Below are positions 1-64,000 of a stretch of 64,000 nt of DNA, in pieces. Positions within the stretch are counted from its first letter, which is position 1. The number at the start of each line of letters is the position of its first letter. The notes beneath the pieces are model-generated. The model did not search any database. It saw only the letters and a list, made by a program, of their open reading frames with translations, and had not been told where the DNA came from. The stretch spans positions 124,001 through 188,000 of the forward strand of contig PMSN01000022.1 of the NCBI GenBank assembly GCA_003167555.1, in the 5' to 3' direction. This DNA comes from Spartobacteria bacterium. GTDB taxonomy: Bacteria; Verrucomicrobiota; Verrucomicrobiia; Chthoniobacterales; UBA10450. The translations under genes and the position numbers were made by a program.

Positions 1-1
1 G

Positions 2-1330
2 GTCGAGCGCGAGATCATGCAGCACGAGATGGAGCGGCAGGCGCTCAAGAAGGAGAAGGACGCGGCCAGCAAGGAGCGCTTGAAGAAATTGGAGAAGGAG
101 CTGGCGGAATTGAAGGAGAAGTCGTCCGCGCTCAAAGCCGAATGGCAAAAGGAAAAAGCGGTCATCGACGGCCAGCGGAAAATTAAGGAGGCGCTCGACC
201 AGGTGCGGACTGAGCTGGAGCGAGCCCAACGCCGCGGCGAACTGGCGAAAGCGAGCGAGCTTCAATACGGCCGGATTCCCGAGCTGGAGAAAAAACTGCG
301 CGACATCGAGGAGAAGATCAAAGAGGGCGGGAACCGTTTGTTGCGCGAAGAGGTGACGGAGGAAGACATCGCGCAAGTCGTCTCGAGCTGGACGCACATT
401 CCCGTTTCACGTTTGCAGGAAGGCGAGCGCGAGAAGCTGGTGGCAATGGAGGCGCGGTTGATGCAGCGGGTCGTCGGACAGACGCAGGCAATTGTGGCGG
501 TCTCGAACGCTGTCCGCCGCGCGCGCGCCGGTTTGCAGGACGAGAACCGGCCGATCGGTTCGTTCATTTTTCTCGGACCGACCGGGGTCGGCAAAACCGA
601 ATTGTCGCGTGCTCTGGCGGAGTTTTTGTTCGACGACGAGAACGCCATGATTCGGATCGACATGAGCGAATACATGGAGAAACACACCGTCTCGCGGCTG
701 ATCGGCGCTCCGCCCGGTTACGTTGGCTACGAAGAAGGCGGCCAACTCAGCGAGGCGGTGCGGCGGAAGCCGTATTCGGTGGTGTTGTTCGATGAGATCG
801 AGAAAGCGCACCAGGATGTCTTCAACGTGTTGCTGCAAGTGCTCGATGACGGCCGCATCACGGATGGGCAGGGGAGGACGGTCGATTTCAAGAACACCGT
901 CATCATCATGACTTCGAATATCGGCTCGCAATTCATCAGCGAGGAAGCCTCGAGCGAAGGACGGACGCGGTTGGTGATGGATGCGCTCCGGCAACATTTC
1001 CGGCCGGAGTTTTTGAATCGGATCGACGAGATCATCATTTTCGATCGGCTGAGCGAGGAGGATCTGAAGCATATCGTCGAGATCCAGTTGAAACGACTCG
1101 TTAGGCGGCTGGAGAACCAAAAGATCACGCTGGAATTATCGGACGCGGCCAAGGCGTTCATCGCGCGGGATGGCTACGATCCGGTCTACGGCGCGCGGCC
1201 ACTAAAGCGCGCGATCCAGAAGGACATTCTCGATCCACTGAGCATGGCAATTCTCGAAGGGAAATTTCACGAAGGCCAGAAAATCAGGGTTGACGTGGAA
1301 AACGAAATGCTGAAATTCACCGCCGACTAA
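2..1330 (+). CDS. clpB: ATP-dependent disaggregase ClpB, C-terminal part
   Basis: The reading frame is open from the left edge of the window, so the N-domain and first AAA+ module lie outside it. ClpB is a hexameric cytosolic chaperone that threads aggregated proteins together with DnaK. The visible part begins in the charged coiled-coil middle domain (Lys/Glu-rich, nt 20-330). NBD2 follows, with Walker A GPTGVGKT at nt 575-598, the [13 protein letters not shown] pore-loop region, Walker [10 protein letters not shown] near nt 780, the sensor-1 segment ending TSNIGS, and sensor-2 GARPLKRAI near the C-terminus. The middle domain separates it from ClpA and ClpC. The next gene starts 30 nt downstream. 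Confidence 0.96.
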
Positions 1331-1360
1331 CCCCAAACAATCATCCAGCTCCCTGGAACT

Positions 1361-2077
1361 ATGAAAAACAGAATTGTTATCTTCACAATCGTTGCGCTCA
1401 CTCTCACCCTGGCGTGGCCCGCTGGGGCGGCCGAAAAAGGAGAATGGGTGCGAATTCCGAGCAAATGGCTCCTCCACCGATTCGTCCGCCCTTCCAGCGC
1501 GCCGCCTCATACTTACCGCATCGCCCTGGTCGTACCGCCGGGCGCGAAGCAGGCGAAAGTTGCGCAATCGTCGGGTCTCAGCGATGTGGATGAGCTAGCT
1601 GGCGATTTCGCTCTGGGATCGATTGAGAGCAATGCGGCCCTGAAGGCGCTGGCCAAATCGAAAGAGCTCTACTTTCAATTCGTCGTCACTCCACCGATGC
1701 TCGACATCAAGATGCGAAGTAAGGAGGGCCAGCGTCCCGCACCGGCCGGCAAAGAGCTTTACACACCAACCGCCCAGACTTTTTACACGTCAGCCAATCA
1801 AAACGAAGCGACGTCGCGGAGTGGAAAACTGTCCGTGATCTTCCCGCCGGAGGGAGGATATGCTTCCGAAGCGCTGGTAACTCTCTCGACAAGGGAATCC
1901 AGCCGTGGACCGTTATTATCTGCATTCCGCGGCGCTAAACTGGCAGACGACTCGCAAGTCCTCGAAGGAGCAAATTCTCCGAACCACCTTTGGTGCCGCG
2001 GCGCCGCAACGCTGGCAATCGATTCTCGATCGGTAGCCCTCTCGCTGCGCGGCAGAGGACGGGTGAGAGAAATTTGA
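1361..2077 (+). CDS. secreted hypothetical protein
   Basis: This 238-residue protein is not recognised as a known family. It begins with a clear Sec signal peptide (basic MKNR, hydrophobic core, cleavage expected after the AGA near residue 23), so the mature protein should be periplasmic or surface-exposed. The N-terminal half reads as a folded domain (RIALVVPPGA, ELYFQFVVTPP). The last 50 residues are Ser/Arg-rich and less protein-like, so the 3' end may be degraded or frameshifted. It follows clpB by 30 nt and precedes another secreted protein in the same direction. Confidence 0.6.
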   Translation: MKNRIVIFTIVALTLTLAWPAGAAEKGEWVRIPSKWLLHRFVRPSSAPPHTYRIALVVPPGAKQAKVAQSSGLSDVDELAGDFALGSIESNAALKALAKSKELYFQFVVTPPMLDIKMRSKEGQRPAPAGKELYTPTAQTFYTSANQNEATSRSGKLSVIFPPEGGYASEALVTLSTRESSRGPLLSAFRGAKLADDSQVLEGANSPNHLWCRGAATLAIDSRSVALSLRGRGRVREI

Positions 2078-2111
2078 ACGACACATGCCGCTCCGTGTCT
2101 TACGTTTCACT

Positions 2112-2441
2112 ATGACAAAACTTACAGGACTAGCTTTGGTAGCCGCGGCGGTATTTGCGGCGACATCGGTTTATGCCGGGGATAAGGACAAGGGTTGCTG
2201 CACGACCCAGGCGAAGAACGACGCCAAGATGGATTGCTCGAAGACCTACGCGAAGCTCAATCTTTCCGCGGAGCAGAAAGTGAAGATGGATGGGATCGTG
2301 GCCAAGTGTAACAAGGACGGCTGCACGAAGGAGAGCATGGACGCATTCATGAAATCCGCCGAAGGCGTCCTTTCCAAGGAGCAGCTTGCGACCTTGAAGG
2401 CCGAGTGCGCCAAGATGCACGACAAGGGCGCGAAGGCGTAA
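2112..2441 (+). CDS. small cysteine-rich secreted protein
   Basis: ATG 2112 is preferred over the upstream ATG at 2085 because it places a standard signal peptide (MTKLTGLALVAAAVFAATS, cleavage near YAG) at the N-terminus. The mature part of about 88 residues is Lys-rich with several Cys (KGCCTTQ, DCSKTY, KCNKDGC, AECAK) and helical segments such as LNLSAEQKVKMDGIV. The pattern recalls small periplasmic helical proteins with an LSxEQ motif (Spy/CpxP-like or metal-binding), but no family can be assigned. A good intrinsic terminator follows. Confidence 0.7.
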   Translation: MTKLTGLALVAAAVFAATSVYAGDKDKGCCTTQAKNDAKMDCSKTYAKLNLSAEQKVKMDGIVAKCNKDGCTKESMDAFMKSAEGVLSKEQLATLKAECAKMHDKGAKA

Positions 2442-2469
2442 CTCCCGTCCCGCAGTTTGAGATTTTGAG

Positions 2470-2504
2470 CGGCGATCCGGAAATTCCGGATCGCCGTTTT
2501 ATTT
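2470..2504 (+). terminator. Rho-independent terminator
   Basis: An 11-bp perfect stem (CGGCGATCCGG / CCGGATCGCCG) closes a 5-nt AAATT loop and is followed by TTTTATTT. It ends the plus-strand transcript from the cysteine-rich protein gene, and its 3' part overlaps the stop of the convergent nuclease gene. Confidence 0.9.
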
Positions 2505-3542
2505 CAGCGCTTTCTCCAGCACCTCAGCCAGCCGCCAGCCCGCCTTGGGCAGTTCCTCCCGGACGGTGCGCGCAGCCCAATCGTAATAGGAGATGCCGTC
2601 GGCAGATTTCTTTTCGTCGGCGATCCCGGCCGCGACGACCGCGCCATCATCCAACGTTTTCGCAGCGACGTCTTTGAACTGGAGACGCTCATGTGCTTCG
2701 CGCGCGATGGGCAGGATTTCGTCCGCCCAAGCTTGGGAGTAATCTTTCAGGGCGATGCTTGATGGCAGCCGCCAGTTCCTGGGTTCATGCGTGACAAATT
2801 CGTGAACCAAATCCTTCTTGGCGGCTTCGATCTTTGCATGCCGCTCCTCCTTCGAGAGCGTCTCCGGCATCGGCGGCAGATTCGCCATCACCGTCTCGCT
2901 GTCCCAAAAGCCGTGAAATTTTGAGTGGCGCGCCAGCTCCGTCCCGCCACTCGCGAGATTCAACGTCAAGGTGTTCCCGCCCTGATCCTCGAGGCTTCCG
3001 TCCGTCTTGCCGGGATTGATCGCATGACCTGTCTTGTCGAAAAATTCCGCGCCGACATGAAGCGGCTGGTGGATATCGCCGACGAAATGCGCCAGCAGAA
3101 TCACCGCGATCGATTTCGTGATCTTGCGCGGGTTATCTTCCGGCACATCCGTGTAGTGAAACCAGTGGTGTGACGGTGTGGGAGAATTCAAATCCTTCGT
3201 TGGCGGATTGGCATACCAGTAATCACGCAGTTGCGCGTCGATCCGCGGATGCGCGGAATAATGAAAGGCGGCCGGATCATCCGGGCCGTTCTTGTCCCAG
3301 CCTCGAATCTCATCCGGAATTACGGACGCTTTCTCCAGGGTGATTCCGTCCAGGAGCGCGGCGACCTTCGCGCCCGCGGGCGTGTGCGCCAACTTCTCGT
3401 CGGCGAGCGCGCCGATGATTTCGTGGCCAACTGGACCGTAAGCGCAGGCATTTTGCAGGACGAGAAGCGCGGAAAGCGTGATCGCGCATTTAAGATAAGA
3501 AGTCATATAAGCTCTTAATTTCAAAACGGTAGAAGACATCAA
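2499..3542 (-). CDS. S1/P1-family zinc nuclease, secreted
   Basis: S1/P1 nucleases are trinuclear-zinc phosphodiesterases that cleave single-stranded nucleic acid outside the cytoplasm. Family landmarks are visible in order: a signal peptide, then YGPVGHEIIGALAD at the mature N-terminus, ASVIPDEIRGW, HHWFHYTDVP, HFVGDIHQPLHVG, GGNTLTLNL and KFHGFWDSE. The His and Asp residues in these motifs are the expected zinc ligands. The canonical N-terminal Trp ligand appears replaced by Tyr. The start may be 3542 or the ATG at 3506, and the latter gives a more compact signal peptide. It is convergent with the gene to its left. A role in phosphate or nucleotide scavenging is inferred. Confidence 0.88.
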   Translation of the reverse strand: MMSSTVLKLRAYMTSYLKCAITLSALLVLQNACAYGPVGHEIIGALADEKLAHTPAGAKVAALLDGITLEKASVIPDEIRGWDKNGPDDPAAFHYSAHPRIDAQLRDYWYANPPTKDLNSPTPSHHWFHYTDVPEDNPRKITKSIAVILLAHFVGDIHQPLHVGAEFFDKTGHAINPGKTDGSLEDQGGNTLTLNLASGGTELARHSKFHGFWDSETVMANLPPMPETLSKEERHAKIEAAKKDLVHEFVTHEPRNWRLPSSIALKDYSQAWADEILPIAREAHERLQFKDVAAKTLDDGAVVAAGIADEKKSADGISYYDWAARTVREELPKAGWRLAEVLEKALK

Positions 3543-3563
3543 CCGTGTGGCAGCGCGAAGAAA

Positions 3564-5762
3564 CTATTTTTGCTCTAAGAGCCCGGTGCGGCCAACTCGT
3601 TCGCCTTTCATGAAGACCGCGGAAACAGATGAAAGAGCCCGAACATCCTGGAGCGGGTTGCCATCGACAATGAGCAAGCTGGCGTCCTTGCCCTTTTCAA
3701 TCGTGCCGATGCGTGACTCCGCCCGGAGCAGCTTCGCGGCGTTCGCGGTCGCCGCTTGCAGCGCCACTTCGATCGGAATGCCGGCCGCGACCCAAAGCTC
3801 AATTTCGTGTTGCACCGTGGGTCCGTGCATGACCAGAAAATTTCCCGCATCCGAACCGGTCACGAGCATCACACCCGCGTGCCAGGTCTTGAGCAGGTTC
3901 TTGCCACCGATCTCGAGTGACATCGGGTAATGCTTCAACCCCTCGCGGAGGTTCGCCATTTCAGTGTTCGTGGCGGCGTGTTCGGTGCCGTCGAGCAAAT
4001 CCTTCTTCGTGACCTGTTGCACCAACGAGCGCTTGAGCAGCGTCGTGTCGCCCTGCGCGAAATTGGTCATGCCTTCCACCACGCTCAATGTCGGATCGAG
4101 CGCGATTCCTTTCGCCTTCATCTCGGCGATGGTCGCGTCTGGAATTTCGTCCGCAAACGATCCGTGCTCGACGGAATTCGTGCCGACCGCCACGGCATCC
4201 GCCACGTCCTGAATACTCCCTGTGTGAATCGCCACCGGCAAGTTCTTCGCATGCGCTTCTTCGACCACGGCGCGCAGGATGGTCACGTCCATGCGATTAA
4301 ACGGATACCCCGGCGCGCCTCCTTCGAGCACACCTTTGATCGCATCGATGTGTTGCGCCGCGAGCGCATCCACCTGTTGGCGTGCTTCGTCCGCCGTTTT
4401 CGGTAGCCTCACGAAATCCGCGAGGAACCCGGCGCGGAGAGACTCCGGCAGGAATTTCCCATACTCCGTGCCGTGCCCGCCCTCGGTGGTAAAGAGCGGA
4501 CCGCAGAGAAATAATTCGGTCCCGAGTTTCTCGCCGCTGTTAAATTGCTGCCGAAGTTTGAGCATTGGGCCGACGGCATCGCCCGCACTGCGCACCGCAG
4601 TCACGCCGCTGAACAAATAAGCTTCCAGTTCCCGTTCGAACGATTTCGTTTGGTCGACCTTGCTCCAGTCGTCATAGAAACCTCCGCTCGCTCCCAAATG
4701 TACGTGCACATCGATCAGTCCGGGCAGCACCGTCTTGCCGGCCGCCTCGATCAATTCCGCCTTTAGCGTTTTGGCATCCGGCGCCGAGCCTTCATAAATC
4801 TCCGCGATTTTCCCGCCGCGAATCAGGACCGAGCCCGACTCGATCACTTTGCCGTTGCCGACAAAAATTCGCGCGTTCTGGATCAGGCACGTTTGCCCGC
4901 GATCCCGATCGCGAGCCAGGATTTTTGCTTTCGCCAGGTCCTGTCCTCTCCATGACTGATACACACCGAGGAGCAAAAACGGAGCGAGCGCAGCCAGCAC
5001 CCAAATCTTGGCGGAATTGCGCAGCTTCTCCTCTTTTTCCCAACGAAAAAGTTTTGTCGCGATGAATATGCCGACCAGCGCCGTCACAATGAGCGCAATG
5101 ACCGACTGCCAGTTGTCGAGAACGGATTCGCCGTGCTGCAGAATTCCGGCGATGCCCGTCATCAAATAGGTCGCCGGGATGAATTGCGTCACGATTTGGA
5201 GCCAACCAGGAAAGAAGGTGATCGGGAAAGTCGCGCCGCTCAGGAAAAGCATCGCCATGTAAAGCGGCTGAATGAGAATCAGACTTTCCTGGGATGAATT
5301 GACGACGGCGGCGATGATCAAGCCCATGGATCGAAACGCGACACATGCGATGATCGCGAAGAGAAACAACGAGCCGAGATTCGAAGGAATCGCCATTCCG
5401 AAAAGCCGGTTGGCCAGGATGAGAGTGACGATGAGTCCGGGGAGATAGAGAATGACGCCGGTCACCATCGAGGCGGCGAGAAGCGGGACCGGTGTGATCG
5501 GAGTGACTTTGTAACGGCGCAGCACGTCGGTTTCCCGATCCTGCACCGCGCGCATTCCCGCTCCGAACAAACCGTTTCCGAGAATGCCGATCGCGGTGAC
5601 CATGGTGATCACTTGAATGATTCTGGATCCCTGTTCGGCGTGCATCGAGTAGCCGAAAACGAAAAAGAAGATAAGCGGAAAGAAGTAGTTAAAGAACAGG
5701 ACCGAGCGGTTCCGAAGCGCGAGCTTCAGGTCGATTTGGGTGAGGGCGAGAAACGTTTTCAT
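3564..5762 (-). CDS. fusion of ABC-2 permease and amidohydrolase
   Basis: This 732-residue ORF has no internal stop. Residues 1-260 form an ABC-2-type exporter permease with six hydrophobic segments and typical motifs (MRAVQDRETDVLRRYKVTP, LSGATFPITFFPGWL). Another hydrophobic segment near 265-280 links to a metal-dependent amidohydrolase of the imidazolonepropionase/prolidase type (residues about 295-730). The latter shows GLIDVHVHLG with His353 and His355, a Lys in the AIKGVLEGG segment, VAIHTGS, NSVEHGS and GSDAGN. The ATPase gene lies 4 nt upstream in the same operon. If not an assembly artefact, it joins an export channel to a hydrolase; which side of the membrane the hydrolase faces is unknown. 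Confidence 0.88.
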   Translation of the reverse strand: MKTFLALTQIDLKLALRNRSVLFFNYFFPLIFFFVFGYSMHAEQGSRIIQVITMVTAIGILGNGLFGAGMRAVQDRETDVLRRYKVTPITPVPLLAASMVTGVILYLPGLIVTLILANRLFGMAIPSNLGSLFLFAIIACVAFRSMGLIIAAVVNSSQESLILIQPLYMAMLFLSGATFPITFFPGWLQIVTQFIPATYLMTGIAGILQHGESVLDNWQSVIALIVTALVGIFIATKLFRWEKEEKLRNSAKIWVLAALAPFLLLGVYQSWRGQDLAKAKILARDRDRGQTCLIQNARIFVGNGKVIESGSVLIRGGKIAEIYEGSAPDAKTLKAELIEAAGKTVLPGLIDVHVHLGASGGFYDDWSKVDQTKSFERELEAYLFSGVTAVRSAGDAVGPMLKLRQQFNSGEKLGTELFLCGPLFTTEGGHGTEYGKFLPESLRAGFLADFVRLPKTADEARQQVDALAAQHIDAIKGVLEGGAPGYPFNRMDVTILRAVVEEAHAKNLPVAIHTGSIQDVADAVAVGTNSVEHGSFADEIPDATIAEMKAKGIALDPTLSVVEGMTNFAQGDTTLLKRSLVQQVTKKDLLDGTEHAATNTEMANLREGLKHYPMSLEIGGKNLLKTWHAGVMLVTGSDAGNFLVMHGPTVQHEIELWVAAGIPIEVALQAATANAAKLLRAESRIGTIEKGKDASLLIVDGNPLQDVRALSSVSAVFMKGERVGRTGLLEQK

Positions 5763-5766
5763 CGGA

Positions 5767-6696
5767 TCAATCGCGGAGCTTCTTGCCGGTCAGCTCGATG
5801 AAGACATCTTCGAGCGTGGGTCGCATCAGGCGCACATCGTCGAGCTCGATTCCCTGGGTATCGATCCACTTCACCATCTCCACCAGCGTCCGTGCCGGAT
5901 GTTCCGAGGTGACTTTGATCTGCCGGCCATCGTCGCTCAGCGTGCTTTGAATTGCGTGAGGCCAGGAAGGAAGCGCGCCGCCGCGCCACGGCTGCGTGAA
6001 GACAATTTCAATCGCGGCCTGGTTCGCGCTCTTCGCCTGCAGTTCGCGCGGTGATCCGCTCGCGATGATCTGACCTGCGTCGATAATCGCGACGCGATCG
6101 CAGAGCCGTTCGGCTTCCTCGATATAATGCGTCGTCATCACGATCGTTCGCTTTTCGGCGCGCAACTCCTCGATCAAATCGCGAATCTCCAGGCGCACCT
6201 GCGGGTCGAGGCCGCTGGTCGGCTCATCGAGGAACAGCAGTTGCGGATCGTTGATCAGGGCGAGCGCGATGGCGAGCCGCTGTTTTTGCCCGCCGGAAAG
6301 CGTGGCGTAACCCGCATCTTTTTTTTCCCAAAGCTGCAAACGTTTGAGCAAGGCATTGCCGTCGACATTGCGGGTATAAAACGCGCCGAAAAGTTTCATC
6401 GCTTCCTGCACCGTGATCTTGTCCGGAAGATTTGTCGCCTGCAGGCAGACGCCGATGCGGTCCTTGAGTTTTTGCTTTTGCCGGTCGGGATCGAACGCGA
6501 GGACGGTGACATCACCCGCGGAGCGCGGCCGCAAGCCTTCGAGAATTTCCACGGTAGTTGTCTTGCCTGCGCCGTTCGGGCCGAGCAATCCGAAGACTTC
6601 GCCGGGGCGCACTTCGAAATCGATGCCTTTGACGGCCTCGAACGCGCCGTACGATTTCCGGAGGCCTCGCACGTGAATGGCAAATTCGTCGTTCAT
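5767..6696 (-). CDS. ABC exporter ATP-binding protein (CcmA/DrrA type)
   Basis: It supplies the nucleotide-binding subunit for the permease encoded 4 nt downstream. Walker A (GPNGAGKT), Q-loop, signature LSGGQKQR, Walker B LLFLDEPTSG and the H-switch His (MTTHYIEEAE) are all intact. The length (309 residues) and the C-terminal extension ending DVFIELTGKKLRD fit the drug or polysaccharide exporter ATPases that pair with ABC-2 permeases. The substrate is not predictable. Confidence 0.93.
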   Translation of the reverse strand: MNDEFAIHVRGLRKSYGAFEAVKGIDFEVRPGEVFGLLGPNGAGKTTTVEILEGLRPRSAGDVTVLAFDPDRQKQKLKDRIGVCLQATNLPDKITVQEAMKLFGAFYTRNVDGNALLKRLQLWEKKDAGYATLSGGQKQRLAIALALINDPQLLFLDEPTSGLDPQVRLEIRDLIEELRAEKRTIVMTTHYIEEAERLCDRVAIIDAGQIIASGSPRELQAKSANQAAIEIVFTQPWRGGALPSWPHAIQSTLSDDGRQIKVTSEHPARTLVEMVKWIDTQGIELDDVRLMRPTLEDVFIELTGKKLRD

Positions 6697-6754
6697 GTGT
6701 TCGAGTGGAGAGAACGATTAGCGAGCTTCAGCCGGTGCGCACGATAAATTGTTG

Positions 6755-8539
6755 TCACGCCGCGCGTTTTTGTCTGATGCGTCGGGCTGCCAGGACGACG
6801 AGCACGAGCACCGAGACGCCCACACAGCCTTGCGCGAAAACTTCACCGTAGCGGACATAGAACGTTTGCTCGGTTCCAGTAGGGACTGCGATTTCGCCGG
6901 TCAGAACGCCTTCCGTGAATTGGCTCCCGGTTTCGTCGAGCAACGTTTGCGTGATGCGCCCGAACTCATTCACGAAACAAGTGACGCCGGTGTTTGCCGC
7001 CCGCACCATGGGCAATCGCGTTTCCACGCAGCGAAAAACCGCGTTCGCCAGATGCTGTTGCGAAGCTGCGGAGCGCAGAAACCAGCCGTCGTTTGTCACG
7101 TTCGCGAGGACGTTTGCGCCGGCGAGAACAAACTGCCGGGTGAGGTCGCCGATCGTGTCTTCGAAACAAATGAGCGGCGCGACCTGCGCCTTATCATTCG
7201 TTAGGTGAAAGACGGTGTGCTCTTTCCCGAAGGCGAAATCGTCGGGGACCTGGTCGCCCACGACCCGCGCGAGAAGCGGAATCGTGTGCCGGCCGGGAAC
7301 GTATTCACCAAACGGCACGAGATGGACCTTCCGATAAACCTGCACTCGTTTTCCCGCGTCGGAAATAAGGAGCGCCGCGTTGTAAGCGTTCGTTTCATCC
7401 TGGTCGATCGTGCCTAGGAGCAGATCCGTTTTGGCCGACGCCGAAAAATCCATGACGAACTTGTAGCTCGCTTCGTCGGTGAGAACGGGACCGGGCATCG
7501 AGCTTTCCGGCCAGATAAGCAAATCCGGGCGCGCACTCGCGCCGAGACTCGGGGCGCTCAGCCGGGAAAATTTGTCGAAGATGGCCTGCGCGAATTCCCC
7601 GCTGAACTTTTGTTCGCGCGGCACGTTCGATTGGACCAGCGCGACGCTTAGGGGTTTTGTCGGCCGCTGCAGGCGGAGCGCATGCAAGCCGAATCCCATC
7701 ACACCGACGATGGCCGCCATCGTGAGCGTGAGATCGTAATGCGGCCGCATCGGTCGCACCTGGGTCTCGAGAATGAATCGGCGGGCCGTACTGAGGAGAA
7801 TGACGTTCGTGAAAACGACGAGGAACGAAAGACCGGCCACGCCGGTGAACTCGACGATCTGGATCATGGCCAATTGATCGTGCAAAGCGGCGCCGAAAGT
7901 GTTCCAACCCCAGCCGGTAAGGACCAGGCTGCGCAGCCATTCCTGCGCGACCCAGACCGCGGCGAGCAGAAATGCGAGCCGGAGATTGTTAGTGGAGCGC
8001 AACCAGGGCGAGCGGCTTTGTGACGACTCGCTCGCCACGGCGGAGTCCGTCCCGGGAGAAGGCGGATTAGGCGGCGGTGCGAGATAACCGCTCGTGGCTC
8101 CGGAAGCGTCGGAGGCGGCGCCGAATTCCGCGGCGCGTTTTTCCGTGAGCCGTCGCGACACTGCCTCCAAACCGCTGAATTGTTTCTGGCGAATTTTTCG
8201 CAAGCCCGGACGCAGCGCTCCGCAAATCCAACTCCAGAGCGCGAAGTAAATCGCCATGTAGGCGCCGACGAGGATCCAGCCGGGAACCGTGACGGTTCGC
8301 AGCCAGGAAAAAACAATCCAGAAGAAAGTGATCCCGGCGACGTAACCGAGAAGCGAATCGCGGAGCCAGCCGCGTTTCGAACTGATCCCGGAAAACCAAA
8401 GCGCGGCGAGCAGAGGCGTGAGCGCGATCCAGCAAAGCCACGTCTGGTTGAAGGGCGCGAAACATCCGGCGTAGAGAACTCCGGTGGAGATCGCGGCGAG
8501 CCACGGCCAGAGCCGAAGCGCTTTTGTTAATCGGCCCAC
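6755..8539 (-). CDS. lnt: apolipoprotein N-acyltransferase
   Basis: Lnt transfers the third acyl chain onto the N-terminal Cys of lipoproteins in the inner membrane. The N-terminal 260 residues contain several membrane segments. The rest is a nitrilase-like C-N hydrolase domain with the catalytic triad in LIWPESSMPG (Glu), YRKVHLVPFGEYVPGR (Lys) and APLICFEDTIGD (Cys). At 594 residues it is longer than typical Lnt (about 510), owing to a Ser/Pro-rich insertion around residues 140-180 between membrane segments. The start ATG is followed at once by the first membrane segment. The next gene upstream ends 6 nt away. Confidence 0.93.
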   Translation of the reverse strand: MGRLTKALRLWPWLAAISTGVLYAGCFAPFNQTWLCWIALTPLLAALWFSGISSKRGWLRDSLLGYVAGITFFWIVFSWLRTVTVPGWILVGAYMAIYFALWSWICGALRPGLRKIRQKQFSGLEAVSRRLTEKRAAEFGAASDASGATSGYLAPPPNPPSPGTDSAVASESSQSRSPWLRSTNNLRLAFLLAAVWVAQEWLRSLVLTGWGWNTFGAALHDQLAMIQIVEFTGVAGLSFLVVFTNVILLSTARRFILETQVRPMRPHYDLTLTMAAIVGVMGFGLHALRLQRPTKPLSVALVQSNVPREQKFSGEFAQAIFDKFSRLSAPSLGASARPDLLIWPESSMPGPVLTDEASYKFVMDFSASAKTDLLLGTIDQDETNAYNAALLISDAGKRVQVYRKVHLVPFGEYVPGRHTIPLLARVVGDQVPDDFAFGKEHTVFHLTNDKAQVAPLICFEDTIGDLTRQFVLAGANVLANVTNDGWFLRSAASQQHLANAVFRCVETRLPMVRAANTGVTCFVNEFGRITQTLLDETGSQFTEGVLTGEIAVPTGTEQTFYVRYGEVFAQGCVGVSVLVLVVLAARRIRQKRAA

Positions 8540-8545
8540 GGCTGA

Positions 8546-8860
8546 TCAGACTCGCCGCTGGCGTTTGGTGCGTTCGCGTTCGCGACGCCCGCCGGGGTTG
8601 ACGGCGTCGCGCAGGTCCTTTGCGTAGGCGGCGTTGACGCGAAAGAAGGCTTTCTCCACATCCTCCATCGTTCGAAGGTTCACTTTGTTCGTCAGAACGA
8701 ACCCCTGATCGATCAGTCCTAAGAGCGTATCGAGAAGTTCACCGGTCTCCATTCCCTCGATGCGATCGACGAGCAGCTTGCCGTACACCGGCCCGCCCGA
8801 GAGACCGATCTTTTTCAGCAGCGTGATCTCGCCGCCATCGAGTTTGATTTCGCGACCCAT
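8546..8860 (-). CDS. small conserved hypothetical protein
   Basis: This 104-residue cytoplasmic protein ends 6 nt before lnt in the same direction. The N-terminal 70 residues look like a small helical fold, possibly winged-helix-like (GGEITLLKKIGLSGGPVYGKLLVDRI, ETGELLDTLLGLIDQGFV). The tail is very basic (RRERERTKRQRR), which could bind nucleic acid or membrane. No known family is recognised. The close spacing to lnt suggests co-transcription. Confidence 0.7.
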   Translation of the reverse strand: MGREIKLDGGEITLLKKIGLSGGPVYGKLLVDRIEGMETGELLDTLLGLIDQGFVLTNKVNLRTMEDVEKAFFRVNAAYAKDLRDAVNPGGRRERERTKRQRRV

Positions 8861-8900
8861 GGCAAAAACTCTGCGCTTCCTGGACGCGTTGTCGAGCAGC

Positions 8901-10880
8901 TTATGGCGCGGCCCGCACTGCTGCGTCTTCGCGCAGCCAATCCCAGACGCGCTTCAGATGCTCGCTCACGTCGCCTTTGATCGCCGCCAGCTCCGCGGCC
9001 GTGAACTTCGTCTCCCCGGGCCGCCGTTGCGCGAACAAGTAATATTTGATCTTCGGCTCGGTCCCGGACGCGCGGACTGCAACCCTCGTGTGATCTCCGA
9101 ACTCGAAGATCAGCATTTTCTCTTTCGGAATTTCGTCGCCTTCAATGTCGCGATAGGTGTCCGTCTCGAAGTTTTTCACCTGAATGAGTTTCGCGCCGAG
9201 CATCTCGTTAGGCGGCTTGCTCACGTAGGAGGCCAGCAGACACTTGATCGTCTCCGCGCCTTCGGCTCCTTCGAAAGTGAGCGAGCCGGTGTACTCCTGG
9301 AAGTAGCCGAACTCGGAAAAGATTTCGTCGAGAAGCGCGTCCACTGTCAGCCCGCGAGACTTCGCATACGCCGCCACTTCGCAAAACATGATGGCCGCGC
9401 CGTTGCCGTCCTTGTCCCGGACGAAATCGCCACCGTTGTATCCGTAACTCTCTTCGCCGCCAAAGACGTAGTAGGAAGATTGCTCCAGCCGGAGCCGGCG
9501 CGTTTCTTCCTCGGGCAGGTCACGGTATTTTTTCCGCACAGCGGGCGGCAGCGCGTGCTCGTATTTGCCCAGCTTCGCGCCGATGTATTTGAACCCGGTC
9601 AGCGTTTCGACGCAGCGCAGGCCGAACTTTTCCGCGATCGCTTTTTGCAGATCGGTCGTAACGAAGGTCTTGATGATAACGGCGCGCGACGCGTTCTCCT
9701 TATTGAGCACGCCAAGCTCGAAAAGAGTTTTCGTCCGGTAGTAGGCAAGGAGTGAGCCGATCTGGTTTCCCGAGAGCAATTCCATCGGGCCGCCCGCGGT
9801 TCGGACCGCGACGCCCACGCGATCGCAATCAGGATCGGTCGCGATGACCAGATCGGCGCCTTCTTTTTCCGCCAGCTCCACGCCGAGGCGCAGCGCGGCC
9901 GCGTTCTCCGGGTTCGGCGAATCGACCGTGGGAAAATTTCCATCCAAGCTATCCTGCTCTTCAACGACGCTAAAATTGAAACCGAGCCGCTCGAGCATCG
10001 GCTTGATGATGACGGCGCCTGTTCCGTGCAGTGGCGTGAAAATAATGCGAAGCGATTTCGCGGCGCGAACGAGATCCCTGTTCAAGAGCAAATTCTCGAG
10101 GCGGCTCATGTAGGCGTCATCAATTTCCCGGCCGACAGTGATTACTTCGCCGCGCCGCTTTTTCGGTTTCGCGGCAGACGTGTCGCTTTGGATTTCGTTG
10201 ACCTTGGCGATGATGCCGCTCGCGTGCGGCTCCACTACCTGGGCGCCTTCATCGAAGTAAACTTTGTAGCCGTTGTCATGCGGCGGGTTGTGGCTGGCGG
10301 TGATTACAATCCCCGCGCTCGCGCGCAGATGGCGCACGGCAAAAGACAATTCCGGCGTGGAGCGCGGGCCTTCGAAGACGCAAGCGTCACAACCATTCTC
10401 TGCCGCCGTTTTCGCGACCAACTCGGTAAACTCTTTTGAAAAATGCCGCGTATCGTGGGCGATCACGATCTTAGGTTTGCCGGGAATTTTTTCTTGGGCG
10501 CGCCACTCATGCAAATAATCCACGAGTCCCTGGGTGGCGCGGCTCACGTTGAAATAATTCATCGCGTTCGTCCCGATGCACGGAAACTCCGGCCGCTCGT
10601 TTTGTCCCGCGGCGCCGCGTTCGGCGCTGGTCACGATCTTTCCGATCGTCCTTCCGCGCAGTCCGCCGGTGCCGAAAGCGAGCGTCTTGTAAAATCGGTC
10701 GTTCAGCTCGCCCCACTCGCCCGCTTCAGCCAGCTCGGAGACCACCTGCTGGTAGAGCGACGTGGTCGCGCCTGTCAGCAAAGCCGCAATATTCTTCGCC
10801 GCGGCTTCCAGCAAGCGCCCATCCGCAACGGCGTTTTCGATTGTGTTGCTTCGGGTCGCGGCGCGCATCCTCGCCAACAT
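8901..10880 (-). CDS. phosphoglucomutase/phosphomannomutase family protein
   Basis: Alpha-D-phosphohexomutases interconvert hexose 1- and 6-phosphates. All four family motifs are present: the phosphoserine loop TASHNPPHDNGYKV, the Mg2+ loop DPDCDRVG, the sugar-binding loop GGEESYGYNGGDF, and the phosphate-binding RASGTEPKIKYY. The 659-residue length and domain order match the PgmB/YbbT-like group (phosphoglucomutase or phosphopentomutase-like) rather than the 450-residue ManB group. The start may be 10880 or the in-frame ATG at 10868. It is divergent from the secreted repeat protein to the right. Confidence 0.93.
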   Translation of the reverse strand: MLARMRAATRSNTIENAVADGRLLEAAAKNIAALLTGATTSLYQQVVSELAEAGEWGELNDRFYKTLAFGTGGLRGRTIGKIVTSAERGAAGQNERPEFPCIGTNAMNYFNVSRATQGLVDYLHEWRAQEKIPGKPKIVIAHDTRHFSKEFTELVAKTAAENGCDACVFEGPRSTPELSFAVRHLRASAGIVITASHNPPHDNGYKVYFDEGAQVVEPHASGIIAKVNEIQSDTSAAKPKKRRGEVITVGREIDDAYMSRLENLLLNRDLVRAAKSLRIIFTPLHGTGAVIIKPMLERLGFNFSVVEEQDSLDGNFPTVDSPNPENAAALRLGVELAEKEGADLVIATDPDCDRVGVAVRTAGGPMELLSGNQIGSLLAYYRTKTLFELGVLNKENASRAVIIKTFVTTDLQKAIAEKFGLRCVETLTGFKYIGAKLGKYEHALPPAVRKKYRDLPEEETRRLRLEQSSYYVFGGEESYGYNGGDFVRDKDGNGAAIMFCEVAAYAKSRGLTVDALLDEIFSEFGYFQEYTGSLTFEGAEGAETIKCLLASYVSKPPNEMLGAKLIQVKNFETDTYRDIEGDEIPKEKMLIFEFGDHTRVAVRASGTEPKIKYYLFAQRRPGETKFTAAELAAIKGDVSEHLKRVWDWLREDAAVRAAP

Positions 10881-10967
10881 TCCGGCAGACCCGACCTTTG
10901 CAAGTAGTTGCGTTAGTCATGGAGGCGCGGTTTGCGTTTATCTGTTTATCGCGCAAATTTGCCGCCG

Positions 10968-12926
10968 ATGTCGCAATTCCCCTGCAGAATACCGTTGGCG
11001 CTCATTGCCATCTTTCTGTCCGCCGCGCTGACGATTAGCCGCGCAGAGCCGGTTGGCACGACAAGCCTTACTGGATCAATCACTAGTGTGGTCAGCCAGC
11101 CTGACGGAAAGTTGCTCATCGCGGGCCCGTTCAGTTCCATTGGCACGACGCCAAGGGCGGGGATTGCTCGCTTGGAATCGGACGGCAGTCTCGATCTCAC
11201 CTTCGATCCTGGCACGGGAGCGAATGGCGCAATCAGCTTTTTGGCGTTGCAGAAAGACGGGAAAGTTGTCATGGCAGGCGATTTCACCGCAGTGGCCGAG
11301 ACTGCGCGAGATCGCATCGCACGGCTAAACCCTGATGGTACGCTCGATCAGAGTTTCAATCCTGGCGTCGGGCCAAATGACGGTATCAACGCGCTTCTGA
11401 TCGATGCCGACGGGAAAACCGTTTTGGGCGGACGCTTCGAAACTTTCAACGGCTTAACGCGGCATTTTCTTGCCAGGCTGAATCAGGACGGCAGTCTCGA
11501 CGCGACTTTCGATGCAGGCCGGTATTTTGCCGGCATTCTCCCGCAAGGCGTCACGGACATCGCATTTTACCCTGATGGCCGCCTGATCGTGGCCGGGTTC
11601 TTCGGGGCTCAAGGCAAGTACGATCTGGTGCGAGTAGCGGCGGATGGGACGGTCGACCAAAGCTTTCCAAGCGGTCTCAGTATTCAGGGAATCGCCGTCC
11701 AACCGGATGGGAAAATATATGTCTCTGGTTACACCGGCCCTGAGCAGTCGCCGACGCTAAAGCGTCTTCACCCCGATGGGACCACGGACAATAGCTTCCG
11801 TCCGGCACCAGCCAAATTCGGAGAGATGCTCCAGGTCCAGCCCGACGACAAGTTACTCAGTGTCGGAAACTCAGGACCCATTGTTCGCTTCAATCCGGAT
11901 GGAAGCATCGATTCGTCCTTTGGTCCGGTGCAGGCGGGATCTAATGGGAATACCGGGAGCAGTTTTCGCGCGCTCGAGCTGCGCCCGGACGGACGCATAT
12001 TCCTCGCGGGAACTTTCAACACCGTGAATGGCTCACCTCGCAGCGGGGTGGTGCGGCTGTTTCAGAATGGCCAAGTCGACCCGGGTTTTGTCCCGGAAGC
12101 AGGCATCGTGACCGTCAGCACTCTCGGATTGAATCTCTCGACGCGGGTGGCGGTCGGAGCCGGCGACGATGCACTTATTGCCGGATTTGTTATCGAGGGC
12201 GGCAGCGCGAAGAGGATCATGATCCGGGCGATCGGACCCTCGCTCGCCGGAGGGAACGCTCCCGTCCAGCGGCCTTTGGTAGATCCGGTCGTAGAGCTGC
12301 GCGACGGGCTCGGCACCTTGATTGCTCGCAATGACAATTGGCGGACGACGGAGATTGGCGGAGCGATCGGCGGCGATCAGGCTGGAGACATCGAGGGCAG
12401 CACGATCGCTCCCACCAGCGAGGCCGAGTCAGCTTTCATCGCGACTCTCGATCCGGGTGCCTACACTGCGATTGTTCGAGGGGCCGCTGGAGGCACGGGC
12501 ATCGCTTTGGTGGAAATGTACGATCTTGACCCCACTTCACCTGCCCGGCTCGCCAACATCAGCACACGCGGCCGGGTGGGAACGGACGACGATGTTATGA
12601 TCGGTGGCATTATCCTGGGAGGAACCGGGCTTTCCGAAGTGCTGCTGCGCGCGATTGGGCCTTCGCTGAGCACCGCAGGTGTCAGCGGCGAGCTTCTCGA
12701 CCCGATTTTGGAATTGCACGACGGCAATGGCGCTCTCATCGTCACCAACGACGATTGGAAAGATATCCAACGAGAGGAAATCGAGGCCACTACGCTCGCT
12801 CCATCGAACGATAAAGAAGCGGCCATCCTCACCGCCCTCGGACCCGGTAACTACACCGCCATTGTCAAAGGTGTAAACGACACGACCGGCATCGCAGTGG
12901 TCGAAGCGTACGCGTTACGTAAATAG
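10968..12926 (+). CDS. secreted delta-60 repeat protein with tandem C-terminal domains
   Basis: ATG 10968 is chosen because it puts a signal peptide (MSQFPCRIPLALIAIFLSAAL) first; an in-frame ATG at 10932 would add 12 residues. Residues about 25-390 consist of delta-60 repeats (DUF5122-like blades such as PDGKLLIAGPFSSIG, RLNPDGTLDQSFNPG), expected to form a beta-propeller. The last 250 residues are two copies of a domain of about 125 residues. Each has an IRAIGPSL motif, then a DPxxELxD(G)xG block, then NDxW and a final YTAIV(R/K)G segment. The same pair ends the protease at 27609. Extracellular or cell-surface location is inferred. Its function is unknown. Confidence 0.85.
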   Translation: MSQFPCRIPLALIAIFLSAALTISRAEPVGTTSLTGSITSVVSQPDGKLLIAGPFSSIGTTPRAGIARLESDGSLDLTFDPGTGANGAISFLALQKDGKVVMAGDFTAVAETARDRIARLNPDGTLDQSFNPGVGPNDGINALLIDADGKTVLGGRFETFNGLTRHFLARLNQDGSLDATFDAGRYFAGILPQGVTDIAFYPDGRLIVAGFFGAQGKYDLVRVAADGTVDQSFPSGLSIQGIAVQPDGKIYVSGYTGPEQSPTLKRLHPDGTTDNSFRPAPAKFGEMLQVQPDDKLLSVGNSGPIVRFNPDGSIDSSFGPVQAGSNGNTGSSFRALELRPDGRIFLAGTFNTVNGSPRSGVVRLFQNGQVDPGFVPEAGIVTVSTLGLNLSTRVAVGAGDDALIAGFVIEGGSAKRIMIRAIGPSLAGGNAPVQRPLVDPVVELRDGLGTLIARNDNWRTTEIGGAIGGDQAGDIEGSTIAPTSEAESAFIATLDPGAYTAIVRGAAGGTGIALVEMYDLDPTSPARLANISTRGRVGTDDDVMIGGIILGGTGLSEVLLRAIGPSLSTAGVSGELLDPILELHDGNGALIVTNDDWKDIQREEIEATTLAPSNDKEAAILTALGPGNYTAIVKGVNDTTGIAVVEAYALRK

Positions 12927-13151
12927 CGCCGCTTCGAGTAAGAGACCAAGGTGCAGAAAGAATAGTTGAGTAGAATTCGCTCACGGATGCGTGACCAGCC
13001 TGCTAACGGCTCCGAATCCGACTTCGGTTGCGAATGTTGTACCTAGGGTGGTCCGACTGGTCTCCACGCCGTTGCGCGGGAGGATAGCGCTCTAAGAAAA
13101 ACGATTGCCCGCCGCGTGGTTCAAAGGCTTAGTGGTCGCTAGCCAAGCCGA

Positions 13152-14342
13152 ATGAACATTCACGAGTACCAGGCGAAAGAGTTACTGCAAAAGTTTGGGG
13201 TTGCGACCCCGCGCGGGAAAGCGGCCTCGACGCCCGAAGAAGCGGAGCAGGCGGCGCGGGAATTGGGGACTAACGATCTTGTCGTCAAAGCGCAAATCCA
13301 TGCGGGCGGCCGGGGCAAAGGAACTTTCACGAATGGCTTCAAGGGCGGCGTGCGCTTGTGCAAATCGCCTGAGGAAACGCGCGAGGTCGCGTCAAAAATG
13401 CTCGGTCAAACCTTGGTGACGCATCAAACCGGACCGGCGGGTCGGGTCGTGAACAAAGTGCTGATCGCGGAATCGGCGGAGATCGCGCGCGAGATTTATT
13501 TCGCCATTCTCCTCGATCGCGCGACGGCCGCGCCCATCGTCGTCGCGAGCACGGAGGGCGGCGTGGAGATCGAAACGGTCGCGGCGAAATCGCCCGAGAA
13601 AATTTTACGGGAGAAAATCGATCCGCTTGCCGGATTTCAAGCGCATCAGACGCGCAAGCTGGCCAAGCAGCTCGGCTTCGAATCGTCGCAACTGAAAGCG
13701 GCCGCGAAATTGTTCGATGGTTTGTATCGCACGTTCATGGCCTGCGATTGTTCGATGGTGGAAGTGAATCCGCTCATCGTGACGCCGAAGGGCGAGGTGC
13801 TCGCGCTCGACGCGAAATTCAATTTCGACGACAACGCGCTCTACCGTCACCCGGATCTCGCGGCCTTGCGGGATATTGCCGAAGAAGATCCGCGCGAAGT
13901 GGAAGCTTCCAAGCACGGCCTGAATTACATCGGCCTCGATGGAAACATCGCCTGTCTCGTCAATGGCGCCGGCCTGGCCATGGCGACCATGGACATCATC
14001 AAGTTCTATGGCGGCAGCCCGGCTAACTTCCTCGATGTCGGCGGCGGCGCGACGGAAGAGCAAGTCACCGAAGCGTTCAAGATCCTGATCTCGGACGCAA
14101 AAGTGAAAGCGATCCTGGTGAATATTTTCGGCGGCATCATGAAATGCGACGTGATCGCGCAGGGAATCATCAACGCGGTCAAGACAGTGAATTTGCCCGT
14201 GCCACTGGTCGTTAGGCTGGAAGGAACGAATGTTGAGGCAGGCAAAAAACTGATCGCGGAATCCGGTTTGCCGGTGATCACCGCCGGTGACTTGGCGGAT
14301 GCCGCGCAGAAAGTGGTGGCGGCGGCAGGAGGAGCAAAATGA
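13152..14342 (+). CDS. sucC: succinyl-CoA synthetase beta subunit
   Basis: This is the ATP-grasp subunit of the TCA-cycle enzyme that converts succinyl-CoA to succinate with nucleotide triphosphate formation. It begins with the family hallmark [12 protein letters not shown], contains the ATP-grasp segment [12 protein letters not shown] and the C-terminal [18 protein letters not shown] motif, and has the standard length (396 residues). It opens a five-gene operon whose later genes overlap or nearly touch (stop and start share ATGA at 14339). Confidence 0.97.
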
Positions 14343-14701
14343 AAGTAAAAGAAATTGGATTCGTCGCCATCCCGGTGACCGACATGGAGCGGGCGCGGAA
14401 GTTTTATGAGGGCGTCCTTGGCTTGCAGGAATCCGGCCGATTCCTGGAAGGGAAATGGATCGAATACGGCATCGGCAAGGATACCCTCTGCATCGCCAGC
14501 ATCAGCGATACGTGGACGCCGTCCGACCAAGGAACGGGTGCGGCGCTTGAAATGGAAAACTTTGACGAAGCGATCGCCGAACTGAAAAAGGCCAGCGTGA
14601 CGTTCGCGATGGACGCGTCCGAATCGCCGGTCTGTCACATGGCCATCGTGCAGGATCCCGACGGCAACAAATTGATGATCCACAAACTCAAACCGATATG
14701 A
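14339..14701 (+). CDS. VOC (glyoxalase-like) protein 1
   Basis: This 120-residue protein has one vicinal-oxygen-chelate module pair ([21 protein letters not shown] at the start, [12 protein letters not shown] at the end). It overlaps the sucC stop by 4 nt and the next VOC gene by 4 nt, so translation is probably coupled. VOC enzymes include glyoxalase I, methylmalonyl-CoA epimerase and dioxygenases; the exact activity cannot be read here. The final Asp-Gly-Asn-Lys segment and the central Glu are compatible with metal ligands. It is unusual to find it between the two subunits of one enzyme. Confidence 0.9.
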
Positions 14702-15054
14702 TCAAAGAAGTCGCATTCATCGCCATCGCGGTCTCCGACAAGGAGCGCGCGCGGAAGTTTTATCAGGAGACGCTCGAACTAAAACCGGGCATGACCGCCA
14801 TGGAGGGGGCGTGGGTCGAGTACGACTTGGGGGCGGTGACGATCGGCGTCGGGTGTCATCCGGCGTGGCAGCCATCGCGCGATGGCACATCGGTCGCGTT
14901 TGAAGTGGAGGACTTCGATGCGGCCGTCGCGAAATTGAAAGAGCGCGGCGTCACATTCGATCTCGATAAGACTGAGACGCCGGTTTGCTGGATGGCGCAA
15001 TTTCGCGATCCGGATGGAAACAAACTCCTGGTGCACAAACGGAAGACCGCTTAG
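14698..15054 (+). CDS. VOC (glyoxalase-like) protein 2
   Basis: A 118-residue paralogue of the preceding gene (shared FIAI, KERARKFYQETL, FEVEDFDAAVAKLKERGVTF and FRDPDGNKLLVHKRK patterns), evidently a tandem duplication. It starts on the ATGA overlap at 14698 and ends 3 nt before sucD. The two could form a heterodimeric VOC enzyme. No substrate can be assigned. Confidence 0.9.
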   Translation: MIKEVAFIAIAVSDKERARKFYQETLELKPGMTAMEGAWVEYDLGAVTIGVGCHPAWQPSRDGTSVAFEVEDFDAAVAKLKERGVTFDLDKTETPVCWMAQFRDPDGNKLLVHKRKTA

Positions 15055-15057
15055 CCC

Positions 15058-15939
15058 ATGTCCGTTCTCGTCGACAAAAATACCCGGCTCCTCGTGCAGG
15101 GGATCACCGGCAGCGTCGGCGGATTTCACGCGCGGCAATGCATGGAGTACGGCACGAATGTGGTCGCCGGCGTCACGCCTGGCAAAGGCGGGCAGATGTT
15201 CGACGGCAAGGTGCCGGTCTTCGACACAGTCTGGGAAGCGCGGCAGGAGACCGGTTGCAATGTCTCGGTGATTTTTGTGCCGGCGGCGGGCGCGGCGGAT
15301 GGAATTCTGGAAGCGGTGGATGCCGGCGTCGAGCTCGTGATTTGCATCACGGAAGGAATTCCGGTGATGGACATGATGCGCGTGAAAGCGCAGATGGCGG
15401 GAAAGCAAAGCCGGCTCATCGGTCCGAACTGTCCGGGTATCATCACACCGGGCGCGTGCAAGATCGGCATCATGCCCGGCTATATTCACAAGGAGGGAAA
15501 CGTCGGTGTGATCTCGCGTTCCGGCACGCTCACCTACGAAGCGGTCTGGCAACTCACGTCGCGCGGCTACGGCCAATCGACTTGCATCGGCATCGGCGGC
15601 GATCCGATCAACGGGATGTCGCATCTTGACGCGGTGAAACTTTTCCACGGCGATTCGGGCACCGACGCGATGATTTTGATCGGCGAGATTGGCGGCTCGG
15701 CGGAAGAAGAAGCGGCGGAGTGGATCAAGGAGAATTGCAAGAAGCCGGTCGCCGCTTTCATCGCCGGCGCCACGGCTCCGCCTGGTCGGCGCATGGGTCA
15801 CGCGGGCGCCATCGTTTCCGGCGGGAAGGGGACCGCGGCGGGAAAGATCGCCGCCCTCAAGACCGCGGGCATTGCAGTGGCCGAAACTCCAGCGACAATG
15901 GCAGAGACGTTGATTACCCGGATGAAAGGAAAGTCATGA
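15058..15939 (+). CDS. sucD: succinyl-CoA synthetase alpha subunit
   Basis: This CoA-binding and phosphohistidine subunit partners SucC. The N-terminal Rossmann CoA-binding domain starts [17 protein letters not shown]. The active-site His lies in [13 protein letters not shown] near residue 245. [11 protein letters not shown] and [13 protein letters not shown] are characteristic. The length (293 residues) is normal. Its stop overlaps the ATG of the citrate synthase gene. Confidence 0.97.
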
Positions 15940-17063
15940 CTGTTTCGCGCGGACTCGAAGGCGTTGTCGCAAATTCCACGCGGTTGAGCGACGTCATTGG
16001 CGACAAGGGCCAGCTCATCTATTGCGGCTACGACATCAACGAGCTGGCCGGAAAAGTCAGCTACAAGGAAGTCGTTTACCTTCTCTGGCACCGGAAGCTG
16101 CCGAATCGGAAGGAGCTCGACACGTTTGTCCGCGAACTGCGCGGGGAACGCCAGTTGCCGGAGCCGGTGATCGATTTTCTAAAATCTGCTCCGCGCGACG
16201 CGGAGCCGATGGATGTAATGCGGACCGCGATTTCCATGCTCGGTCTTTACGATCCCGACATGGGCAAAGAGGCGACGCCGGAAATAAACCGGCACCGCGC
16301 CGTCTCCATCACCGCGAAGATCGGCGTGATCGCGGCGTATTTTCATCGGGCCCGCAACGGCAAATCGCTTCCGCCCGTGCGCGACGACCTGACCGAGGCG
16401 GAGCATTTCCTCTACCTGATGTGCGGCGAGCCTCAGTCGAAGGAGGCCAGCGACACGCTCGATATCGCGTTCATTCTGCACGCGGACCACGGCATGAATG
16501 CGTCGACCTTCAGCGCGCGCGTGACCATCTCGACGCTCTCGGATTTCTATTCGGCGATCACGGCCGCGATCGGGACGCTGAAGGGGCCGCTGCACGGGGG
16601 AGCGAATGAAGGCGTCATCCACATGCTGGAGGAGATCGGCAGCGTCGATAAAGTGGACGCCTACATCGAGAAGGCGCTCGCCGAAAAGAAAAAGATCATG
16701 GGCATTGGTCATCGCGTTTACAAAACGCTCGACCCGCGGGCGCCGCACCTGCGCGCGATGGCCATCAAGCTGAGCGAGAAACTGGGCGATCCGAAATGGA
16801 TCAAGATGTCGGAACGGATCGCGCAGCTCATGAAGGAGAAGAAGAACCTGAACGCCAACGTGGATTTCTATTCCGCCACGGTCTACTACTCGTTAGGCAT
16901 CCCGACGGATTTGTTCACGCCGATTTTCGCCATCGCCCGCTGCTCCGGCTGGTGCGCGCAGGTTCTGGAGCAACTCGAAGACAACCGGCTCTATCGGCCG
17001 TTGAGCGAATACGTGGGCGAACCGATCGGGAAGAAAGTCGTGCCGATCGACGAGCGGCCCTAG
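15936..17063 (+). CDS. citrate synthase family protein
   Basis: The true start is the ATG at 15936 that overlaps the sucD stop (TCATGA). The open frame upstream of it is only the shifted sucD sequence. The 375-residue protein belongs to the short bacterial citrate/2-methylcitrate synthase group: [20 protein letters not shown] at the N-terminus, [15 protein letters not shown] and [11 protein letters not shown] with catalytic His, and [18 protein letters not shown]. It would condense acetyl-CoA (or propionyl-CoA) with oxaloacetate. Placement after sucCD makes a TCA operon. Confidence 0.94.
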
Positions 17064-17111
17064 CTACATGGACGCTGGACTTCTTTTGTTCGCTTCATTA
17101 ATCTGGGCGGC

Positions 17112-17477
17112 ATGAAGGCGGCGGTGTTCTGTTTTTTATTTGCGCTCGCGTGTCCTGGATTGCTTTTCGCGGAAGGCACCGAGATCGAGATCGTCGCGGA
17201 TCCGCTGGTCTACGGGGAGTATCCGAAGAATTACCAGGAGATCATCACGAAGTGGTTGGACACGATCCTGGTCGATGCGCCGAGCGCGCAGATCGAATGG
17301 GTTGAACTTCCGAAACCGGGCGATCTGCCGGACCCGAAGGGCAAGCGCCTGTATGGGTATGTGGTCCAGTTCAAAGTGAATTCCCGGAACCGTTTTGGCA
17401 CTTACACCGGCATGCAAAAACACAAAGCTCTCATCCGGGACGGCAACGTGATCAAAGCCACCGGCCTCGGCTTCTAA
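17112..17477 (+). CDS. small secreted hypothetical protein
   Basis: This 121-residue protein has a clear signal peptide (MKAAVFCFLFALACPGLLFA). The mature part is an alpha/beta domain (NYQEIITKWLDTILVDAPSAQIEW, GYVVQFKVNSRNRFGTYTGMQKH) of a type common in small periplasmic proteins. No named family is recognised. It starts 48 nt after the citrate synthase stop and directly abuts the next gene, so the two are probably co-transcribed. Confidence 0.75.
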   Translation: MKAAVFCFLFALACPGLLFAEGTEIEIVADPLVYGEYPKNYQEIITKWLDTILVDAPSAQIEWVELPKPGDLPDPKGKRLYGYVVQFKVNSRNRFGTYTGMQKHKALIRDGNVIKATGLGF

Positions 17478-18035
17478 ATGAAACTCGCGCGCACAGCAGG
17501 CAGGAGGGGCGAAGGCGGCATCGGTTTCTTGGTGATCGTCGGAGTGCTCGTGCTCGGCATCGTTTGGTGGCTGTATTCGTCGCGCCAGGATGCCGTGAAA
17601 AAATCACGCGCGTTCGCGACCGATGTGGTCAATCACGTCGCCGCGAACTACGACGAGAGGTATCTCCACGTGCACTTGAGCCCGGAAGCGCAGGTAAACT
17701 ATTTGCAATCGTCGCGGGAGAACTTGATCCAGAGATTGCGCGATCTGGGTGTGCCCGCGCAGCCGATTGAAGTGACGGGCAACGTCGCCTTCACGTCCCA
17801 ATTCTTCGACCCGAGAGGCACGTTTCGGGCGGAGCTGAAGTATCCCACGACAACGGCCTACATCGATTTGGGAGTTTCCCGGGGGATGACGGTGTGGCAG
17901 GTCGACACGATCAATCTGACGTGGACTCCTCCGCCGACCCCAACGCCAACGCCGGATCCAGTCCTGGCGGCGACGCCGACTCCGACACCCACTCCGCCGC
18001 CGGAGCAAAAGCCGAAGCGGAAGCGCAAGGGCTGA
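17478..18035 (+). CDS. single-pass membrane protein with Pro/Thr-rich tail
   Basis: It starts on the nucleotide after the previous stop. Residues 14-32 form one transmembrane segment (GIGFLVIVGVLVLGIVWWL). The following 110 residues look like a small periplasmic domain (RAFATDVVNHVAANYDERYL, FFDPRGTFRAELKYPTT). The C-terminus is a low-complexity spacer of TPTP and PPP runs ending in KPKRKRKG, which may cross the wall or contact anionic polymers. Function is unknown. Confidence 0.75.
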   Translation: MKLARTAGRRGEGGIGFLVIVGVLVLGIVWWLYSSRQDAVKKSRAFATDVVNHVAANYDERYLHVHLSPEAQVNYLQSSRENLIQRLRDLGVPAQPIEVTGNVAFTSQFFDPRGTFRAELKYPTTTAYIDLGVSRGMTVWQVDTINLTWTPPPTPTPTPDPVLAATPTPTPTPPPEQKPKRKRKG

Positions 18036-18038
18036 AGC

Positions 18039-18110
18039 CGCTGTAGTCGCCCCGCTCTGTCGGGGCGAAGTCGCCGCACGGCACGGCGAGGAAGCGCCGT
18101 GGCTACAGCG
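18039..18110. repeat. intergenic palindromic repeat (CTGTAG family)
   Basis: The outer 8-bp arms CGCTGTAG / CTACAGCG are perfect. Inside are nested hairpins, including CGCCCCG-CTCTGT-CGGGGCG. It lies between convergent genes and directly abuts the stop codon of the Nudix-like gene. The element at 61522-61600 shares the same outer arms, so this is a dispersed REP-like family. It may also act as a bidirectional terminator. Confidence 0.8.
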
Positions 18111-18734
18111 CTAACTCAGAAGACGATCGAACGAATCGACGCAGAGCTGCGACCACGTCTCCAAGTTTTCGCGGCGCGCGAGCAATTCTTCCTTTCTTAG
18201 GAAGACGACATTCGTGATCATCGCCTCGCGTTTTTGAACCTTGGGTTCCGCCAGTCGAAAAACGTGGACGATCCCAAGATGGACGCGGCCGACCTCCGTG
18301 GTGTCGTCATTCAGGAGCGCCACGATCCGATCTTCGAACGGTGACTCGATCTTGATCTCTTCGTTTACCTCGCGCTCGACGCCGGCGCGATAAGCCGCTT
18401 CATCGATTTCGAAATTCCAAAGCAACTCGTCTTTGTCTTCGTTCATGTGACCGCCGATGCCGATCGAACCTTTCGCCACCAAGCGTTGTTCGCCTGCTTT
18501 CTTCCCACGCACGTAATGCAAGACGGTGTCACCATGCGCGATCAACGCGTAGGGAATGATCTGTTTGTGGCTGGGATCGTTTTCCGCCTGCGCGCGCGGA
18601 AGGAAGAAATTGTTTCCACGCGAAAGCAAAGCGCTGAGATATTTTTCCGGCTCGAAATTAAGGCCGTGAAAACTGCCGAGCTCGTCGAAAAGACTTCGCC
18701 TGACGACCAGGACATTTTCGTCGGGCTGGCTCAT
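18111..18734 (-). CDS. Nudix-like hydrolase
   Basis: This 207-residue protein has a partial Nudix box (GIGGHMNEDKD then AGVEREVNEEIKIE), giving the Glu pair of the REx2EE motif that binds Mg2+ and hydrolyses nucleoside-diphosphate-linked substrates. An insertion separates the Gly-Gly and the REVNEE helix, unlike canonical MutT. This matches a conserved group annotated as predicted phosphoesterases. Substrate is unknown. It overlaps nothing and runs head-to-tail with the PagL-like gene upstream. Confidence 0.8.
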   Translation of the reverse strand: MSQPDENVLVVRRSLFDELGSFHGLNFEPEKYLSALLSRGNNFFLPRAQAENDPSHKQIIPYALIAHGDTVLHYVRGKKAGEQRLVAKGSIGIGGHMNEDKDELLWNFEIDEAAYRAGVEREVNEEIKIESPFEDRIVALLNDDTTEVGRVHLGIVHVFRLAEPKVQKREAMITNVVFLRKEELLARRENLETWSQLCVDSFDRLLS

Positions 18735-18750
18735 GCGGACGCAGTCGCAA

Positions 18751-19368
18751 CTAAAACGAATAGGTCACGCCGATCTGCGGGCCGAGGAGGTTGAGGCTCG
18801 GATTTGGATCGGTCTGGCCGCCGTTGGAAAGATGCTGGTAGAGAATGCCGGCGGTCGCTTTCCAATGATCGTCGATTTTGTAGGCGACGCCGACGGCGGT
18901 GAGGATGTTGAAGGTGAAGTCCTGGCCTTGCGCGCCGAAAACATTGGAGTGGCTATCGATCCAGCCGAGACCGACACCGCCCGAGACGTAAGGGATGAAA
19001 CGCGCGCCGGGTTTGACGAAGTTGTAACGGAGCCCGACCGAGATGCCGTAATAGAAATTCTCCGGGCCGCGCGTGATCGGCTCCACCATGCCGAGGACGT
19101 AGATTTGGTTGAAGCCGCGCAGCCAACTGTCCTTGTGGACCGCGCCCCAGCGCCAGCGCGCGGTGAAGAACTGACTCGCGATCTCGTAGCTATTGGGATT
19201 GCCGATGACGCCGACCAGGTAGGCCGTCTCCGTCGCCATTTCGAAATTTGGCGCGTCCAGCGGATCATCCGAAGTGAAGTGGGTCGAAAGGCGATCGGTG
19301 CCCGCGTGAGCCAACGGCGCGCAGAGGACGAAAAGCAAGGTGGCAAAGATGGTCCGCAAATTTTTCAT
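18751..19368 (-). CDS. acyloxyacyl hydrolase / PagL-like outer-membrane lipid A deacylase
   Basis: This is a 205-residue precursor with a signal peptide ending near AHAG, followed by an eight-stranded barrel pattern of alternating hydrophobic and aromatic residues, ending in the C-terminal Phe typical of outer-membrane barrels (GPQIGVTYSF). The segment YQHLSNGGQTDPNPSLN contains the His-x-Ser pair and the Asn-rich loop of the PagL active site. PagL removes the 3-position acyl chain of lipid A. The similarity is by motif, and a non-enzymatic barrel remains possible. Confidence 0.75.
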   Translation of the reverse strand: MKNLRTIFATLLFVLCAPLAHAGTDRLSTHFTSDDPLDAPNFEMATETAYLVGVIGNPNSYEIASQFFTARWRWGAVHKDSWLRGFNQIYVLGMVEPITRGPENFYYGISVGLRYNFVKPGARFIPYVSGGVGLGWIDSHSNVFGAQGQDFTFNILTAVGVAYKIDDHWKATAGILYQHLSNGGQTDPNPSLNLLGPQIGVTYSF

Positions 19369-19435
19369 GAAAGCGCGCTACGATATTGCGTGGGGCTCGA
19401 ATTGCAATTCGCGACAGCATCTGGCACGCTTCGCC

Positions 19436-20110
19436 ATGAAATCATACATCGCGGTCATCACTTTGCTTTTCGCCGTGGGCGCGCCGGCGGCGCGGGCGGC
19501 CGACGAGTCAGCAGACAAGGCGCAGCAACTCGCCACCGACCTTTGGAAGGCAAGCGGCGGGGAGAATTGGGCGAAGGTGAAAGAAATCCATTTCACTTTC
19601 GTCGTCGAACAGGAGGGCAAAGCGCTGTTCAGCGCGCAACACGTCTGGAATGTCGCGGCCAGCACAGATGAAGTAAAATGGAAGGACAAACAGGGAAAGG
19701 ATCATCAGGTCACGGCCAATCTCATGACGCCCGCTTCCGATGAAGAGGCGAAAACCGCTTACGGCCGCTGGGTCAATGATGCGTATTGGCTCCTCGCGCC
19801 GCTGAAAATTCGCGACAAGGGCGTGAAAGTGGAAGCAGGCGGACCGAAGGATCTAAATGGCGTCAGTTGCGAAACGCTGAAGTTGAGCTTTGACCAGGTC
19901 GGCCTCACGCCGACGGACAAATACGTTTTCTATCTCGATCCGAAAACAAAACTGCCGTGTGCGTGGGATTACATTCCGCAATCTGGCAACGGCCTGCAGG
20001 CCACATGGGAAAAGTTCCAGACCTTTGGCGGATTGAATCTCGCGACCGAGCACAATTTCAACGGCAAGACCATCAGGCTGGCGGACATCCAAGTGGTGAC
20101 CGCCCAATAG
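19436..20110 (+). CDS. secreted hypothetical protein (lipoprotein-sorting-like fold)
   Basis: ATG 19436 is chosen because it begins the signal peptide MKSYIAVITLLFAVGAPAARA; the in-frame ATG at 19340 runs antisense through the divergent gene. The mature 200 residues (LWKASGGENWAKVKEIHFTF, YVFYLDPKTKLPCAWDYIP) resemble a conserved periplasmic family with a half-barrel fold that measures substrate-like lipid ligands, but this is only a fold-level guess. It is divergent from the PagL-like gene. Confidence 0.75.
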   Translation: MKSYIAVITLLFAVGAPAARAADESADKAQQLATDLWKASGGENWAKVKEIHFTFVVEQEGKALFSAQHVWNVAASTDEVKWKDKQGKDHQVTANLMTPASDEEAKTAYGRWVNDAYWLLAPLKIRDKGVKVEAGGPKDLNGVSCETLKLSFDQVGLTPTDKYVFYLDPKTKLPCAWDYIPQSGNGLQATWEKFQTFGGLNLATEHNFNGKTIRLADIQVVTAQ

Positions 20111-20118
20111 CTACGTTT

Positions 20119-20218
20119 GTCATCCCGAGCGAAGTCGAGGGATCCCGTCTCGCTGCGATCGACGTCGCTCGCGGCTCTTCGGGGTCCCTCGACTGCGCTT
20201 CGCTCCGCTCAGGATGAC
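20119..20218. repeat. palindromic repeat (GTCATCC...GGATGAC family)
   Basis: A long interrupted inverted repeat begins GTCATCCCGAGCGAAGTCGA and ends with GGATGAC. Its arms share the CATCC/GGATG ends and a GGGA(T)CCC core pattern. It fills the gap between convergent genes, and its right part encodes the last residues and stop of the pseudouridine synthase gene. Confidence 0.8.
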
Positions 20219-21006
20219 GGGGAGTTGTCGGCAAAAGTCGCCAGGTCCGGCGGCAGCGGACTGACCCATCGTTCACCGCCCCCGATTTCCAGCGCCGCTG
20301 AATGCAGTGCGTGGCGGGCCAAGAGAAGCTTGCTCGCGAGTCGCGGAGTCCAGCCGGTCCCGATGAACTCGAGATAAAGTTTTTCATCGGGCCCGTAAAT
20401 TTTGTCGCCGACGATAGGATGGCCTAACGAGGCGAGATGCACTCGGATTTGGTGAGTGCGCCCGGTTTGCGGCACCGCGCGGACGATGCTGAAACGATCG
20501 CCCTCGGCGCCGCGTGTGAAGCGTTTCTCCACCGTGAAATCAGTGCGAGCCGGCGCGGCCATCGGATGGATCGCTTGCTTGAGCCAGATTGGCGATGGCG
20601 CGTGAACGCCTTGTCGGGCGAGCGGCGCATCCACCGTTTTCGCTTCCCATTCCGGCCAGCCCCAGACGACCGCGAGATACTCCTTGGCGATCCGCTGCTC
20701 CTGCATCATCAGCCCGAAACGCCGGGCCGCGGCAGCGTTTTTCGCTACGAGCACGAGCCCGCTCGTTTCACGGTCGAGCCGATTCACGATCGAGACCTGT
20801 CCGCCGTTCGCGATTTCGAACGCGAGCAGATGTTTCAGTTCGCCCCAAAGCGTGCGCGTTCCGTCCGGCTTCGTGGGATGCACCAGGAGGAACGGCGGTT
20901 TCTCGACCACGAGGAAATCTTCCCGCTCCGCCACGATCGAGATGTTGTTTGCGGGGTGCGCTGCGGTGGCGGATAAAGCTGACTTGATCTCGCTCCGGAA
21001 TGTCAC
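20209..21006 (-). CDS. RluA-family pseudouridine synthase
   Basis: It isomerises uridine to pseudouridine in rRNA or tRNA. The catalytic Asp78 sits in [37 protein letters not shown] is the other family signature. The protein (265 residues) lacks an S4 domain, like RluA and TruC-type enzymes. The start at 21006 would overlap the divergent ABC gene by 65 nt; a GTG at 20934 just before the conserved [12 protein letters not shown] segment removes the overlap. The stop lies inside the adjacent palindromic repeat. Confidence 0.9.
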
Positions 21007-21667
21007 CCGTCATTATAAGAGCGGCGATCGCGCGGTGCACGCGTTGGACGGCGTCTCGCTCGAGATCGCGCAAAATGAATTCGTCGCGGTGAGCGGCCCG
21101 AGCGGCTGCGGGAAAACCACCCTGATTCATCTTCTCGCCGGACTCGAGCGTCCGACGAGCGGCGAAATCTTTGTCGGCGACCTCGCCGTCCACAAAGCCG
21201 ACGACACCGCCTTGACGGATTTCCGGCGCCGGCAACTCGGCCTCGTCTTTCAGTTTTTCAATCTGCTGCCGACGATGAACGTGCTCGAGAACGTCAGTTT
21301 TCCGTTGCTCCTGCAGGGCGTCGCACCGCGGGAAAGCGAGCAGCGGGCGCAAGAGGTGATCGAGCTGGTCGGCCTCTCCGAGCGAGCGCGGCATTTCATT
21401 CACCAGCTCAGCGGAGGCGAACAACAGCGCACGGCCATCGCCCGCGCACTGGTCCATCGGCCTTCGTTGCTCATCGCCGACGAGCCGACCGGCAATCTCG
21501 ATTCCCATTCCGCGGCGTCGGTCATGCAATTGCTCGAGAAAATCGGCGCCGGCCAATTAACCACGTTGATCGTGGTCACTCATAGCGACGAAGTCGCGCA
21601 GGCCGCGTCGAGGCGGGTGGAAATGCGCGACGGGAAAATCGTCCGCGATTCATTTGCTTCCTCGTAA
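20942..21667 (+). CDS. ABC transporter ATP-binding protein (LolD/MacB type)
   Basis: It has Walker A GPSGCGKT, the [24 protein letters not shown] segment diagnostic of LolD/MacB/FtsE-like ATPases, signature LSGGEQQR, Walker [14 protein letters not shown] and the switch HSDE. About 240 residues. The start could be ATG 20942 or GTG 20966; the frame continues upstream only antisense to rluA. No permease gene is adjacent, so its partner is elsewhere. A role in extracting lipoproteins or peptides from the inner membrane is a family-based guess. Confidence 0.9.
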
Positions 21668-21756
21668 TCGTGCTCGTGAGGGGATGATCGTTTGCTTGAC
21701 CTGACCCGGAAAACCGCTTTACCTAAACGCCCAGCCTCGATCCGCAGAAACCCGCC

Positions 21757-22221
21757 GTGGAATTAAAAGACATCAAAGCCGTCATCGACCTGATGAAGAA
21801 GAACGACTTGTCGGTCTTCGAGATGGAGAAGGACGGGTTCAAATTGAAACTGCAAAAGGGAGCGGGGGAGCAGACCGTTTTTGCTCCGCAGCCAGCAGCC
21901 GCGCCGCCCGTGCCGATGCCCGCATCGAATGGACCTGCGCCCGCAATCGCCGCGCCGGCGGCACCGGAAACCGCGCCGAGCACCGGGCTAAAGGACGTTA
22001 TTTCGCCGATGGTGGGAACATTTTACCGCGCTGGCTCGCCCGACGCGCCGCCGTTTGCCGATGTCGGCAAAGAGGTGAACGAAGAAACCGTCGTCTGCAT
22101 CATCGAGGCGATGAAGGTGATGAATGAAATCAAGGCGGAAACCAAAGGTGTGATCGCGGAGGTGGTGGCCGAGAACGGCAAGCCGGTCCAGTTCGGCCAG
22201 GTCCTCTTCCGAGTGAAGTAG
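21757..22221 (+). CDS. accB: biotin carboxyl carrier protein of acetyl-CoA carboxylase
   Basis: The biotinyl domain at the C-terminus carries the biotin-accepting Lys in CIIEAMKVMNEIKAE. An Ala/Pro-rich linker (residues 45-75) joins it to a helical N-terminus (MELKDIKAVIDLMKKNDLSVFE), the standard AccB architecture. The start codon is GTG at 21757. accC follows after a 63-nt repeat-filled gap, forming the biotin carboxylase half of malonyl-CoA synthesis. Confidence 0.96.
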   Translation: MELKDIKAVIDLMKKNDLSVFEMEKDGFKLKLQKGAGEQTVFAPQPAAAPPVPMPASNGPAPAIAAPAAPETAPSTGLKDVISPMVGTFYRAGSPDAPPFADVGKEVNEETVVCIIEAMKVMNEIKAETKGVIAEVVAENGKPVQFGQVLFRVK

Positions 22222-22283
22222 CGCAAGCTTCCAGCTTGCGTAGTTTCGGTCTGTCCCGCAGCGGCGGGAGAAGCTTGCGTTAC
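22222..22283. repeat. palindromic repeat between accB and accC
   Basis: A perfect 8-bp hairpin CGCAAGCT-TCC-AGCTTGCG is followed by a GC-rich element (GTCCCGC-AGC-GGCGGGA) and another AGCTTGCG. It exactly fills the accB-accC gap, starting right after the accB stop, so it may tune read-through or mRNA processing within the operon. Confidence 0.75.
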
Positions 22284-22284
22284 G

Positions 22285-23670
22285 ATGTTCGAGAAAATCT
22301 TAATCGCGAATCGGGGCGAAATCGCCCTGCGCATCATCCGGGCCTGTAAAGAGCTCGGTATTCGCACGCTCGCCGTTTACTCGGAAGCGGATGTGGATTC
22401 GCTCCACGTCCAGCTCGCGGACGAGGCCATTTGCATCGGCGCGCCGCCCAGCTCGGAGAGCTATCTCAAGATCGATCGCATCATGAGCGCGGCGGAAGTG
22501 GGCGACGTCGATGCCATTCATCCCGGGTATGGTTTCCTCGCCGAGAACGCGCATTTCGCCGAAGTCTGCGAGAGCTGCAAAATAAAATTCATCGGCCCGC
22601 CGGCGAGCGCGATGCACGCAATGGGCGACAAGAATTCCGCGCGCGCCTACGCTCGTAAAGCCGGCGTCTCGATCACGCCAGGCAGCGACGGGATCGTCGA
22701 AACCGAGCAGGACGCATTGAAAGTCGCGCGCAAGATTGGTTATCCGCTCATGATCAAAGCAGTCGCCGGCGGCGGCGGTCGCGGCATGCGGACGGCGCGC
22801 AACGAAGCGAGTCTCGGTCCAGCCTTTCATAACGCGCGGCTGGAAGCGGAGAAAGCTTTCGGGAACGGCGCGATCTACATCGAGAAGCTGATCGTCAATC
22901 CGCACCATATCGAATTCCAGATCATGGCGGACCAGCACGGGCGCACCGTCCATCTCGGCGAGCGGGATTGCTCGATCCAGCGGCGCAATCAAAAAGTCAT
23001 CGAGGAATGTCCATCACCGCTGATCTCACCGGGGCTGCGCAAGAAAATGGGACACGCTGCAGTGAAGCTGGCGGAATCGGTGGGTTATCAAAATGCCGGG
23101 ACGGTGGAGTTCCTGGTCGATAACGAGGGCAACTATTACTTCATCGAGATGAACACGCGCATCCAGGTCGAGCACACGATTACCGAGGAAGTCTACGGTT
23201 GCGACCTGGTGAAGGAACAGATTTTGATCGCGTCGGGCGAACGGCTTTCACCGCACGTCGCAAACGCCACGGCGCGGCTCCATGCGATCCAATGCCGGAT
23301 CAACGCTGAGGACCCCGAGAAGAATTTCCAGCCGTCGCCCGGCCGGATCGCATTTTACTACGCGCCCGGCGGCCGTGGCGTGAGGATCGATTCGCACGCT
23401 TACACGGGCTATGTGGTGCCGCCATTCTACGATTCCATGATCGCGAAGTTGATCACGATCGGCGCCACGCGCGCCTCGGCGATCGCCCGGATGCGGCGGG
23501 CACTCGACGAGTATTACATCACCGGCATCAAAACGACGGTGCCATTTCACAGCGCAATCATGCGCAACGCGGAATTCCGCAACGGCACCTACGACACCGG
23601 CTTTGTCGAACGCGTCATGAACTCGGAGAACTTCGAGCTCAAACCGACCTCCACTCGGTTGCACGAGTAA
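22285..23670 (+). CDS. accC: acetyl-CoA carboxylase biotin carboxylase subunit
   Basis: The 461-residue ATP-grasp enzyme carboxylates biotin on AccB. It starts [20 protein letters not shown], has the glycine-rich [11 protein letters not shown] loop, [14 protein letters not shown], and the [15 protein letters not shown] active-site segment. It is slightly longer than usual (about 450) at the C-terminus. It is 8 nt upstream of thiE. Confidence 0.97.
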
Positions 23671-23678
23671 TCAGTCCT

Positions 23679-24317
23679 TTGACTGCCGACGATCTCAGCC
23701 GTTGCCGGCTCTACGGCATCTTGGATCTGGCCTACGTCGATGCTGGCAGCGCGAGAAAGGTGATCGACGAAATGATGGACGGCGGCGTCGATCTCATTCA
23801 ATTGCGCGCGAAAGCGCAACCCGCCGCGCAGATCGCGGCGCTCGCGGCCGAACTGCATAGCGCCACGCGGGAACGCGCCGTTCCCCTCATCATCAACGAT
23901 CATCCTGAAATCGCGCGCATCGTTCCGGCCGAAGGCGTTCATGTCGGCCAGGACGACGTCCCCATCGCGGAAGCGCGCGAGAGCGCGGGCGCACACTGCG
24001 TCGTCGGAAAATCAACCCATAGCGTCGACCAGGCCATCCGCGCTTTCGACGAGGGCGCCGATTACATCGGCTTCGGCCCAATTTTCGCCACGCCAACGAA
24101 GCCGGACTATCCTCCCATCGGTCTCGATGAAATTCGAAAAGTTCACGACGCCGTGCGCATCCCGATCTTTTGCATCGGCGGAATCAAACTGGAAAATCTG
24201 TCCGGGGTGCTCGCCGCTGGCGGGCGCCGAGTCGTGATCGTCTCGGGTTTGCTTCAGGCGAAAGACATCGCATCGTATGCGCGCTCCGCGAAAAAATTAC
24301 TGACCTCCGCTCTCTGA
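23679..24317 (+). CDS. thiE: thiamine-phosphate synthase
   Basis: ThiE joins the pyrimidine and thiazole halves of thiamine. The 212-residue TIM barrel shows VDLIQLRAKAQ, LIINDHPEIAR, GVHVGQDD, VGKSTHSVDQ, YIGFGPIFATPTK and IFCIGGIKLEN, all family motifs. The start appears to be TTG at 23679. It sits in the acc operon, and no TPP riboswitch is seen in the 8-nt gap. Confidence 0.93.
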   Translation: MTADDLSRCRLYGILDLAYVDAGSARKVIDEMMDGGVDLIQLRAKAQPAAQIAALAAELHSATRERAVPLIINDHPEIARIVPAEGVHVGQDDVPIAEARESAGAHCVVGKSTHSVDQAIRAFDEGADYIGFGPIFATPTKPDYPPIGLDEIRKVHDAVRIPIFCIGGIKLENLSGVLAAGGRRVVIVSGLLQAKDIASYARSAKKLLTSAL

Positions 24318-24327
24318 CCTCTGCCTT

Positions 24328-25242
24328 ATGTCTGTCCTCATTGTTGGTTCCATTGCGCTCGATACCGTCAAGACACCTGTCGAAGAACACGCTGACTTGC
24401 TAGGCGGCTCGGCTTCTTATGCGGCCCTGGGCGCGAGCTTCTTCTCGCCGGTGAAACTTGTCGGCATCGTCGGAAATGATTTTCCCGCAGCGGAATTCGA
24501 TTTCTGGAAGTCGCGCCAGATCGATGCGGACGGAGTCCAGCGCGTGGAAGGCAAGACGTTCCGATGGTCGGGCGAATACGCGTGGGACATGAACACGCGC
24601 GAGACGCGCTCAGTGGCGCTGAATGTCTTCGAACATTTCCGGCCGGCGCTGCCGGAATCCTATCGTGAAACCGATTTCGTTTTGCTGGCCAACATCGCGC
24701 CGGCCTTGCAATCGCATGTGCTCGATCAGATGAAGCGGCCGCGTTTCGTCGTGGCCGACACGATGGATTTGTGGATCGAGACGACGCGCGCCGACCTCGA
24801 TGCGCTCCTGCCGCGCGTCGATCTTCTCATTCTCAATGACAGCGAAGCGCGCGAGTTGACGAAGGAAACGAGCCTGATCAAAGCCGGCCGCAAGATTCGC
24901 AAAGGCGGTCCGCGTTACGTCGCGATCAAGAAGGGAGAGCATGGCGCGTTGCTCTTCAGTGAAGACGAATTCTTCAGCTGCGGCGCGTATCCGCTGGAAG
25001 ACATCCACGACCCGACCGGGGCGGGGGATACGTTCGCCGGCGGACTGACCGGTTATCTCGCTTCCGCAAAGCGGGAACCCACCTTCTCCGATCTACGCCG
25101 CGCCGTCATTTACGGGAGCGTCCTGGCGAGCTTCAACGTGGAGGCCTTCAGCCTCGAGCGCTTGCGAACGTTGACCATGGAAGAAATCTCGGCCCGCTAT
25201 CAAATCTTCAAAGCGATGAGCGAGTTTGAGTCGCTGGGATAA
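24328..25242 (+). CDS. PfkB-family carbohydrate/nucleoside kinase
   Basis: The ribokinase-fold protein (304 residues) has the C-terminal PfkB signature DPTGAGDTFAGGLTGYLA with the catalytic Asp, and a N-terminal GSASYAALGASFF substrate loop. Close relatives are annotated as adenosine kinase-like or sugar kinase; the phosphate acceptor cannot be decided here. It follows thiE by 10 nt and ends the operon. Confidence 0.9.
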   Translation: MSVLIVGSIALDTVKTPVEEHADLLGGSASYAALGASFFSPVKLVGIVGNDFPAAEFDFWKSRQIDADGVQRVEGKTFRWSGEYAWDMNTRETRSVALNVFEHFRPALPESYRETDFVLLANIAPALQSHVLDQMKRPRFVVADTMDLWIETTRADLDALLPRVDLLILNDSEARELTKETSLIKAGRKIRKGGPRYVAIKKGEHGALLFSEDEFFSCGAYPLEDIHDPTGAGDTFAGGLTGYLASAKREPTFSDLRRAVIYGSVLASFNVEAFSLERLRTLTMEEISARYQIFKAMSEFESLG

Positions 25243-25275
25243 CCAACCCGGTCCTGCTGTAGAATCAGCGAGCCG

Positions 25276-25452
25276 TCAGCGCTCCTGAGGCCGGGGAAGA
25301 TCCCGCGCGAATGCTTCACGCGCCTGAACGTCGGCCTTGGTTTGCGCCGGATTTTCGGGAGGTGCGGGGTTGGGTCCGTTGGCACACGCTGCCAGAAAAA
25401 CGAATCCAATGAAAACGAGCACAAGTTTCGTCGACGGCATGAGTCTCATCAT
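25276..25452 (-). CDS. small putative lipoprotein
   Basis: The 58-residue ORF begins MMRLMPSTKLVLVFIG and has a lipobox LAAC, followed by a Pro-rich mature segment (GPNPAPPENPAQT). A nearer ATG at 25440 would also work. It is convergent with the pfkB-family gene. The lipobox and clean signal peptide make it a plausible real gene; function is unknown. Confidence 0.6.
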   Translation of the reverse strand: MMRLMPSTKLVLVFIGFVFLAACANGPNPAPPENPAQTKADVQAREAFARDLPRPQER

Positions 25453-25671
25453 TGAACTCTAACGCAAACAAAAAGTCTCGTGCGGATTTTTCATGAAACC
25501 TCCGTTCCTCCAAACGTCTCTCGTCTACTGCAAACATGGAGAAAACGCGAAGAACAATTCTTAAGCTGAAGATTTCCGCAGGGAAACTCCAGGAATTTCC
25601 TCGAAGGACGGACGAGTTCCATCTTCCGGACTTGTCAGTTTTGAATCAACCCGATAGGTAATCATTCCGCG

Positions 25672-27477
25672 ATGTCGCCTCGTCCTACCATTTTCATTTC
25701 AGCGGTGAGCAAGGAATTACGGAGCGCGCGGCAGCTCGTCGCCAACACGCTGACCTTTTTGGGATACGAGCCCGTCTGGCAGGACATCTTTGGAACGGAA
25801 AGCGGCGACCTGCGCCAGATGCTGCGTCAGCAGATCGATCAGTGCAAAGGCGTGGTCCAACTCATCGGGCAATGCTACGGCGCCGAAGCGCCTGTTCCGG
25901 ACGAAGAATTCGGCCGGGTCAGTTACACTCAATATGAGGCTCTGTATGCGAGAAAGCGCGGAAAAAAAACCTGGTACCTTTACATGGACGAGAGTTTTCC
26001 GATCGACGCGCACGAACCGGAGCCCGAGGAACTGCGCCATTTACAGGCGGCCTATCGGAACATTCTGAAAGTCGACACGCACCTTTTCCATCCGCTTGCC
26101 ACCCGCGAAGCGTTGGAGGCGGGAGTTCTCAAGCTTCGCGACGATCTCACTCAACTGCGTCGTGGCGCAAAACGATGGGCCTGGGGCGTGGCGGCGCTGC
26201 TTTGCGTTATCGCGGTCCTTGTGATCTGGCTTGTGCGCGGACAGGGGAAAATGACGGCGCAGTTGGCGAAGGACGGCGGATCGCTGGAGAAGATCGCGCA
26301 ACGCTTCGAATCGCTCGCCTCGACTGGCGGACTCATTACGGCCGCGAAAACTCCCGAGGAGCATTATCACAATGCCCGCGTCCACGAACTCGGTGGCAAT
26401 TTCTCCGCCGCGCGCAAGGAATACGCCGAGTATCTGGCCTCGAATCTCGAAGCGCTCGATCCGTGGTTAAGCTACTCGGCTATGCTGAAGGCGGCGGAAG
26501 GCAAAGCCGGCGCGGTCGAGGCGATGCACTATTTCGCCGACAAACTAAAGCCGCATACAGTTTCCTACGAAACCGCGCTCGCTCTCCTTGAGGACGGAGA
26601 GGCGCGCCTGAAGCAACTCCAGACACTCGCGGAGAAGTTTCCCGACTTCGGTCCGCTGGCGTGGCTGATCAGCCAGGAATATTCCGAGGCCCGGCGTGGC
26701 GACCAGACGCTCGCCGATCAGCGCGCGGAAAAGGAGTGGCTCGAGAAGTTTCGCGCCGCGCATGCCGCGGGAAAATTTGAGAAATATTTCCTGGATAAGA
26801 AAGAAGCGCTGAAGTGGATTGAAGCTGCGGATGCGCGCTGGGCCAAGCTGACCAGCACGCCGGAGCGAGTCCTGGAAAATCCGGTCACGGTTACGGCGCA
26901 ACAGAGCAACGGCGGCTGGGCCGTCACCTTCCAGGTGGCGGATTTCAAGATAAAGGAGCTTTTCTACAAGCTGGACGGGAAAGGCGATTTCCAGTCCACG
27001 GGCCATCTTCCAATCAAGAACCCGCAGACCGGCCTGCCGATGCCAAACACCTACGTCCCACTGCCGAACCTCCCGCCCGGCGAGCATACGCTCGAGGTGA
27101 AATACGTGGACAAAAACGAGAAGACAAACGGCCCCTACACGCTCAAATTTTCCACAGGCGACGAACAGCTCGCCCAGGGGAAGATGGCCCTCAATATGAC
27201 CGCGGGTTCGTGGCTCTCTTTTCGCGACTACGACGGGAAAGTATTACTCTATTTCACTCACCTGATGTCTTATCGTCCGATCATCAAAGAGGTCCGCTAC
27301 TCCCTAAACAGCGATACGCTCGACCAGAACTTCAAGTTCAAGCCGAGCAACACAATGTATGAGGTCGGTGACGAACTTTATCTCACCGTGCCGGGCAATT
27401 CAGAATTCGCGAACGTCCAGGTGACCTACAAGGACGGCACGAAATCGACGGTCCAGAAAATCCTGCGGACGAAATAG
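25672..27477 (+). CDS. DUF4062 membrane protein with C-terminal beta domain
   Basis: Residues 1-150 match DUF4062 (RPTIFISAVSKELRSARQL, DLRQMLRQQIDQCKGVVQLIG, SYTQYEALYARKRGKKTWYLY), a TIR/SIR-like alpha/beta domain found at the N-terminus of signalling proteins. Residues about 168-188 form one transmembrane segment (WAWGVAALLCVIAVLVIWLV). The middle 200 residues look like helical TPR-like repeats (EHYHNARVHELGGNFSAARK). The last 180 residues are beta-rich with Ig-like features. The arrangement implies a cytoplasmic sensor coupled to an outer domain, and is not the common DUF4062-NACHT type. Function is unknown. Confidence 0.8.
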   Translation: MSPRPTIFISAVSKELRSARQLVANTLTFLGYEPVWQDIFGTESGDLRQMLRQQIDQCKGVVQLIGQCYGAEAPVPDEEFGRVSYTQYEALYARKRGKKTWYLYMDESFPIDAHEPEPEELRHLQAAYRNILKVDTHLFHPLATREALEAGVLKLRDDLTQLRRGAKRWAWGVAALLCVIAVLVIWLVRGQGKMTAQLAKDGGSLEKIAQRFESLASTGGLITAAKTPEEHYHNARVHELGGNFSAARKEYAEYLASNLEALDPWLSYSAMLKAAEGKAGAVEAMHYFADKLKPHTVSYETALALLEDGEARLKQLQTLAEKFPDFGPLAWLISQEYSEARRGDQTLADQRAEKEWLEKFRAAHAAGKFEKYFLDKKEALKWIEAADARWAKLTSTPERVLENPVTVTAQQSNGGWAVTFQVADFKIKELFYKLDGKGDFQSTGHLPIKNPQTGLPMPNTYVPLPNLPPGEHTLEVKYVDKNEKTNGPYTLKFSTGDEQLAQGKMALNMTAGSWLSFRDYDGKVLLYFTHLMSYRPIIKEVRYSLNSDTLDQNFKFKPSNTMYEVGDELYLTVPGNSEFANVQVTYKDGTKSTVQKILRTK

Positions 27478-27608
27478 CGAACCGCGGGCGGGCGCCGCAT
27501 CGTAAGACATGGCGCACCGGTGAAGTTGCCTCGTCAGCCGCCTGCGGTTAAGCAAAGTGTTACGGCTTGTGATATGCTCGCTCTACCTCAACGAGAGCTG
27601 CGTCATCG

Positions 27609-29249
27609 ATGAACGTTCGCAAACATTTCTTTTTCGCCGGTCGAGCTGGGGTTTCGCTCAGCGCCGTCGCGATGTTGTGCTTCGCCGCATCCGTAGATGG
27701 CATAATTCTGTTCCGCACCGGCGATCCTACCGCCAACACCACGGAGCCGACCGGTGCTCTAGCCGGCAGTGGCTGGCAATATGAAGGGACGTTTGGAGCG
27801 TTTCTCGGAACCGCGATCGCGCCGCACTACTTCATCACCGCGCAGCATCTCGGCATCGTGTCGGACAAATTCTTCTACCACGGCGCGAATTATACGGTTA
27901 CGCGGTGGTTTGAAGATTCGGCAAGCGATCTGCGGATCTTTGAGGTGGCCGAAACATTTCCTCTCTTTGCACCGCTTTATCCCCGGGGTGATGAAGTCGG
28001 CCAACACCTGGTGGTGATTGGGCGTGGCTCGCGTCGTGGTCCTGAGAATGTTCTGAATGGTCAGACGCGCGGATGGGACTGGGGGGCCGGCGATTCAGTC
28101 CAGCGCTGGGGCGAGAACGTCGTAAGCGATATCCGAAACCTCAGTGGCTTCGGCGAGATGCTTCATGTCCTTTTCGAGCAAAATGGGCTCCCCGAGGAAG
28201 CCGATCTTTCGACAGGCGATTCCGGCGGCGCCGTCTTCCTCAACGATGCGGGTGTCTGGAAACTTGCGGCGCTCAATACCGACGTCGATGGTCCTTTTTA
28301 TTCCGGGCCAGGTGGCAATGGTCTTTTCTTCGCGGCGTTGTACGACGAGCGAGACAGCTATACTGTCGATGGCACACTCATTAGTGGCAATGCTCCGGTG
28401 CCCTCCGGATTTTACTCTTCGCGTGTCTCGTCGAGGCTGGGTTGGATTTACAGCATCATTGATCCAGGACTGGCTAACATCTCCGCGCGCGTGTTGGTGG
28501 GCACAGGCGACCAGATCAGCATCGCAGGATTCATCATTCAGGGTGATGCCGCTCAAGCCAAACGAGTAGCCATCCGCGGACTAGGCCCTTCTCTTCAAGT
28601 AGGTGGTGTTCCAGTGCCGGAGCTGCTTGCCGATCCGGTCCTGGAATTGCACGACGCGACCGGCGCCATTATCGCCTCTAACGACAATTGGCGTGGCTTG
28701 CAGGCCACGGAAATCGAGAGCCTCGGACTTGCGCCCGAGAACGAGAAGGAAGCTGTGATCATAGCGACCTTACCAGCGGGAAATTACACGGCGGTCATGC
28801 AGGGGCTAAATGGGAGCTCGGGTATTGGTTTGATTGAGGTCTATGATTTGGATCCGCGGGGCGATTCGCGGCTCGTCAATCTTTCTGCGCGAGCGTTTGT
28901 CGCAACGAGTGACGACGTGTTAATCGGCGGACTCATTGGACGCAGCGTTTCGAAGCGATTGCTGTTGCGCGCTCTCGGTCCGGAACTGGCTGCGCATGGC
29001 ATAACAGCGCCGTTGGGTAATCCAGTGCTGGAGCTGCACGATTCCAACGGCGCGATTCTGTCGACTAACGACAACTGGAAAGATGCGCCGAACAGTTCCG
29101 AGATCGCGGCAAGCGGCCTGGCTCCTGTCGATGATCGCGAATCGGCGATCCTTATTGCGCTCGTTCCCGGCACCTACACGGCCATTGTGCGAGGCGCTGG
29201 CGGAGCGGGCACCGGAGTAGCTCTGCTGGAAGCGTACCTGCTCAACTAG
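27609..29249 (+). CDS. secreted trypsin-like serine protease with tandem C-terminal domains
   Basis: A 546-residue precursor with a N-terminal signal peptide. The chymotrypsin-fold triad is readable: His80 in ITAQHLG, Asp107 in SASDLRIFEV, Ser205 in STGDSGGAVF. Residues about 295-546 are two copies of the domain that also ends the delta-60 protein at 10968 (RGLGPSLQ, then DPVLELHDATG, then SNDNWR, then NYTAVMQG). The shared pair suggests a surface-anchoring or sorting module. It is probably extracellular. Confidence 0.85.
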   Translation: MNVRKHFFFAGRAGVSLSAVAMLCFAASVDGIILFRTGDPTANTTEPTGALAGSGWQYEGTFGAFLGTAIAPHYFITAQHLGIVSDKFFYHGANYTVTRWFEDSASDLRIFEVAETFPLFAPLYPRGDEVGQHLVVIGRGSRRGPENVLNGQTRGWDWGAGDSVQRWGENVVSDIRNLSGFGEMLHVLFEQNGLPEEADLSTGDSGGAVFLNDAGVWKLAALNTDVDGPFYSGPGGNGLFFAALYDERDSYTVDGTLISGNAPVPSGFYSSRVSSRLGWIYSIIDPGLANISARVLVGTGDQISIAGFIIQGDAAQAKRVAIRGLGPSLQVGGVPVPELLADPVLELHDATGAIIASNDNWRGLQATEIESLGLAPENEKEAVIIATLPAGNYTAVMQGLNGSSGIGLIEVYDLDPRGDSRLVNLSARAFVATSDDVLIGGLIGRSVSKRLLLRALGPELAAHGITAPLGNPVLELHDSNGAILSTNDNWKDAPNSSEIAASGLAPVDDRESAILIALVPGTYTAIVRGAGGAGTGVALLEAYLLN

Positions 29250-29275
29250 CCAGTCGTCTTGCGCCGACAGACGTA

Positions 29276-29515
29276 CTAATATCGAACCGCGGGGGCTGGC
29301 GGCGGCGGCGTAGTTTTGCGAACGCCCGCCGTTGCGGTTTCGAGTTCAGTCTGGTCCCGGGGGCCAGTTCCTTCTCTGGCGTCATCCCGCCAGACTGACA
29401 TGGCGACGTGAACGAAAATGCTGAGAAGGAAACCGGCTCCAAAGCAGATGCCGACCAGATGCCCGATAGATCGCTCGGCAAAATCGAAGATGCCTGGCGG
29501 CTTGTCCTTGTGCAC
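29276..29515 (-). CDS. small single-pass membrane protein
   Basis: This 79-residue ORF has one strong transmembrane segment (LVGICFGAGFLLSIFVHVAM) and a Pro-rich C-terminus. It is downstream of the phosphopantetheinyl transferase on the same strand, so it may be the last gene of the peptide operon. Function is unknown. An overlapping minus-strand ORF at 29382-29576 in another frame lacks protein-like features. Confidence 0.5.
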   Translation of the reverse strand: MHKDKPPGIFDFAERSIGHLVGICFGAGFLLSIFVHVAMSVWRDDAREGTGPRDQTELETATAGVRKTTPPPPAPAVRY

Positions 29516-29577
29516 AGACGAGCATGGCAGACTTGGACTTTGGCGGCAAGCAGTACGGAGGTTGATCCTCCGTCATA

Positions 29578-30312
29578 TCAAAGGATCTTTTCTTCTATCG
29601 CGAGAGCAGCGGCAAAGCCGTCGGGGGCCGAAAGATCATGTAGGAGCCAGGCGCCTCGCAGCTCTTCCGCGCAGGAAGGTAAACGAAGCGTGAGGGAAGG
29701 ATTCGGCTCCGCTGCGTCGAGGACTAGCTCGAAACGGCGCAGTTCATCGAAGACACCTTTGCCTGTAGCCTTGGCGAACGCTTCTTTCCGCGTCCAGGCA
29801 CGAAGAAATGCGGCGCGACGCGCTACCGGATCCGGTAGGGCACTCCAAATGGCAAGTTCGCGTGCGGAAAGTATGCGAGCCGCCAGTCCGGCCACGTTAT
29901 TTTCATCGTGATCGAGGCGAATGCCCGATTCCAGATCGATGCCAACCTCGCGATCCCATGCGAGCGCAAACATGGCCCAACCAGCAGAGTGCGAAAGATT
30001 GAAACAGAGGGTTCGGGTGTTAGTGCCAGCGGCGATCGCGGGCTTGCCGTGTGCTCCATATTCAATGACGAGCGCGGCAGCGGGCGTGTCCAAAGTAGCA
30101 GACAGGAGTTGCCGCAGCAGACCGCGCGAGGCGACATAATGTTTGCGATCCGCCTCGAAATGAAAACGCGCGGAGCGGGCGTGCTCAGCGGAATCAAGGA
30201 CCGCGTTTAACGTTGTGATCTGTGCGTCCGACAGCGACTCGATATGGGCCAACCAAATTTGCACGCCACTGACAGGGGCACGCAGTGGGGTGGCGCCAAG
30301 TTCAGCTAGCAA
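29578..30312 (-). CDS. Sfp-type 4'-phosphopantetheinyl transferase
   Basis: Transfers phosphopantetheine from CoA to the Ser of carrier domains. The 244-residue protein has the pseudo-dimeric Sfp layout, with REVGIDLE (Mg2+ Asp/Glu) and RAWTRKEAFAKATGKG (Lys/Glu) motifs and the LSHSAGWAMFA segment. It starts 8 nt after the terminal NRPS gene and should activate the three T domains encoded upstream. Confidence 0.92.
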   Translation of the reverse strand: MLAELGATPLRAPVSGVQIWLAHIESLSDAQITTLNAVLDSAEHARSARFHFEADRKHYVASRGLLRQLLSATLDTPAAALVIEYGAHGKPAIAAGTNTRTLCFNLSHSAGWAMFALAWDREVGIDLESGIRLDHDENNVAGLAARILSARELAIWSALPDPVARRAAFLRAWTRKEAFAKATGKGVFDELRRFELVLDAAEPNPSLTLRLPSCAEELRGAWLLHDLSAPDGFAAALAIEEKIL

Positions 30313-30320
30313 TTCCGGTT

Positions 30321-33300
30321 TCAGTGTTGGAACCCGGCGTTCACCGCGATGGTTGGGATGGCTTGCCGTTCATCCCCACCGTGAAAAGTCTCGTCAGCCG
30401 TTTGGAGACAGCTCTGGATCGTCGCCGCAAGAGTGTCGACATGCGCCGTGATGCATTCGAGATGACTTCCTTTTAGGGGATGGACAATCACGTCCGGCGC
30501 CAACTCCTGCCATTTCCGCGAAATGTTATGGCTGTCGCGGAGCACATCCTCGGAAAGAAGCACGGCCATCGCTCCGTCATAAACCCTGCCGGTGTAGCCT
30601 GCCGCCGCCCAGAGAAAGGCCGACGGTGTATCACGATCGAACGCCTGTGTCGCGGTTTCCGGCTCTTTGCGCTGCGGCGCGCGTGCGCGGAAACAACGAC
30701 GGATTATTCCATAAGCGAAATCAAATCCATCATGAAGGCGAGACAGCATGCCTCTGTGCATTTGTTTGTTCAGCGTTTCCCAGCGCAAGAGTCTGGCATG
30801 CCATACCGCCCAGCGTCCGAAGTGGGCGATTTTCTTTTGATCGTCCCAGCCCAGCAGCTTGCCCAATGCCGCTGAGAGTTTGCGGACAGCGCGGAGCGCT
30901 CCGTCCTCCGGCGCGGCATCGATGATGAGTAACATCTCAACCTCATCGCCACCGGCGTTGATCTGCTGCGCCAGCTCGTAGGCCACGAGGCCGCCAATGC
31001 AAAAACCGCCAATAACGTAAGGCCCTTTCGGACGGACAGCGCGCAATGCATTCAGGTGTGTCGCCGCCATTTCTTCAATGCTGGCGACGGAAGGTTCCAG
31101 GCGAATGTCTCGCGGCGGTAAAACGTAAAGCGGCTGCTCCGGCCCCAGTGCGCGCGAGAGTTTCAGACTGTAGAATCCCCCGCCAGAAAGATCGCCGTGC
31201 AGGTAAAAAAACGGCGTGCGCGTTCCGGTGTCGTTAACTCGCAATAGAGTCGGCGATTCGTCGATGACTTCCCGCGCCATTGCGCCCGCCAGGCGCTCGA
31301 CGGTTGGGTTACGAAACAGCGCCGACGGCAGAATGACTTTGCCGCACGCCACTTCCGCGCGGTGGAGCATTCGCATCGCGAGAAGCGAGTTGCCGCCGAG
31401 ATCGAAGAAGTCATCGCGAATCCCGATTCCTCGCACCCCGAGCACATCCTCCCAAATCGCGAGCAATTGAAGTTGAAGTCCCACATACGGCTGCACGGAT
31501 TCGGACGCGGTCCGTCCGGACTTCGGCGGCGAGGGAAGCGCGGCGCGATCGAGATGGCCATCGACGGCAGACACGGGCACATCTTTGAGCGCCACGAACA
31601 GCGCGGGCACGAGCTGATTCGGCATCCCTTGCTCGTGCAAATGCTGGCGCAATTCAAGTTCGCTCGGCGACGGCCCGGCGCCGGGATCGGCCAAAACATA
31701 CGCGATCAAGCGCGAGCTCGGGTCCCGGTTTACCGGGCGAACCAGCGCATGTCGCACTCCCGGAATCTGACCGAGCGCCGCCTCCGTGTGCCGTGGATCG
31801 ATCCGAAATCCGCGCGCGTAACTTTGTTCTTCTCGAGTGCCAAGTCGATCAAGCGAACCAACTGAGAGCCATCGGGCCAACTCGCCTGTCGGTGTCACGC
31901 GATGCCCGCTATCGATGATTGATAATTCGCCGATCACGCCAATGGGCAGTGGTTGACCTGACCGCGGATCGAGGACACCAAGGCGTCCTGTGATTGGCTG
32001 TAACGGCCGGCCTTCCAGAGCAATCGTTCCGCCCGCAGCTTCCAGCACCGTGCGCTTGCAAACACGAGCCCCAGTGGTCATTCCGGTTTCGGAATCAGCC
32101 GCAATATCGCCGAAGCTTCCGTCTCCCGGAGGACCTTCCGTGGCAATCACCAGGCGCAGCTTCGTGGGCTTGCGAGCCTTGCGTGCAGCAATGGCCGCTG
32201 CTAGCCGATTCCAAGTGGCAGCGGGCAGGCAGGCCACCGCTATGTTTTCCGTTTCCAGCCACGCTGCCACGGTGGCAGCGGGTTCCGCGAGTAAACCGGG
32301 AGTGGGGTAAACGAGCAACGCGTTAGCGAGAATAGCCGCGCCGATTTCTTCCGCGGCGGCTGCTCCGGGCTCAGTGCATGAGGCCATGCGCTCGCCTTCG
32401 TAGAGAAGCGCGCATTCTCGCAGGGCTTCAGCAGCTACGGAGATGCAGGCTTCGACCTCGGGAGATCTTGCGATTACGGGAGGCGGCGGAGTGTCGACTC
32501 TGGCACGCCAGTGCGCCACCCAAGCGGCGGCTTGATCCAAGTCGGATGGAGGGCGGGCACTCTTGTCTGCGTTGCGCGCGCTTTCCATGCGCGCGAGCAG
32601 CTCGGCGCAACTGAGCTCTCTCCGGCCGTGGCGAGCCGCCACGGCGTCCGGTTTTCCCATGACGCGTTCCACGAGCGGCGCACGGATGTCGAGATGGGTG
32701 AGAACAGTCGTGTCCACGGCACCGCCCTCGAGCCCGAGGTCTCTTCTTTCGTCCCGAGCCAGCAGCGGCAACGCGGAAACCGCCGTCGCGGGATCACTGA
32801 CCGCACTTTCCAGCAGCGTCTGATAATGTCCGAGCATCCGGTCGATAGTTTCCGCATCGAAGAGACTGGGGTTGTATTCCAGCTCCAAACGCACCGTGCC
32901 CGCATATTCCAGAACCGACGCGCTCAGTTCGTAGACAGTCCCCACGCTCACCGAAGGCAGGAGTTCAAGCGTCAAGCCATCGGGTAAGTTAACCGGCTGC
33001 TGCAACCCGGAGTCATAGTGAAAATTAACCTGCAGCCGGGGCGCCTGGAACTCGTCCAGTAACATTTCGAATGGAATATCCTGATTCGAAAAAGCCTCCA
33101 GCGCGACGCTCCGGACGCGGCTCAGGAGCTCCCGGAACGTCGGGTCGCCCTGCAGATTTGCGCGCAAGAGCAGCGGGTTTACGAAGGGCCCCATGAGCGA
33201 CTCGAACTCGCGCCGCTGGCGGTTCGCGCTCGGAGAGGTGACAAGGAAATCTTCCTGACCGGTGTAGCGGTGGAGCAACACCTGAAAGACCGCGAAGAAA

Positions 33301-34169
33301 ATCATGAACGGACTGGCGTTTTCCTCGGCGCCGAGTGCCTTCGCAGCGCGGACTAATTCCAGCGGGAGCGCGCGCGAGCGAATATCGCCCGAAACATTCG
33401 CGCCGGAGCGTGGCCTTCGATCGAAGGGAAGGTCGAGTCCGGGCAAATCACCCGCTAATTTCTGCCGCCAGTAAAGGCGCTGCGCCGCGAAGTCGTCGTC
33501 GGCCAGGCGCGCCTGCTGCCAGTCCGCATAGTCGGCAAATTGAAGTGTGAGCTCCGGAAGCGGGGACGGTGCTCCTTGCAAAAAAGCGCTGTAGAATGCG
33601 CACAAATCCCGCGTGAAAATCGCGTTGCTCCAGCCGTCGGAGACGATGTGATGGACGGTGACCAAGAGCAGATGTTCCAGTGGCGCCAGGCGGAGGAGCC
33701 GCGCGCGCAAAAGCGGTCCAAGGCAGAGATCGAACGGCTGGCGCGCTTCCTCCTGCATTAGTTGAGCAGGAAGATCAGAGGCGCTGGTCTCGCGGAAAGC
33801 GCTCGCGTCGAGAATCGGCAGATCGACCGTTAGAGTCGGAGCGATCAACTGGCGGAGGTGACCGCGCTCGTCTTCAAAAGTGGTGCGGAGCGCTTCGTGC
33901 CGGGCCACCACTTCATTGAGCGCGCGCCGGAGCACGAGCTGATCGAGTGGTCCGTGCCACCGCATCGCCAGGGACATGTTGAACGCCGGATGGCCGCCCG
34001 GCTGCAGTTGATCGAGCAACCAAAATCGCCGTTGCGCAGAAGTGGCGGGGAAAACGAACACGCTCTCACCGTGGTGCGCGATCTTCGTCCGGTCCTCTCC
34101 TTTGGCATCGGCGGCGACGCCAAGTCGCGAAGGCGCTGGAGAACTGCTCGAATGATTGTTCCGGTTCAA
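30321..34169 (-). CDS. NRPS C-(degenerate A)-T-TE terminal module
   Basis: The 1282-residue protein has these domains in order: condensation (residues about 30-470, with VHHIVSDGWS giving HHxxxDG); a degenerate adenylation domain (about 475-910); thiolation (DDFFDLGGNSLLAM); and thioesterase (about 990-1250). In the A domain the TSGSTG, FDxS and NxYGPTE motifs are absent, the A8 Arg-Gly-Phe-Arg-Ile core is embedded in altered sequence, and the A10 catalytic Lys is replaced (VDGHLDRAALP). So it is predicted not to adenylate. In TE the nucleophile elbow is GGFCIGG with Cys1057 in place of Ser; a His lies in GSHLECITAH. It probably releases the finished peptide. The gene begins 16 nt after the preceding NRPS gene. 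Confidence 0.9.
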   Translation of the reverse strand: MNRNNHSSSSPAPSRLGVAADAKGEDRTKIAHHGESVFVFPATSAQRRFWLLDQLQPGGHPAFNMSLAMRWHGPLDQLVLRRALNEVVARHEALRTTFEDERGHLRQLIAPTLTVDLPILDASAFRETSASDLPAQLMQEEARQPFDLCLGPLLRARLLRLAPLEHLLLVTVHHIVSDGWSNAIFTRDLCAFYSAFLQGAPSPLPELTLQFADYADWQQARLADDDFAAQRLYWRQKLAGDLPGLDLPFDRRPRSGANVSGDIRSRALPLELVRAAKALGAEENASPFMIFFAVFQVLLHRYTGQEDFLVTSPSANRQRREFESLMGPFVNPLLLRANLQGDPTFRELLSRVRSVALEAFSNQDIPFEMLLDEFQAPRLQVNFHYDSGLQQPVNLPDGLTLELLPSVSVGTVYELSASVLEYAGTVRLELEYNPSLFDAETIDRMLGHYQTLLESAVSDPATAVSALPLLARDERRDLGLEGGAVDTTVLTHLDIRAPLVERVMGKPDAVAARHGRRELSCAELLARMESARNADKSARPPSDLDQAAAWVAHWRARVDTPPPPVIARSPEVEACISVAAEALRECALLYEGERMASCTEPGAAAAEEIGAAILANALLVYPTPGLLAEPAATVAAWLETENIAVACLPAATWNRLAAAIAARKARKPTKLRLVIATEGPPGDGSFGDIAADSETGMTTGARVCKRTVLEAAGGTIALEGRPLQPITGRLGVLDPRSGQPLPIGVIGELSIIDSGHRVTPTGELARWLSVGSLDRLGTREEQSYARGFRIDPRHTEAALGQIPGVRHALVRPVNRDPSSRLIAYVLADPGAGPSPSELELRQHLHEQGMPNQLVPALFVALKDVPVSAVDGHLDRAALPSPPKSGRTASESVQPYVGLQLQLLAIWEDVLGVRGIGIRDDFFDLGGNSLLAMRMLHRAEVACGKVILPSALFRNPTVERLAGAMAREVIDESPTLLRVNDTGTRTPFFYLHGDLSGGGFYSLKLSRALGPEQPLYVLPPRDIRLEPSVASIEEMAATHLNALRAVRPKGPYVIGGFCIGGLVAYELAQQINAGGDEVEMLLIIDAAPEDGALRAVRKLSAALGKLLGWDDQKKIAHFGRWAVWHARLLRWETLNKQMHRGMLSRLHDGFDFAYGIIRRCFRARAPQRKEPETATQAFDRDTPSAFLWAAAGYTGRVYDGAMAVLLSEDVLRDSHNISRKWQELAPDVIVHPLKGSHLECITAHVDTLAATIQSCLQTADETFHGGDERQAIPTIAVNAGFQH

Positions 34170-34185
34170 TTGATTCTAAAATATG

Positions 34186-37100
34186 TCACGACCGGCGTGT
34201 CCGGCGAGTCTCGCGATCGACTGGAATGAGCGGAATCGATGCTGCGGCGTCCGGCTTGTAATTTTTCTCCAATAACTTTGCCATATCCGCAAGTGTCGGT
34301 GCTTCGAATATGATCGTAAACGCAACGTTCACGCCGAGCATTTCGCGAAGCTGATTGACCAGGCGCAACCCGAGAAGTGAATGCCCTCCCAGATCAAAAA
34401 AATTGTCCGTTAGACTGACCCGCTCCAGACCGAGCAACTGCTGCCAGATCGCAGCGATCTTTTTCTCGAATGGTGTATTCGGCGGAACGAAGTCGGTTTT
34501 TGATTTTTCCGCCGCGCGCTTTGGGGCGGGTAGCGCCTGGCGGTCGAGCTTGCCGTTGGCTGTGCGCGGCAACGCGGGCAGCGCGATAATTGCCGACGGG
34601 ACCATGTAGTCGGGCAACAATTTTTTTAACGCGGTGATTAACGGCGTCTGGTTCCACTCAATCGGTGCGTTTGGCTGGCGCACGACATAGGCAATCAATT
34701 GCTTGTCGCCTGGAATGTCTTCGCGCAGTGCAACCGCGCTGTCGAGCACATCGGATTGCTGCCTGAGAGCGTTTTCGATTTCACCCAGTTCGATGCGAAA
34801 GCCGCGGAGCTTCACTTGAGTGTCGGCGCGGCCGAGAAACTCGATCACCCCGTCTTCGCGCCACCGCGCCAGATCACCAGTCCGGTAAAGCCGCGCATTC
34901 GGTTCGGTGCCGAACGGATCGTCGATAAACTTTTCCGCGGTAAGCTCCGGGCTTTTCCAGTAACCACGCGCCAGCCCATCGCCGCCGAGAAACAATTCAC
35001 CCGTGGCACCGACTGGCACAGGCTGGAGTTGAGCGTCCAGAATGTAAGCCGTGGTATTCGCGATCGGCTTGCCGATTGGGATCGAATCACCGGGGTCCGC
35101 GTTGGCCGCAATGGTATGGCAACAAGCGAACGTCGTGCTTTCGGTCGGACCATAACCATTGATGAGGCGGGTTCCCGTTAGCTCGCGCGATGCTCTGCGC
35201 ACGTGCGAAACCGAAAGCACATCGCCACCCGCGAGCAATTGACGGAGCGGACGCAAATCCTGGAGCCGCTCGTCGACCATGGCGTTAAACAACCCGGCGG
35301 TGAGCCACAGCGTCGTGACGCCATGTTCACGAATCACGCTTCCGATTTCTTGCAGCGATGGTTGGGCGGGCGGCATCACGACAAGCTTCCCGCCGTTCAA
35401 GAGCGCGCCCCAGATTTCGAACGTCGATGCGTCGAAGGAGATCGGGGCGAGTTGGAGAAATGTTTCCTCGGAGAAGGACGCGTAATCCGTTTCTTTCACC
35501 AGCCGGACAACGCCGCGATGGGTTACCGCGACGCCCTTGGGCGCACCGGTCGAGCCGGACGTGTACATGATGTAACACATATCTTCAGCGCGCCCATCGC
35601 CTGCGAGATCGGTGTCGTCGAAGCCACCGAAGTTTGCCGCGTCAAGGCAAAGGACGTGTTTAATCGGAGCGCCCGTAGTTTGATTGGCGATGTCCGTGAG
35701 AATGACGGGCATTTCTGTGTCTTCCATCATCAAGGCGCGCCGTTCCGTGGGATATGTCGGATCGAGCGGAACGTATGCGCCGCCGGCTTTGAGCACGGCC
35801 AGAAGAGCGATGATCATCTCCGCTGAGCGTTCCATGCAGACACCGACTGGCACGTCGCGACCCACCTCGAGTTCTTGTAACCGTCTCGCGAGGCGATTGG
35901 CCCTTTGATTCAATTCGTAGTAGGTGAGCTGCACTCCGCCAAAGACGATCGCGATGGCCGCTGGCGTTTGTCGCGCCTGTTCCTCGAAGACTTGGTGAAT
36001 CGTCGCATCCCGAGGATAATTCGTGCGCGTGTCGTTCCATTCGGCCAGCGGCATGTGAGGTTTGTCGCCCGGGACATCGCGCCAAATCTCTGCGGTGAGC
36101 TCACGAATCCGCTGCGTCGGCGCGGCGGCGATACGATCGAGCAGCTTCGACCATCGCGCTTTCAAAATCTCGATAGTGCGCCGTTCGAAAAGATCGGTGT
36201 TGTAAATGAATCGGCCGGTCAGCCCCTCCGCGCGATCGTCCAACCCGAGTTGCAGATCGAACTTCGCCGTTCCCGTTTCGACATCCATGTGGGTGAAAGC
36301 CCATCCTTCCTTGAGAGGATCAAGCGGCGGTTCCACCACAATCAATGTTTGAACCAGCGGCGCCCGGCTCGAATCGCGCTTCGACGCGAATCGCTGAACC
36401 AGCATCTCAAACGGAACTTCATCGTGAGACAGCGCTTCCAAGGTGGCGCTTCGGACGCGCGTGAGCACTTCGGTAAACGGAAGATCCTTCGAGAAGGCGC
36501 TGCGGATTACGACTGTGTTCAAGAAACAGCCGAGCAGATTCATCGTCTCCTTGTGGTGCCGGCCACTGCTTACCCCTCCAATGACGATGTCCTCCTGGCC
36601 TGTGTAACCATGCAACAGAACTATGAAGGCTGCGGTCATCATCATGAAAGGCGTCGCGCCTTGTTCATGACTCAAAATCCTCAGCGCGGCCGCGGTCGGA
36701 GCGGAAATCTGAAAGGTCTCCATTGCGCCGGCATATGTCTGCGAGGCAGGGCGCGGGTGGTCGGTCTGGAGATCGAGCACCGGGAGGTCGTTACAGATTC
36801 TCTTCCAAAAGGAAAGATGCTCCGGCGGAATTTCCTGGATCGAATCGCGCTGCCACACCGCGTAATCGGGATATTGGATCGGCAGTTGGGCGAGGGCAGG
36901 GGATTCGTTTTTGGCGAAAGCGTCATACAAAGTCTGGAGTTCCGGCAGGAGGACGCGGTAAAGCGAAACGCCGTCGAAAATAATGTGATGCAGCGTGATG
37001 AACAGGCGGTGTTCCGCATCGCCGATACGCACAAGCCGCATCCGATACATTGGCCCCTTCGCGAGATCGAAAGGTTCGAGTGCATCCGCCGTCGCCAGTC

Positions 37101-37524
37101 GAATGGCTTCTCGTTCCCTTTCCGCCAGCGGAATTTTTCGCAAATCAGCGAACGGAATTTCGACATCGGTCGGGGGCGGTTGAACAATCTGGACCGGCTG
37201 ATCGCCGTCCCATTCGAAAGTTGTCCGCCAGGCTTCGTGCCGGCGGACGATTTCCAGAAAGCTTCGCACCAAAGCCTCACGATCGAGTTCGCCATGGCGA
37301 TGAATCGTGATGGGCTCGTTGTAAATCAGAGAGTCTCCCGCCAATTGCGAGTGGAGCCAGATCTGCTGTTGACTGTGGGAAAGCGGCGCGGGACCTGATC
37401 CTTTCCGCCTCGGGATGGCGTTTGTCTTCGCTTCACTTTCAATCGCTGCGCCGCTGAAGTATCGCTGCAAGAGAGCACGCCGTGCCTCCGAAAGTTGAGC
37501 CGGCGTTTTCCGTTCAGGTTGCAT
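34186..37524 (-). CDS. NRPS C-A-T elongation module, predicted Val
   Basis: This 1112-residue protein has C (HHIIFDG, residues about 45-490), A (about 510-1010) and T (DNFFDLGGHSLLGLRL). The A domain is intact: YTSGSTGAPKG, FDASTFEIWG, NGYGPTEST, YRTGDLARW, LRGFRIELGEIE and NGKLDR. Aligning by eye to the PheA pocket positions gives the code D-A-F-W-L-G-G-T-F-K. This differs at one position from the classical Val code D-A-F-W-I-G-G-T-F-K, so Val (or another branched aliphatic residue) is predicted. The gene begins 1 nt after the P450 stop. Confidence 0.92.
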   Translation of the reverse strand: MQPERKTPAQLSEARRALLQRYFSGAAIESEAKTNAIPRRKGSGPAPLSHSQQQIWLHSQLAGDSLIYNEPITIHRHGELDREALVRSFLEIVRRHEAWRTTFEWDGDQPVQIVQPPPTDVEIPFADLRKIPLAEREREAIRLATADALEPFDLAKGPMYRMRLVRIGDAEHRLFITLHHIIFDGVSLYRVLLPELQTLYDAFAKNESPALAQLPIQYPDYAVWQRDSIQEIPPEHLSFWKRICNDLPVLDLQTDHPRPASQTYAGAMETFQISAPTAAALRILSHEQGATPFMMMTAAFIVLLHGYTGQEDIVIGGVSSGRHHKETMNLLGCFLNTVVIRSAFSKDLPFTEVLTRVRSATLEALSHDEVPFEMLVQRFASKRDSSRAPLVQTLIVVEPPLDPLKEGWAFTHMDVETGTAKFDLQLGLDDRAEGLTGRFIYNTDLFERRTIEILKARWSKLLDRIAAAPTQRIRELTAEIWRDVPGDKPHMPLAEWNDTRTNYPRDATIHQVFEEQARQTPAAIAIVFGGVQLTYYELNQRANRLARRLQELEVGRDVPVGVCMERSAEMIIALLAVLKAGGAYVPLDPTYPTERRALMMEDTEMPVILTDIANQTTGAPIKHVLCLDAANFGGFDDTDLAGDGRAEDMCYIMYTSGSTGAPKGVAVTHRGVVRLVKETDYASFSEETFLQLAPISFDASTFEIWGALLNGGKLVVMPPAQPSLQEIGSVIREHGVTTLWLTAGLFNAMVDERLQDLRPLRQLLAGGDVLSVSHVRRASRELTGTRLINGYGPTESTTFACCHTIAANADPGDSIPIGKPIANTTAYILDAQLQPVPVGATGELFLGGDGLARGYWKSPELTAEKFIDDPFGTEPNARLYRTGDLARWREDGVIEFLGRADTQVKLRGFRIELGEIENALRQQSDVLDSAVALREDIPGDKQLIAYVVRQPNAPIEWNQTPLITALKKLLPDYMVPSAIIALPALPRTANGKLDRQALPAPKRAAEKSKTDFVPPNTPFEKKIAAIWQQLLGLERVSLTDNFFDLGGHSLLGLRLVNQLREMLGVNVAFTIIFEAPTLADMAKLLEKNYKPDAAASIPLIPVDRETRRTRRS

Positions 37525-37525
37525 T

Positions 37526-38755
37526 TCAGTTTTGCGTTGCGGTGAAGCGGACCGGCAGCGCCGTCAATCCACGCAGGCCTGAGTTTGTGCGCCAGGTTAG
37601 CGGGCCCGGCACAACCTCCAAATTCGGAAGCCGACGCAAGATCGTCTCGAAAGCGATTTGTCCTTCCATGCGTGCCAGTGGTGCGCCGAAACAAAAGTGA
37701 CTCGACCAGCCAAAAGCCAGGTGCTTGTTGTCGGCCCGGTCGAGAATGAGTTCGTCCGGTTGGGGAAAACGCTCGGGATCGCGATTGGCCGCCGCCATGA
37801 TCGCCATGACCGCCTGCCCTTTGCGAATTTGCTTGCCGCCAATTTCCACGTCCTCGCGGGCGATGCGCCCCGTGTGCTGGCTCGGGCTTTCGTAGCGAAG
37901 AAGTTCTTCCACGCCCGAAGAAATGAGATTCGGATCGTCTCGCAAGCGCGCGAGTTGTGCGGGATTTCGCATGAGGGTGAGCAATCCGTTGCCGATGAGA
38001 TTCGTCGTCGTCTCCTGCCCGCCCACCATCGTCACGACACAATTGGCGATGATCTCTTCTTCCGACAACCGATCGCCGTCCATCTCGGCGGTCATGAAGG
38101 AATGAATCAAGCCTTCGCGCGGGTGTTCGCGCATCTTTGCGATCGCGTCTCGAAAATAATTCGTGAGATTGTTGGTGCTCTCGAGCACGCGGGGAATGCG
38201 GTCGGGGTTATGCTGGAAATTTCCCAGCATCTCAGCAAAATCGGCCGACCATTTTTTCAAATCGGAATGATCTTCGGTGGGAACTCCGAGCATCTCTGCG
38301 GTCACGATCGCGGGCATGGGTGCGGCGAAATCCTGGATGAGATCCATCTCTCCGCGGGCTTGCACGCGATCGAGCAGATTGTCGGTGATCTCCTGAATGT
38401 GGCCCTTCAATACTCGCACCTTTTGCGGCGTGAAAGCCACCGAGGCCAGCCCTCGCAACCGCGTATGAGCCGGCGCGTCCATGAAGAGCATCTGTTTCAC
38501 CATGACTTTCGCGATCGCGTTGAGTCCCGATAACCCCATCGCGGTCAATTGTTCCGGCGTCGGCGTGCGGTCGGCGGAGAAAGAATGCAGGACATTGAGG
38601 ACATCGGGATAACGAGTGACGACCCAGGTGTGGAGAAACCGATCCCAATGCACCGGATCTTCGGAGCGCAGCTTGTGATAGAGCGGATAGGGATTCGCCA
38701 GAACCTCCGGTTCAAGAAGCCGAACGAGGCTCAGACTGGAATCAGACGCGGCCAT
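37526..38755 (-). CDS. cytochrome P450, predicted NRPS tailoring monooxygenase
   Basis: The 409-residue bacterial P450 has the I-helix (GGQETTTNLIGNG), ExxR (LLRYE and following) and the heme-binding loop LAFGWSSHFCFGAPLAR with Cys355 as the iron ligand. Sequence style matches the CYP families that hydroxylate aminoacyl groups on carrier proteins. It overlaps the A-T gene stop (ATGA-type overlap at 38755) and precedes the C-A-T gene, an arrangement typical of beta-hydroxylation of a T-bound amino acid. A redox partner is not encoded nearby. Confidence 0.93.
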   Translation of the reverse strand: MAASDSSLSLVRLLEPEVLANPYPLYHKLRSEDPVHWDRFLHTWVVTRYPDVLNVLHSFSADRTPTPEQLTAMGLSGLNAIAKVMVKQMLFMDAPAHTRLRGLASVAFTPQKVRVLKGHIQEITDNLLDRVQARGEMDLIQDFAAPMPAIVTAEMLGVPTEDHSDLKKWSADFAEMLGNFQHNPDRIPRVLESTNNLTNYFRDAIAKMREHPREGLIHSFMTAEMDGDRLSEEEIIANCVVTMVGGQETTTNLIGNGLLTLMRNPAQLARLRDDPNLISSGVEELLRYESPSQHTGRIAREDVEIGGKQIRKGQAVMAIMAAANRDPERFPQPDELILDRADNKHLAFGWSSHFCFGAPLARMEGQIAFETILRRLPNLEVVPGPLTWRTNSGLRGLTALPVRFTATQN

Positions 38756-40701
38756 TACTGGCGATTGGTATTTGCAGCCAGCGGCTCGTCCAGGGCGGCG
38801 AGCGCGGCCTCTACTTCAGCTTCGGTCATGGCGTCGAGTTGAAGCGTGAGCGCTTTCTCTATCCTCAGCGAAAGCTCGGCCACGGTTGGAGCATCGAAGA
38901 CGTCAAGCAATCTGAGTTCTGTTCCAAATGCGCCGCGCACTCGGGCGATGATCTGCGCTCCGAGCAAGGAATGAGCTCCGAGATCAAAGAAATCGTCGTC
39001 CACACTGACGCGCGGCGCTTTGAGGACTTCGCAGATAATCCCGGCGAGCGTTTCTTCCACCAGAGTTCGCGGTGCAATGAATTTTCCATCTCGCGCGTCG
39101 TCATCCGTCGTCGGAACCGGCAACGCCGCGCGATCCACTTTTCCATTGGGCGTGAGTGGTAACGACTCCATCCAAACAAACGCAGCCGGATCCATATAAT
39201 CTGGCAGGCGGCGCCGGATCAATTCCCGCAAGCTTTGCAGGTCTCGTTGAGAATCAGCGCGGTGAACCAGATAAGCAACGAGTCGCTTATCGCCCGGTAC
39301 GTCCTCGCGGACGATCACAACACTTGCCTGGACCGAAGGATGTTCGTTGAGAACGGCATTGATCTCGTTGAGTTCGATCCGATAACCGCGAATCTTGATC
39401 TGGTCATCAATTCGTCCTAGAAAAGCGATCTCGCCGTTCGGAAGAAACCGCCCGAGATCGCCGGTTCGATACATTCGGTCACCTTCTTCGCCGAAAGGGT
39501 CAGCCACGAATCTCTCGGCGGTGAGGTCCGGTCGATTCCGGTAACCGCGAGCAATCCCACCCCCGCCAATATAAATCTCACCCGTCGTGCCGCGCGGAAG
39601 TTCGCGGCGCTCTTCGTCCAGAATGTGAATGCGGACTTTGTCGATCGGCCTTCCGATGGACGGCAGACCTTCACCGGTCTTCTCGGCGCCAATCACGCCG
39701 GAGGTCGCCACCACTGTGCACTCGGTCGGCCCGTAATTGTTGATGAAGGAAAATGGCAAGCCCGGCAATGGGTAACGCTGAAGAGTATCCGCCCCAGTGA
39801 GAAGAAAACGCAGAGCGCTGTCCGCGGGCCATGGCCGTGCAATCATTTGCTCAGCTATCGCAGTCGGAACAAAGCTGATCGTAATTTTGTGGCTGATCAG
39901 CCAAGCGCGAAGAGAGTCAGCCGACAAGCGAGTGGACTCATCGGGCAAATGGACGGAGGCGCCCACAGCCAGGTACGGCCAGACTTCCCAAACCGCTGCA
40001 TCGAATCCCACCCCGGCCTGGAAGGTCGTGCGTGTCGAAGAATCGACGCCAAACGCCTTCACGTGCCAGGAGATAAGATGGGCCAAATTGCGATGCGTGA
40101 TTTCGACACCTTTCGGCTGTCCGGTTGAGCCGGAGGTGTAAATGACGTAGGCGAGATTATCGAGACCTTCAGCCACCGCCTGCGACTGAACCGGTCGCTG
40201 GCCGCTCCCGCTTAGCTTCGCATCCAGAACGACAACCCTGACCCCAAAATCCTGGAAGCGGCCCGCGAAATTCTCCTGAGTGACAAGGAGGCGAACGCCA
40301 GCGTCCTTTATGATGAAGCGCAATCGTTCCGATGGATGCGCCGAATCCAGGGGAAGATATGCCGCGCCCGATTTCATGATGGCGAGGGCGGCAACTACAA
40401 ATTCCGGGGATCGTTCGACACAAAGCCCGACGAGAACTTCAGGTCCAGCTCCCAGCGAGTGCAGCTCATTAGCCAACCGTTCTGCGCGAAGTTCCAATTC
40501 GCCATAAGTCAGTTTTTCGGAGTCGGTCGCCAACGCCACTTTATCTGGATGCTGTTGCGCTCGTGCGGCAACGAGACACGGCAACAGAGTCGCCGAGGAC
40601 CGTTCTTGCGAACTGGCAGCAGATGCGAGCGGATTACGCTCCAGCAGCACGTTCGTTTTGTTCTCGATCAGCATCGTGATTCTTTCGCTTCTAATGTACA
40701 A
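38755..40701 (-). CDS. stand-alone NRPS A-T initiation module, predicted Leu
   Basis: The 648-residue protein has A (about 25-545) and T (DDFFDLGAHSLLGAQI) with no condensation domain, so it should start the peptide. Core motifs are intact (YTSGSTGQPKG, GFDAAVWEVW, NNYGPTECT, YRTGDLGRF, IRGYRIELNEIN, NGKVDR). The ten pocket residues read D-A-W-F-L-G-N-V-V-K, identical to a published canonical Leu code. The C-terminal 30 residues are Ala/Glu-rich. It is the first NRPS gene in the operon. Confidence 0.93.
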   Translation of the reverse strand: MYIRSERITMLIENKTNVLLERNPLASAASSQERSSATLLPCLVAARAQQHPDKVALATDSEKLTYGELELRAERLANELHSLGAGPEVLVGLCVERSPEFVVAALAIMKSGAAYLPLDSAHPSERLRFIIKDAGVRLLVTQENFAGRFQDFGVRVVVLDAKLSGSGQRPVQSQAVAEGLDNLAYVIYTSGSTGQPKGVEITHRNLAHLISWHVKAFGVDSSTRTTFQAGVGFDAAVWEVWPYLAVGASVHLPDESTRLSADSLRAWLISHKITISFVPTAIAEQMIARPWPADSALRFLLTGADTLQRYPLPGLPFSFINNYGPTECTVVATSGVIGAEKTGEGLPSIGRPIDKVRIHILDEERRELPRGTTGEIYIGGGGIARGYRNRPDLTAERFVADPFGEEGDRMYRTGDLGRFLPNGEIAFLGRIDDQIKIRGYRIELNEINAVLNEHPSVQASVVIVREDVPGDKRLVAYLVHRADSQRDLQSLRELIRRRLPDYMDPAAFVWMESLPLTPNGKVDRAALPVPTTDDDARDGKFIAPRTLVEETLAGIICEVLKAPRVSVDDDFFDLGAHSLLGAQIIARVRGAFGTELRLLDVFDAPTVAELSLRIEKALTLQLDAMTEAEVEAALAALDEPLAANTNRQ

Positions 40702-40848
40702 CTTCCTGCCGAGGCATAGAAAGCAGTATTAGCGCCCTCAGTCGAAAGCCAGGATGCCCACTTTCCAACCCTATCTATCCGCATTCCAGTAGCGGCATTT
40801 GTGCCGCGAACCGCCCGAAGCTTCTCGAGTTTCGCGAGCGGGCTGCTT

Positions 40849-42168
40849 CTATGACGTCGCGGGCTGAAAAGTGCGGAATCCGCGGAAACTCAGGATGATG
40901 TTTTGCAGGAGATTGGGCACGATTGAAATCAAGTTGAAGATCAGAACCTGGCTCACGTTCGAAAAATCCGTGTAGGGGATCAGCGCTATTTGGGTGGCGA
41001 TCGTGAGCGGAATGTAAAGCCACGATCCCTTGATCCACGCCTTCGAGGCGTTCAGGACCCAAAGCGTGCCGGCCAGCATCATCATCACCGCGCCGGCGAC
41101 CATGAGCAGAAGTTCCCGCTGCAAGTGCGCGTATTTGTTTCCCAACACAAACAGAAATTGATTCGGGAAAAAAGCCGCGCCGGCAATCACGACCGCGCAG
41201 AAAGCGGCGACGCCTCCGACGATCGCAAAGTAGAGCAGCCGCAGTCTCGCCGGACTTTGGCAACGCGCGAAAGCCGGAACGAAGAGGTTTATGAGTAATT
41301 GGCCCAGGACCGTAAAGATCAACGCCAAACGCCCCAAGGCGCCGACCTCGGCCACCGCGGTTGCGCGGGTCCCAAAAAAACTGATGAGGAAGATTATGAT
41401 CTGGCCTTGCAGACAGAAAAAGATGGCGTTCGGGGCCTGGTTTTTCACGAACCCGATCATGGCCCGGCGATCCTCCGCGTTCTCCGGCGCGTTCAAATCG
41501 ATCACTCGGGCGGCGTAGCTCCGCAACATCCAATACTGAAGGAGAAACACCATCGAGCCGACGAGAACAGCTACGCCGGCATTCAGGAAAATGAGAGCGC
41601 AGCCAACCAGTATCGCGAAACGCGCGATGGCTCCCGTTAAGTCGATTTTTTGAATCCGCGAAACGTCGGAGCGCAATCGCGGCACCACGCCCAAGACGCC
41701 GAGAGAAAATTGTGCGAGCAACCCGGCCAGAATGGCGCCGATGAGGGCGGTTGCATAAAGCGTGGAAGCGCCGTTCCGGGTGAGCATCCAGTAGAGGATG
41801 GGCACGACGAGAATGACGGCGACCGCGCCAAGTCTGCGGCGAAAATTGTTCGCCGTGGTGATGAGCTGGCCGAAGCGATAACCATCCTGCCAGACGCGGC
41901 CTCCGATGGACAGGAGTCCGATGCCAATGCCCATATCAGCGAGCACGTTGATCGTGCCCTGCATCGTATTAGCCATCGTGAAGTAGGCGTATTCGTTTTG
42001 CTCGAGGCGGCGGATGAGCAGAATGCCGCTTGCAAATCCGACCAACTGAACCAGCCCTTGCACCAGAGCGAAGTTGCCCACGATGCGAGCGCGTTGGAGC
42101 GCACGGCGGATGGCCGGCGCTGTCTTCTCATTCAAAAGCGGTCGTGAGATCGCACCGAAGAGGCTCAT
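40849..42168 (-). CDS. polysaccharide/peptide flippase-like membrane protein (MOP superfamily)
   Basis: A 439-residue, highly hydrophobic protein with about 12-14 membrane segments (VGFASGILLIRRLEQNEYAYF, AIFFCLQGQIIIFLISFF, MLAGTLWVLNASKAWIKGSW). It fits the Wzx/MATE-like flippases that move lipid-linked sugars or other lipophilic compounds. It is transcribed toward the NRPS genes with a 147-nt gap. A role exporting the peptide is inferred, but it may instead belong to a polysaccharide pathway. Confidence 0.8.
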   Translation of the reverse strand: MSLFGAISRPLLNEKTAPAIRRALQRARIVGNFALVQGLVQLVGFASGILLIRRLEQNEYAYFTMANTMQGTINVLADMGIGIGLLSIGGRVWQDGYRFGQLITTANNFRRRLGAVAVILVVPILYWMLTRNGASTLYATALIGAILAGLLAQFSLGVLGVVPRLRSDVSRIQKIDLTGAIARFAILVGCALIFLNAGVAVLVGSMVFLLQYWMLRSYAARVIDLNAPENAEDRRAMIGFVKNQAPNAIFFCLQGQIIIFLISFFGTRATAVAEVGALGRLALIFTVLGQLLINLFVPAFARCQSPARLRLLYFAIVGGVAAFCAVVIAGAAFFPNQFLFVLGNKYAHLQRELLLMVAGAVMMMLAGTLWVLNASKAWIKGSWLYIPLTIATQIALIPYTDFSNVSQVLIFNLISIVPNLLQNIILSFRGFRTFQPATS

Positions 42169-42245
42169 TTCTTGGCGTGAGAGCGGTGCACGACCGGGAA
42201 GGTAGCGTCGAGGATGCCAATTGCACCAGCCTTGAAGCGCCGGGC

Positions 42246-42314
42246 CGAAAATGGCGCACCCGTGAAGATCCGAACTTCAAACCTTCTGATCCGTAGTCAC
42301 ATTCGCCATTTTCG
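42246..42314. repeat. 11-bp inverted repeat enclosing tRNA fragment
   Basis: CGAAAATGGCG at 42246-42256 is the perfect reverse complement of CGCCATTTTCG at 42304-42314. The two arms flank the tRNA-Arg fragment almost exactly (47 nt apart). This could be a hairpin, a terminal repeat pair of a lost element, or a recombinase arm site. Confidence 0.75.
42254..42299 (-). repeat. partial tRNA-Arg copy, candidate att site (left edge of island)
   Basis: These 46 nt match 59703-59748 at 45 of 46 positions, in the same orientation. They correspond to the tRNA-Arg from the anticodon loop to its 3' end plus one flanking base. Copying only the 3' half is the classical signature of a tyrosine-recombinase attachment site. 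The fragment lacks the 5' half, so it is not a functional tRNA. Confidence 0.85.
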
Positions 42315-42407
42315 CGATCAGAGGGTGGAGGATTCATGTTTTGCATAGAAGCACGACAGAGTTGATTAGCCAAGCGTTGGCCGCAGTTATTTCGTAGCGC
42401 AGAACAA

Positions 42408-42424
42408 GAAACGCCCAACGTTTC
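42408..42424. promoter_or_regulatory. palindromic box, copy 1 (GAAACG-N5-CGTTTC)
   Basis: A perfect 6-bp palindrome with a 5-nt spacer (GAAACGcccaaCGTTTC), inside the 21-bp direct repeat ACAAGA / ACAAGT. It is at the left edge of the island next to the truncated protease. No plus-strand gene follows closely, so this copy may be an orphan. Confidence 0.6.
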
Positions 42425-43034
42425 ACAAGTGGGGGGGAGCGGTATGGGTGATTAGAAATGCGCGTTGCTCGCGGCTGCCCGAATACGAAGCGACTTTTCC
42501 AGCCCGCAGAACCGGAAATCCGGCGGCGGTTCCAGGCAATACTTTCGGAAATTCCGCGAAGAGGACATCCCGTCCGGCCCGCGGACGATCGCGGTCCGCT
42601 CCGATCGCATTCTCGTTTAGGAAAGATGGGAATCTGACGATGTCGAAGAGCTGAGGCGGAATTGAAATCTCGAACGCTCCAATATCGTAAAGCGGATGCT
42701 TCACGAAGATCGGTTGCTTAGATGAGGGCGGACGGAGTTCGAACAGCATCACGTGGGGGTCGCTTCCGACGTCGCCGATTCTCGCCGCGAGATAAAACGG
42801 TCCGTGAGGGGCGGTAGACAGGATGTGGGCCGCAGTAACTACGACCACCGTCTTACCGGGGCCGGATGACTGGCGCGGAACAACGACGAAGCAAGTGGCT
42901 AAGCCATGCTTGGTCCCGAACGCGTAAGTGGACCACATCATTTTCTCCGAAGGATTCAGACCGTTTCCCAAGGAAAGGGCAGGTATCGCAGCGCACCCAG
43001 CAAGATTCGTTGCGATCAACAGGGGGTAAGGCAC
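42423..43034 (-). pseudogene. truncated trypsin-like protease (lipoprotein), catalytic Ser missing
   Basis: A GTG start gives a short signal with lipobox LAGC. The His (VTAAHIL) and Asp (YDIGAFEI) regions of a trypsin-like fold are recognisable, but the ORF stops after RAFLITHTAPPHL, where the GNSGG nucleophile motif should follow. The 3' end runs through a G7 homopolymer. The gene lies at the left end of the island and is likely decayed; a sequencing error at the homopolymer cannot be excluded. Confidence 0.6.
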
Positions 43035-43236
43035 TCTTTCGGAAGAGTCGGCCCACCGGCGAATTCAAGATTGTCATACTTGGCACCTGCTTTCTGCGTT
43101 TAGCGTCCTCCTTGTGATCACTTATGGCTCGCCAAGGGTTGCCATAGTCTCATCAAAACTTGTGATTCACTTTTGCGCGCCGGGTTTACCGAATAGTGAG
43201 GCGTTCGGTTGCGGACCCGCGGAACGAGCACGCCAA

Positions 43237-43253
43237 GAAACGCGCTGCCTTTA
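43237..43253. promoter_or_regulatory. palindromic box, copy 2
   Basis: GAAACGcgctgCCTTTA in the same register as the other copies, preceded by CCAAGA and followed by GCAATC 21 bp later. It ends 47 nt before the ATG of the first universal stress gene. Confidence 0.65.
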
Positions 43254-43300
43254 GCAATCGGTGCCGAGCGCAACGACTTGGCTGGCGGCAATCTGAACCC

Positions 43301-44419
43301 ATGAAAAACCGCGATTTCAAAAACATTCTGGTGCCGGTCGACTTCTCAGGAGCAACCGAGCGGGCGATAGAAACCGCGCAGAAGCTCAGTCGACGTTCCG
43401 GCGCCGCCATTCATCTCGTCCACGTGGACGAATACTACTACCCGGTGGGTTTCATGGCGCCGGGAGCCCCTGTTCCGATGTCGATGATCACGTTTCGTGA
43501 GGACAATGCAGAGCGAATCCGCAAAGAGCTCGGCGCGTTAGCCAGGAAGTTTGAGATCCCACCGATAAACTGTTACATCCGGAATGATCACCCAGTCTTC
43601 AATGGAGTCTGTAGGGTGGCACGGCAGATCGAAGCGGATCTGATCGTCCTCCAGACCCACGGCCGCACCGGTTTCACGCGCTTCTTTGAGGGTAGCCACG
43701 CGGAGCGCATCGTGCAGCACTCACCTTGTCCGGTATTGGTCGCTCGTAAACGAAGGAGAAAGGTGGGTCGTCCGTCCGGCGCGGACACGACCGGGAGCAT
43801 CGATAGCATTCTTGTTCCGGTGGATTTCTCTCAATGTTCATTCGAGGCGCTGGAATATGCGATTCAGTTTGCCGAGCGAGTGGCGGCCCATCTCATCGTC
43901 TTTCACGCGGTCTATCTTGACTACGCATACACCGCCGACGGCTATGCCATGGTCGACCTTTCTGCTCTCATAGATAGGGCGCGCAAGGATGCGGAGCTAG
44001 AGATGCAAAAATTCGTGTGCCTGGCGAAATTCCGAGGCGTAAAAGTCGAGACCGTCGTCACACTCGCCCCGCCCCGACCAGACATTTGCGGGTTTGCGGA
44101 AAAACGCGATGTCGATCTGATCATCATCGCCACGCACGGGCGAACAGGCTTGAAGCATCTGTTGGTGGGGAGCGTTGCCGAACACGTGGTCCGTCACGCG
44201 CGCCAGCCAGTTTTGGTTGTGCCATCGCATCCGGAGACCAGAATGGCGAGATTGACGCGCGAAACCCGGCGCAACCAGCGAACAATCGCTGAGCCTGCAA
44301 GAAAGCACTCCTTGCAGGTTTCCATCGGTGGACTGACAAAACGAAACCGAAAGCTGGTCGAGCATGCATTTCCGGAACGGCGCAAGGTAAACAAGTTCCG
44401 TGAATCACATGCGCCCTAA
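43301..44419 (+). CDS. tandem-domain universal stress protein 1
   Basis: ATG 43301 is chosen because MKNRDFKNILVPVDFSG begins the first USP domain; the longer frame from 43196 adds unrelated residues and crosses the regulatory box. Domain 1 is residues 1-160, domain 2 about 168-310, followed by a basic tail. Both contain the ATP-binding THGRTG-x6-GS pattern (THGRTGFTRFFEGSHAE, THGRTGLKHLLVGSVAE), so both may bind nucleotide. It is first of a run of four such genes spaced by 5-71 nt and is presumably part of a stress or energy-limitation response. Confidence 0.88.
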   Translation: MKNRDFKNILVPVDFSGATERAIETAQKLSRRSGAAIHLVHVDEYYYPVGFMAPGAPVPMSMITFREDNAERIRKELGALARKFEIPPINCYIRNDHPVFNGVCRVARQIEADLIVLQTHGRTGFTRFFEGSHAERIVQHSPCPVLVARKRRRKVGRPSGADTTGSIDSILVPVDFSQCSFEALEYAIQFAERVAAHLIVFHAVYLDYAYTADGYAMVDLSALIDRARKDAELEMQKFVCLAKFRGVKVETVVTLAPPRPDICGFAEKRDVDLIIIATHGRTGLKHLLVGSVAEHVVRHARQPVLVVPSHPETRMARLTRETRRNQRTIAEPARKHSLQVSIGGLTKRNRKLVEHAFPERRKVNKFRESHAP

Positions 44420-44424
44420 CGAAT

Positions 44425-45504
44425 ATGAAGAAGTTCGATATCAAAAACATCCTTGTCCCTGTCGATCTCTCCAGAATGTCGATTCAGGGAATCGAAACGG
44501 CGAAGCGTTTGGGCCGGCGCTTCGGGGCGACGATTCACGTTGCGCACGTTTGGGAGCCGCTCTACGCAAAGGCGTTCGTAGCGCCGGCGGTCGCCTGGGG
44601 GGAATTCTCGATATCGCTTGCCGAAGAAACCAGAAAACAACTCGAGCAACGGCTCCGGACGATCGCTTCCAAATGTGGTTTGTCACCCAGCGACAAAACA
44701 CACTTCAGAGAAGGGGCGCCGGCGTTCGATGTCGTTTGCGGCCTGGCCGCTGAAATCCCAGCCGATCTGCTTGTCGTGCCGACGCGCGCTTCCAAAGGAA
44801 TCAAGCGCTTCTTTCTCGGAAGCACAGCGGAACGGCTCATTCAGCACAGCCCCTGTCCTATCCTCGTAGATCGAAAGTCCGCGGCGCAGTTGTCATTTAA
44901 TAATTCGTTACCGGTCGGACAGGCGCTTCGCATCGACAAGATCCTGGTACCCGTGGATTTCTCCGACTGTTCGCGAGAGGGCCTGCGATACGCGATCGAA
45001 TTCGCCCGCAAATTCGCCGCGAAAATCACGGTGCTTCACGTCTTGGACCCCGGGTATTCGGAACCGAAGGATATGCGCACAATGCAGCATCTCGGAGGTT
45101 TTGCGGGTGCTTCGGTGAGACGGGTTCTTAGGGAGGTGCGGCAGGAAATGCGCAAATTTGTCAGATCAGTTGCGTTCGGGCGCACCAAGGCGAACAGCGA
45201 AATTACAATCGGGCCGCCGGTCGAACAGATAAGTGACTTCGCCCTCGCGAATGATTTTGACCTCATCATCACTTCGACCCATGGCCTGACGGGGTTCAAA
45301 CATGTTCTCATCGGCAGTATCGCCGAGCATCTTGTGCGGCAATCCCGTGTTCCGATTCTCGTGGTTCCGTCGCATCCGAGTGTGAGGGCCGCCAACCTGG
45401 CCGGCATTCGCGAGTCGCGGAAGCAATCGCGCCAAAAACCCGGCGTGTCAGAAGGCGGACGAAGAATTTCGAAACGGCGTCGCGCCAATGTCTCGCGCGG
45501 TTGA
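44425..45504 (+). CDS. tandem-domain universal stress protein 2
   Basis: The 359-residue protein starts 5 nt after the previous stop. Domain 1 (MKKFDIKNILVPVDLSRMS) ends in LGSTAERLIQHSPCPILV. Domain 2 (IDKILVPVDFSDCSREG) has TSTHGLTGFKHVLIGSIAE. The nucleotide-binding Gly residues are retained in domain 2, while domain 1 has a deviating motif (RASKGIKRFFLGS). It is co-transcribed with its neighbours. Confidence 0.9.
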   Translation: MKKFDIKNILVPVDLSRMSIQGIETAKRLGRRFGATIHVAHVWEPLYAKAFVAPAVAWGEFSISLAEETRKQLEQRLRTIASKCGLSPSDKTHFREGAPAFDVVCGLAAEIPADLLVVPTRASKGIKRFFLGSTAERLIQHSPCPILVDRKSAAQLSFNNSLPVGQALRIDKILVPVDFSDCSREGLRYAIEFARKFAAKITVLHVLDPGYSEPKDMRTMQHLGGFAGASVRRVLREVRQEMRKFVRSVAFGRTKANSEITIGPPVEQISDFALANDFDLIITSTHGLTGFKHVLIGSIAEHLVRQSRVPILVVPSHPSVRAANLAGIRESRKQSRQKPGVSEGGRRISKRRRANVSRG

Positions 45505-45510
45505 CCGCAT

Positions 45511-46506
45511 ATGCCAAATCGAACACCGCCAGGAAAAACAGAGGTTGAAGGGTCTTCGACCAGGCCGGCGGAGCCGCCGGAGTTGAAGATAAAAACTATT
45601 CTCGCACCCTCGGATCTTTCAGAGGAATCAATGCGGGCGCTTCAGTTCGCAATCCCGATCGCGGAACGATGTCGGGCCGACCTGCATCTCCTCTACGTCC
45701 ACGAGGGCGGTGCCGACTTTTCGGTCGATGCCATGTCACAAATGCTGCACGAAAGCGCCGAGATGAGGACGCGTCGAAAAAAAGAACCAGGCAAAGTCAG
45801 CTTGCTCCGAGCAGAAAATTCTCACGTCCTTATTGGTCGCGCGTATCTGAAGGTATGCGACCTCGCGCGCGAGCTTGAAGCTGACCTGATCGTCCTCGCC
45901 ACCCGCGGCAACACCGGATTGGTGCGCGTTCTCCTGGGCAGCACGGCGGAAAAAATTGTGCAGTTCGCACCTTGTCCGGTTCTGGTGACGCGGCAACGAA
46001 AAGATCAGATCGAACAAAAGAGTGCCAAGAAGGTATCTCCGGCACGTCTCGAATTCCGTCCGCACACGATTCTCGTTCCAGTCGATTTTTCCCAGAACTC
46101 CCTTGCGGGACTAAAGTATGCCGCGGGTTTTGCGAGCGCATTTGGAGCCAGACTTCGCTTGTTCCACGCGATTTTCCCTCCCAATCCGTTGGTCGTTGAC
46201 CGAATCAGCGCCAACGTTTCCGGGGAACTTGATGAAACCCGGCTCGTGAATGCGCAGATGGAGATGGAAGCGCTCATGTCCTTGGCTTTCTTGCGCGGAG
46301 TGCCGTGTCAAACAGCGCTCCGGCGCGGTTATGCGATTCAGGAAATCTGCGACGAGATTGAGCGTGCGGACATTGATCTCGTCATCACTTCTACGCACGG
46401 AGAAACGGGACTCAAGCATGCGCTTCTTGGCAGCGTCGCGGAGCACGTCGTGCGCTATGCGACGTGTCCCGTCCTTGTCGTTCCTTCAAGCACCCGCGCC
46501 GGATAG
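45511..46506 (+). CDS. tandem-domain universal stress protein 3
   Basis: 331 residues with two USP domains: IKTILAPSDLSEESMRALQF and the C-terminal TILVPVDFSQNSLAGLKYA. The first has ATRGNTGLVRVLLGSTAE and the second THGETGLKHALLGSVAE, both compatible with ATP binding. The start is 6 nt after the previous stop. A 71-nt gap with another copy of the palindromic box follows. Confidence 0.9.
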   Translation: MPNRTPPGKTEVEGSSTRPAEPPELKIKTILAPSDLSEESMRALQFAIPIAERCRADLHLLYVHEGGADFSVDAMSQMLHESAEMRTRRKKEPGKVSLLRAENSHVLIGRAYLKVCDLARELEADLIVLATRGNTGLVRVLLGSTAEKIVQFAPCPVLVTRQRKDQIEQKSAKKVSPARLEFRPHTILVPVDFSQNSLAGLKYAAGFASAFGARLRLFHAIFPPNPLVVDRISANVSGELDETRLVNAQMEMEALMSLAFLRGVPCQTALRRGYAIQEICDEIERADIDLVITSTHGETGLKHALLGSVAEHVVRYATCPVLVVPSSTRAG

Positions 46507-46513
46507 GAGCCAA

Positions 46514-46530
46514 GAAACGCCCGGTCTTTG
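46514..46530. promoter_or_regulatory. palindromic box, copy 3
   Basis: GAAACGcccggTCTTTG, flanked by CCAAGA and GCAAGA at a 21-bp period. It ends 47 nt before the ATG of the fourth universal stress gene, indicating an internal promoter or operator. Confidence 0.65.
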
Positions 46531-46577
46531 GCAAGACGCGGCGAGAAGTCCCGCTGCTTTAGGAGCATCCTTTGCCC

Positions 46578-47591
46578 ATGAAGAGGATCATCGAGAAAGG
46601 AGAACCACCAATAAAGCCAAGCCGATCTCCGAGACTGGCATTGAAGCCGCGCGATCGAGAGCGAGCGCTGCGGATCAAGACTATTCTCGTGCCGTTGGAT
46701 TTTTCGCGGGCATCCATCCAGGCACTCAAATTTACGATCCCGCTCGCGAAAGAGTTCGGCGCCACCATTCATCTGGTTCACGTACAGCCCGCCGACGAGA
46801 TGACGGCAATCGAGAATGCTGGAGGTCTCATGCTCAGCTGCGCGGATTCGATTGCTCTAATGCAGGATCGTCTGAGTGAAGCTCTGCGCGAACAAGGCCG
46901 CTTCTGGCCGGACAATTGCCATGTCGTTTCAGGAAGGCCCTATGAGGAAATCTGCAAACTGGCGGGCCGAATTGAAGCTGATCTGATCGTTCTTTCCACT
47001 CGCGGCCTTGGCCGGCTGAAGCATGTGTTTCTCGGAAGCACCGCGGAACGCGTGATTCGTTATGCGTCGTGCCCGGTGCTGATCCCGCGCGGCGCGAGGT
47101 TCAAATCAATCACCTGGAACGGCGCGGCCGGCCTGTCTGGTTTCAAACTGCGCAAAATTCTTGCACCGCTGGATTTTTCCAAATGTTCCTTCGCCGGAGT
47201 AAGGTACGCCGCGTGTCTGGCGAGAGACGCGGGGGCAACTCTCCGGCTTTTCCACGTCGTTTTCCCTTATACTCAGCTCTTCGCCTTGGATCGGGCCAAC
47301 GGTGACCTTACACCCCTGATCAAGGCCGCCAAGGCGACGGCGCGGGAAGAGATGACCAAGCTCAGAGAAATGAGTTTCTTGCGGGACGTTCCGTGCGAGA
47401 CAGAAATCCGAACCGGACCTGTGATCGACGAAATCTGCCGCGAAAGCGGCCGACCGGAGATCGATTTAATCGTGACCTCCACCCATGGACACAGTGGATT
47501 TAAGCGCGCTGTAATCGGGAGCGTGGCCGAGCATGTGGTTCGCTACGCTGAATGTCCTGTTCTCACCGTCCCGAGCCGAGGGTTTTCTTAA
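46578..47591 (+). CDS. tandem-domain universal stress protein 4
   Basis: The ATG at 46578 (MKRIIEKGEPPIK) is preferred over the TTG at 46572. Domain 1 starts IKTILVPLDFSRASIQAL and has STRGLGRLKHVFLGSTAE; domain 2 starts LRKILAPLDFSKCSFAGVRY and has THGHSGFKRAVIGSVAE. The box 47 nt upstream suggests it leads its own transcript with the small ORF and ATPase gene downstream. Confidence 0.9.
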   Translation: MKRIIEKGEPPIKPSRSPRLALKPRDRERALRIKTILVPLDFSRASIQALKFTIPLAKEFGATIHLVHVQPADEMTAIENAGGLMLSCADSIALMQDRLSEALREQGRFWPDNCHVVSGRPYEEICKLAGRIEADLIVLSTRGLGRLKHVFLGSTAERVIRYASCPVLIPRGARFKSITWNGAAGLSGFKLRKILAPLDFSKCSFAGVRYAACLARDAGATLRLFHVVFPYTQLFALDRANGDLTPLIKAAKATAREEMTKLREMSFLRDVPCETEIRTGPVIDEICRESGRPEIDLIVTSTHGHSGFKRAVIGSVAEHVVRYAECPVLTVPSRGFS

Positions 47592-47592
47592 T

Positions 47593-47793
47593 ATGAGCGA
47601 CACGATGAAAGCGTTGATTAAGAAGAAGAGGAACGCGAGGCGCGTTTCCCCGAAAAATAAAACGGCCGATGTCAAAGTTTTGGGGCCGGTTATTCTGCAT
47701 CGGCGGAGCCCATCCGAATTTTCCTGCGGCGTGGACTTAGAACGCGCTCTTCTTGTCGAGGAGTCGCTGGATGAACGGGAACGAAGAGGATGA
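47593..47793 (+). CDS. small basic protein preceding ABC ATPase
   Basis: The 66-residue ORF (MSDTMKALIKKKRNARRVSP...) starts 1 nt after the stress gene stop and shares a 4-nt ATGA overlap with the ATPase gene. Its Lys/Arg-rich N-terminus suggests a nucleic-acid- or membrane-interacting peptide. No family is recognised. The tight coupling on both sides supports it being real. Confidence 0.65.
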   Translation: MSDTMKALIKKKRNARRVSPKNKTADVKVLGPVILHRRSPSEFSCGVDLERALLVEESLDERERRG

Positions 47794-48638
47794 CGACAAC
47801 CCAAACTCAACAAAACCCCGTTCGCGAAACGCGAAGCGAAAAGCAGAGGGCGCTTCCACCCATAGCTGAGCTGCGCGATGTCCGGCTTCGATTTGGAGAA
47901 AAGACCGTGCTTGATGGAGTATCGCTCGCGGCCTATCCGCAGGAACGCCTCGTCATCATTGGGCAAAGTGGGATGGGCAAGACGACGATCTTGCGGTTGC
48001 TCCTTGGAATTCTCGCGCCGACGCAGGGGTCGGTTTTCTTCAAGCAACATGAGATTTCGAAAATGAGCCCGCGTGAATTGCAGCAGATTCGAACTCGGAT
48101 CGGGATGGTTTATCAGGATGCCGCGCTTCTTAGTTCGAGCAGTGTCCGTGAAAATCTGGCTCTGCCACTCCAGGAATTGACGGACAAAAGTCCCGCGGAG
48201 ATCGACAAAATCGTCGACGAGAAACTGGCGTTGGTTGAGCTGACCGGCGAAGACGATACCATGCCTTTCGAATTGAGCGGTGGCATGCGGAAACGCGTCG
48301 GGCTCGCGCGAGCGCTGGTCATGGAGCCAGAGCTGATTCTTTTCGACGAGCCAACGCAGGGGCTCGATCCGGTTATCAGCGCGGTCATTGATGAGCTGGT
48401 CATCAACCTGACCGAGAGAACGAAGGTGACCTCAATCATCGTCACCCATTTGATGGACAGCGCGTTCCGCGTCGCCACCCGCATGGCCATGCTCCACCGC
48501 GGGAGGATTGTCGAACAAGGAACACCGGAGCAGATGCGAGGATCAAAGAACCCGGTCCTCGTTCAGTTTCTTAATGGCAGCACGGAAGGTCCGATGCTGG
48601 AACGAAGCAAATATCACATGCTTTCTCCCGCGGACTGA
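47790..48638 (+). CDS. ABC ATP-binding protein, MlaF-like
   Basis: Contains Walker A GQSGMGKTT, the Mla/Ttg2-type MVYQDAALLSSSSVRENLALPL segment, signature LSGGMRKR, Walker B LILFDEPTQGLDP and switch THLMDSA. MlaF-type ATPases power phospholipid transport to or from the outer membrane. No MlaE permease, MlaD or other partner is nearby, so it must work with subunits encoded elsewhere or have a different role. Confidence 0.88.
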   Translation: MTTTQTQQNPVRETRSEKQRALPPIAELRDVRLRFGEKTVLDGVSLAAYPQERLVIIGQSGMGKTTILRLLLGILAPTQGSVFFKQHEISKMSPRELQQIRTRIGMVYQDAALLSSSSVRENLALPLQELTDKSPAEIDKIVDEKLALVELTGEDDTMPFELSGGMRKRVGLARALVMEPELILFDEPTQGLDPVISAVIDELVINLTERTKVTSIIVTHLMDSAFRVATRMAMLHRGRIVEQGTPEQMRGSKNPVLVQFLNGSTEGPMLERSKYHMLSPAD

Positions 48639-48642
48639 GCGT

Positions 48643-49257
48643 TCAGGCGCGACGGCGCCGCAGACTTAGCCACAGAGCGGCGACGACGGCGCCGACAAAA
48701 GCCGCAGCCATGTCTTTCTGCGCGTCCCAAATATCTCCCTGCGTCCCCAGATAGGCGGTGCCGAGGTCTGGCCGGACGATCTGCGCGACGATAGCTTCCA
48801 CGATTTCAAAAAAGCTGCTCAAAGCTGCGAGCGCAGCCACGCTCAGCCAAGTCGCCCACTTTTTGTGCGCGCCCGCGAAATGCATCAAGAGATCACGCAT
48901 TGGATAAAGAAGGAGCAATCCGAAGCTGAAATGAATCAAGCGATCGTAGTGGTTGCGCTGCAAATGCAGCCAATCCTGTAACCAAAAACCCGCGGGCACT
49001 TTCGCATAAGTGTAATGCGCGCCGATCGTATGGATGGCGAGAAAGACGAGGATGAGAACATAAGACGCATTGGCAAATCGAAAGCGCCGGTAAGTCGAGC
49101 CGAGCACAATGGCAGTGACAAACACCAGTAGGTTTTCCAGCAGCCAATCGCCGCGATCAACGGGATGAATGGCAAGCGCGCTCCAAAAGAGCGCGTAAGC
49201 ACCGAGGGCAACAAGGAAGGAGCGATTGGTGATCCCGCCCTTAATTGCGAATTTCAT
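48643..49257 (-). CDS. DUF2238 membrane protein
   Basis: A 204-residue integral membrane protein with about six hydrophobic segments and the family segments IGAHYTYAKVP and RNHYDRLIHFSFGLLLLYPM. The YjdF/DUF2238 family has no established biochemical role. It overlaps its paralogue at 49254-49257 and is convergent with the ATPase gene (4-nt gap). Confidence 0.85.
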   Translation of the reverse strand: MKFAIKGGITNRSFLVALGAYALFWSALAIHPVDRGDWLLENLLVFVTAIVLGSTYRRFRFANASYVLILVFLAIHTIGAHYTYAKVPAGFWLQDWLHLQRNHYDRLIHFSFGLLLLYPMRDLLMHFAGAHKKWATWLSVAALAALSSFFEIVEAIVAQIVRPDLGTAYLGTQGDIWDAQKDMAAAFVGAVVAALWLSLRRRRA

Positions 49258-49856
49258 CGCCGCTGATTTTTCCGTTCGATTAACGCGATCGCCGCGATCA
49301 TCAAAAGCGAGCCTACGAACGCCGAGAGCATGTCATTCTGCGCGTCCCACTCGTCGCCCTGGCCGGCGAGCCAATTCACTCCCTGCCCGGGCGCCACGAT
49401 TTCAGCCACGATGCTCTCAATAATCTCAAACAACCCGCTGACCGCGAGAATGACCGCGACCGCGAGCCAGAGACTCCAGCCCCGGCGCAGTCCGCTAAAA
49501 CGCAAAAGGAATTCTCTTACTGGAAACGCCAGCAGAAAACCAAACGCGCCATGGGCAAAGCGGTCGTAGTGATTGCGCGGCAGGTGAAAATAATTTTTCG
49601 CCCAGATGCCGAGCGGCATGTGTTCGTAAGTGTAGTGCGCGCCCACGATGTGAAGGATGATAAAGGCCGCGATGAGACAATAGGACGTGGTGGAAAGTTC
49701 CAGGCGCCGATGCCCAAAGAAAAGAACCGTAACGAAAATGATGAGGAGCAAGTTTTCCAGGACCCAGGCTTGCCGATCAAACGGATCGATCGCTGCGACC
49801 ACCCACAAAACAACGCAGATCGCTGCAAGTCCGAGAATAGCTTTTCTCTGATTCAC
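49254..49856 (-). CDS. DUF2238 membrane protein, paralogue
   Basis: A 200-residue paralogue of the downstream gene with the same landmarks (VGAHYTYEHMPLGIW, RNHYDRFAHGAFGFLLAFPV) and membrane-segment order. The two form an evident tandem duplication with overlapping ATGA junction. Their pairing within a stress island suggests a heteromeric membrane complex, but this is inferred. Confidence 0.85.
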   Translation of the reverse strand: MNQRKAILGLAAICVVLWVVAAIDPFDRQAWVLENLLLIIFVTVLFFGHRRLELSTTSYCLIAAFIILHIVGAHYTYEHMPLGIWAKNYFHLPRNHYDRFAHGAFGFLLAFPVREFLLRFSGLRRGWSLWLAVAVILAVSGLFEIIESIVAEIVAPGQGVNWLAGQGDEWDAQNDMLSAFVGSLLMIAAIALIERKNQRR

Positions 49857-49915
49857 GCAAAGGACTCTTAGTCAGACTTGCGAGGTTCGGTCTCGCGCCG
49901 ACGAAAAAGCACGGG

Positions 49916-50380
49916 CTAACACACCTGGCGCGCTTCGTCGTCGTCACTCGCCCGCTCGACAAAGACCCGCAGTTTATGCCGCGTTGCCTGGAGACGTTCA
50001 GTCAAGACTCTGGCCATGGCTTCCATCAGTTTGTACCCGAGCTTTGGGTCTTGTTCGCATTGTTTGCGGACATCCGCGGCGGAAAGGAATTTTGCGGTCA
50101 CAGCGCTGGCGGCAGTGGCGCTGAATTCCCAGCGATTGGGTTCAAAGAGCCACGACAATCCCAGTAATTCGCCGGGACCGAGGTTTTGAATCAGGACGGT
50201 TTTCTTGCCTGGAAGTTCGTATTCCAGACTAACCTCTCCTGTCTCAATCAGATAGAATCCGTTGGCTGTCTCGCGCTGGCGAAAGATGGATTCCCCTCGT
50301 GCGAATCGGACCTCTGTCGCAAGAAGAGATACCGCATCAGCTTGATCAGGGCTGAGTGCTGTCAAAAAAGAATGCTTCAT
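49916..50380 (-). CDS. cyclic-nucleotide-binding domain protein without DNA-binding domain
   Basis: The 154-residue protein contains a single cNMP/Crp-type beta-roll (FARGESIFRQRETANGFYLIETGEVSLEYEL, GPGELLGLSWLFEP) and a C-terminal helix, but no helix-turn-helix. It is therefore unlikely to bind DNA itself and may be a sensor subunit, a scaffold, or a partner of the membrane proteins next door. It starts independently of the neighbouring DUF2238 genes (59-nt gap). Confidence 0.87.
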   Translation of the reverse strand: MKHSFLTALSPDQADAVSLLATEVRFARGESIFRQRETANGFYLIETGEVSLEYELPGKKTVLIQNLGPGELLGLSWLFEPNRWEFSATAASAVTAKFLSAADVRKQCEQDPKLGYKLMEAMARVLTERLQATRHKLRVFVERASDDDEARQVC

Positions 50381-50439
50381 GGATGTAAGAGAATTTATCG
50401 AGGTCCGGGCGAGTCGGCGAGCATGCAGTTCAGCAAAAG

Positions 50440-52101
50440 CTAGAGCGGGGGCGTTGGCCGATCAGCGTTCTTTGGTGCGCGAACTTGTATCTCAGCCAAG
50501 CTCAGCAAAACCGATTTCGCGGCTGCTTCTGAAATTGAGCCGGATGTCTTGATCTTGATTAAATCGGGCCCGATCTCCGACGGGGCCTCATAAGCCGCGG
50601 TCAACATTGCGAGATTCTCCAGGCGAGCATCCGAGATCTCCTCAGAATTCGCCGCACGTGCCTCCAGCCGATTAGCGATCTCGCCTTTCTCCGTCTCGAG
50701 CTCAACCACTTGAAGAGCAACGTTGACCCGCGCGCATTCGGTGCGCAGATAATCGCGCTTTTCGCGACTCGAAAATGTTGCGTCCAATATGACGCCGCCG
50801 CCGGTGGCTACGGCGGCCAGTCCCCGTTCTACCAACTCGTTGTAAGTTCGATCGGTCATTTGCGGTGAGTAAACCATTCCGGTGATCTCCGATTCCGTCC
50901 GCTGCGTCAGCGGCACGCCGGCAAGGGCTTTCCGAACTCGATCAGACGAAAAAACCGGCCAATCCAGCTCATTCCCGAGCTGTTTTGCGACTGTGCTTTT
51001 GCCGGTCGCGACCCGTCCCATGATGACCAGGACCAAACCCTGCGATCCGCTAACGGCATATCGCAAGGCGAGGCGAAAGTAACGGGTCGCGCGCTTCGCG
51101 TGCTCCGCGGCCATCGACGCCCCGGTGGAAGTCGTTTCAATTGCCTCCACCTTGCCGCGCACAACGGCGCGATAACATTTGTAAAAATCTGCCACTTTTT
51201 GCAGGCCGGTGTCGCCAAATTCGTGGGCGGCATTTCGCAGAAACACCTTTCCCAATTCTCGTTTCCCTTCGAAATCGAAGTCCATGGCGAGAAAGGCGAG
51301 ATCGTTCGCGATGTCGATAAATCGCAGCCGATCGCTGAACTCAATGCAATCGAAGATCGTCGTCGCTTCCGGCGTGATATGAACGTGATTGAGACGCAGA
51401 TCGCCATGGCAATCGCGGATTCGATGTCGCTGGATTCGTTCATGAAATAGCCGTCCATTTGCGGCATAGAAGGAGTTCGTGAAATGCCGGATCGCATCGA
51501 AGGCGCCGCGCGAAATGGTCGTTCCCACAAATGTTTCCACCTGCGTGAAATTTTCGTCTGTGCTGACCTTCAACTTCTCTGGCGTACCCCATTCTTCGAT
51601 TTCCTGAGATGGAGTCTCCGTCTCGTAGAAGCGGTGCAGACGCGAGATCACGCGGTTGATCTCATTCTCTCCGACCAATCCCTTTTCGAGCAGCTCACTC
51701 AAGAACCAACCGGCCGGCAATTCCTTCATTTTCACCGCATATTCGACAGGCGTTCCGCCGGGCTTGAATGAAAGAACGCCGTCTTTCGCATTGATCGGAA
51801 TGACCTCCAGATAAACGTCCGGGCACAGCCTCCAATTCAATTCCAGCTCGCGTCGACAAAAGTGATGCCGCTTTTCCAAGGTGCTGAAATCTAGAAAGCC
51901 CAGATTCACCGGCTTCTTCACTTTGAAGACAAAAGGTGGAGCGACGAAGACCCAGGAAATGTGGGTTTGAATCGCGCGCACCTTGGCCGGCCGATGCGGG
52001 TAGAATGACGGCGATCTAAGGAACCGGACGAGCTGCTCCTGCTGCGTCTGTTCGTGCGCTTCCGAGCCCATAAGCAAACGTAGCGCTTCGCGCGAAATCA
52101 A
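50440..52101 (-). CDS. APH-like kinase fused to P-loop (AAA/kinase) domain
   Basis: The 553-residue protein has an aminoglycoside-phosphotransferase-like N-terminal domain (residues 1-350; Brenner motif CHGDLRLNHVHI and an Asp at FIDIANDLAF) and a C-terminal P-loop domain (GRVATGKSTVAKQL, ILDATFSSREKRDYL). This COG2187/COG0645-type fusion recurs in stress-related gene clusters of Gram-negative bacteria, and its substrate is unknown. It is divergent from the CBS gene. A box lies in the 190-nt space between them. Confidence 0.85.
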   Translation of the reverse strand: MISREALRLLMGSEAHEQTQQEQLVRFLRSPSFYPHRPAKVRAIQTHISWVFVAPPFVFKVKKPVNLGFLDFSTLEKRHHFCRRELELNWRLCPDVYLEVIPINAKDGVLSFKPGGTPVEYAVKMKELPAGWFLSELLEKGLVGENEINRVISRLHRFYETETPSQEIEEWGTPEKLKVSTDENFTQVETFVGTTISRGAFDAIRHFTNSFYAANGRLFHERIQRHRIRDCHGDLRLNHVHITPEATTIFDCIEFSDRLRFIDIANDLAFLAMDFDFEGKRELGKVFLRNAAHEFGDTGLQKVADFYKCYRAVVRGKVEAIETTSTGASMAAEHAKRATRYFRLALRYAVSGSQGLVLVIMGRVATGKSTVAKQLGNELDWPVFSSDRVRKALAGVPLTQRTESEITGMVYSPQMTDRTYNELVERGLAAVATGGGVILDATFSSREKRDYLRTECARVNVALQVVELETEKGEIANRLEARAANSEEISDARLENLAMLTAAYEAPSEIGPDLIKIKTSGSISEAAAKSVLLSLAEIQVRAPKNADRPTPPL

Positions 52102-52209
52102 CTACTTCGCTATTCGGTGGGGTCACGCTTGCGAAGAACTCCGGCGAATTCTGTGGATCCATCAGTCTGCTTTTGAACGAATCTTTTTCCGTCGTGGCTG
52201 CGTTCGCAA

Positions 52210-52226
52210 AAAACGGACAGCTCTTC
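52210..52226. promoter_or_regulatory. palindromic box, copy 4
   Basis: AAAACGgacagCTCTTC, with GCAAAA before and GCAAGA after at the 21-bp period. It ends 65 nt before the CBS gene ATG and 108 nt from the divergent kinase gene, so it could serve both. Confidence 0.6.
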
Positions 52227-52291
52227 GCAAGATGTGCGGAGCGGTTTGGCCACCGCTCTCTTAACTGGATGCAGAATGGCAAAACTAAATC

Positions 52292-52798
52292 ATGAAAGTA
52301 AAAGAAATTATGAACAAGGAGGTACACTCCTGTCGCTCAGACACAGACTTGGCAATGGCGGCGATGCAGATGTGGGACGGCGATTTCGGTGTCCTGCCAG
52401 TGGTGGCCAATGGCGGGACAGTCGTCGGGATAATAACAGACCGCGACATTTGCATGGCGACGGCGACCAAACGCTGCGATCCGGGACAAATCCACGTCGA
52501 GGACGTAATGACCGGGCAGGTTTATGGATGCTCGCCCGAAACGGAGATCCATGAAGCACTCAAGATCATGCAACAAAGGCGAGTGCGGCGGTTGCCTGTC
52601 ATGAGCGCGAATGACGGAAAGCTTGTCGGCATTCTGTCGCTGAATGATGTGGCGCTGAAGGCGCAAGCCGACGTGAAAGCTGCCCTCTCGGCACAAGATG
52701 TCGAATCGACCCTCAAGTCGATCTGCGCGCACCCGGAGTTCTCGCTGGCGATGCCGTTTCCAACAGCAGCGCCGAAGGCTGTGGCAATGGCCGGATAA
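52292..52798 (+). CDS. CBS-domain protein
   Basis: The 168-residue protein has two CBS modules: VKEIMNKEVHSCRSDTDLA to IITDRDICMA, and VEDVMTGQVYGCSPETEIHE to ILSLNDVALKA. They fold into a Bateman adenosine-nucleotide-sensing unit. The C-terminal tail is Ala/Pro-rich. Such free-standing CBS proteins are thought to sense cellular energy charge, consistent with the stress and PEP synthase genes nearby. Confidence 0.9.
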   Translation: MKVKEIMNKEVHSCRSDTDLAMAAMQMWDGDFGVLPVVANGGTVVGIITDRDICMATATKRCDPGQIHVEDVMTGQVYGCSPETEIHEALKIMQQRRVRRLPVMSANDGKLVGILSLNDVALKAQADVKAALSAQDVESTLKSICAHPEFSLAMPFPTAAPKAVAMAG

Positions 52799-52802
52799 AG
52801 GC

Positions 52803-52928
52803 GTGTTCAACACAATTCTCCGAACGATTAGCGCATGGCGGAAGGAGATCAGCGATTTCCTGTGGTGGGGTGGTCATCACGAGACCAGCCGGGATTTGAT
52901 ATTGCTGCGGGATCGCCTGTTAAACTAG
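52803..52928 (+). CDS. short ORF, uncertain
   Basis: A GTG-initiated 41-residue ORF (VFNTILRTISAWRKEISDFLWWGG...) 4 nt after the CBS stop. It is compositionally plausible but has no recognisable family. It could be a decayed gene end or a genuine small peptide. Confidence 0.3.
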   Translation: MFNTILRTISAWRKEISDFLWWGGHHETSRDLILLRDRLLN

Positions 52929-53341
52929 TTCGCGCTTCCTGCCGGAGAGCGGATGCAGTTGCCCAGGTTCGATTATCATTGGTGGCGCCCTGTAATCGCA
53001 CCCGGAAAAATCAACCCCGGCCTCGTCATTCCGTGGAATCGCCCGGTCCGATTTGATTACCAGCGCCAGGCCGATGCATTCAACCAAAGCCGTGATGATG
53101 GTGCACTTCGCGAATCTGCCTGGCAGCGACGTCGAGCGATGGCACAGCGTCTTTCCCTCTCCTTTGCACGGGCACCTCGCCTTATGGTGCCGACGAGATC
53201 TGCGCCGTCGGCAGCGCGGGCTATTCGGGGATGCTCCCAAGGCTCAGCCAAAAAGCCGGTCAGGAATCTGAAACAAACCCCGCCATCGCGCACTAGCCGA
53301 CGGCAGACCAACGTCCCGCGACGGCGGCAAACAATGGACCC
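52929..53341. other. non-coding or remnant region
   Basis: No ORF in this 413-nt stretch shows a recognisable domain. The open frames (for example 52953-53345 on plus and 52920-53240 on minus) lack start context and look like fragments in shuffled frames. It probably contains debris of former genes between the CBS and alcohol dehydrogenase units. Confidence 0.5.
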
Positions 53342-53449
53342 ATGAACCGAGTAAAAGACAAAGTGGCGATCATCACCAACTTGCAAGGCCGCGGTTTCCG
53401 ATTGGTGACGGTTTCCAAGCTGCTCGCGAGGGATCCGAAAAGGAATTGA
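53342..53449 (+). pseudogene. short-chain dehydrogenase N-terminal remnant
   Basis: The 35-residue ORF MNRVKDKVAIITNLQ... begins like a short-chain dehydrogenase (VKDKVAIIT then a normal GGxxGIG loop) but the loop is missing. It jumps to a helix-like SKLLARD and stops. This is interpreted as an internally deleted relic. Confidence 0.4.
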
Positions 53450-53480
53450 CGTCGGCAGGCTAGCTGGGTTGCCAGCGCAA

Positions 53481-53497
53481 GAAAGGGCGAACCTTTC
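53481..53497. promoter_or_regulatory. palindromic box, copy 5
   Basis: GAAAGGgcgaaCCTTTC is a perfect palindrome, with GCAAGA on both sides at a 21-bp period. It ends 64 nt before the ATG at 53562 of the alcohol dehydrogenase gene. Confidence 0.7.
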
Positions 53498-53561
53498 GCA
53501 AGAGCCGCCGAGCGTATTCGTGCTTCAGCCTCATGCTTTGGGCAGAAAGCGAATCACTCAC

Positions 53562-54695
53562 ATGAATGCACAAGCTCTCCTGACACAGACGCCGGTTCCC
53601 GTCCGGCATTACCCGCCGTCCGAAAGTTCTCGGCTTACGATGCGCGCAAATGTCTTCCGAGGACCGGACAAGATCGGCATCGAAGAAGTCCCGCGGCCGC
53701 GCCCCGGCGTGGGCGAAGCAGTCATTCGTATTACGCTAACGACGATTTGCGGGACCGATCTCCACATCCTGCGCGGCGAATACCCGGTGAAAGCTGGACT
53801 AGTGATCGGCCACGAACCAGTCGGCGTCATCGAGGAGCTGGGTGAAGGAGTCACCGGTTACGAGAAAGGAGATCGCGTCATGACGGGCGCGATCACTCCA
53901 TGCGGTCAGTGTCGCGCCTGTTTGTCCGCGCAATGGGCGCAGTGCGGACATGGCGAAGGCGTGGAAGCGATTGGCGGCTGGCGCTTCGGCAATACCATCA
54001 ACGGAGCACAAGCGGAATATCTCCTTGTTCCAAATGCGCAGGCGAATCTCGCGAAAATTCCCGCTGAGTTAACTGACGAACAAGTCGTGCTTCTTGCCGA
54101 TATCGCTTCGACCGGTTTTAGTGGCGCGGAGTCGGCTAACATTCGCATTGGCGACACAGTCGTCGTGTTCGCGCAAGGTCCGATCGGACTTTGTGCAACG
54201 GCCGGCGCGAAGCTGATTGGCGCGTCATTCATCATCGGCGTTGAGGGTGACCCAGTGCGGATGAGGATGTCGAAGCAGATGGGCGCCGACGTCGTTCTCG
54301 ACCCGAAGCAGTGCGATGTTGTCGCGGAAGTAAAGAAGCTGACCGGTGGAGGCGCCGATGTCGCCATCGAAGCGCTCGGTCTTCAGGAAACGTTCGAGAA
54401 CGCTCTGCGCTGCCTGCGACCCGGTGGGACGCTGAGCAGTCTGGGCGTTTACTCCGGCAAACTTCAGCTGCCGTACGACGCGTTTACCGCGGGTATCGGC
54501 GACTACAAAATCGTGACGACGCTTTGCCCAGGCGGAAAAGAACGGATGCGCCGGTTGATGTCGATGGTGCAGACGAAACGCTTCGATCCCACGCCGCTCC
54601 TAACGCACAGCTTCAACCTCGATCGAATCGTGGAGGCTTACGACCTGTTTGGGTCGCGGCGCGACGGCGTCCTGAAAGTCGCGATTCGGCCATAG
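53562..54695 (+). CDS. zinc-dependent alcohol dehydrogenase (MDR family)
   Basis: ATG 53562 is favoured because the upstream box-to-start distance then resembles that of the CBS gene; ATG 53640 (MRANVFRGPDKIG) is the common family start. Catalytic zinc ligands are in CGTDLHIL and GHEPVG. The structural zinc cluster is CGQCRACLSAQWAQC. The Rossmann loop is AQGPIGLCA. Related enzymes act on secondary alcohols or threonine. A role in fermentative redox balance is inferred from the stress-island context. Confidence 0.9.
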   Translation: MNAQALLTQTPVPVRHYPPSESSRLTMRANVFRGPDKIGIEEVPRPRPGVGEAVIRITLTTICGTDLHILRGEYPVKAGLVIGHEPVGVIEELGEGVTGYEKGDRVMTGAITPCGQCRACLSAQWAQCGHGEGVEAIGGWRFGNTINGAQAEYLLVPNAQANLAKIPAELTDEQVVLLADIASTGFSGAESANIRIGDTVVVFAQGPIGLCATAGAKLIGASFIIGVEGDPVRMRMSKQMGADVVLDPKQCDVVAEVKKLTGGGADVAIEALGLQETFENALRCLRPGGTLSSLGVYSGKLQLPYDAFTAGIGDYKIVTTLCPGGKERMRRLMSMVQTKRFDPTPLLTHSFNLDRIVEAYDLFGSRRDGVLKVAIRP

Positions 54696-54808
54696 TTGCG
54701 ATCGCAGCACTACCGACCGCGTGATGAGTGGAAGTTCGGGGTCAGGTGAGCGTCGGCTTTGAGGCTACCGCGCTGATCCGGTCATTGCTCGACGATCGAG
54801 GGGCGCAA

Positions 54809-54825
54809 GAAATGGGCGGCTTTTC
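54809..54825. promoter_or_regulatory. palindromic box, copy 6
   Basis: GAAATGggcggCTTTTC, flanked by GCAAGA and GCAAAA at the 21-bp period. It ends 47 nt before the ATG of the PEP synthase gene, the same distance as at two universal stress genes. Confidence 0.7.
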
Positions 54826-54872
54826 GCAAAAGCCGATGCGCGGATAGATGCGGCGAGAGGCAAGCTAACTTC

Positions 54873-57320
54873 ATGAAGACTATGGAGTGTCCGACTGAGG
54901 CAATGAATCGACCAGTGGTTACCCTGGCAACCGCATCCTCCGCAAACCACGCGGTCCGCCCGCCGTTGATCAAACGATTCGACGAGATTGGCATCGAAGA
55001 CATTCCGCTCGTTGGCGGGAAGAATGCCTCGTTAGGCGAAATGCGGCGCGCGTTGACTTCCAAAGGCGTGCCGGTGCCGGATGGATTCGCGACGACGGCG
55101 GCAGCTTACTGGTACTTCCTCGAAGAAACTGACCTGAAGCCCTTCATTGAGGAGTCGCTCAGGGATCTGGATGTCACGAACATTCACGACTTGCAGGGAC
55201 GGAGTGCAAAGATTCGCGCCGCGATTGTCTCCGCTGCAATGCCGCCCGAGTTGCAGATCGAGATTCACGCCGCCTACGAGCAACTTTGCGCCCGCGCGGG
55301 CGAGATTGTCGCGGTCGCGGTGCGAAGCAGCGCAACCGCGGAGGATTTACCGGAGGCGAGCTTTGCCGGCGCACAGGAGACTTACCTGAACGTCGTCGGA
55401 GAAGAGGCGTTGCTGAAAGCGTGTCTACGTTGCTACGCGTCGCTGTTTTTCGAGCGGGCGATTTCGTATCGTGCCGATAAAGGTTATCCGCAGACCAAGG
55501 TGGCGCTGTCCATTGGGGTGCAACGCATGGTGCGCTCCGATCTCGGCACGTCGGGCGTGATCTTCACGATCGACACGGAAAGCGGCTTTCGCGACGCGGT
55601 CTTGATTAACGCCGCCTATGGCCTGGGCGAAAACATCGTCAAGGGCTCTGTTAATCCGGACGAATACTGTGTCTTTAAGCCGACATTGCGCGAACGCTTC
55701 CGCCCGATTCTGCAAAAGATCGTCGGCAGCAAGGAAGTGAAGATGATCTACGATACTGGCGCGGCCGCGGTGAAGAACGTGCCCGTGCCGCAGGCAGACC
55801 GAATGCGTTTCGCGCTGAACGATGACGACATTCTCAAGCTCGCGCGCTGGGCTTGCCTCATCGAGGAGCACTACGGCAAGCCAATGGATGTCGAATGGGC
55901 AAAGGACGGCATCACGGGTGAGCTGTTCATTGTGCAGGCGCGGCCCGAGACGGTCCAGTCACGGAAAGACACAAACGTGCTTGAGATCTACGTGTTGGAG
56001 AAGAGCAGCAAGGTTTTGGTCAAGGGCCGCAGCGTCGGCGCCAAGATTGCGTGCGGTCCGGTGCGGCTAGTAAAAAGCACCGCATCCCTGGACGAGTTTC
56101 AGGAGGGCGAAGTCCTCGTCGCAGAGAAAACAGATCCTGATTGGGAGCCGGTCATGAAAAAAGCGGCGGCGATCATCACGGATCGCGGAGGACGCACTTG
56201 CCACGCAGCGATTGTCAGTCGCGAACTGGGTGTGCCCGCGATTGTCGGAACGCAGAACGCTACGGTGTCACTGAAAGATGGGCAGGTGGTGACCGTTTCC
56301 TGCGCGGGCGGGGACACGGGCACCGTCTATGAAGGGCGCCTGCCGTTTCGTGTGCAGCGCACTGATCTGAAAGGCATCGCCCGGCCGCGGACGAAGATCA
56401 TGATGAACGTCGCCAATCCGGAAGGCGCTTTCGCCTTATCTTTCATTCCGAACGATGGCGTGGGACTCGCCCGCGAGGAATTCATCATCACGAGTTACAT
56501 CAAGGTGCATCCGTTAGCCTTGCTTGATTACGCAAACATTAAGGATGCCGCGGTGCGCGCCGAGATCGACGAACTGACGATCGGATATGAAGACAAAGCG
56601 CAATTCTTTGTCGACAAGCTCGCGCAAGGCGTTGGGATGATTGCAGCCGCCTTTTATCCAAAAGACGTGATCGTACGGCTGAGCGATTTCAAGACGAACG
56701 AGTACGCGAACCTCGTGGGCGGTCGTGCCTACGAACCGGTCGAGGAAAATCCGATGCTCGGGTTTCGCGGAGCATCTCGTTACTACAATCCGCGCTACCA
56801 GGCAGGCTTCGCTCTCGAATGCGCCGCGATGAAAAAGGTGCGGAATGAAATGGGCCTCAAAAACGTCAAGCTGATGGTGCCGTTTTGCCGCACGGTCGAG
56901 GAAGGCCGCAGAGTCATTGCCGAAATGGCGAAACACGGACTAACGCGCGGCGAGGATGGCCTGGAGATCTACGTCATGTGTGAAATCCCCAGCAACGTCA
57001 TTCTGGCCGACGAATTCGCTGAAATCTTCGACGGCTTCTCGATCGGCTCGAACGATCTCACACAATTGATTCTCGGCGTCGACCGTGACAGCGAAATCGT
57101 CGCGCCGATCTTCGACGAGCGAAATGCCGCGGTGAAAAAGATGATTGCAGAAGTGATCGCAGTCTGCCGGAAGAAAGGCCGCAAGATCGGCATCTGCGGC
57201 CAGGCCCCGAGCGATTATCCCGAGTTTGCCCAATTTCTGGTCGAGCAGAGGATCGACAGCATTTCGCTCAACCCCGACACTGTCTTGAAGACAACATTGG
57301 CAATCCTGGAGAAAGAGTAA
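54873..57320 (+). CDS. ppsA: phosphoenolpyruvate synthase
   Basis: PpsA makes PEP from pyruvate and ATP via a phospho-His. The 815-residue enzyme has the N-terminal ATP-grasp (VGGKNASLGEMRR, VAVRSSATAEDLPEASFAGAQ), the phosphohistidine His444 in GGRTCHAAIVSRE, and the C-terminal PEP/pyruvate barrel (EIPSNVILADEF, GSNDLTQLILGVDRD, GICGQAPSDYPEF). ATG 54873 fits the 47-nt box distance; ATG 54903 is an alternative. Its 3' end overlaps antisense the remnant of a DUF3800 gene. Confidence 0.95.
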   Translation: MKTMECPTEAMNRPVVTLATASSANHAVRPPLIKRFDEIGIEDIPLVGGKNASLGEMRRALTSKGVPVPDGFATTAAAYWYFLEETDLKPFIEESLRDLDVTNIHDLQGRSAKIRAAIVSAAMPPELQIEIHAAYEQLCARAGEIVAVAVRSSATAEDLPEASFAGAQETYLNVVGEEALLKACLRCYASLFFERAISYRADKGYPQTKVALSIGVQRMVRSDLGTSGVIFTIDTESGFRDAVLINAAYGLGENIVKGSVNPDEYCVFKPTLRERFRPILQKIVGSKEVKMIYDTGAAAVKNVPVPQADRMRFALNDDDILKLARWACLIEEHYGKPMDVEWAKDGITGELFIVQARPETVQSRKDTNVLEIYVLEKSSKVLVKGRSVGAKIACGPVRLVKSTASLDEFQEGEVLVAEKTDPDWEPVMKKAAAIITDRGGRTCHAAIVSRELGVPAIVGTQNATVSLKDGQVVTVSCAGGDTGTVYEGRLPFRVQRTDLKGIARPRTKIMMNVANPEGAFALSFIPNDGVGLAREEFIITSYIKVHPLALLDYANIKDAAVRAEIDELTIGYEDKAQFFVDKLAQGVGMIAAAFYPKDVIVRLSDFKTNEYANLVGGRAYEPVEENPMLGFRGASRYYNPRYQAGFALECAAMKKVRNEMGLKNVKLMVPFCRTVEEGRRVIAEMAKHGLTRGEDGLEIYVMCEIPSNVILADEFAEIFDGFSIGSNDLTQLILGVDRDSEIVAPIFDERNAAVKKMIAEVIAVCRKKGRKIGICGQAPSDYPEFAQFLVEQRIDSISLNPDTVLKTTLAILEKE

Positions 57321-57339
57321 TAGCCGAGCAACGCACACG

Positions 57340-57526
57340 GCTTGATCAATTCCCGAGCGTGTATTTCTTGGCGAATATACAGGCCGTATTTGGCCTTTAA
57401 TTCCCGCCTATACGCTTGAACCAGTTTGAAAGATTGACGCCAGTCAATGTAGCGAATTGAGATTGCCGATAAACAGAACTTCTTCGCGTCGTACGACTCA
57501 TCAACGTAAAAGAAGCGAACGGACAT
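57340..57526 (-). pseudogene. DUF3800 protein, N-terminal remnant
   Basis: MSVRFFYVDESYDAKKFCLS and KAKYGLYIRQEIHAREL closely match the start of the DUF3800 family (associated with phage and mobile elements). At about 57345 the similarity ends abruptly, and the frame continues meaninglessly through the antisense 3' end of ppsA. The gene has lost most of its length at this junction. Confidence 0.7.
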
Positions 57527-57686
57527 GGGGAGAGATTCGGACAAACAATAGACCAGCGCCTGCCGCAACCGCCAGCTCTAAAAACCATACCGAATCCCTA
57601 CCAACACCCACAATTCCAGCATTCTCAACGAGGGGCGGCGAGCTTTTATAGTTTGCCCGGGAATTGAGCCGGGCGCGCCCCGTGTT

Positions 57687-57938
57687 TCATCCGCGACGAC
57701 TTTTCGAGACGATCATCTTGGCTGCGAACTCGACAATATCGTCTTCATCGGGAGCGCTAAGGTCGGGTCCATTGCCGTCCGAGGAGAGCGCGAAACGGAG
57801 AGCCAAATCGATCATGCCGATCGGCGTGGTCTTGTTAGTTTTCGCGAAGGCCAACAAACGCAGGCCCAGGCACGGGCTCAAATCCATTTTCGCGAGAGGC
57901 TTTCCATCCGACACGATTTGTAGTTGAAGCGGGTTCAT
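57687..57938 (-). CDS. small hypothetical protein, second of a pair
   Basis: The 83-residue ORF (MNPLQLQIVSDGKPLAKMDL...) is translationally coupled to the upstream gene: its ATG overlaps that gene's TGA (ATGA). It is acidic toward the middle and has no recognised domain. Together with the upstream basic protein it resembles a two-gene toxin-antitoxin or plasmid-stability pair, but no toxin motif can be seen. Confidence 0.5.
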   Translation of the reverse strand: MNPLQLQIVSDGKPLAKMDLSPCLGLRLLAFAKTNKTTPIGMIDLALRFALSSDGNGPDLSAPDEDDIVEFAAKMIVSKSRRG

Positions 57939-58156
57939 GAGCGAGCCGCCTTTCGATTGCGAAGGTATTGCCGGAAAGCTTGCGTATAGACATCGGCGAC
58001 CGACTTGTGCTGCTTTTTCGCAATGGCTTTGAGGCGATCAATCCAGGAGCGCGGCACATCGCAGCTTGCCCAGGGCTTCTTTGCTTGTCCGCTGAACAAA
58101 TTCAGCCGGACCATCTCTTCGTTTAGTGTGTTCATGCCCATCAGAAAAGGGGGCAA
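57935..58156 (-). CDS. small basic protein, possible RHH-like regulator
   Basis: The 73-residue ORF (a more compact start is ATG 58135, MNTLNEEMVRLNLF) ends with a basic helical segment, RSWIDRLKAIAKKQHKSVADVYTQAFRQYLRN, that resembles a ribbon-helix-helix or small DNA-binding helix pair. It precedes and overlaps the 83-residue gene, as in autoregulated small operons. The assignment is weak. Confidence 0.45.
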   Translation of the reverse strand: MPPFLMGMNTLNEEMVRLNLFSGQAKKPWASCDVPRSWIDRLKAIAKKQHKSVADVYTQAFRQYLRNRKAARS

Positions 58157-58461
58157 TTCCGAATCGGCGCAAGATCGTTTCTACGAGGGAGAACCGATTG
58201 AAACGAAACCGAAAATCAGGTGGCACGATTTGTGAGGTGCACCCCCAAAAACGTCACCTCCAGAGGGAAAACCACGATTGAGACATAACGGAACGCGCTT
58301 CCACCGCGCCTTCCTGAACATGCACTCCCCCATAGGTAAGAACTGCGCCATAACGGGCCTCGAAAATATATTTCCGTTGCGGCCGCTTAACGGTTTTCGT
58401 GCGCCGACGATATACTGCGGGACCAAACGAGTACAATTTCTTGGACGGGGGTTAGAATGAC
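58157..58461. other. intergenic region without a recognisable gene
   Basis: About 305 nt separating two small genes. Short ORFs exist on both strands but none has protein-like features. It lies in the eroded right part of the island. Confidence 0.5.
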
Positions 58462-58608
58462 ATGAAGCTATTGCCGATCTGCCTGTTCGCCGCCGCCGCA
58501 CTTGTCACATTTCTATCTGGCTGCGCATCGCAGACTGATTCGAGCGGCTATAGCCCGGGTCAGCTGCGGGCCCAGCAGTCCTCCTACGATCCAGGCGCGG
58601 GGCACTAA
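58462..58608 (+). CDS. small lipoprotein
   Basis: The 48-residue ORF (MKLLPICLFAAAALVTFLSGC) has a textbook signal peptide with lipobox LSGC (Cys21), followed by a Ser/Gln-rich tail. It should be lipidated by Lgt and trimmed by Lsp. Function is unknown. Confidence 0.65.
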   Translation: MKLLPICLFAAAALVTFLSGCASQTDSSGYSPGQLRAQQSSYDPGAGH

Positions 58609-58621
58609 CTCACTTCCCTTT

Positions 58622-58855
58622 TCACAACCCGCCGAGCGTGTTCGCGTTGTCTCTCCGCCCAGGATCATGGTCGATTGTCTCGACGATGGCGCCGGCTGCG
58701 TCGAGCACATCGATCCGCGCTGATTGATTGCCGGCGCGGAACTTCGCGTAGCCAACAGCGTGTTCCGTTGCCCCATACCACATCGGGAAGCCGAGCGCGT
58801 CCGAAACGAGCGTCACGCCGTCATTTCGCCGACGAAGTTTGATTGTGAATTTCAG
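58622..58855 (-). CDS. small hypothetical protein (immunity- or accessory-like)
   Basis: The open frame reaches 58960, but meaningful sequence begins about YLKFTIKLRRRNDGVTLVSD, with a possible CTG start at 58855 overlapping the upstream gene's TGA. Segments GATEHAVGYAKFRAGNQSARIDVLDAAGAI suggest a small beta domain. No family is assigned, and the start is uncertain. Confidence 0.4.
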   Translation of the reverse strand: MKFTIKLRRRNDGVTLVSDALGFPMWYGATEHAVGYAKFRAGNQSARIDVLDAAGAIVETIDHDPGRRDNANTLGGL

Positions 58856-59536
58856 ATAACGAGATAAATGCGTTTCGCGATAGCGTCGATACCGGACACG
58901 GATTCCGAGAGAAGCCAAAGCGCGGACGCGCCAATGTCCGCAAACCGAAAATCGACCCAAATCTTTTTTTCGATGGTCTGACTGGAATGGGGCAACGGCA
59001 TCTGCGTTTCAGGATTCACCGGGACGCCCATTATCGAAATGCCTGCCCGAAATGTGACTGCTGAAGGATCCCACGAAACTGACGATCCTTCGCTCTTCGC
59101 CGTAATTCGATGGGTTTCTGTTCGCGTCTGTTCTACGAGATCGCCGTGTTTGTTTTCATTATTAACGCGGTTGAATTTGCCAAGCCATTCCTGGCCAACT
59201 TGGTAAGGTTGTATTGACTCCAGCAAGTTCCAGAGCGGCGGGCAGGTCTTATTCAACCCGGGAAACCATTTCTGAACACGGTCCGCAAACGTCTTAGAGT
59301 CGGGCAGAATCGGAAAATAGAACGGTTCTTTACGTTTGCGCCAACGCAGTGTTTTTCGCGAATGTCGTGCGCGATGTAGTCGAGCGCTGATCTGAGGTTC
59401 TCGCACAAGTTCTTGATATCGATTTTGAGTTCTGGCTCGATCTGTTTCGCATGAAGAGACCGTTCATATTCGCCACGAATGGCCTTCAGTTGGGTCCGGG
59501 TTTTTTCAGCAAAGCGTTAACGTTGGCCTGACGCAT
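58852..59536 (-). pseudogene. frameshifted hypothetical protein
   Basis: Reading across frames recovers one protein. It starts MRQANVNALLKK (ATG 59536). A shift at an A6 run moves it into TQLKAIRGEYERSLHAKQIE and KNLCENLRSALDYIAHDIRE. A second shift at an A5 run leads into KRKEPFYFPILPDS, FPGLNKTCPPLWNLLESIQP and NNENKHGDLVEQTR, then a C-terminal domain. Both shifts fall in adenine homopolymers, so either real decay or base-calling errors could explain them. The family is not recognised. Confidence 0.55.
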
Positions 59537-59683
59537 AAATAGGACGAACCCGTTTTACCACGCCGGTCGAACTTTTCACCGCGATTTGTTAGTTGACGAT
59601 AAATGACCTCTGGACGGCTACGTAATCCGCGACAAATAAGGGCAACATTAGGGCAATGGTCGAATTGCGCATGTTGCCGAAGA

Positions 59684-59703
59684 CTCCCTATTTTCATAGG
59701 GAG
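59684..59703 (-). terminator. hairpin directly 3' of tRNA-Arg
   Basis: On the minus strand, CTCCCTAT-GAAA-ATAGGGAG forms an 8-bp stem with a GAAA tetraloop starting one base after the mature tRNA. It could end the tRNA transcript or protect its processing site. The downstream U-tract is poor, so terminator function is only likely. Confidence 0.55.
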
Positions 59704-59777
59704 CGCACCCGTGAAGATTCGAACTTCAAACCTTCTGATCCGTAGTCAGATGCTCTATCCAGTTGAGCTACGGGTGC
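59704..59777 (-). tRNA. tRNA-Arg (anticodon ACG)
   Basis: The reverse strand reads GCACCCG (acceptor), D-arm, anticodon arm with loop CTACGGA (anticodon ACG), T-arm with TTCGAAT, and CGGGTGC plus discriminator G. The acceptor stem pairs 7/7 and CCA is not encoded. Its 3' half is duplicated at 42254-42299, marking an integration target. Confidence 0.96.
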
Positions 59778-59870
59778 TTTAGCGGAAGCTAACTAGCGGA
59801 TGATGCATGGGCCGTCAAATGAACCGGACGGCAGGCTTGAGCCGAAGACGAGACCGACGATTCTCTGCCT

Positions 59871-61013
59871 GTGACGATCTTCCTCGGTTGCGGCTTCGCG
59901 GCAAAATATCCGGAAGGCGGCGGCAATTTTTCCGTGCCGCTGCAATGGATGCTTGGCCTGCGCCGGCTCGGGCTCGATGCGGTTTGGGTCGAGTTATTGC
60001 CGGCGACCGCGGACGCGCGCGAAGATGAAACGCGCATCCGGAAGTTCCAGCGGCAACTGCGCGAGCACGGACTTGGTGGCCGTTATTGTTTGCTTCATCA
60101 AACTCCCGCTGACGATGGGCACGACTTGGAACGAATGCGCTGCATCGGAATGTCGCGGCGCGAGCTGCTCGATCGTCTCGCGGGTCCGAATGCTCTGCTC
60201 AACTTGAGCTACTCGCTCCATCCGCCATTCCTCCTTCAATTCGAGCGGCGGATTTTTTGCGATCTCGATCCGAGCGAAATCTTTTTCTGGATGACGAAAA
60301 TGGAGATCGGGCAATCGCATCACCACGAGTTCTGGACGATCGGGCTCAATGTCCACGGCGCCGATTGCCGGCTGCCCGCGTCGCCGCTCCGCTGGCAGAC
60401 GTTTTTCCCCCTGGCCGACACCGAGCTTCTTCAACCGCAGCCGCGGCCACGTGCCGCAAAATTCTGCACGATCGGACAATGGTACTGGAGCGGCGGCGTG
60501 GAGGTGGAGGGCGAGTTTCCCGATCTCTCGAAGAAATTCGCGTTCGAAAAGTATCTCGATTTGCCGCGACGCGTTCCCGCCGCCCGGTTCGAACTGGCGA
60601 TGAATCTGAATGCCGACGATCCGGAAATTGCGCGACTGCGAGGGCGCGGATGGAGCGTCGTCTCTCCGCATCGCGTCGCACACACTCCCCGTCGGTATCG
60701 CCGCTACGGTGCGAACGCCCTGGCGGAATTCACCGCCGTCAAAGGGGTGGACGTCGCGTGGCGGACCGGATGGGTGAGCGATCGGGCGGCGGCATTCCTC
60801 GCCCTGGGCCGGCCCGTCATTACGGAAGACACTGGTGCGCGGAAATATTTGCCGCGCGAAAGCGGATTCCGTTTCGTCCTCGATCTCGAGGAAGCGGAAG
60901 TGGCGGCGAAGGAGGTCCTCGGTGATTGGACTCGGCTGGCCAAAGCAGCACGGGATTGCGCAGTGGAAATCTTCGATTCGACTAAAAACCTTCGCAAAAT
61001 TCTCGCGCTGTAG
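59871..61013 (+). CDS. glycosyltransferase-like protein (GT-B fold)
   Basis: The 380-residue protein starts with GTG (MTIFLGCGFAAKYPEGGGNF). The layout suggests a two-domain GT-B-like enzyme: an N-terminal substrate domain with WMLGLRRLGLDAVWVE, and a C-terminal nucleotide-sugar domain with FPLADTELLQP, AEFTAVKGVDVAWRTGWVSDRAAAFLALGRPVITEDTG (the Asp/Glu-rich sugar-nucleotide pocket) and LDLEEAEVAAKEVL. Specific donor and acceptor are unknown. Confidence 0.7.
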   Translation: MTIFLGCGFAAKYPEGGGNFSVPLQWMLGLRRLGLDAVWVELLPATADAREDETRIRKFQRQLREHGLGGRYCLLHQTPADDGHDLERMRCIGMSRRELLDRLAGPNALLNLSYSLHPPFLLQFERRIFCDLDPSEIFFWMTKMEIGQSHHHEFWTIGLNVHGADCRLPASPLRWQTFFPLADTELLQPQPRPRAAKFCTIGQWYWSGGVEVEGEFPDLSKKFAFEKYLDLPRRVPAARFELAMNLNADDPEIARLRGRGWSVVSPHRVAHTPRRYRRYGANALAEFTAVKGVDVAWRTGWVSDRAAAFLALGRPVITEDTGARKYLPRESGFRFVLDLEEAEVAAKEVLGDWTRLAKAARDCAVEIFDSTKNLRKILAL

Positions 61014-61111
61014 CAGCCGCCGTCACGGGCGGCAGGAGGTAGAAGCGAGGCTCAAAACCCGGCACGATTCTCCATTGCAAAAAGATTTTGGGATGTTACT
61101 CGTTCCCGGTT

Positions 61112-61396
61112 ATGGCTGATTTGCTGAAAGCGGACGAGGCGAAAACCCGCCTGAAAAAGGTTCCGGAATGGGAGCTCGAGAAGAAGCACATCGAGCGCAC
61201 GTTCGAGTTCGACGACTTTTCGGAATCGATCGATTTTGTGAATGGCGTGGCGGAAGTGGCGGAGGACGAGGAGCATCACCCCGACATCGACATTCGCTAC
61301 AACAAGGTGCGGCTCATTCTCTCCACCCACAGCAAGGGCGGCTTGACCGATCTCGATTTCGCGCTCGCGGAGCGGATCGACACGCTCTCGGAATAA
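61112..61396 (+). CDS. pterin-4a-carbinolamine dehydratase
   Basis: ATG 61112 is preferred; a TTG at 61088 would add eight unrelated residues. The 94-residue protein has the PCD/DCoH fold with the active-site sequence EHHPDIDIRYNKVRLILSTH. It recycles the pterin cofactor of aromatic hydroxylases, or may have a moonlighting role since no hydroxylase is nearby. A small membrane ORF begins immediately at 61397. Confidence 0.92.
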   Translation: MADLLKADEAKTRLKKVPEWELEKKHIERTFEFDDFSESIDFVNGVAEVAEDEEHHPDIDIRYNKVRLILSTHSKGGLTDLDFALAERIDTLSE

Positions 61397-61543
61397 ATGA
61401 CAATGGCGCCAAGTGCTGCGCCTAACCGCGGAAGGCAGGTGCTCGCCTGCGTCGTTGTCATCGTGACGGTGATCGTCGCGTGGAAGTTTATCGATTATCG
61501 CATGCAGCCGCCGCCGGCGCCCGCTGTAGCCGCGCCTCTATGA
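61397..61543 (+). CDS. small single-pass membrane protein
   Basis: The 48-residue ORF starts immediately after the dehydratase stop. Residues 15-28 are strongly hydrophobic (VLACVVVIVTVIVA), and a Pro/Ala-rich tail ends inside the palindromic repeat. It is plausible as a small membrane peptide, and its C-terminus is defined by the repeat. Confidence 0.45.
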   Translation: MTMAPSAAPNRGRQVLACVVVIVTVIVAWKFIDYRMQPPPAPAVAAPL

Positions 61544-61600
61544 GGCGCGACGCGGCGATAAGAGAAGATGACGCCGCTCATAGAGCGGTGGCTACAAGCG
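61522..61600. repeat. palindromic repeat (CTGTAG family), second copy
   Basis: Outer arms CGCTGTAG / CTACAAGCG match those of the element at 18039. Internal hairpins GCGCCTC-TAT-GAGGCGC and CCGCTC-ATA-GAGCGG are present. It overlaps the ends of the small membrane ORF and of the convergent DUF5069 gene. Confidence 0.75.
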
Positions 61601-62011
61601 CCCTTCGTCCGCGTCGATGAACTGAAACATCGTCTCGATGTCCGCGCGTTCCGCCAATCCGCCCTCTTTCTTGCGGCGCGTGAGCGTCTCGGAAATCTCA
61701 TCGTTCCAACCGCGCTTGCGCATAAATTCGTTCCAAATGTAGATCTCGCGTTCCGTCGGCTTGCGTCCTCTCTCGAGGCACCAGGCGAGAATTTCTTCGT
61801 CGCTTCCGCCTTCATTGACGCGCTCCGCCAAAGTCCCGTAATCAATTTTTAAGAATTCGATGCACTCTCGGTCGAAGCCTTTTCCGAGGTTCGACCGGTA
61901 CTCCTCCGGGAGTTTGCCTTGAGCGTGGACGCGAATCTTGTCGAGCATCCGCCCGAAATAGAACAAGCCGCCTATCTTTTCCGCCGGACTGCGAACGCCA
62001 AAATCTTTCAT
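61592..62011 (-). CDS. DUF5069 protein
   Basis: The 139-residue protein (GLFYFGRMLDKIRVHAQGKLP, YGTLAERVNEGGSDEEILAWC, EIYIWNEFMRKRGWNDE) matches a small family common in Verrucomicrobiota and related phyla. Its function is unknown. It is divergent from the PafA-like gene by 122 nt. Confidence 0.85.
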   Translation of the reverse strand: MKDFGVRSPAEKIGGLFYFGRMLDKIRVHAQGKLPEEYRSNLGKGFDRECIEFLKIDYGTLAERVNEGGSDEEILAWCLERGRKPTEREIYIWNEFMRKRGWNDEISETLTRRKKEGGLAERADIETMFQFIDADEGRL

Positions 62012-62133
62012 CTTGTTCGACCTTCCGATCTATCCGGCCTTGCTTCAAGTCGGCCGAACTTTGCGATTGAGCAATGGGCCGATTGGCAGGATTCTTTCGC
62101 AATCATTAAGTCACTGATTCGCTAATTGCTCCC

Positions 62134-63582
62134 ATGGATCGCGTCGCCGGCATAGAAACCGAATATGGTTGCCTCGTCAGCGGGGAAGAAGGCCGCCCGC
62201 ATACCGATGCCTGGCCGGTCCGGGTGAAAAACTTCCTGTTCCGCCGCGCGCACGCCGGCGCGATCGACCTGCACTATCGCGATTACGAAGAGCCGCCGGG
62301 CAACGGCGGTTTTCTCCTCAACGGCGGCCGGCTCTACCTCGACATGGGCCACATCGAATACGCGTCGCCCGAGTGTCTGCATTTGCGCGACGTGGTCACC
62401 TACGACCTCGCGGGCGATTACCTGCTCCAATCCGCTCTCGAAATGCTCGAGGCCACCGATCACGTCTCATTCATCAAAAACAACATCGACCACAGCACCG
62501 GCGCGACTTTCGGCTGCCACGAGAATTATTTGATGAAGCGCGAAGCGCAATTCACTCCGCCGGTCCTCGGGACGTTGCTCGCCTTTCTCGCCACGCGTCA
62601 GATTTTTACCGGCGCCGGCCGCGTCGGGCAGGCGAACCCGCTCGCGTTCGACTTTCAATTCCCGCAAGCCGAGGTCGACGTCGATTTTCAACTGAGTCAG
62701 CGCGCCGATCACATCGTCAACGACATCTATCAGTGGGTGCAATTCAATCGCGCCATCATCAATGCGCGCGACGAGCCGCTCGCGGATTACCGGAAATACC
62801 GGCGGCTCCATCTGCTCATCGGCGATTCCAACATGAGCCCGTTCGCCACCGCGCTGAAGATCGGGACCACGGCCTGCGTCCTGTCGTTGCTGGAAGAAGG
62901 ACGCCTTCCGAAGAATCTCATTCTGGGCGATGCGGTCCAAAGCACGCGTGACATCTCACGCGACGCGACCGGCGCGTGGATCGTGCGTCTCGAGAACGGC
63001 AAGACGATCGGTGCGCTCGACATTCAGTGGCAGTTCTACGACCTCGCACAGCGGCATCTCGGCGGCTCGAACGAAGAAACTGATTGGCTCCTCGAAAGCT
63101 GGAGCTTCACGCTCGAAGCGCTGGGCAACAAACCGGAAGCGCTGATCGGCGGCGTCGATTGGATCACAAAGAAGTGGCTGCTCGAAACTTTCATGGAAGC
63201 CGAAGGCATCGGCTGGGATGACCCCTGGCTCCAGAGTCTCGACCTCGAGTATCACAACATCGATCCCGAGAAGGGCCTCTTCTTCGGAGTGAATCCGGCG
63301 AAGCGGATCGGCGAATGGAACAACAGCGTCCGGCATAACGAGGCAAGTTATCACCCGCCTGGGAACACGCGGGCTCTCGGCCGCGCGCACGCCGTCGCTT
63401 GGTTTCAGAAAGGTGAACAACCGTATGTGATCAACTGGGATTCAATCGCCTGCGATAATCGCGATTTCCTGGTGATGGGGAATCCGTTCGAGGTTTACAC
63501 GGAGGAAGTAGGGAAGTTCCTGGCGCAACCGAGACCGAAGCCTTCGGTAGGGCAAGACTCTGTCGAGCCGGACGCGAGATAA
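62134..63582 (+). CDS. Pup ligase / Pup deamidase family enzyme (PafA-like)
   Basis: The 482-residue carboxylate-amine ligase has the N-terminal AGIETEYG with Glu8 and Glu10, NGGRLYLDMGHIEYASPEC with the catalytic Asp70, FIKNNIDHSTGATFGCHENYL, INARDEPLADYRKYRRLHL and LIGDSNMSPFATALKIGT. The spacing between ETEYG and LYLD is short, without the Dop loop, and LYLDMG is closer to PafA. It would join a Pup-like protein (or bacterial UBact) to lysines. No Pup/UBact, proteasome or ATPase gene is in the window. The final 12 codons lie in a repeat. Confidence 0.85.
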   Translation: MDRVAGIETEYGCLVSGEEGRPHTDAWPVRVKNFLFRRAHAGAIDLHYRDYEEPPGNGGFLLNGGRLYLDMGHIEYASPECLHLRDVVTYDLAGDYLLQSALEMLEATDHVSFIKNNIDHSTGATFGCHENYLMKREAQFTPPVLGTLLAFLATRQIFTGAGRVGQANPLAFDFQFPQAEVDVDFQLSQRADHIVNDIYQWVQFNRAIINARDEPLADYRKYRRLHLLIGDSNMSPFATALKIGTTACVLSLLEEGRLPKNLILGDAVQSTRDISRDATGAWIVRLENGKTIGALDIQWQFYDLAQRHLGGSNEETDWLLESWSFTLEALGNKPEALIGGVDWITKKWLLETFMEAEGIGWDDPWLQSLDLEYHNIDPEKGLFFGVNPAKRIGEWNNSVRHNEASYHPPGNTRALGRAHAVAWFQKGEQPYVINWDSIACDNRDFLVMGNPFEVYTEEVGKFLAQPRPKPSVGQDSVEPDAR

Positions 63583-63612
63583 GCAAACGGCTCCGCAGAG
63601 CGTCGCCCTACC
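63546..63612. repeat. palindromic repeat (GGTAGGGC...GCCCTACC)
   Basis: Outer arms GGTAGGGC / GCCCTACC are perfect; inner arms carry CTCTGTCGAGCCG / CGGCTCCGCAGAG. It supplies the last codons and the TAA of the PafA-like gene and separates it from the convergent Deg-type gene. Confidence 0.75.
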
Positions 63613-63633
63613 AAACAGATTACGAGCGCTCGC

Positions 63634-64000
63634 TCACTCCAGCCGCTGCAGCGCGGGCAATCCGTAATTCTTCTGCAGCGCGTCCGCTTCGCTCGCTACT
63701 TGCGCGGCCTCGAGCGCGATCTGCTTCGGATCTTCTTCAGTCTCGATCTTGATGAAACCGTTGAGCGGTTGCTTCACCGCTTCGGCGAGATCGGCCAGCG
63801 ATTTCACTTCCTTGCCGTTAACCTTCTTGATCGTCAAATATGCCAGTTCGTCGTAGCCGATCGTGGCGTTGGCCGGAAGAACCTGCGTCAAAATCACCAC
63901 GCGCCGCTTGCCCTCCGGATAAAGCTCCGATTGAAATCGATCCTGATACACGAAGCGCTGCGGCGCGTCCTTTATCCAGTTCGCGCCCCATTCCCGCAGG
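63634..64000 (-). CDS. Deg/HtrA-like protease, C-terminal PDZ part (partial)
   Basis: The frame is open to the right edge. The visible 122 residues (REWGANWIKDAPQRFVYQ at the start, VVILTQVLPANATIGYDELA, LTIKKVNGKEVKSLADLAEAV, GFIKIETEEDPKQIALE) match the C-terminal PDZ-like domain of Deg2/Deg10-type serine proteases. The protease domain lies beyond the window. Confidence 0.75.
   Translation of the reverse strand, partial: LREWGANWIKDAPQRFVYQDRFQSELYPEGKRRVVILTQVLPANATIGYDELAYLTIKKVNGKEVKSLADLAEAVKQPLNGFIKIETEEDPKQIALEAAQVASEADALQKNYGLPALQRLE

Follow-up and report, generated by a model that had tools for sequence, protein, structure and literature searches.

In the window, by which we mean the whole 64,000-nucleotide stretch of DNA that we analyzed, one gene joins an ABC-2 exporter permease to a complete metal-dependent amidohydrolase, and this fusion is real and widespread. 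Our preferred reading, to which we give a probability of roughly 0.6, is that the gene encodes an exporter with a tethered periplasmic amidohydrolase that acts on the cargo, the beta-sandwich part of the enzyme also serving the transporter. At the level of the whole group, the chances seem about even that an exporter class of Acidobacteriota and Verrucomicrobiota acquired a periplasmic amidohydrolase, carried on an added seventh helix, and later converted this enzyme on repeated occasions (at least 11, counting well-supported branches of our tree) into a non-catalytic, shrinking module of the transporter, so that active enzymes, pseudoenzymes, and helix-only permeases would form a graded series.

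The fused gene lies on the minus strand (3564–5762) as a single ATG-to-stop frame of 732 codons, as the preliminary description had it, and both domains are complete by Pfam. The permease domain (aa 1–240, 5043–5762), which has six transmembrane helices and an external helix by hydropathy and the AlphaFold2 model, matched ABC2_membrane (PF01061) over aa 4–207 with an E value of 1.6e-19 and 70.7 bits vs. a gathering score of 26.9. The amidohydrolase domain (aa 290–732, 3567–4895), predicted to be periplasmic, matched Amidohydro_1 (PF01979) over aa 344–723 (E 4.8e-32, 112 bits vs. a gathering score of 25), and this match spans profile positions 1–345 of 345. All six ligands of the superfamily are present, confirming the complete enzyme that had been described from its HxH motif and downstream ligands. 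By alignment and ligand classification, they are the HxH pair H353 and H355 (4698–4706), invariant in our alignment A1, K476 (4335–4337), which is presumably carboxylated, H513 (4224–4226), H533 (4164–4166), and the catalytic aspartate D638 (3849–3851). The adjacent ATPase had also been recognized correctly. It is encoded upstream in the same orientation across a four-base gap (5767–6696, minus strand, 309 aa; PF00005 E 1.7e-30), and its Walker A, LSGGQ, Walker B, and switch histidine motifs are all in place, as expected of an ABC-2 partner. A separate ATPase and six-helix permease side by side (PF00005, PF01061) are likewise typical of DrrAB- and NodIJ-type ABC-2 exporters. Unlike these systems, the window permease is extended by a seventh helix and an enzyme at its C-terminus, and the curated cut-offs were missed for drrB (TIGR01247; permease 49.3 bits vs. 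223.05), drrA (TIGR01188; ATPase 266.4 bits vs. 312.45), and nodI.

By tblastn, the full-length fusion is open in all eight genomes of the genus at 70–100% identity, and the same full-length frame occurs in unrelated assemblies, so the junction holds neither a stop nor a frameshift. Across the family, 83 genomes were searched; in 20, a single frame is open across the query (in one case from residue 26 onward), and in three the gene lies in pieces at contig ends. Matches at E 1e-60 or better were found in 25 of the 213 genomes of the order and, within a sample of the class, in eight of 384. These eight include G263, a genome outside the window's order with a full-length fusion 30% identical to ours; within the order of G263, relatives of its fusion were found in one of 196 genomes, G263 itself. 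In contigs of named genomes there were 104 related loci, of which our scan covered 80. The 50 fused proteins discussed below comprise 48 loci with a full-length frame taken from these 80, the window protein, and the G263 copy. Record titles place the fused loci in Chthoniobacterales/Spartobacteria (Verrucomicrobiota) and Bryobacterales/Solibacter (Acidobacteriota). They include the nearly complete genome of an isolate, Bryobacterales bacterium F-183 (AP025252, L100), and a MAG titled Nevskia soli (L110) that falls, as G700, in the order of G650. We refer to this order as Bryobacterales because G650 holds L100, and 161 of its 257 genomes had a match. An ABC ATPase adjoins the fused gene in 49 of the 50 loci, and the fiftieth (L080) is cut by a contig end. 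Among plasmids, 370 records had partial matches and none covered 80% of the fused protein.

The preliminary description of a six-segment permease stands for the permease domain, which has six helices; the linker holds a seventh that had been missed, making seven in all and changing the side of the membrane on which the hydrolase is expected. The junction (aa 241–289, 4896–5042) consists, by hydropathy and the model, of a basic cytoplasmic segment, the seventh transmembrane helix (aa 249–272, 4947–5018), and a connector helix (aa 274–288). After the sixth permease helix, a segment beginning FRWEKEE is followed by a hydrophobic stretch in all 50 fused proteins. The AlphaFold2 model of the window protein, built from 40 sequences (pLDDT 90.6, pTM 0.85), places helices at residues 19–39, 47–77, 91–121, 129–153, 157–174, 215–237, and 249–272, with an external pair within 186–210 and the connector at 274–288. 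ABC-2 permeases have their N-terminus inside, and with seven helices this puts the hydrolase outside. The segment before helix 7 is rich in K/R in the fused proteins; one to five K/R residues also occur within the 15 residues after the helix, which weakens the positive-inside argument there. Relatives point to the same side. By eye rather than with a predictor, we saw a hydrophobic signal or lipobox-like stretch at the N-terminus of all 20 unfused hydrolase homologues from nine Bryobacterales genomes, and 23 of 25 further unfused homologues start, by the same judgment, with a Sec- or lipoprotein-like signal. From the helix count, these relatives, and in part the charges, the hydrolase is probably periplasmic.

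The periplasmic side is further supported by permeases of the same family that lack a hydrolase: those from Chloroflexi, Actinobacteria, and Bacteroidetes MAGs stop at, or a few residues beyond, the cytoplasmic FRW that follows helix 6, and two others, a Blastocatellia permease (L123) and a permease in G887 (L238), end after helix 7. A stepwise origin, from six helices to seven, then the connector, then the hydrolase, fits L123 and L238. Helix-only permeases near the fused group (L232, L234, and L248, which are not on the tree) may instead be losses.

The nearest solved structures to the hydrolase are an Xaa-Pro dipeptidase (2qs8), arginine/lysine carboxypeptidases (3mtw and 3be7), prolidases (3feq/3mkv), and ochratoxin amidohydrolases, the best being 26–30% identical to it. 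A VIA comparison of model residues 289–732 with Xaa-Pro dipeptidase-like structures gave Z scores of 42–45 over 371–391 residues at rmsd 2.6–3.0, led by 9kov_G (Z 45.0, 371 aligned, rmsd 2.6) and 2qs8_B (Z 44.4, 390 aligned, rmsd 2.6), and the model has the barrel and beta-sandwich fold of the superfamily. The domain thus shares both fold and HxH-K-H-H-D site with the Xaa-Pro dipeptidase/aminoacylase-like amidohydrolases (labeled COG1228 in papers). It differs from them in its 26–30% identity, in being fused to a transporter, and in often having a dead metal site in the acidobacterial order, and its score for the Xaa-Pro dipeptidase family NF051886 (166.6 bits) is below the curated cut-off of 500. 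Relatives are described as acting on Xaa-Pro dipeptides and N-acyl-prolines (PMC11511702), and a secreted enzyme of the wider superfamily as cleaving taurine-conjugated bile salts (PMC13081902, preprint). Because relatives cleave such compounds, the likeliest substrate, as judged from proteins at 26–30% identity, would be an amide with an amino-acid-like part.

The two halves of the fusion have traveled together. Trees of the permease and of the hydrolase for 71 shared intact proteins had 33 of 68 splits in common, compared to a mean of 0.2 and a maximum of 2 in 200 label shuffles. A single clade of all fused hydrolases was not rejected (p-AU 0.63), with long branches in play. In both domain trees, the clade of the window holds 18 Verrucomicrobiota proteins and two sisters from MAGs of the acidobacterial order (L084 and L110), and in the permease tree this clade is nested among Acidobacteriota. 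The placement of L084 and L110 suggests transfer between phyla or mis-binning.

An independent operon in G941 (L250:4740–8715) brings a related enzyme together with an exporter. The hydrolase there is a separate protein that shares 39% identity with a fused domain and has one TM-like stretch at its N-terminus and a CIA30 domain (PF08547) at its C-terminus. Its gene lies five bases before that of an ABC ATPase, which is followed by an ABC-2 permease of another type. In G1281 (L251:4752–7466), permease, hydrolase, and CIA30 are fused in a single protein of 905 aa, and the ATPase gene lies upstream. Separate genes in relatives were found only as one operon with a different permease family (L250) and in the form of permeases that lack or have lost the hydrolase, and these cases support the coupling rather than refute the fusion. 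As side observations, amidohydrolase genes also lie near unfused ABC-2 permeases in a Gemmatimonadales MAG (L125) and a Planctomyces MAG (L130); in the latter, about 30 bases separate the end of the permease frame from a hydrolase gene that belongs to a different subfamily.

ABC-2 exporters usually comprise two ATPases and two permease subunits, and under our preferred reading the window ATPase and the fused permease would assemble in this dimeric way. Each permease would carry a periplasmic amidohydrolase on the added seventh helix. The cargo would be pumped out and cut by the tethered binuclear metal enzyme at its exit, leading to one-way export or to maturation of a product; it is most likely an amide that contains an amino-acid-like part (an N-acyl-amino acid, a dipeptide, or a lipo-aminoacyl compound). 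The beta-sandwich and C-terminal part may have an added structural or gating role for the transporter, whether in assembly, gating, or cargo binding, and this role alone would be retained where the metal site is lost. The preliminary description had proposed that export and hydrolysis of the same substrate are coupled. The association of hydrolase with exporter is supported by the shared splits, the adjoining ATPase, and the L250 operon, while we infer that it is the same cargo that is cut. For the window protein, we predict amide hydrolysis together with transport.

The metal site is not kept everywhere. All six ligands are present in 41 of the 50 fused proteins and not in the other nine. We extended the ligand census to 150 of the 161 matching Bryobacterales genomes; at least two of the other 11 (G783 and G887) have no fused gene. 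In this census, 84 genomes had an intact site, 11 had lost one or two ligands, 50 had three or more changed, four fell in a bin without a recognizable amidohydrolase, and one was cut short. At least one canonical ligand was therefore missing in 61 of 145 complete fused proteins, where any ligand change is counted as loss of the canonical site, although forms with one or two changes may retain metal binding. Among the 50 with three or more changes, which include two proteins lacking the N-terminal part (L228, itself fragmented, and L231), the core (window aa 425–545) was mostly deleted, with about 100 core residues often gone. In the bin of four, the hydrolase is truly absent from G672 and G730 (L232 and L234), which keep the permease and helix 7, and the frame is broken in G849, with N and fragments, and in G864. 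The G864 locus (L279) has one in-frame TAG right after helix 7 in a fused gene that is otherwise complete with intact ligands, and this could be a split gene, a step of decay, or a sequence error. Some damaged forms lie on contigs of 3.5 to 9.5 Mb (L193, L196, L205, and L210), and each of nine damaged-copy genomes that we examined has a single fused copy.

These losses bear most directly on the strongest alternative, in which the domain serves the transporter mainly as a non-catalytic periplasmic part (a cap, a cargo receptor, or a dimerization module) and catalysis is secondary in window-like forms. In a permease-only tree of 116 proteins (119 less three identical ones), a set purposely enriched for short forms and extracted as open frames, so that all are open by construction, the intact/dead label needs 17 changes, of which 11 are forced by starred branches. 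If loss is read as one-way, there are 21 maximal all-dead clades. Many branches of this quick tree are weak; hence, 11 is the safer number. Unfused relatives served as a control and kept all six ligands in 42 of 44 cases: 24 of 24 in one set, from which a further homologue (L024) was dropped as truncated, and 18 of 20 in a second, drawn from nine genomes, eight of them with a damaged fused copy, where the two exceptions have N for the first His. What remains of the dead domains is under purifying selection, evolving somewhat faster than the intact domain but far from neutrally: by Nei–Gojobori counts, omega was 0.08–0.26 in the hydrolase remnant (13 dead pairs), 0.06–0.23 in the intact domain (12 intact pairs), and 0.02–0.18 in the permeases. 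The beta-sandwich is about as conserved in dead proteins (0.66 and 0.73) as in intact ones (0.70 and 0.73), and the C-terminal helices somewhat less (0.65 vs. 0.74), whereas the barrel core is filled in only 23% of positions in the 39 proteins with four or more ligands lost. An AlphaFold2 model of a short form (L111, pLDDT 84.5) keeps helix 7 and the beta-sandwich strands.

Still, several observations do not sit well with a chiefly structural domain. Selection against change is as strong as noted above in the intact hydrolase domains, 84 of the 145 complete Bryobacterales proteins are intact, and two genomes have dispensed with the whole domain while keeping the permease and helix 7. Every member of the window's 20-row clade has all six ligands. 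Given this clade and the ligands of the window copy, catalysis is expected there. We therefore regard the non-catalytic alternative as unlikely overall, though the best of those we considered; Bryobacterales make a better case for it than the window does. That relatives have repeatedly lost the metal site means that hydrolysis is not always needed, and in the Bryobacterales lineages that have lost the site or the domain, it is not essential to the exporter.

A different possibility is that the permease is a tether only, anchoring a periplasmic scavenging dipeptidase or aminoacylase whose substrate is external and has no relation to the cargo. This would agree with the secreted or lipoprotein-like character of the unfused relatives, the two closest of which (L235 and L236) have no transporter among their near neighbors. 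However, a signal anchor would suffice for such an enzyme, yet the domain has kept to a single permease lineage and has an ABC ATPase beside it in 49 of 50 loci. The L250 operon, an independent case, places a TM-anchored relative together with an ABC-2 exporter whose permease belongs to another family. On balance, we consider tethering alone improbable.

The gene neighborhood gave little indication of what is exported. Read from translations and clusters, the window has lnt-like and phosphoglucomutase-like genes upstream and a ClpB-like gene downstream. The lnt-like gene (an apolipoprotein N-acyltransferase by appearance; 6755–8539, minus strand) lies upstream of the ATPase, and its cluster recurs in 14 of the 50 loci. 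Directly downstream of the fusion is an S1/P1 nuclease gene (2499–3542, minus strand), with its cluster in five of 50. In several Acidobacteriota loci, a gene for a DJ-1/PfpI protein lies just upstream of the ATPase (L083:3353–4075 and L117:3533–4072; nine loci in the blast cluster). None of the neighbors scanned, which included S1/P1 nuclease, DJ-1/PfpI, beta-lactamase-like, NamZ, and amino acid permease genes, was decisive for the cargo, and in the fused loci we found no third gene conserved across phyla beside the fusion and the ATPase.

This bears on self-protection, which the preliminary description had suggested, and on the related idea that the system matures the prodrug of a specialized metabolite, as in ZmaM/ClbP systems. 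C39 peptidase-containing ABC transporters are hydrolase–exporter fusions that act on their cargo, and they differ from the window fusion in that the peptidase is cytoplasmic, N-terminal, and of an unrelated family; the Pfam matches of the window protein include neither an N-terminal C39 peptidase nor a PF00144 peptidase domain of the ZmaM/ClbP type. In ZmaM, a ClbP-like, periplasmic-type hydrolase is joined to an ABC half-transporter (PMC9889268), and the window ATPase resembles DrrA, though below the cut-off given above. The ZmaM enzyme, however, is an N-terminal beta-lactamase-family peptidase on a half-transporter, whereas the window protein is an ABC-2 permease that ends in a metal amidohydrolase. 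Moreover, the scanned neighbors in the immediate flanks contained no biosynthetic genes for prodrug-type products, the surroundings look like housekeeping genes, and the fusion is present in all eight genomes of the genus. Self-protection is thus not specifically supported, and we consider this explanation, together with prodrug maturation, quite improbable. Finally, although the majority of the genomes are metagenome-assembled, an assembly or annotation artefact is ruled out, as is chance, by conservation: the same frame recurs in numerous independent assemblies, in an isolate genome that is nearly complete, and on contigs of 3.5–9.5 Mb.

In line with the earlier remark that this is not a standard architecture, we found no published account, in the limited literature collection searched, of a metal amidohydrolase that is predicted to be periplasmic and forms the C-terminal end of an ABC-2 permease. 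Hydrolase–exporter fusions as such are already known; what surprises more is that an enzyme within a transporter was recurrently converted to a pseudoenzyme. The C39 and ZmaM fusions showed how cells mature or disarm the compounds they export. The window-type fusion involves another enzyme class, predicted to lie on the outer side of the membrane, and is present in every searched genome of a soil genus. Within one bacterial order, the domain can be found intact, damaged, shrunken, or lost, and this series makes two questions testable: what an uncharacterized ABC-2 exporter carries, which its enzyme may reveal, and what a fused enzyme does for its transporter after catalysis has been lost.

Follow-up and report, generated by a model that had tools for sequence, protein, structure and literature searches.

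A 21-bp tandem-repeat element before stress and fermentation genes of a Spartobacteria bacterium: a predicted AraC-type operator and its candidate PocR-domain regulator

A 37-bp element recurs before genes of stress response and fermentation in the genome of a Spartobacteria bacterium, and its recognition core consists of two 15-bp half-sites repeated directly at a 21-bp period, rather than of a palindrome. Judging from what was computed on the anatomy of the sites, their distribution in the genome, the −10 register, the context of the operon and co-occurrence, these sites are probably operators of an AraC-family protein, and a protein that joins a PocR domain to an AraC-type DNA-binding domain (hereafter PocR-AraC) is the candidate activator of the genes behind them. 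The window, i.e. the whole stretch of 64 000 nucleotides from which the analysis started, covers positions 124001–188000 of contig C6 in a genome (G000) of 4.2 Mb and 29 contigs.

A preliminary description of the window had listed six boxes, at 42408, 43237, 46514, 52210, 53481 and 54809, as copies without indels and with a 21-bp period, and all six are present as stated. They share the 37-bp pattern gCAAgAAAcG-N3-AG-N2-TTTcgCAA-N5-G-N2-gAGc, with CAA (positions 0–2), AAA (4–6), G8, TT (17–18), CAA (21–23), G29, G32 and G34 invariant in every copy (position 0 is the first coordinate of each site in table 1). The repeated GCAAGA of that description holds for its CAA, which is invariant at the 21-bp spacing, but only the copies at 46514, 52210 and 53481 have the complete hexamer without a deviation. 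The arms GAAAcG-N5-CnTTTC pair at six of six positions in the two perfect palindromes reported, those at 42408 and 53481, and at five of six at 54809, four of six at 43237 and three of six at 46514 and 52210. A third block, G-N2-G-N-G (mostly G-N2-GAGCG), was overlooked earlier: it begins 6 bp after the second CAA, is kept in all six copies and completes the second half-site. A matrix built from the six sites scores them at 47.7–54.3 bits against 2.9 bits for the next best place in the window on either strand, a gap of about 45 bits that is to be read with the matrix having been trained on the very sites it scores.

The distances from TTTC to ATG had been given as 47, 47, 47, 65 and 64 nt, which is right for the five sites with a gene, and the site at 42408 is indeed the only one without a plus-strand gene behind it. 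This site is followed by no good −10 box and overlaps the 3′ end of a minus-strand protease-like open reading frame (ORF); an Rfam search around it gave no match.

Table 1. Predicted operator sites and the genes that follow them in the window (window coordinates; USP, universal stress protein).
Feature	Coordinates	Strand	Details
Site 1, orphan	42405..42441	+	half-sites 42405–42419, 42426–42440
Site 2	43234..43270	+	half-sites 43234–43248, 43255–43269; −10 CAATCT 43289–43294; ATG 43301, predicted leaderless
USP, 372 aa, first gene after site 2	43301..44419	+	groups with USPs behind sites elsewhere
Further USP ORFs downstream of the 372-aa USP	44425–45504, 45511–46506		
Site 3	46511..46547	+	half-sites 46511–46525, 46532–46546; −10 CATCCT 46566–46571; ATG 46578, predicted leaderless
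USP, 337 aa, after site 3	46578..47591	+	clusters with site-associated USPs of other genomes
Site 4	52207..52243	+	half-sites 52207–52221, 52228–52242; weak −10; CBS ATG 48 nt after motif, predicted short leader
CBS-domain protein, 168 aa	52292..52798	+	Pfam CBS; a CBS gene follows a site in G016 too
Site 5	53478..53514	+	half-sites 53478–53492, 53499–53513; −10-like CATGCT near 53532–53537; ATG 53562, predicted short leader
Zinc-dependent alcohol dehydrogenase, 377 aa	53562..54695	+	Pfam ADH_N, ADH_zinc_N
Site 6	54806..54842	+	half-sites 54806–54820, 54827–54841; −10 CAAGCT 54861–54866; ATG 54873, predicted leaderless
PEP synthase, 815 aa	54873..57320	+	Pfam PPDK_N, PEP-utilizers

Pattern searches and matrix scanning of stretches, followed by a profile of 24 sites, extended the search to the whole genome. 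The profile found 25 places at E ≤ 0.0021, the next standing at 0.29; reversed-pattern controls gave 0 and 1 matches, and in 855 kb of related loci a reversed matrix gave one match versus about 50 for the true matrix. By contig, C6 has six of the 25 sites, C24 has two and C12 has 17, of which 16 lie within 102–213 kb. Thus, the regulon is not confined to the island of the window, as had been supposed, since 19 of the 25 sites lie on other contigs; the sites are nevertheless clustered, and many of them precede stress or fermentative genes.

Behind the sites, a −10-like box xA(A/T)nnT lies at positions 55–60, exactly 17 bp behind positions 32–37, which places box B of the proximal half-site at the −35 position; the proximal half-site thus overlaps the −35 position, as in class-II activation. 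The A and the T of the −10 box are both present at 44% of the sites of this genome and 58% of those of relatives, versus 0–18% at nearly all other positions, and as a control the xA…T signature at that spacing was found in 9% of 158 long ORFs of the same genome. An ATG follows the motif by 29–33 nt in 40 of 77 sites, most of these start codons lying 6–7 nt past the −10 box. Both the −10 register and the ATG offset fall outside the matrix with which sites were found, and are independent of it. An operator or promoter element with a fixed transcription start, as had been proposed, is supported by the fixed register of the −10 box. The invariant 47-nt spacing is likewise real, but it is owing to a fixed −10 box with the start codon directly after it, and with the ATG 6–7 nt from the −10 in about half of the sites it is best read as a sign of leaderless transcripts.

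Six universal stress protein (USP) genes follow sites in this genome, one of them heading the operon of the regulator. The other genes in this position encode two alcohol dehydrogenases (the paralogue on C12 carries its own site), PEP synthase, a CBS protein, pyruvate:ferredoxin oxidoreductase (PFOR), a ThDP-dependent decarboxylase, a 4Fe–4S pyridine-nucleotide oxidoreductase, uroporphyrinogen decarboxylase (HemE), PRPP synthetase, a cupredoxin, a P-type ATPase, a 4Fe–4S ferredoxin-type protein, a lysine-decarboxylase-like SLOG protein and probable extracellular proteins, with a polysaccharide deacetylase behind a weak site. In other genomes, where genes were named by eye from sequence, related genes behind sites encode USPs (10 genomes), a short AraC protein (8), HemE and a small membrane protein (3 each), and CBS, oxidoreductase, decarboxylase and Fe–S proteins (2 each); isolated examples resemble 6-phosphofructokinase, D-lactate dehydrogenase and Hsp20. 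The earlier suggestion of a stress and fermentative regulon is well matched by the USPs, alcohol dehydrogenases, PEP synthase, PFOR and ThDP-dependent decarboxylase, and this combination of pyruvate or fermentation targets with stress-survival targets suggests that the regulon serves fermentative or low-oxygen survival. Separately, a candidate small RNA with a 13-pair terminator lies behind the site at C12:159418; a DNA search of 38 related genomes gave no match to it.

Among ten HTH_18 matches in the genome, the best is PocR-AraC (C12:210946–211887), which sits outside the window between two sites and belongs to an operon of USP, cNMP-binding protein and PocR-AraC behind the site at C12:213126. 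Pfam places a PocR domain (E = 8 × 10⁻¹⁷) N-terminal to the HTH_18 domain (E = 1.2 × 10⁻²⁴), and the AlphaFold model is confident (mean pLDDT 84). In a fold search, the C-terminal part matched AraC-type DNA-binding domains, including those of SoxS and RamA in activation complexes, the sensor domain finding no match. The nearest named relatives come from Verrucomicrobia, Spartobacteria and Chthoniobacterales metagenome-assembled genomes. In ten genomes (G000, G006, G007, G017, G019, G024, G042, G076, G093 and G094) a site on the same strand lies 0.7–1.5 kb upstream of the regulator, the chance expectation being below 0.005 for each. Direct reading of the genes in G042 and G076 gave the order USP, cNMP protein, PocR-AraC; in G093 and G094 the site is followed by a USP gene, and the regulator has a cNMP-type ORF before it.

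Across 83 genomes of the family, orthologue (at least 61% identity) and motif occur together in 15, the orthologue alone in 3 (G001, G004 and G084, without a site at threshold), the motif alone in 6 (one site each, no close orthologue) and neither in 59 (p = 2.8 × 10⁻⁹, an optimistic value as the genomes are related). All but one of these nine discordant genomes are less than 90% complete. Each of the nine genomes that have at least two sites also has an orthologue, and within genus g14 both the close orthologue and the sites (12) are found only in G042. Few strong sites occur in some close relatives, such as G007, which has a regulator 93% identical and yet only one strong site, so either the size of the regulon varies much or the sites drift. 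Distant regulators (about 48% identical, mostly from Limisphaerales) have weaker sites nearby, which precede apparent ADP-forming acyl-CoA synthetases, cNMP proteins and PFOR; here, too, the −10 keeps its register (A in 23 and T in 20 of 32).

That the core is the direct repeat is indicated by 73 sites of this and related genomes, whose consensus is the 37-bp pattern given above and whose columns 0–14 and 21–35 repeat one another. In their autocorrelation, lag 21 is the sole positive one (+6.5), no other lag exceeding −12, and the key columns of the repeat reach a site-wise identity of 0.78 versus 0.56 for the palindrome; the sites having been picked with a matrix, such statistics within the motif are partly circular. 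The preliminary description had placed its emphasis on the inner palindrome as the target of a dimeric regulator, the direct repeat being incidental. Perfect palindromes in two of the six boxes, and AAA together with TTT in 42 of 73 sites, speak for this reading, but we consider it very unlikely: CAA is near-invariant at both repeats while the arms of the palindrome vary independently (AAA without TTT in 16 of 73 sites, the reverse in 8), AAT replaces TTT in 10 of 73, the centre of the palindrome does not rank among the best, and the conserved block at 29–35 is left unexplained. Such independent variation of the A- and T-tracts would fit bendable DNA better than symmetric contact. A conserved two-fold symmetric core of the FNR or DosR/NarL-type dimer kind was also considered, and rejected on the independent variation of the arms and the place of the palindrome centre. 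It is very unlikely that the element is instead the promoter of an alternative sigma factor: constant spacing from the start and marked conservation across 37 bp speak for one, but a separate sigma-70-like −10 box stands in fixed register 17 bp behind the element, which is too long and too self-repeating for two sigma hexamers. As for a dispersed or mobile repeat family devoid of regulatory role, the many copies of constant length and their clustering in the genome would agree with it, but the flanks share only the −10 box and the start codon and copies precede orthologous genes in different genera, which leaves this explanation with a negligible probability.

Granting an AraC-type operator, another protein could read it. 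A short AraC protein (C12:174256–174645) has a DNA-binding domain 46% identical to that of PocR-AraC, occurs in nearly the same genomes, is often encoded near the PocR-AraC gene and carries variant sites with the same layout at its own promoters; in the present genome, two divergent sites lie between it and the ThDP-dependent decarboxylase gene. Because the two proteins share a phyletic pattern, co-occurrence does not tell which of them reads the sites, and shared control or a cascade of the two is possible. However, the sites at short AraC promoters form a class apart, with T at position 5 in seven of seven and often A at position 7, whereas the site class of the window is the one found before the PocR-AraC operon; moreover, G003 and G072, which have the short AraC and no close PocR-AraC orthologue, show no class-1 site at threshold. 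On balance, we regard it as rather unlikely that the operators are read mainly by the short protein, or shared with PocR-AraC in a cascade.

With PocR-AraC as the most likely activator, the following mechanism can be proposed. Each 37-bp element would be a class-II operator for a dimeric activator of the AraC/XylS family, with each monomer occupying one 15-bp half-site, where its two helix-turn-helices would contact box A (gCAA) and box B (AGc). The proximal box B would replace the −35 hexamer, 17 bp from the xA(A/T)nnT box, and the bound activator would recruit a sigma-70-type polymerase; transcription would begin at the start codon itself in about half of the cases. The activator would control its own operon through its own copy of the site (autoregulation), and binding of a small metabolite by its PocR sensor, possibly of a short-chain alcohol or diol from fermentation, may lead to activation. 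USPs, the CBS protein, alcohol dehydrogenases, PEP synthase, PFOR, the ThDP-dependent decarboxylase, HemE and others would thereby be switched on under oxygen limitation or starvation.

Most likely, the mechanism is a known one, AraC-type class-II activation, acting through an undescribed operator on an undescribed regulon that is unusually broad for this kind of regulator. A bolder reading, which we put forward tentatively and hold to be doubtful, is that a two-tier AraC system (the PocR-AraC sensor plus the MarA-sized AraC) is a master regulator of fermentative survival in Verrucomicrobiota, governing dozens of largely leaderless promoters, with a metabolite sensor in the place of FNR or DosR and, in Limisphaerales, a divergent form with the same half-site layout. 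An uncultured soil lineage thereby gains a defined regulon for which a candidate regulator can be named, an operator suited to scanning and, for most targets, a predicted transcription start. Regulons described from Verrucomicrobiota seem to be few, and searching the literature for leaderless transcription in Verrucomicrobia, for a USP/AraC regulon of the phylum and for a PocR stress regulon yielded no matching work. If the PocR domain senses a metabolite of fermentation, the logic of low-oxygen or starvation control would differ from that of FNR or DosR.

In its kinds of target (USPs, alcohol dehydrogenase, PEP synthase, PFOR and haem synthesis), the present regulon overlaps with the low-oxygen regulons of FNR/ANR and DosR. 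Those regulators, however, are of other families and use symmetric operators, and no such palindrome is conserved here. Salmonella PocR likewise has a PocR sensor followed by an AraC DNA-binding domain and is an activator responding to 1,2-propanediol, glycerol and 1,2-butanediol (PMC11264322); it controls pdu/cob, with boxes of 20 and 48 bp reported at Pcob, whereas a stress and fermentation regulon is predicted here. The PocR domain has been predicted to be a sensor of simple hydrocarbon derivatives, and the ligand may reasonably be guessed to be an alcohol or diol related to fermentation. The closest likeness in layout is to the XylS operator at Pm of the TOL plasmid, TGCA-N6-GGNTA-N6-TGCA-N6-GGNTA, and to the similar ones of MekR and MtlR (PMC4514859, PMC5481539), which also consist of two 15-bp half-sites, each with a box A and a box B, in direct orientation with a 21-bp period. 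The XylS site also overlaps that of the polymerase, the gCAA of box A resembles TGCA, and both XylS and MtlR sites have an A-tract beside a half-site, as here. Unlike in XylS, box B is AGc rather than GGNTA, the distal half-site carries a pair of A-tract and T-tract, and about 25 promoters, with predicted leaderless starts, are concerned instead of one or a few. Direct half-sites of about 15 bp lying about 21 bp apart, the proximal one at the polymerase site, thus reproduce the published AraC/XylS layout and point to an AraC-type operator, and an AraC-family gene has such a site at its own operon.

The predicted AraC-type operators (37-bp sites) are not found in front of every gene of the window's run of four universal stress protein ORFs, as they precede ORFs 1 and 4 only. 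Site 1 scores among the best of the genome, and the sequence downstream of it offers no gene and no good -10 element; it may be an orphan, an antisense site or a relic. Elsewhere in the window, the cyclic-nucleotide-binding protein resembles that of the regulator operon on contig C12, and a 648-aa NRPS-like ORF (adenylation and carrier domains) is directly followed by a 409-aa cytochrome P450-like ORF, possibly forming a small natural-product unit.

Features in the window and on contig C12 of the source genome (G000; L, fetched stretches)
Feature	Location	Strand	Remarks
Site 1	window 42405-42441		overlaps 3' end of trypsin-like ORF 42423-43034 (-)
Four universal stress protein ORFs	window 43301-47591	+	
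Cyclic-nucleotide-binding domain protein	window 49916-50380	-	stand-alone, without HTH; Pfam cNMP_binding
NRPS-like and cytochrome P450-like ORFs	window 37526-40701	-	by eye
111-aa ORF	C12:121315-121650 (L032:6315-6650)		good site upstream
710-aa frame	C12, about 133.7 kb (L032 from 18665)		AraC DNA-binding domain and B12-binding radical-SAM-like part
Candidate small RNA region	C12:159418-159557 (L033:9418-9557)		strong site, stem, T-run
Divergent site pair	C12:173974-174068 (L103:3974-4068)		21 bp between the two

On C12, a 13-pair stem and a T-run lie approximately 65-100 nt downstream of the strong site at 159418, and no ORF intervenes, suggesting a candidate small RNA of approximately 70 nt; a DNA search of 38 related genomes gave no match to it. 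The divergent site pair is flanked by the genes for a ThDP-dependent decarboxylase and the short, stand-alone AraC paralogue, the latter being preceded by a class-2 variant site (T at position 5) in other genomes as well.

In the 710-aa frame, the AraC domain is broken off within its second HTH, and the part continuous with it reads as a B12-binding radical-SAM protein; a frame of comparable length (702 aa) occurs in the related genome G024 (contig C26). Finally, the 111-aa ORF resembles a degenerate N-terminal part of a protein of the isopropylmalate/isocitrate-dehydrogenase type and is possibly a decayed regulon member; genome G008 (L118) carries a 372-aa form of such a protein, with a site upstream.
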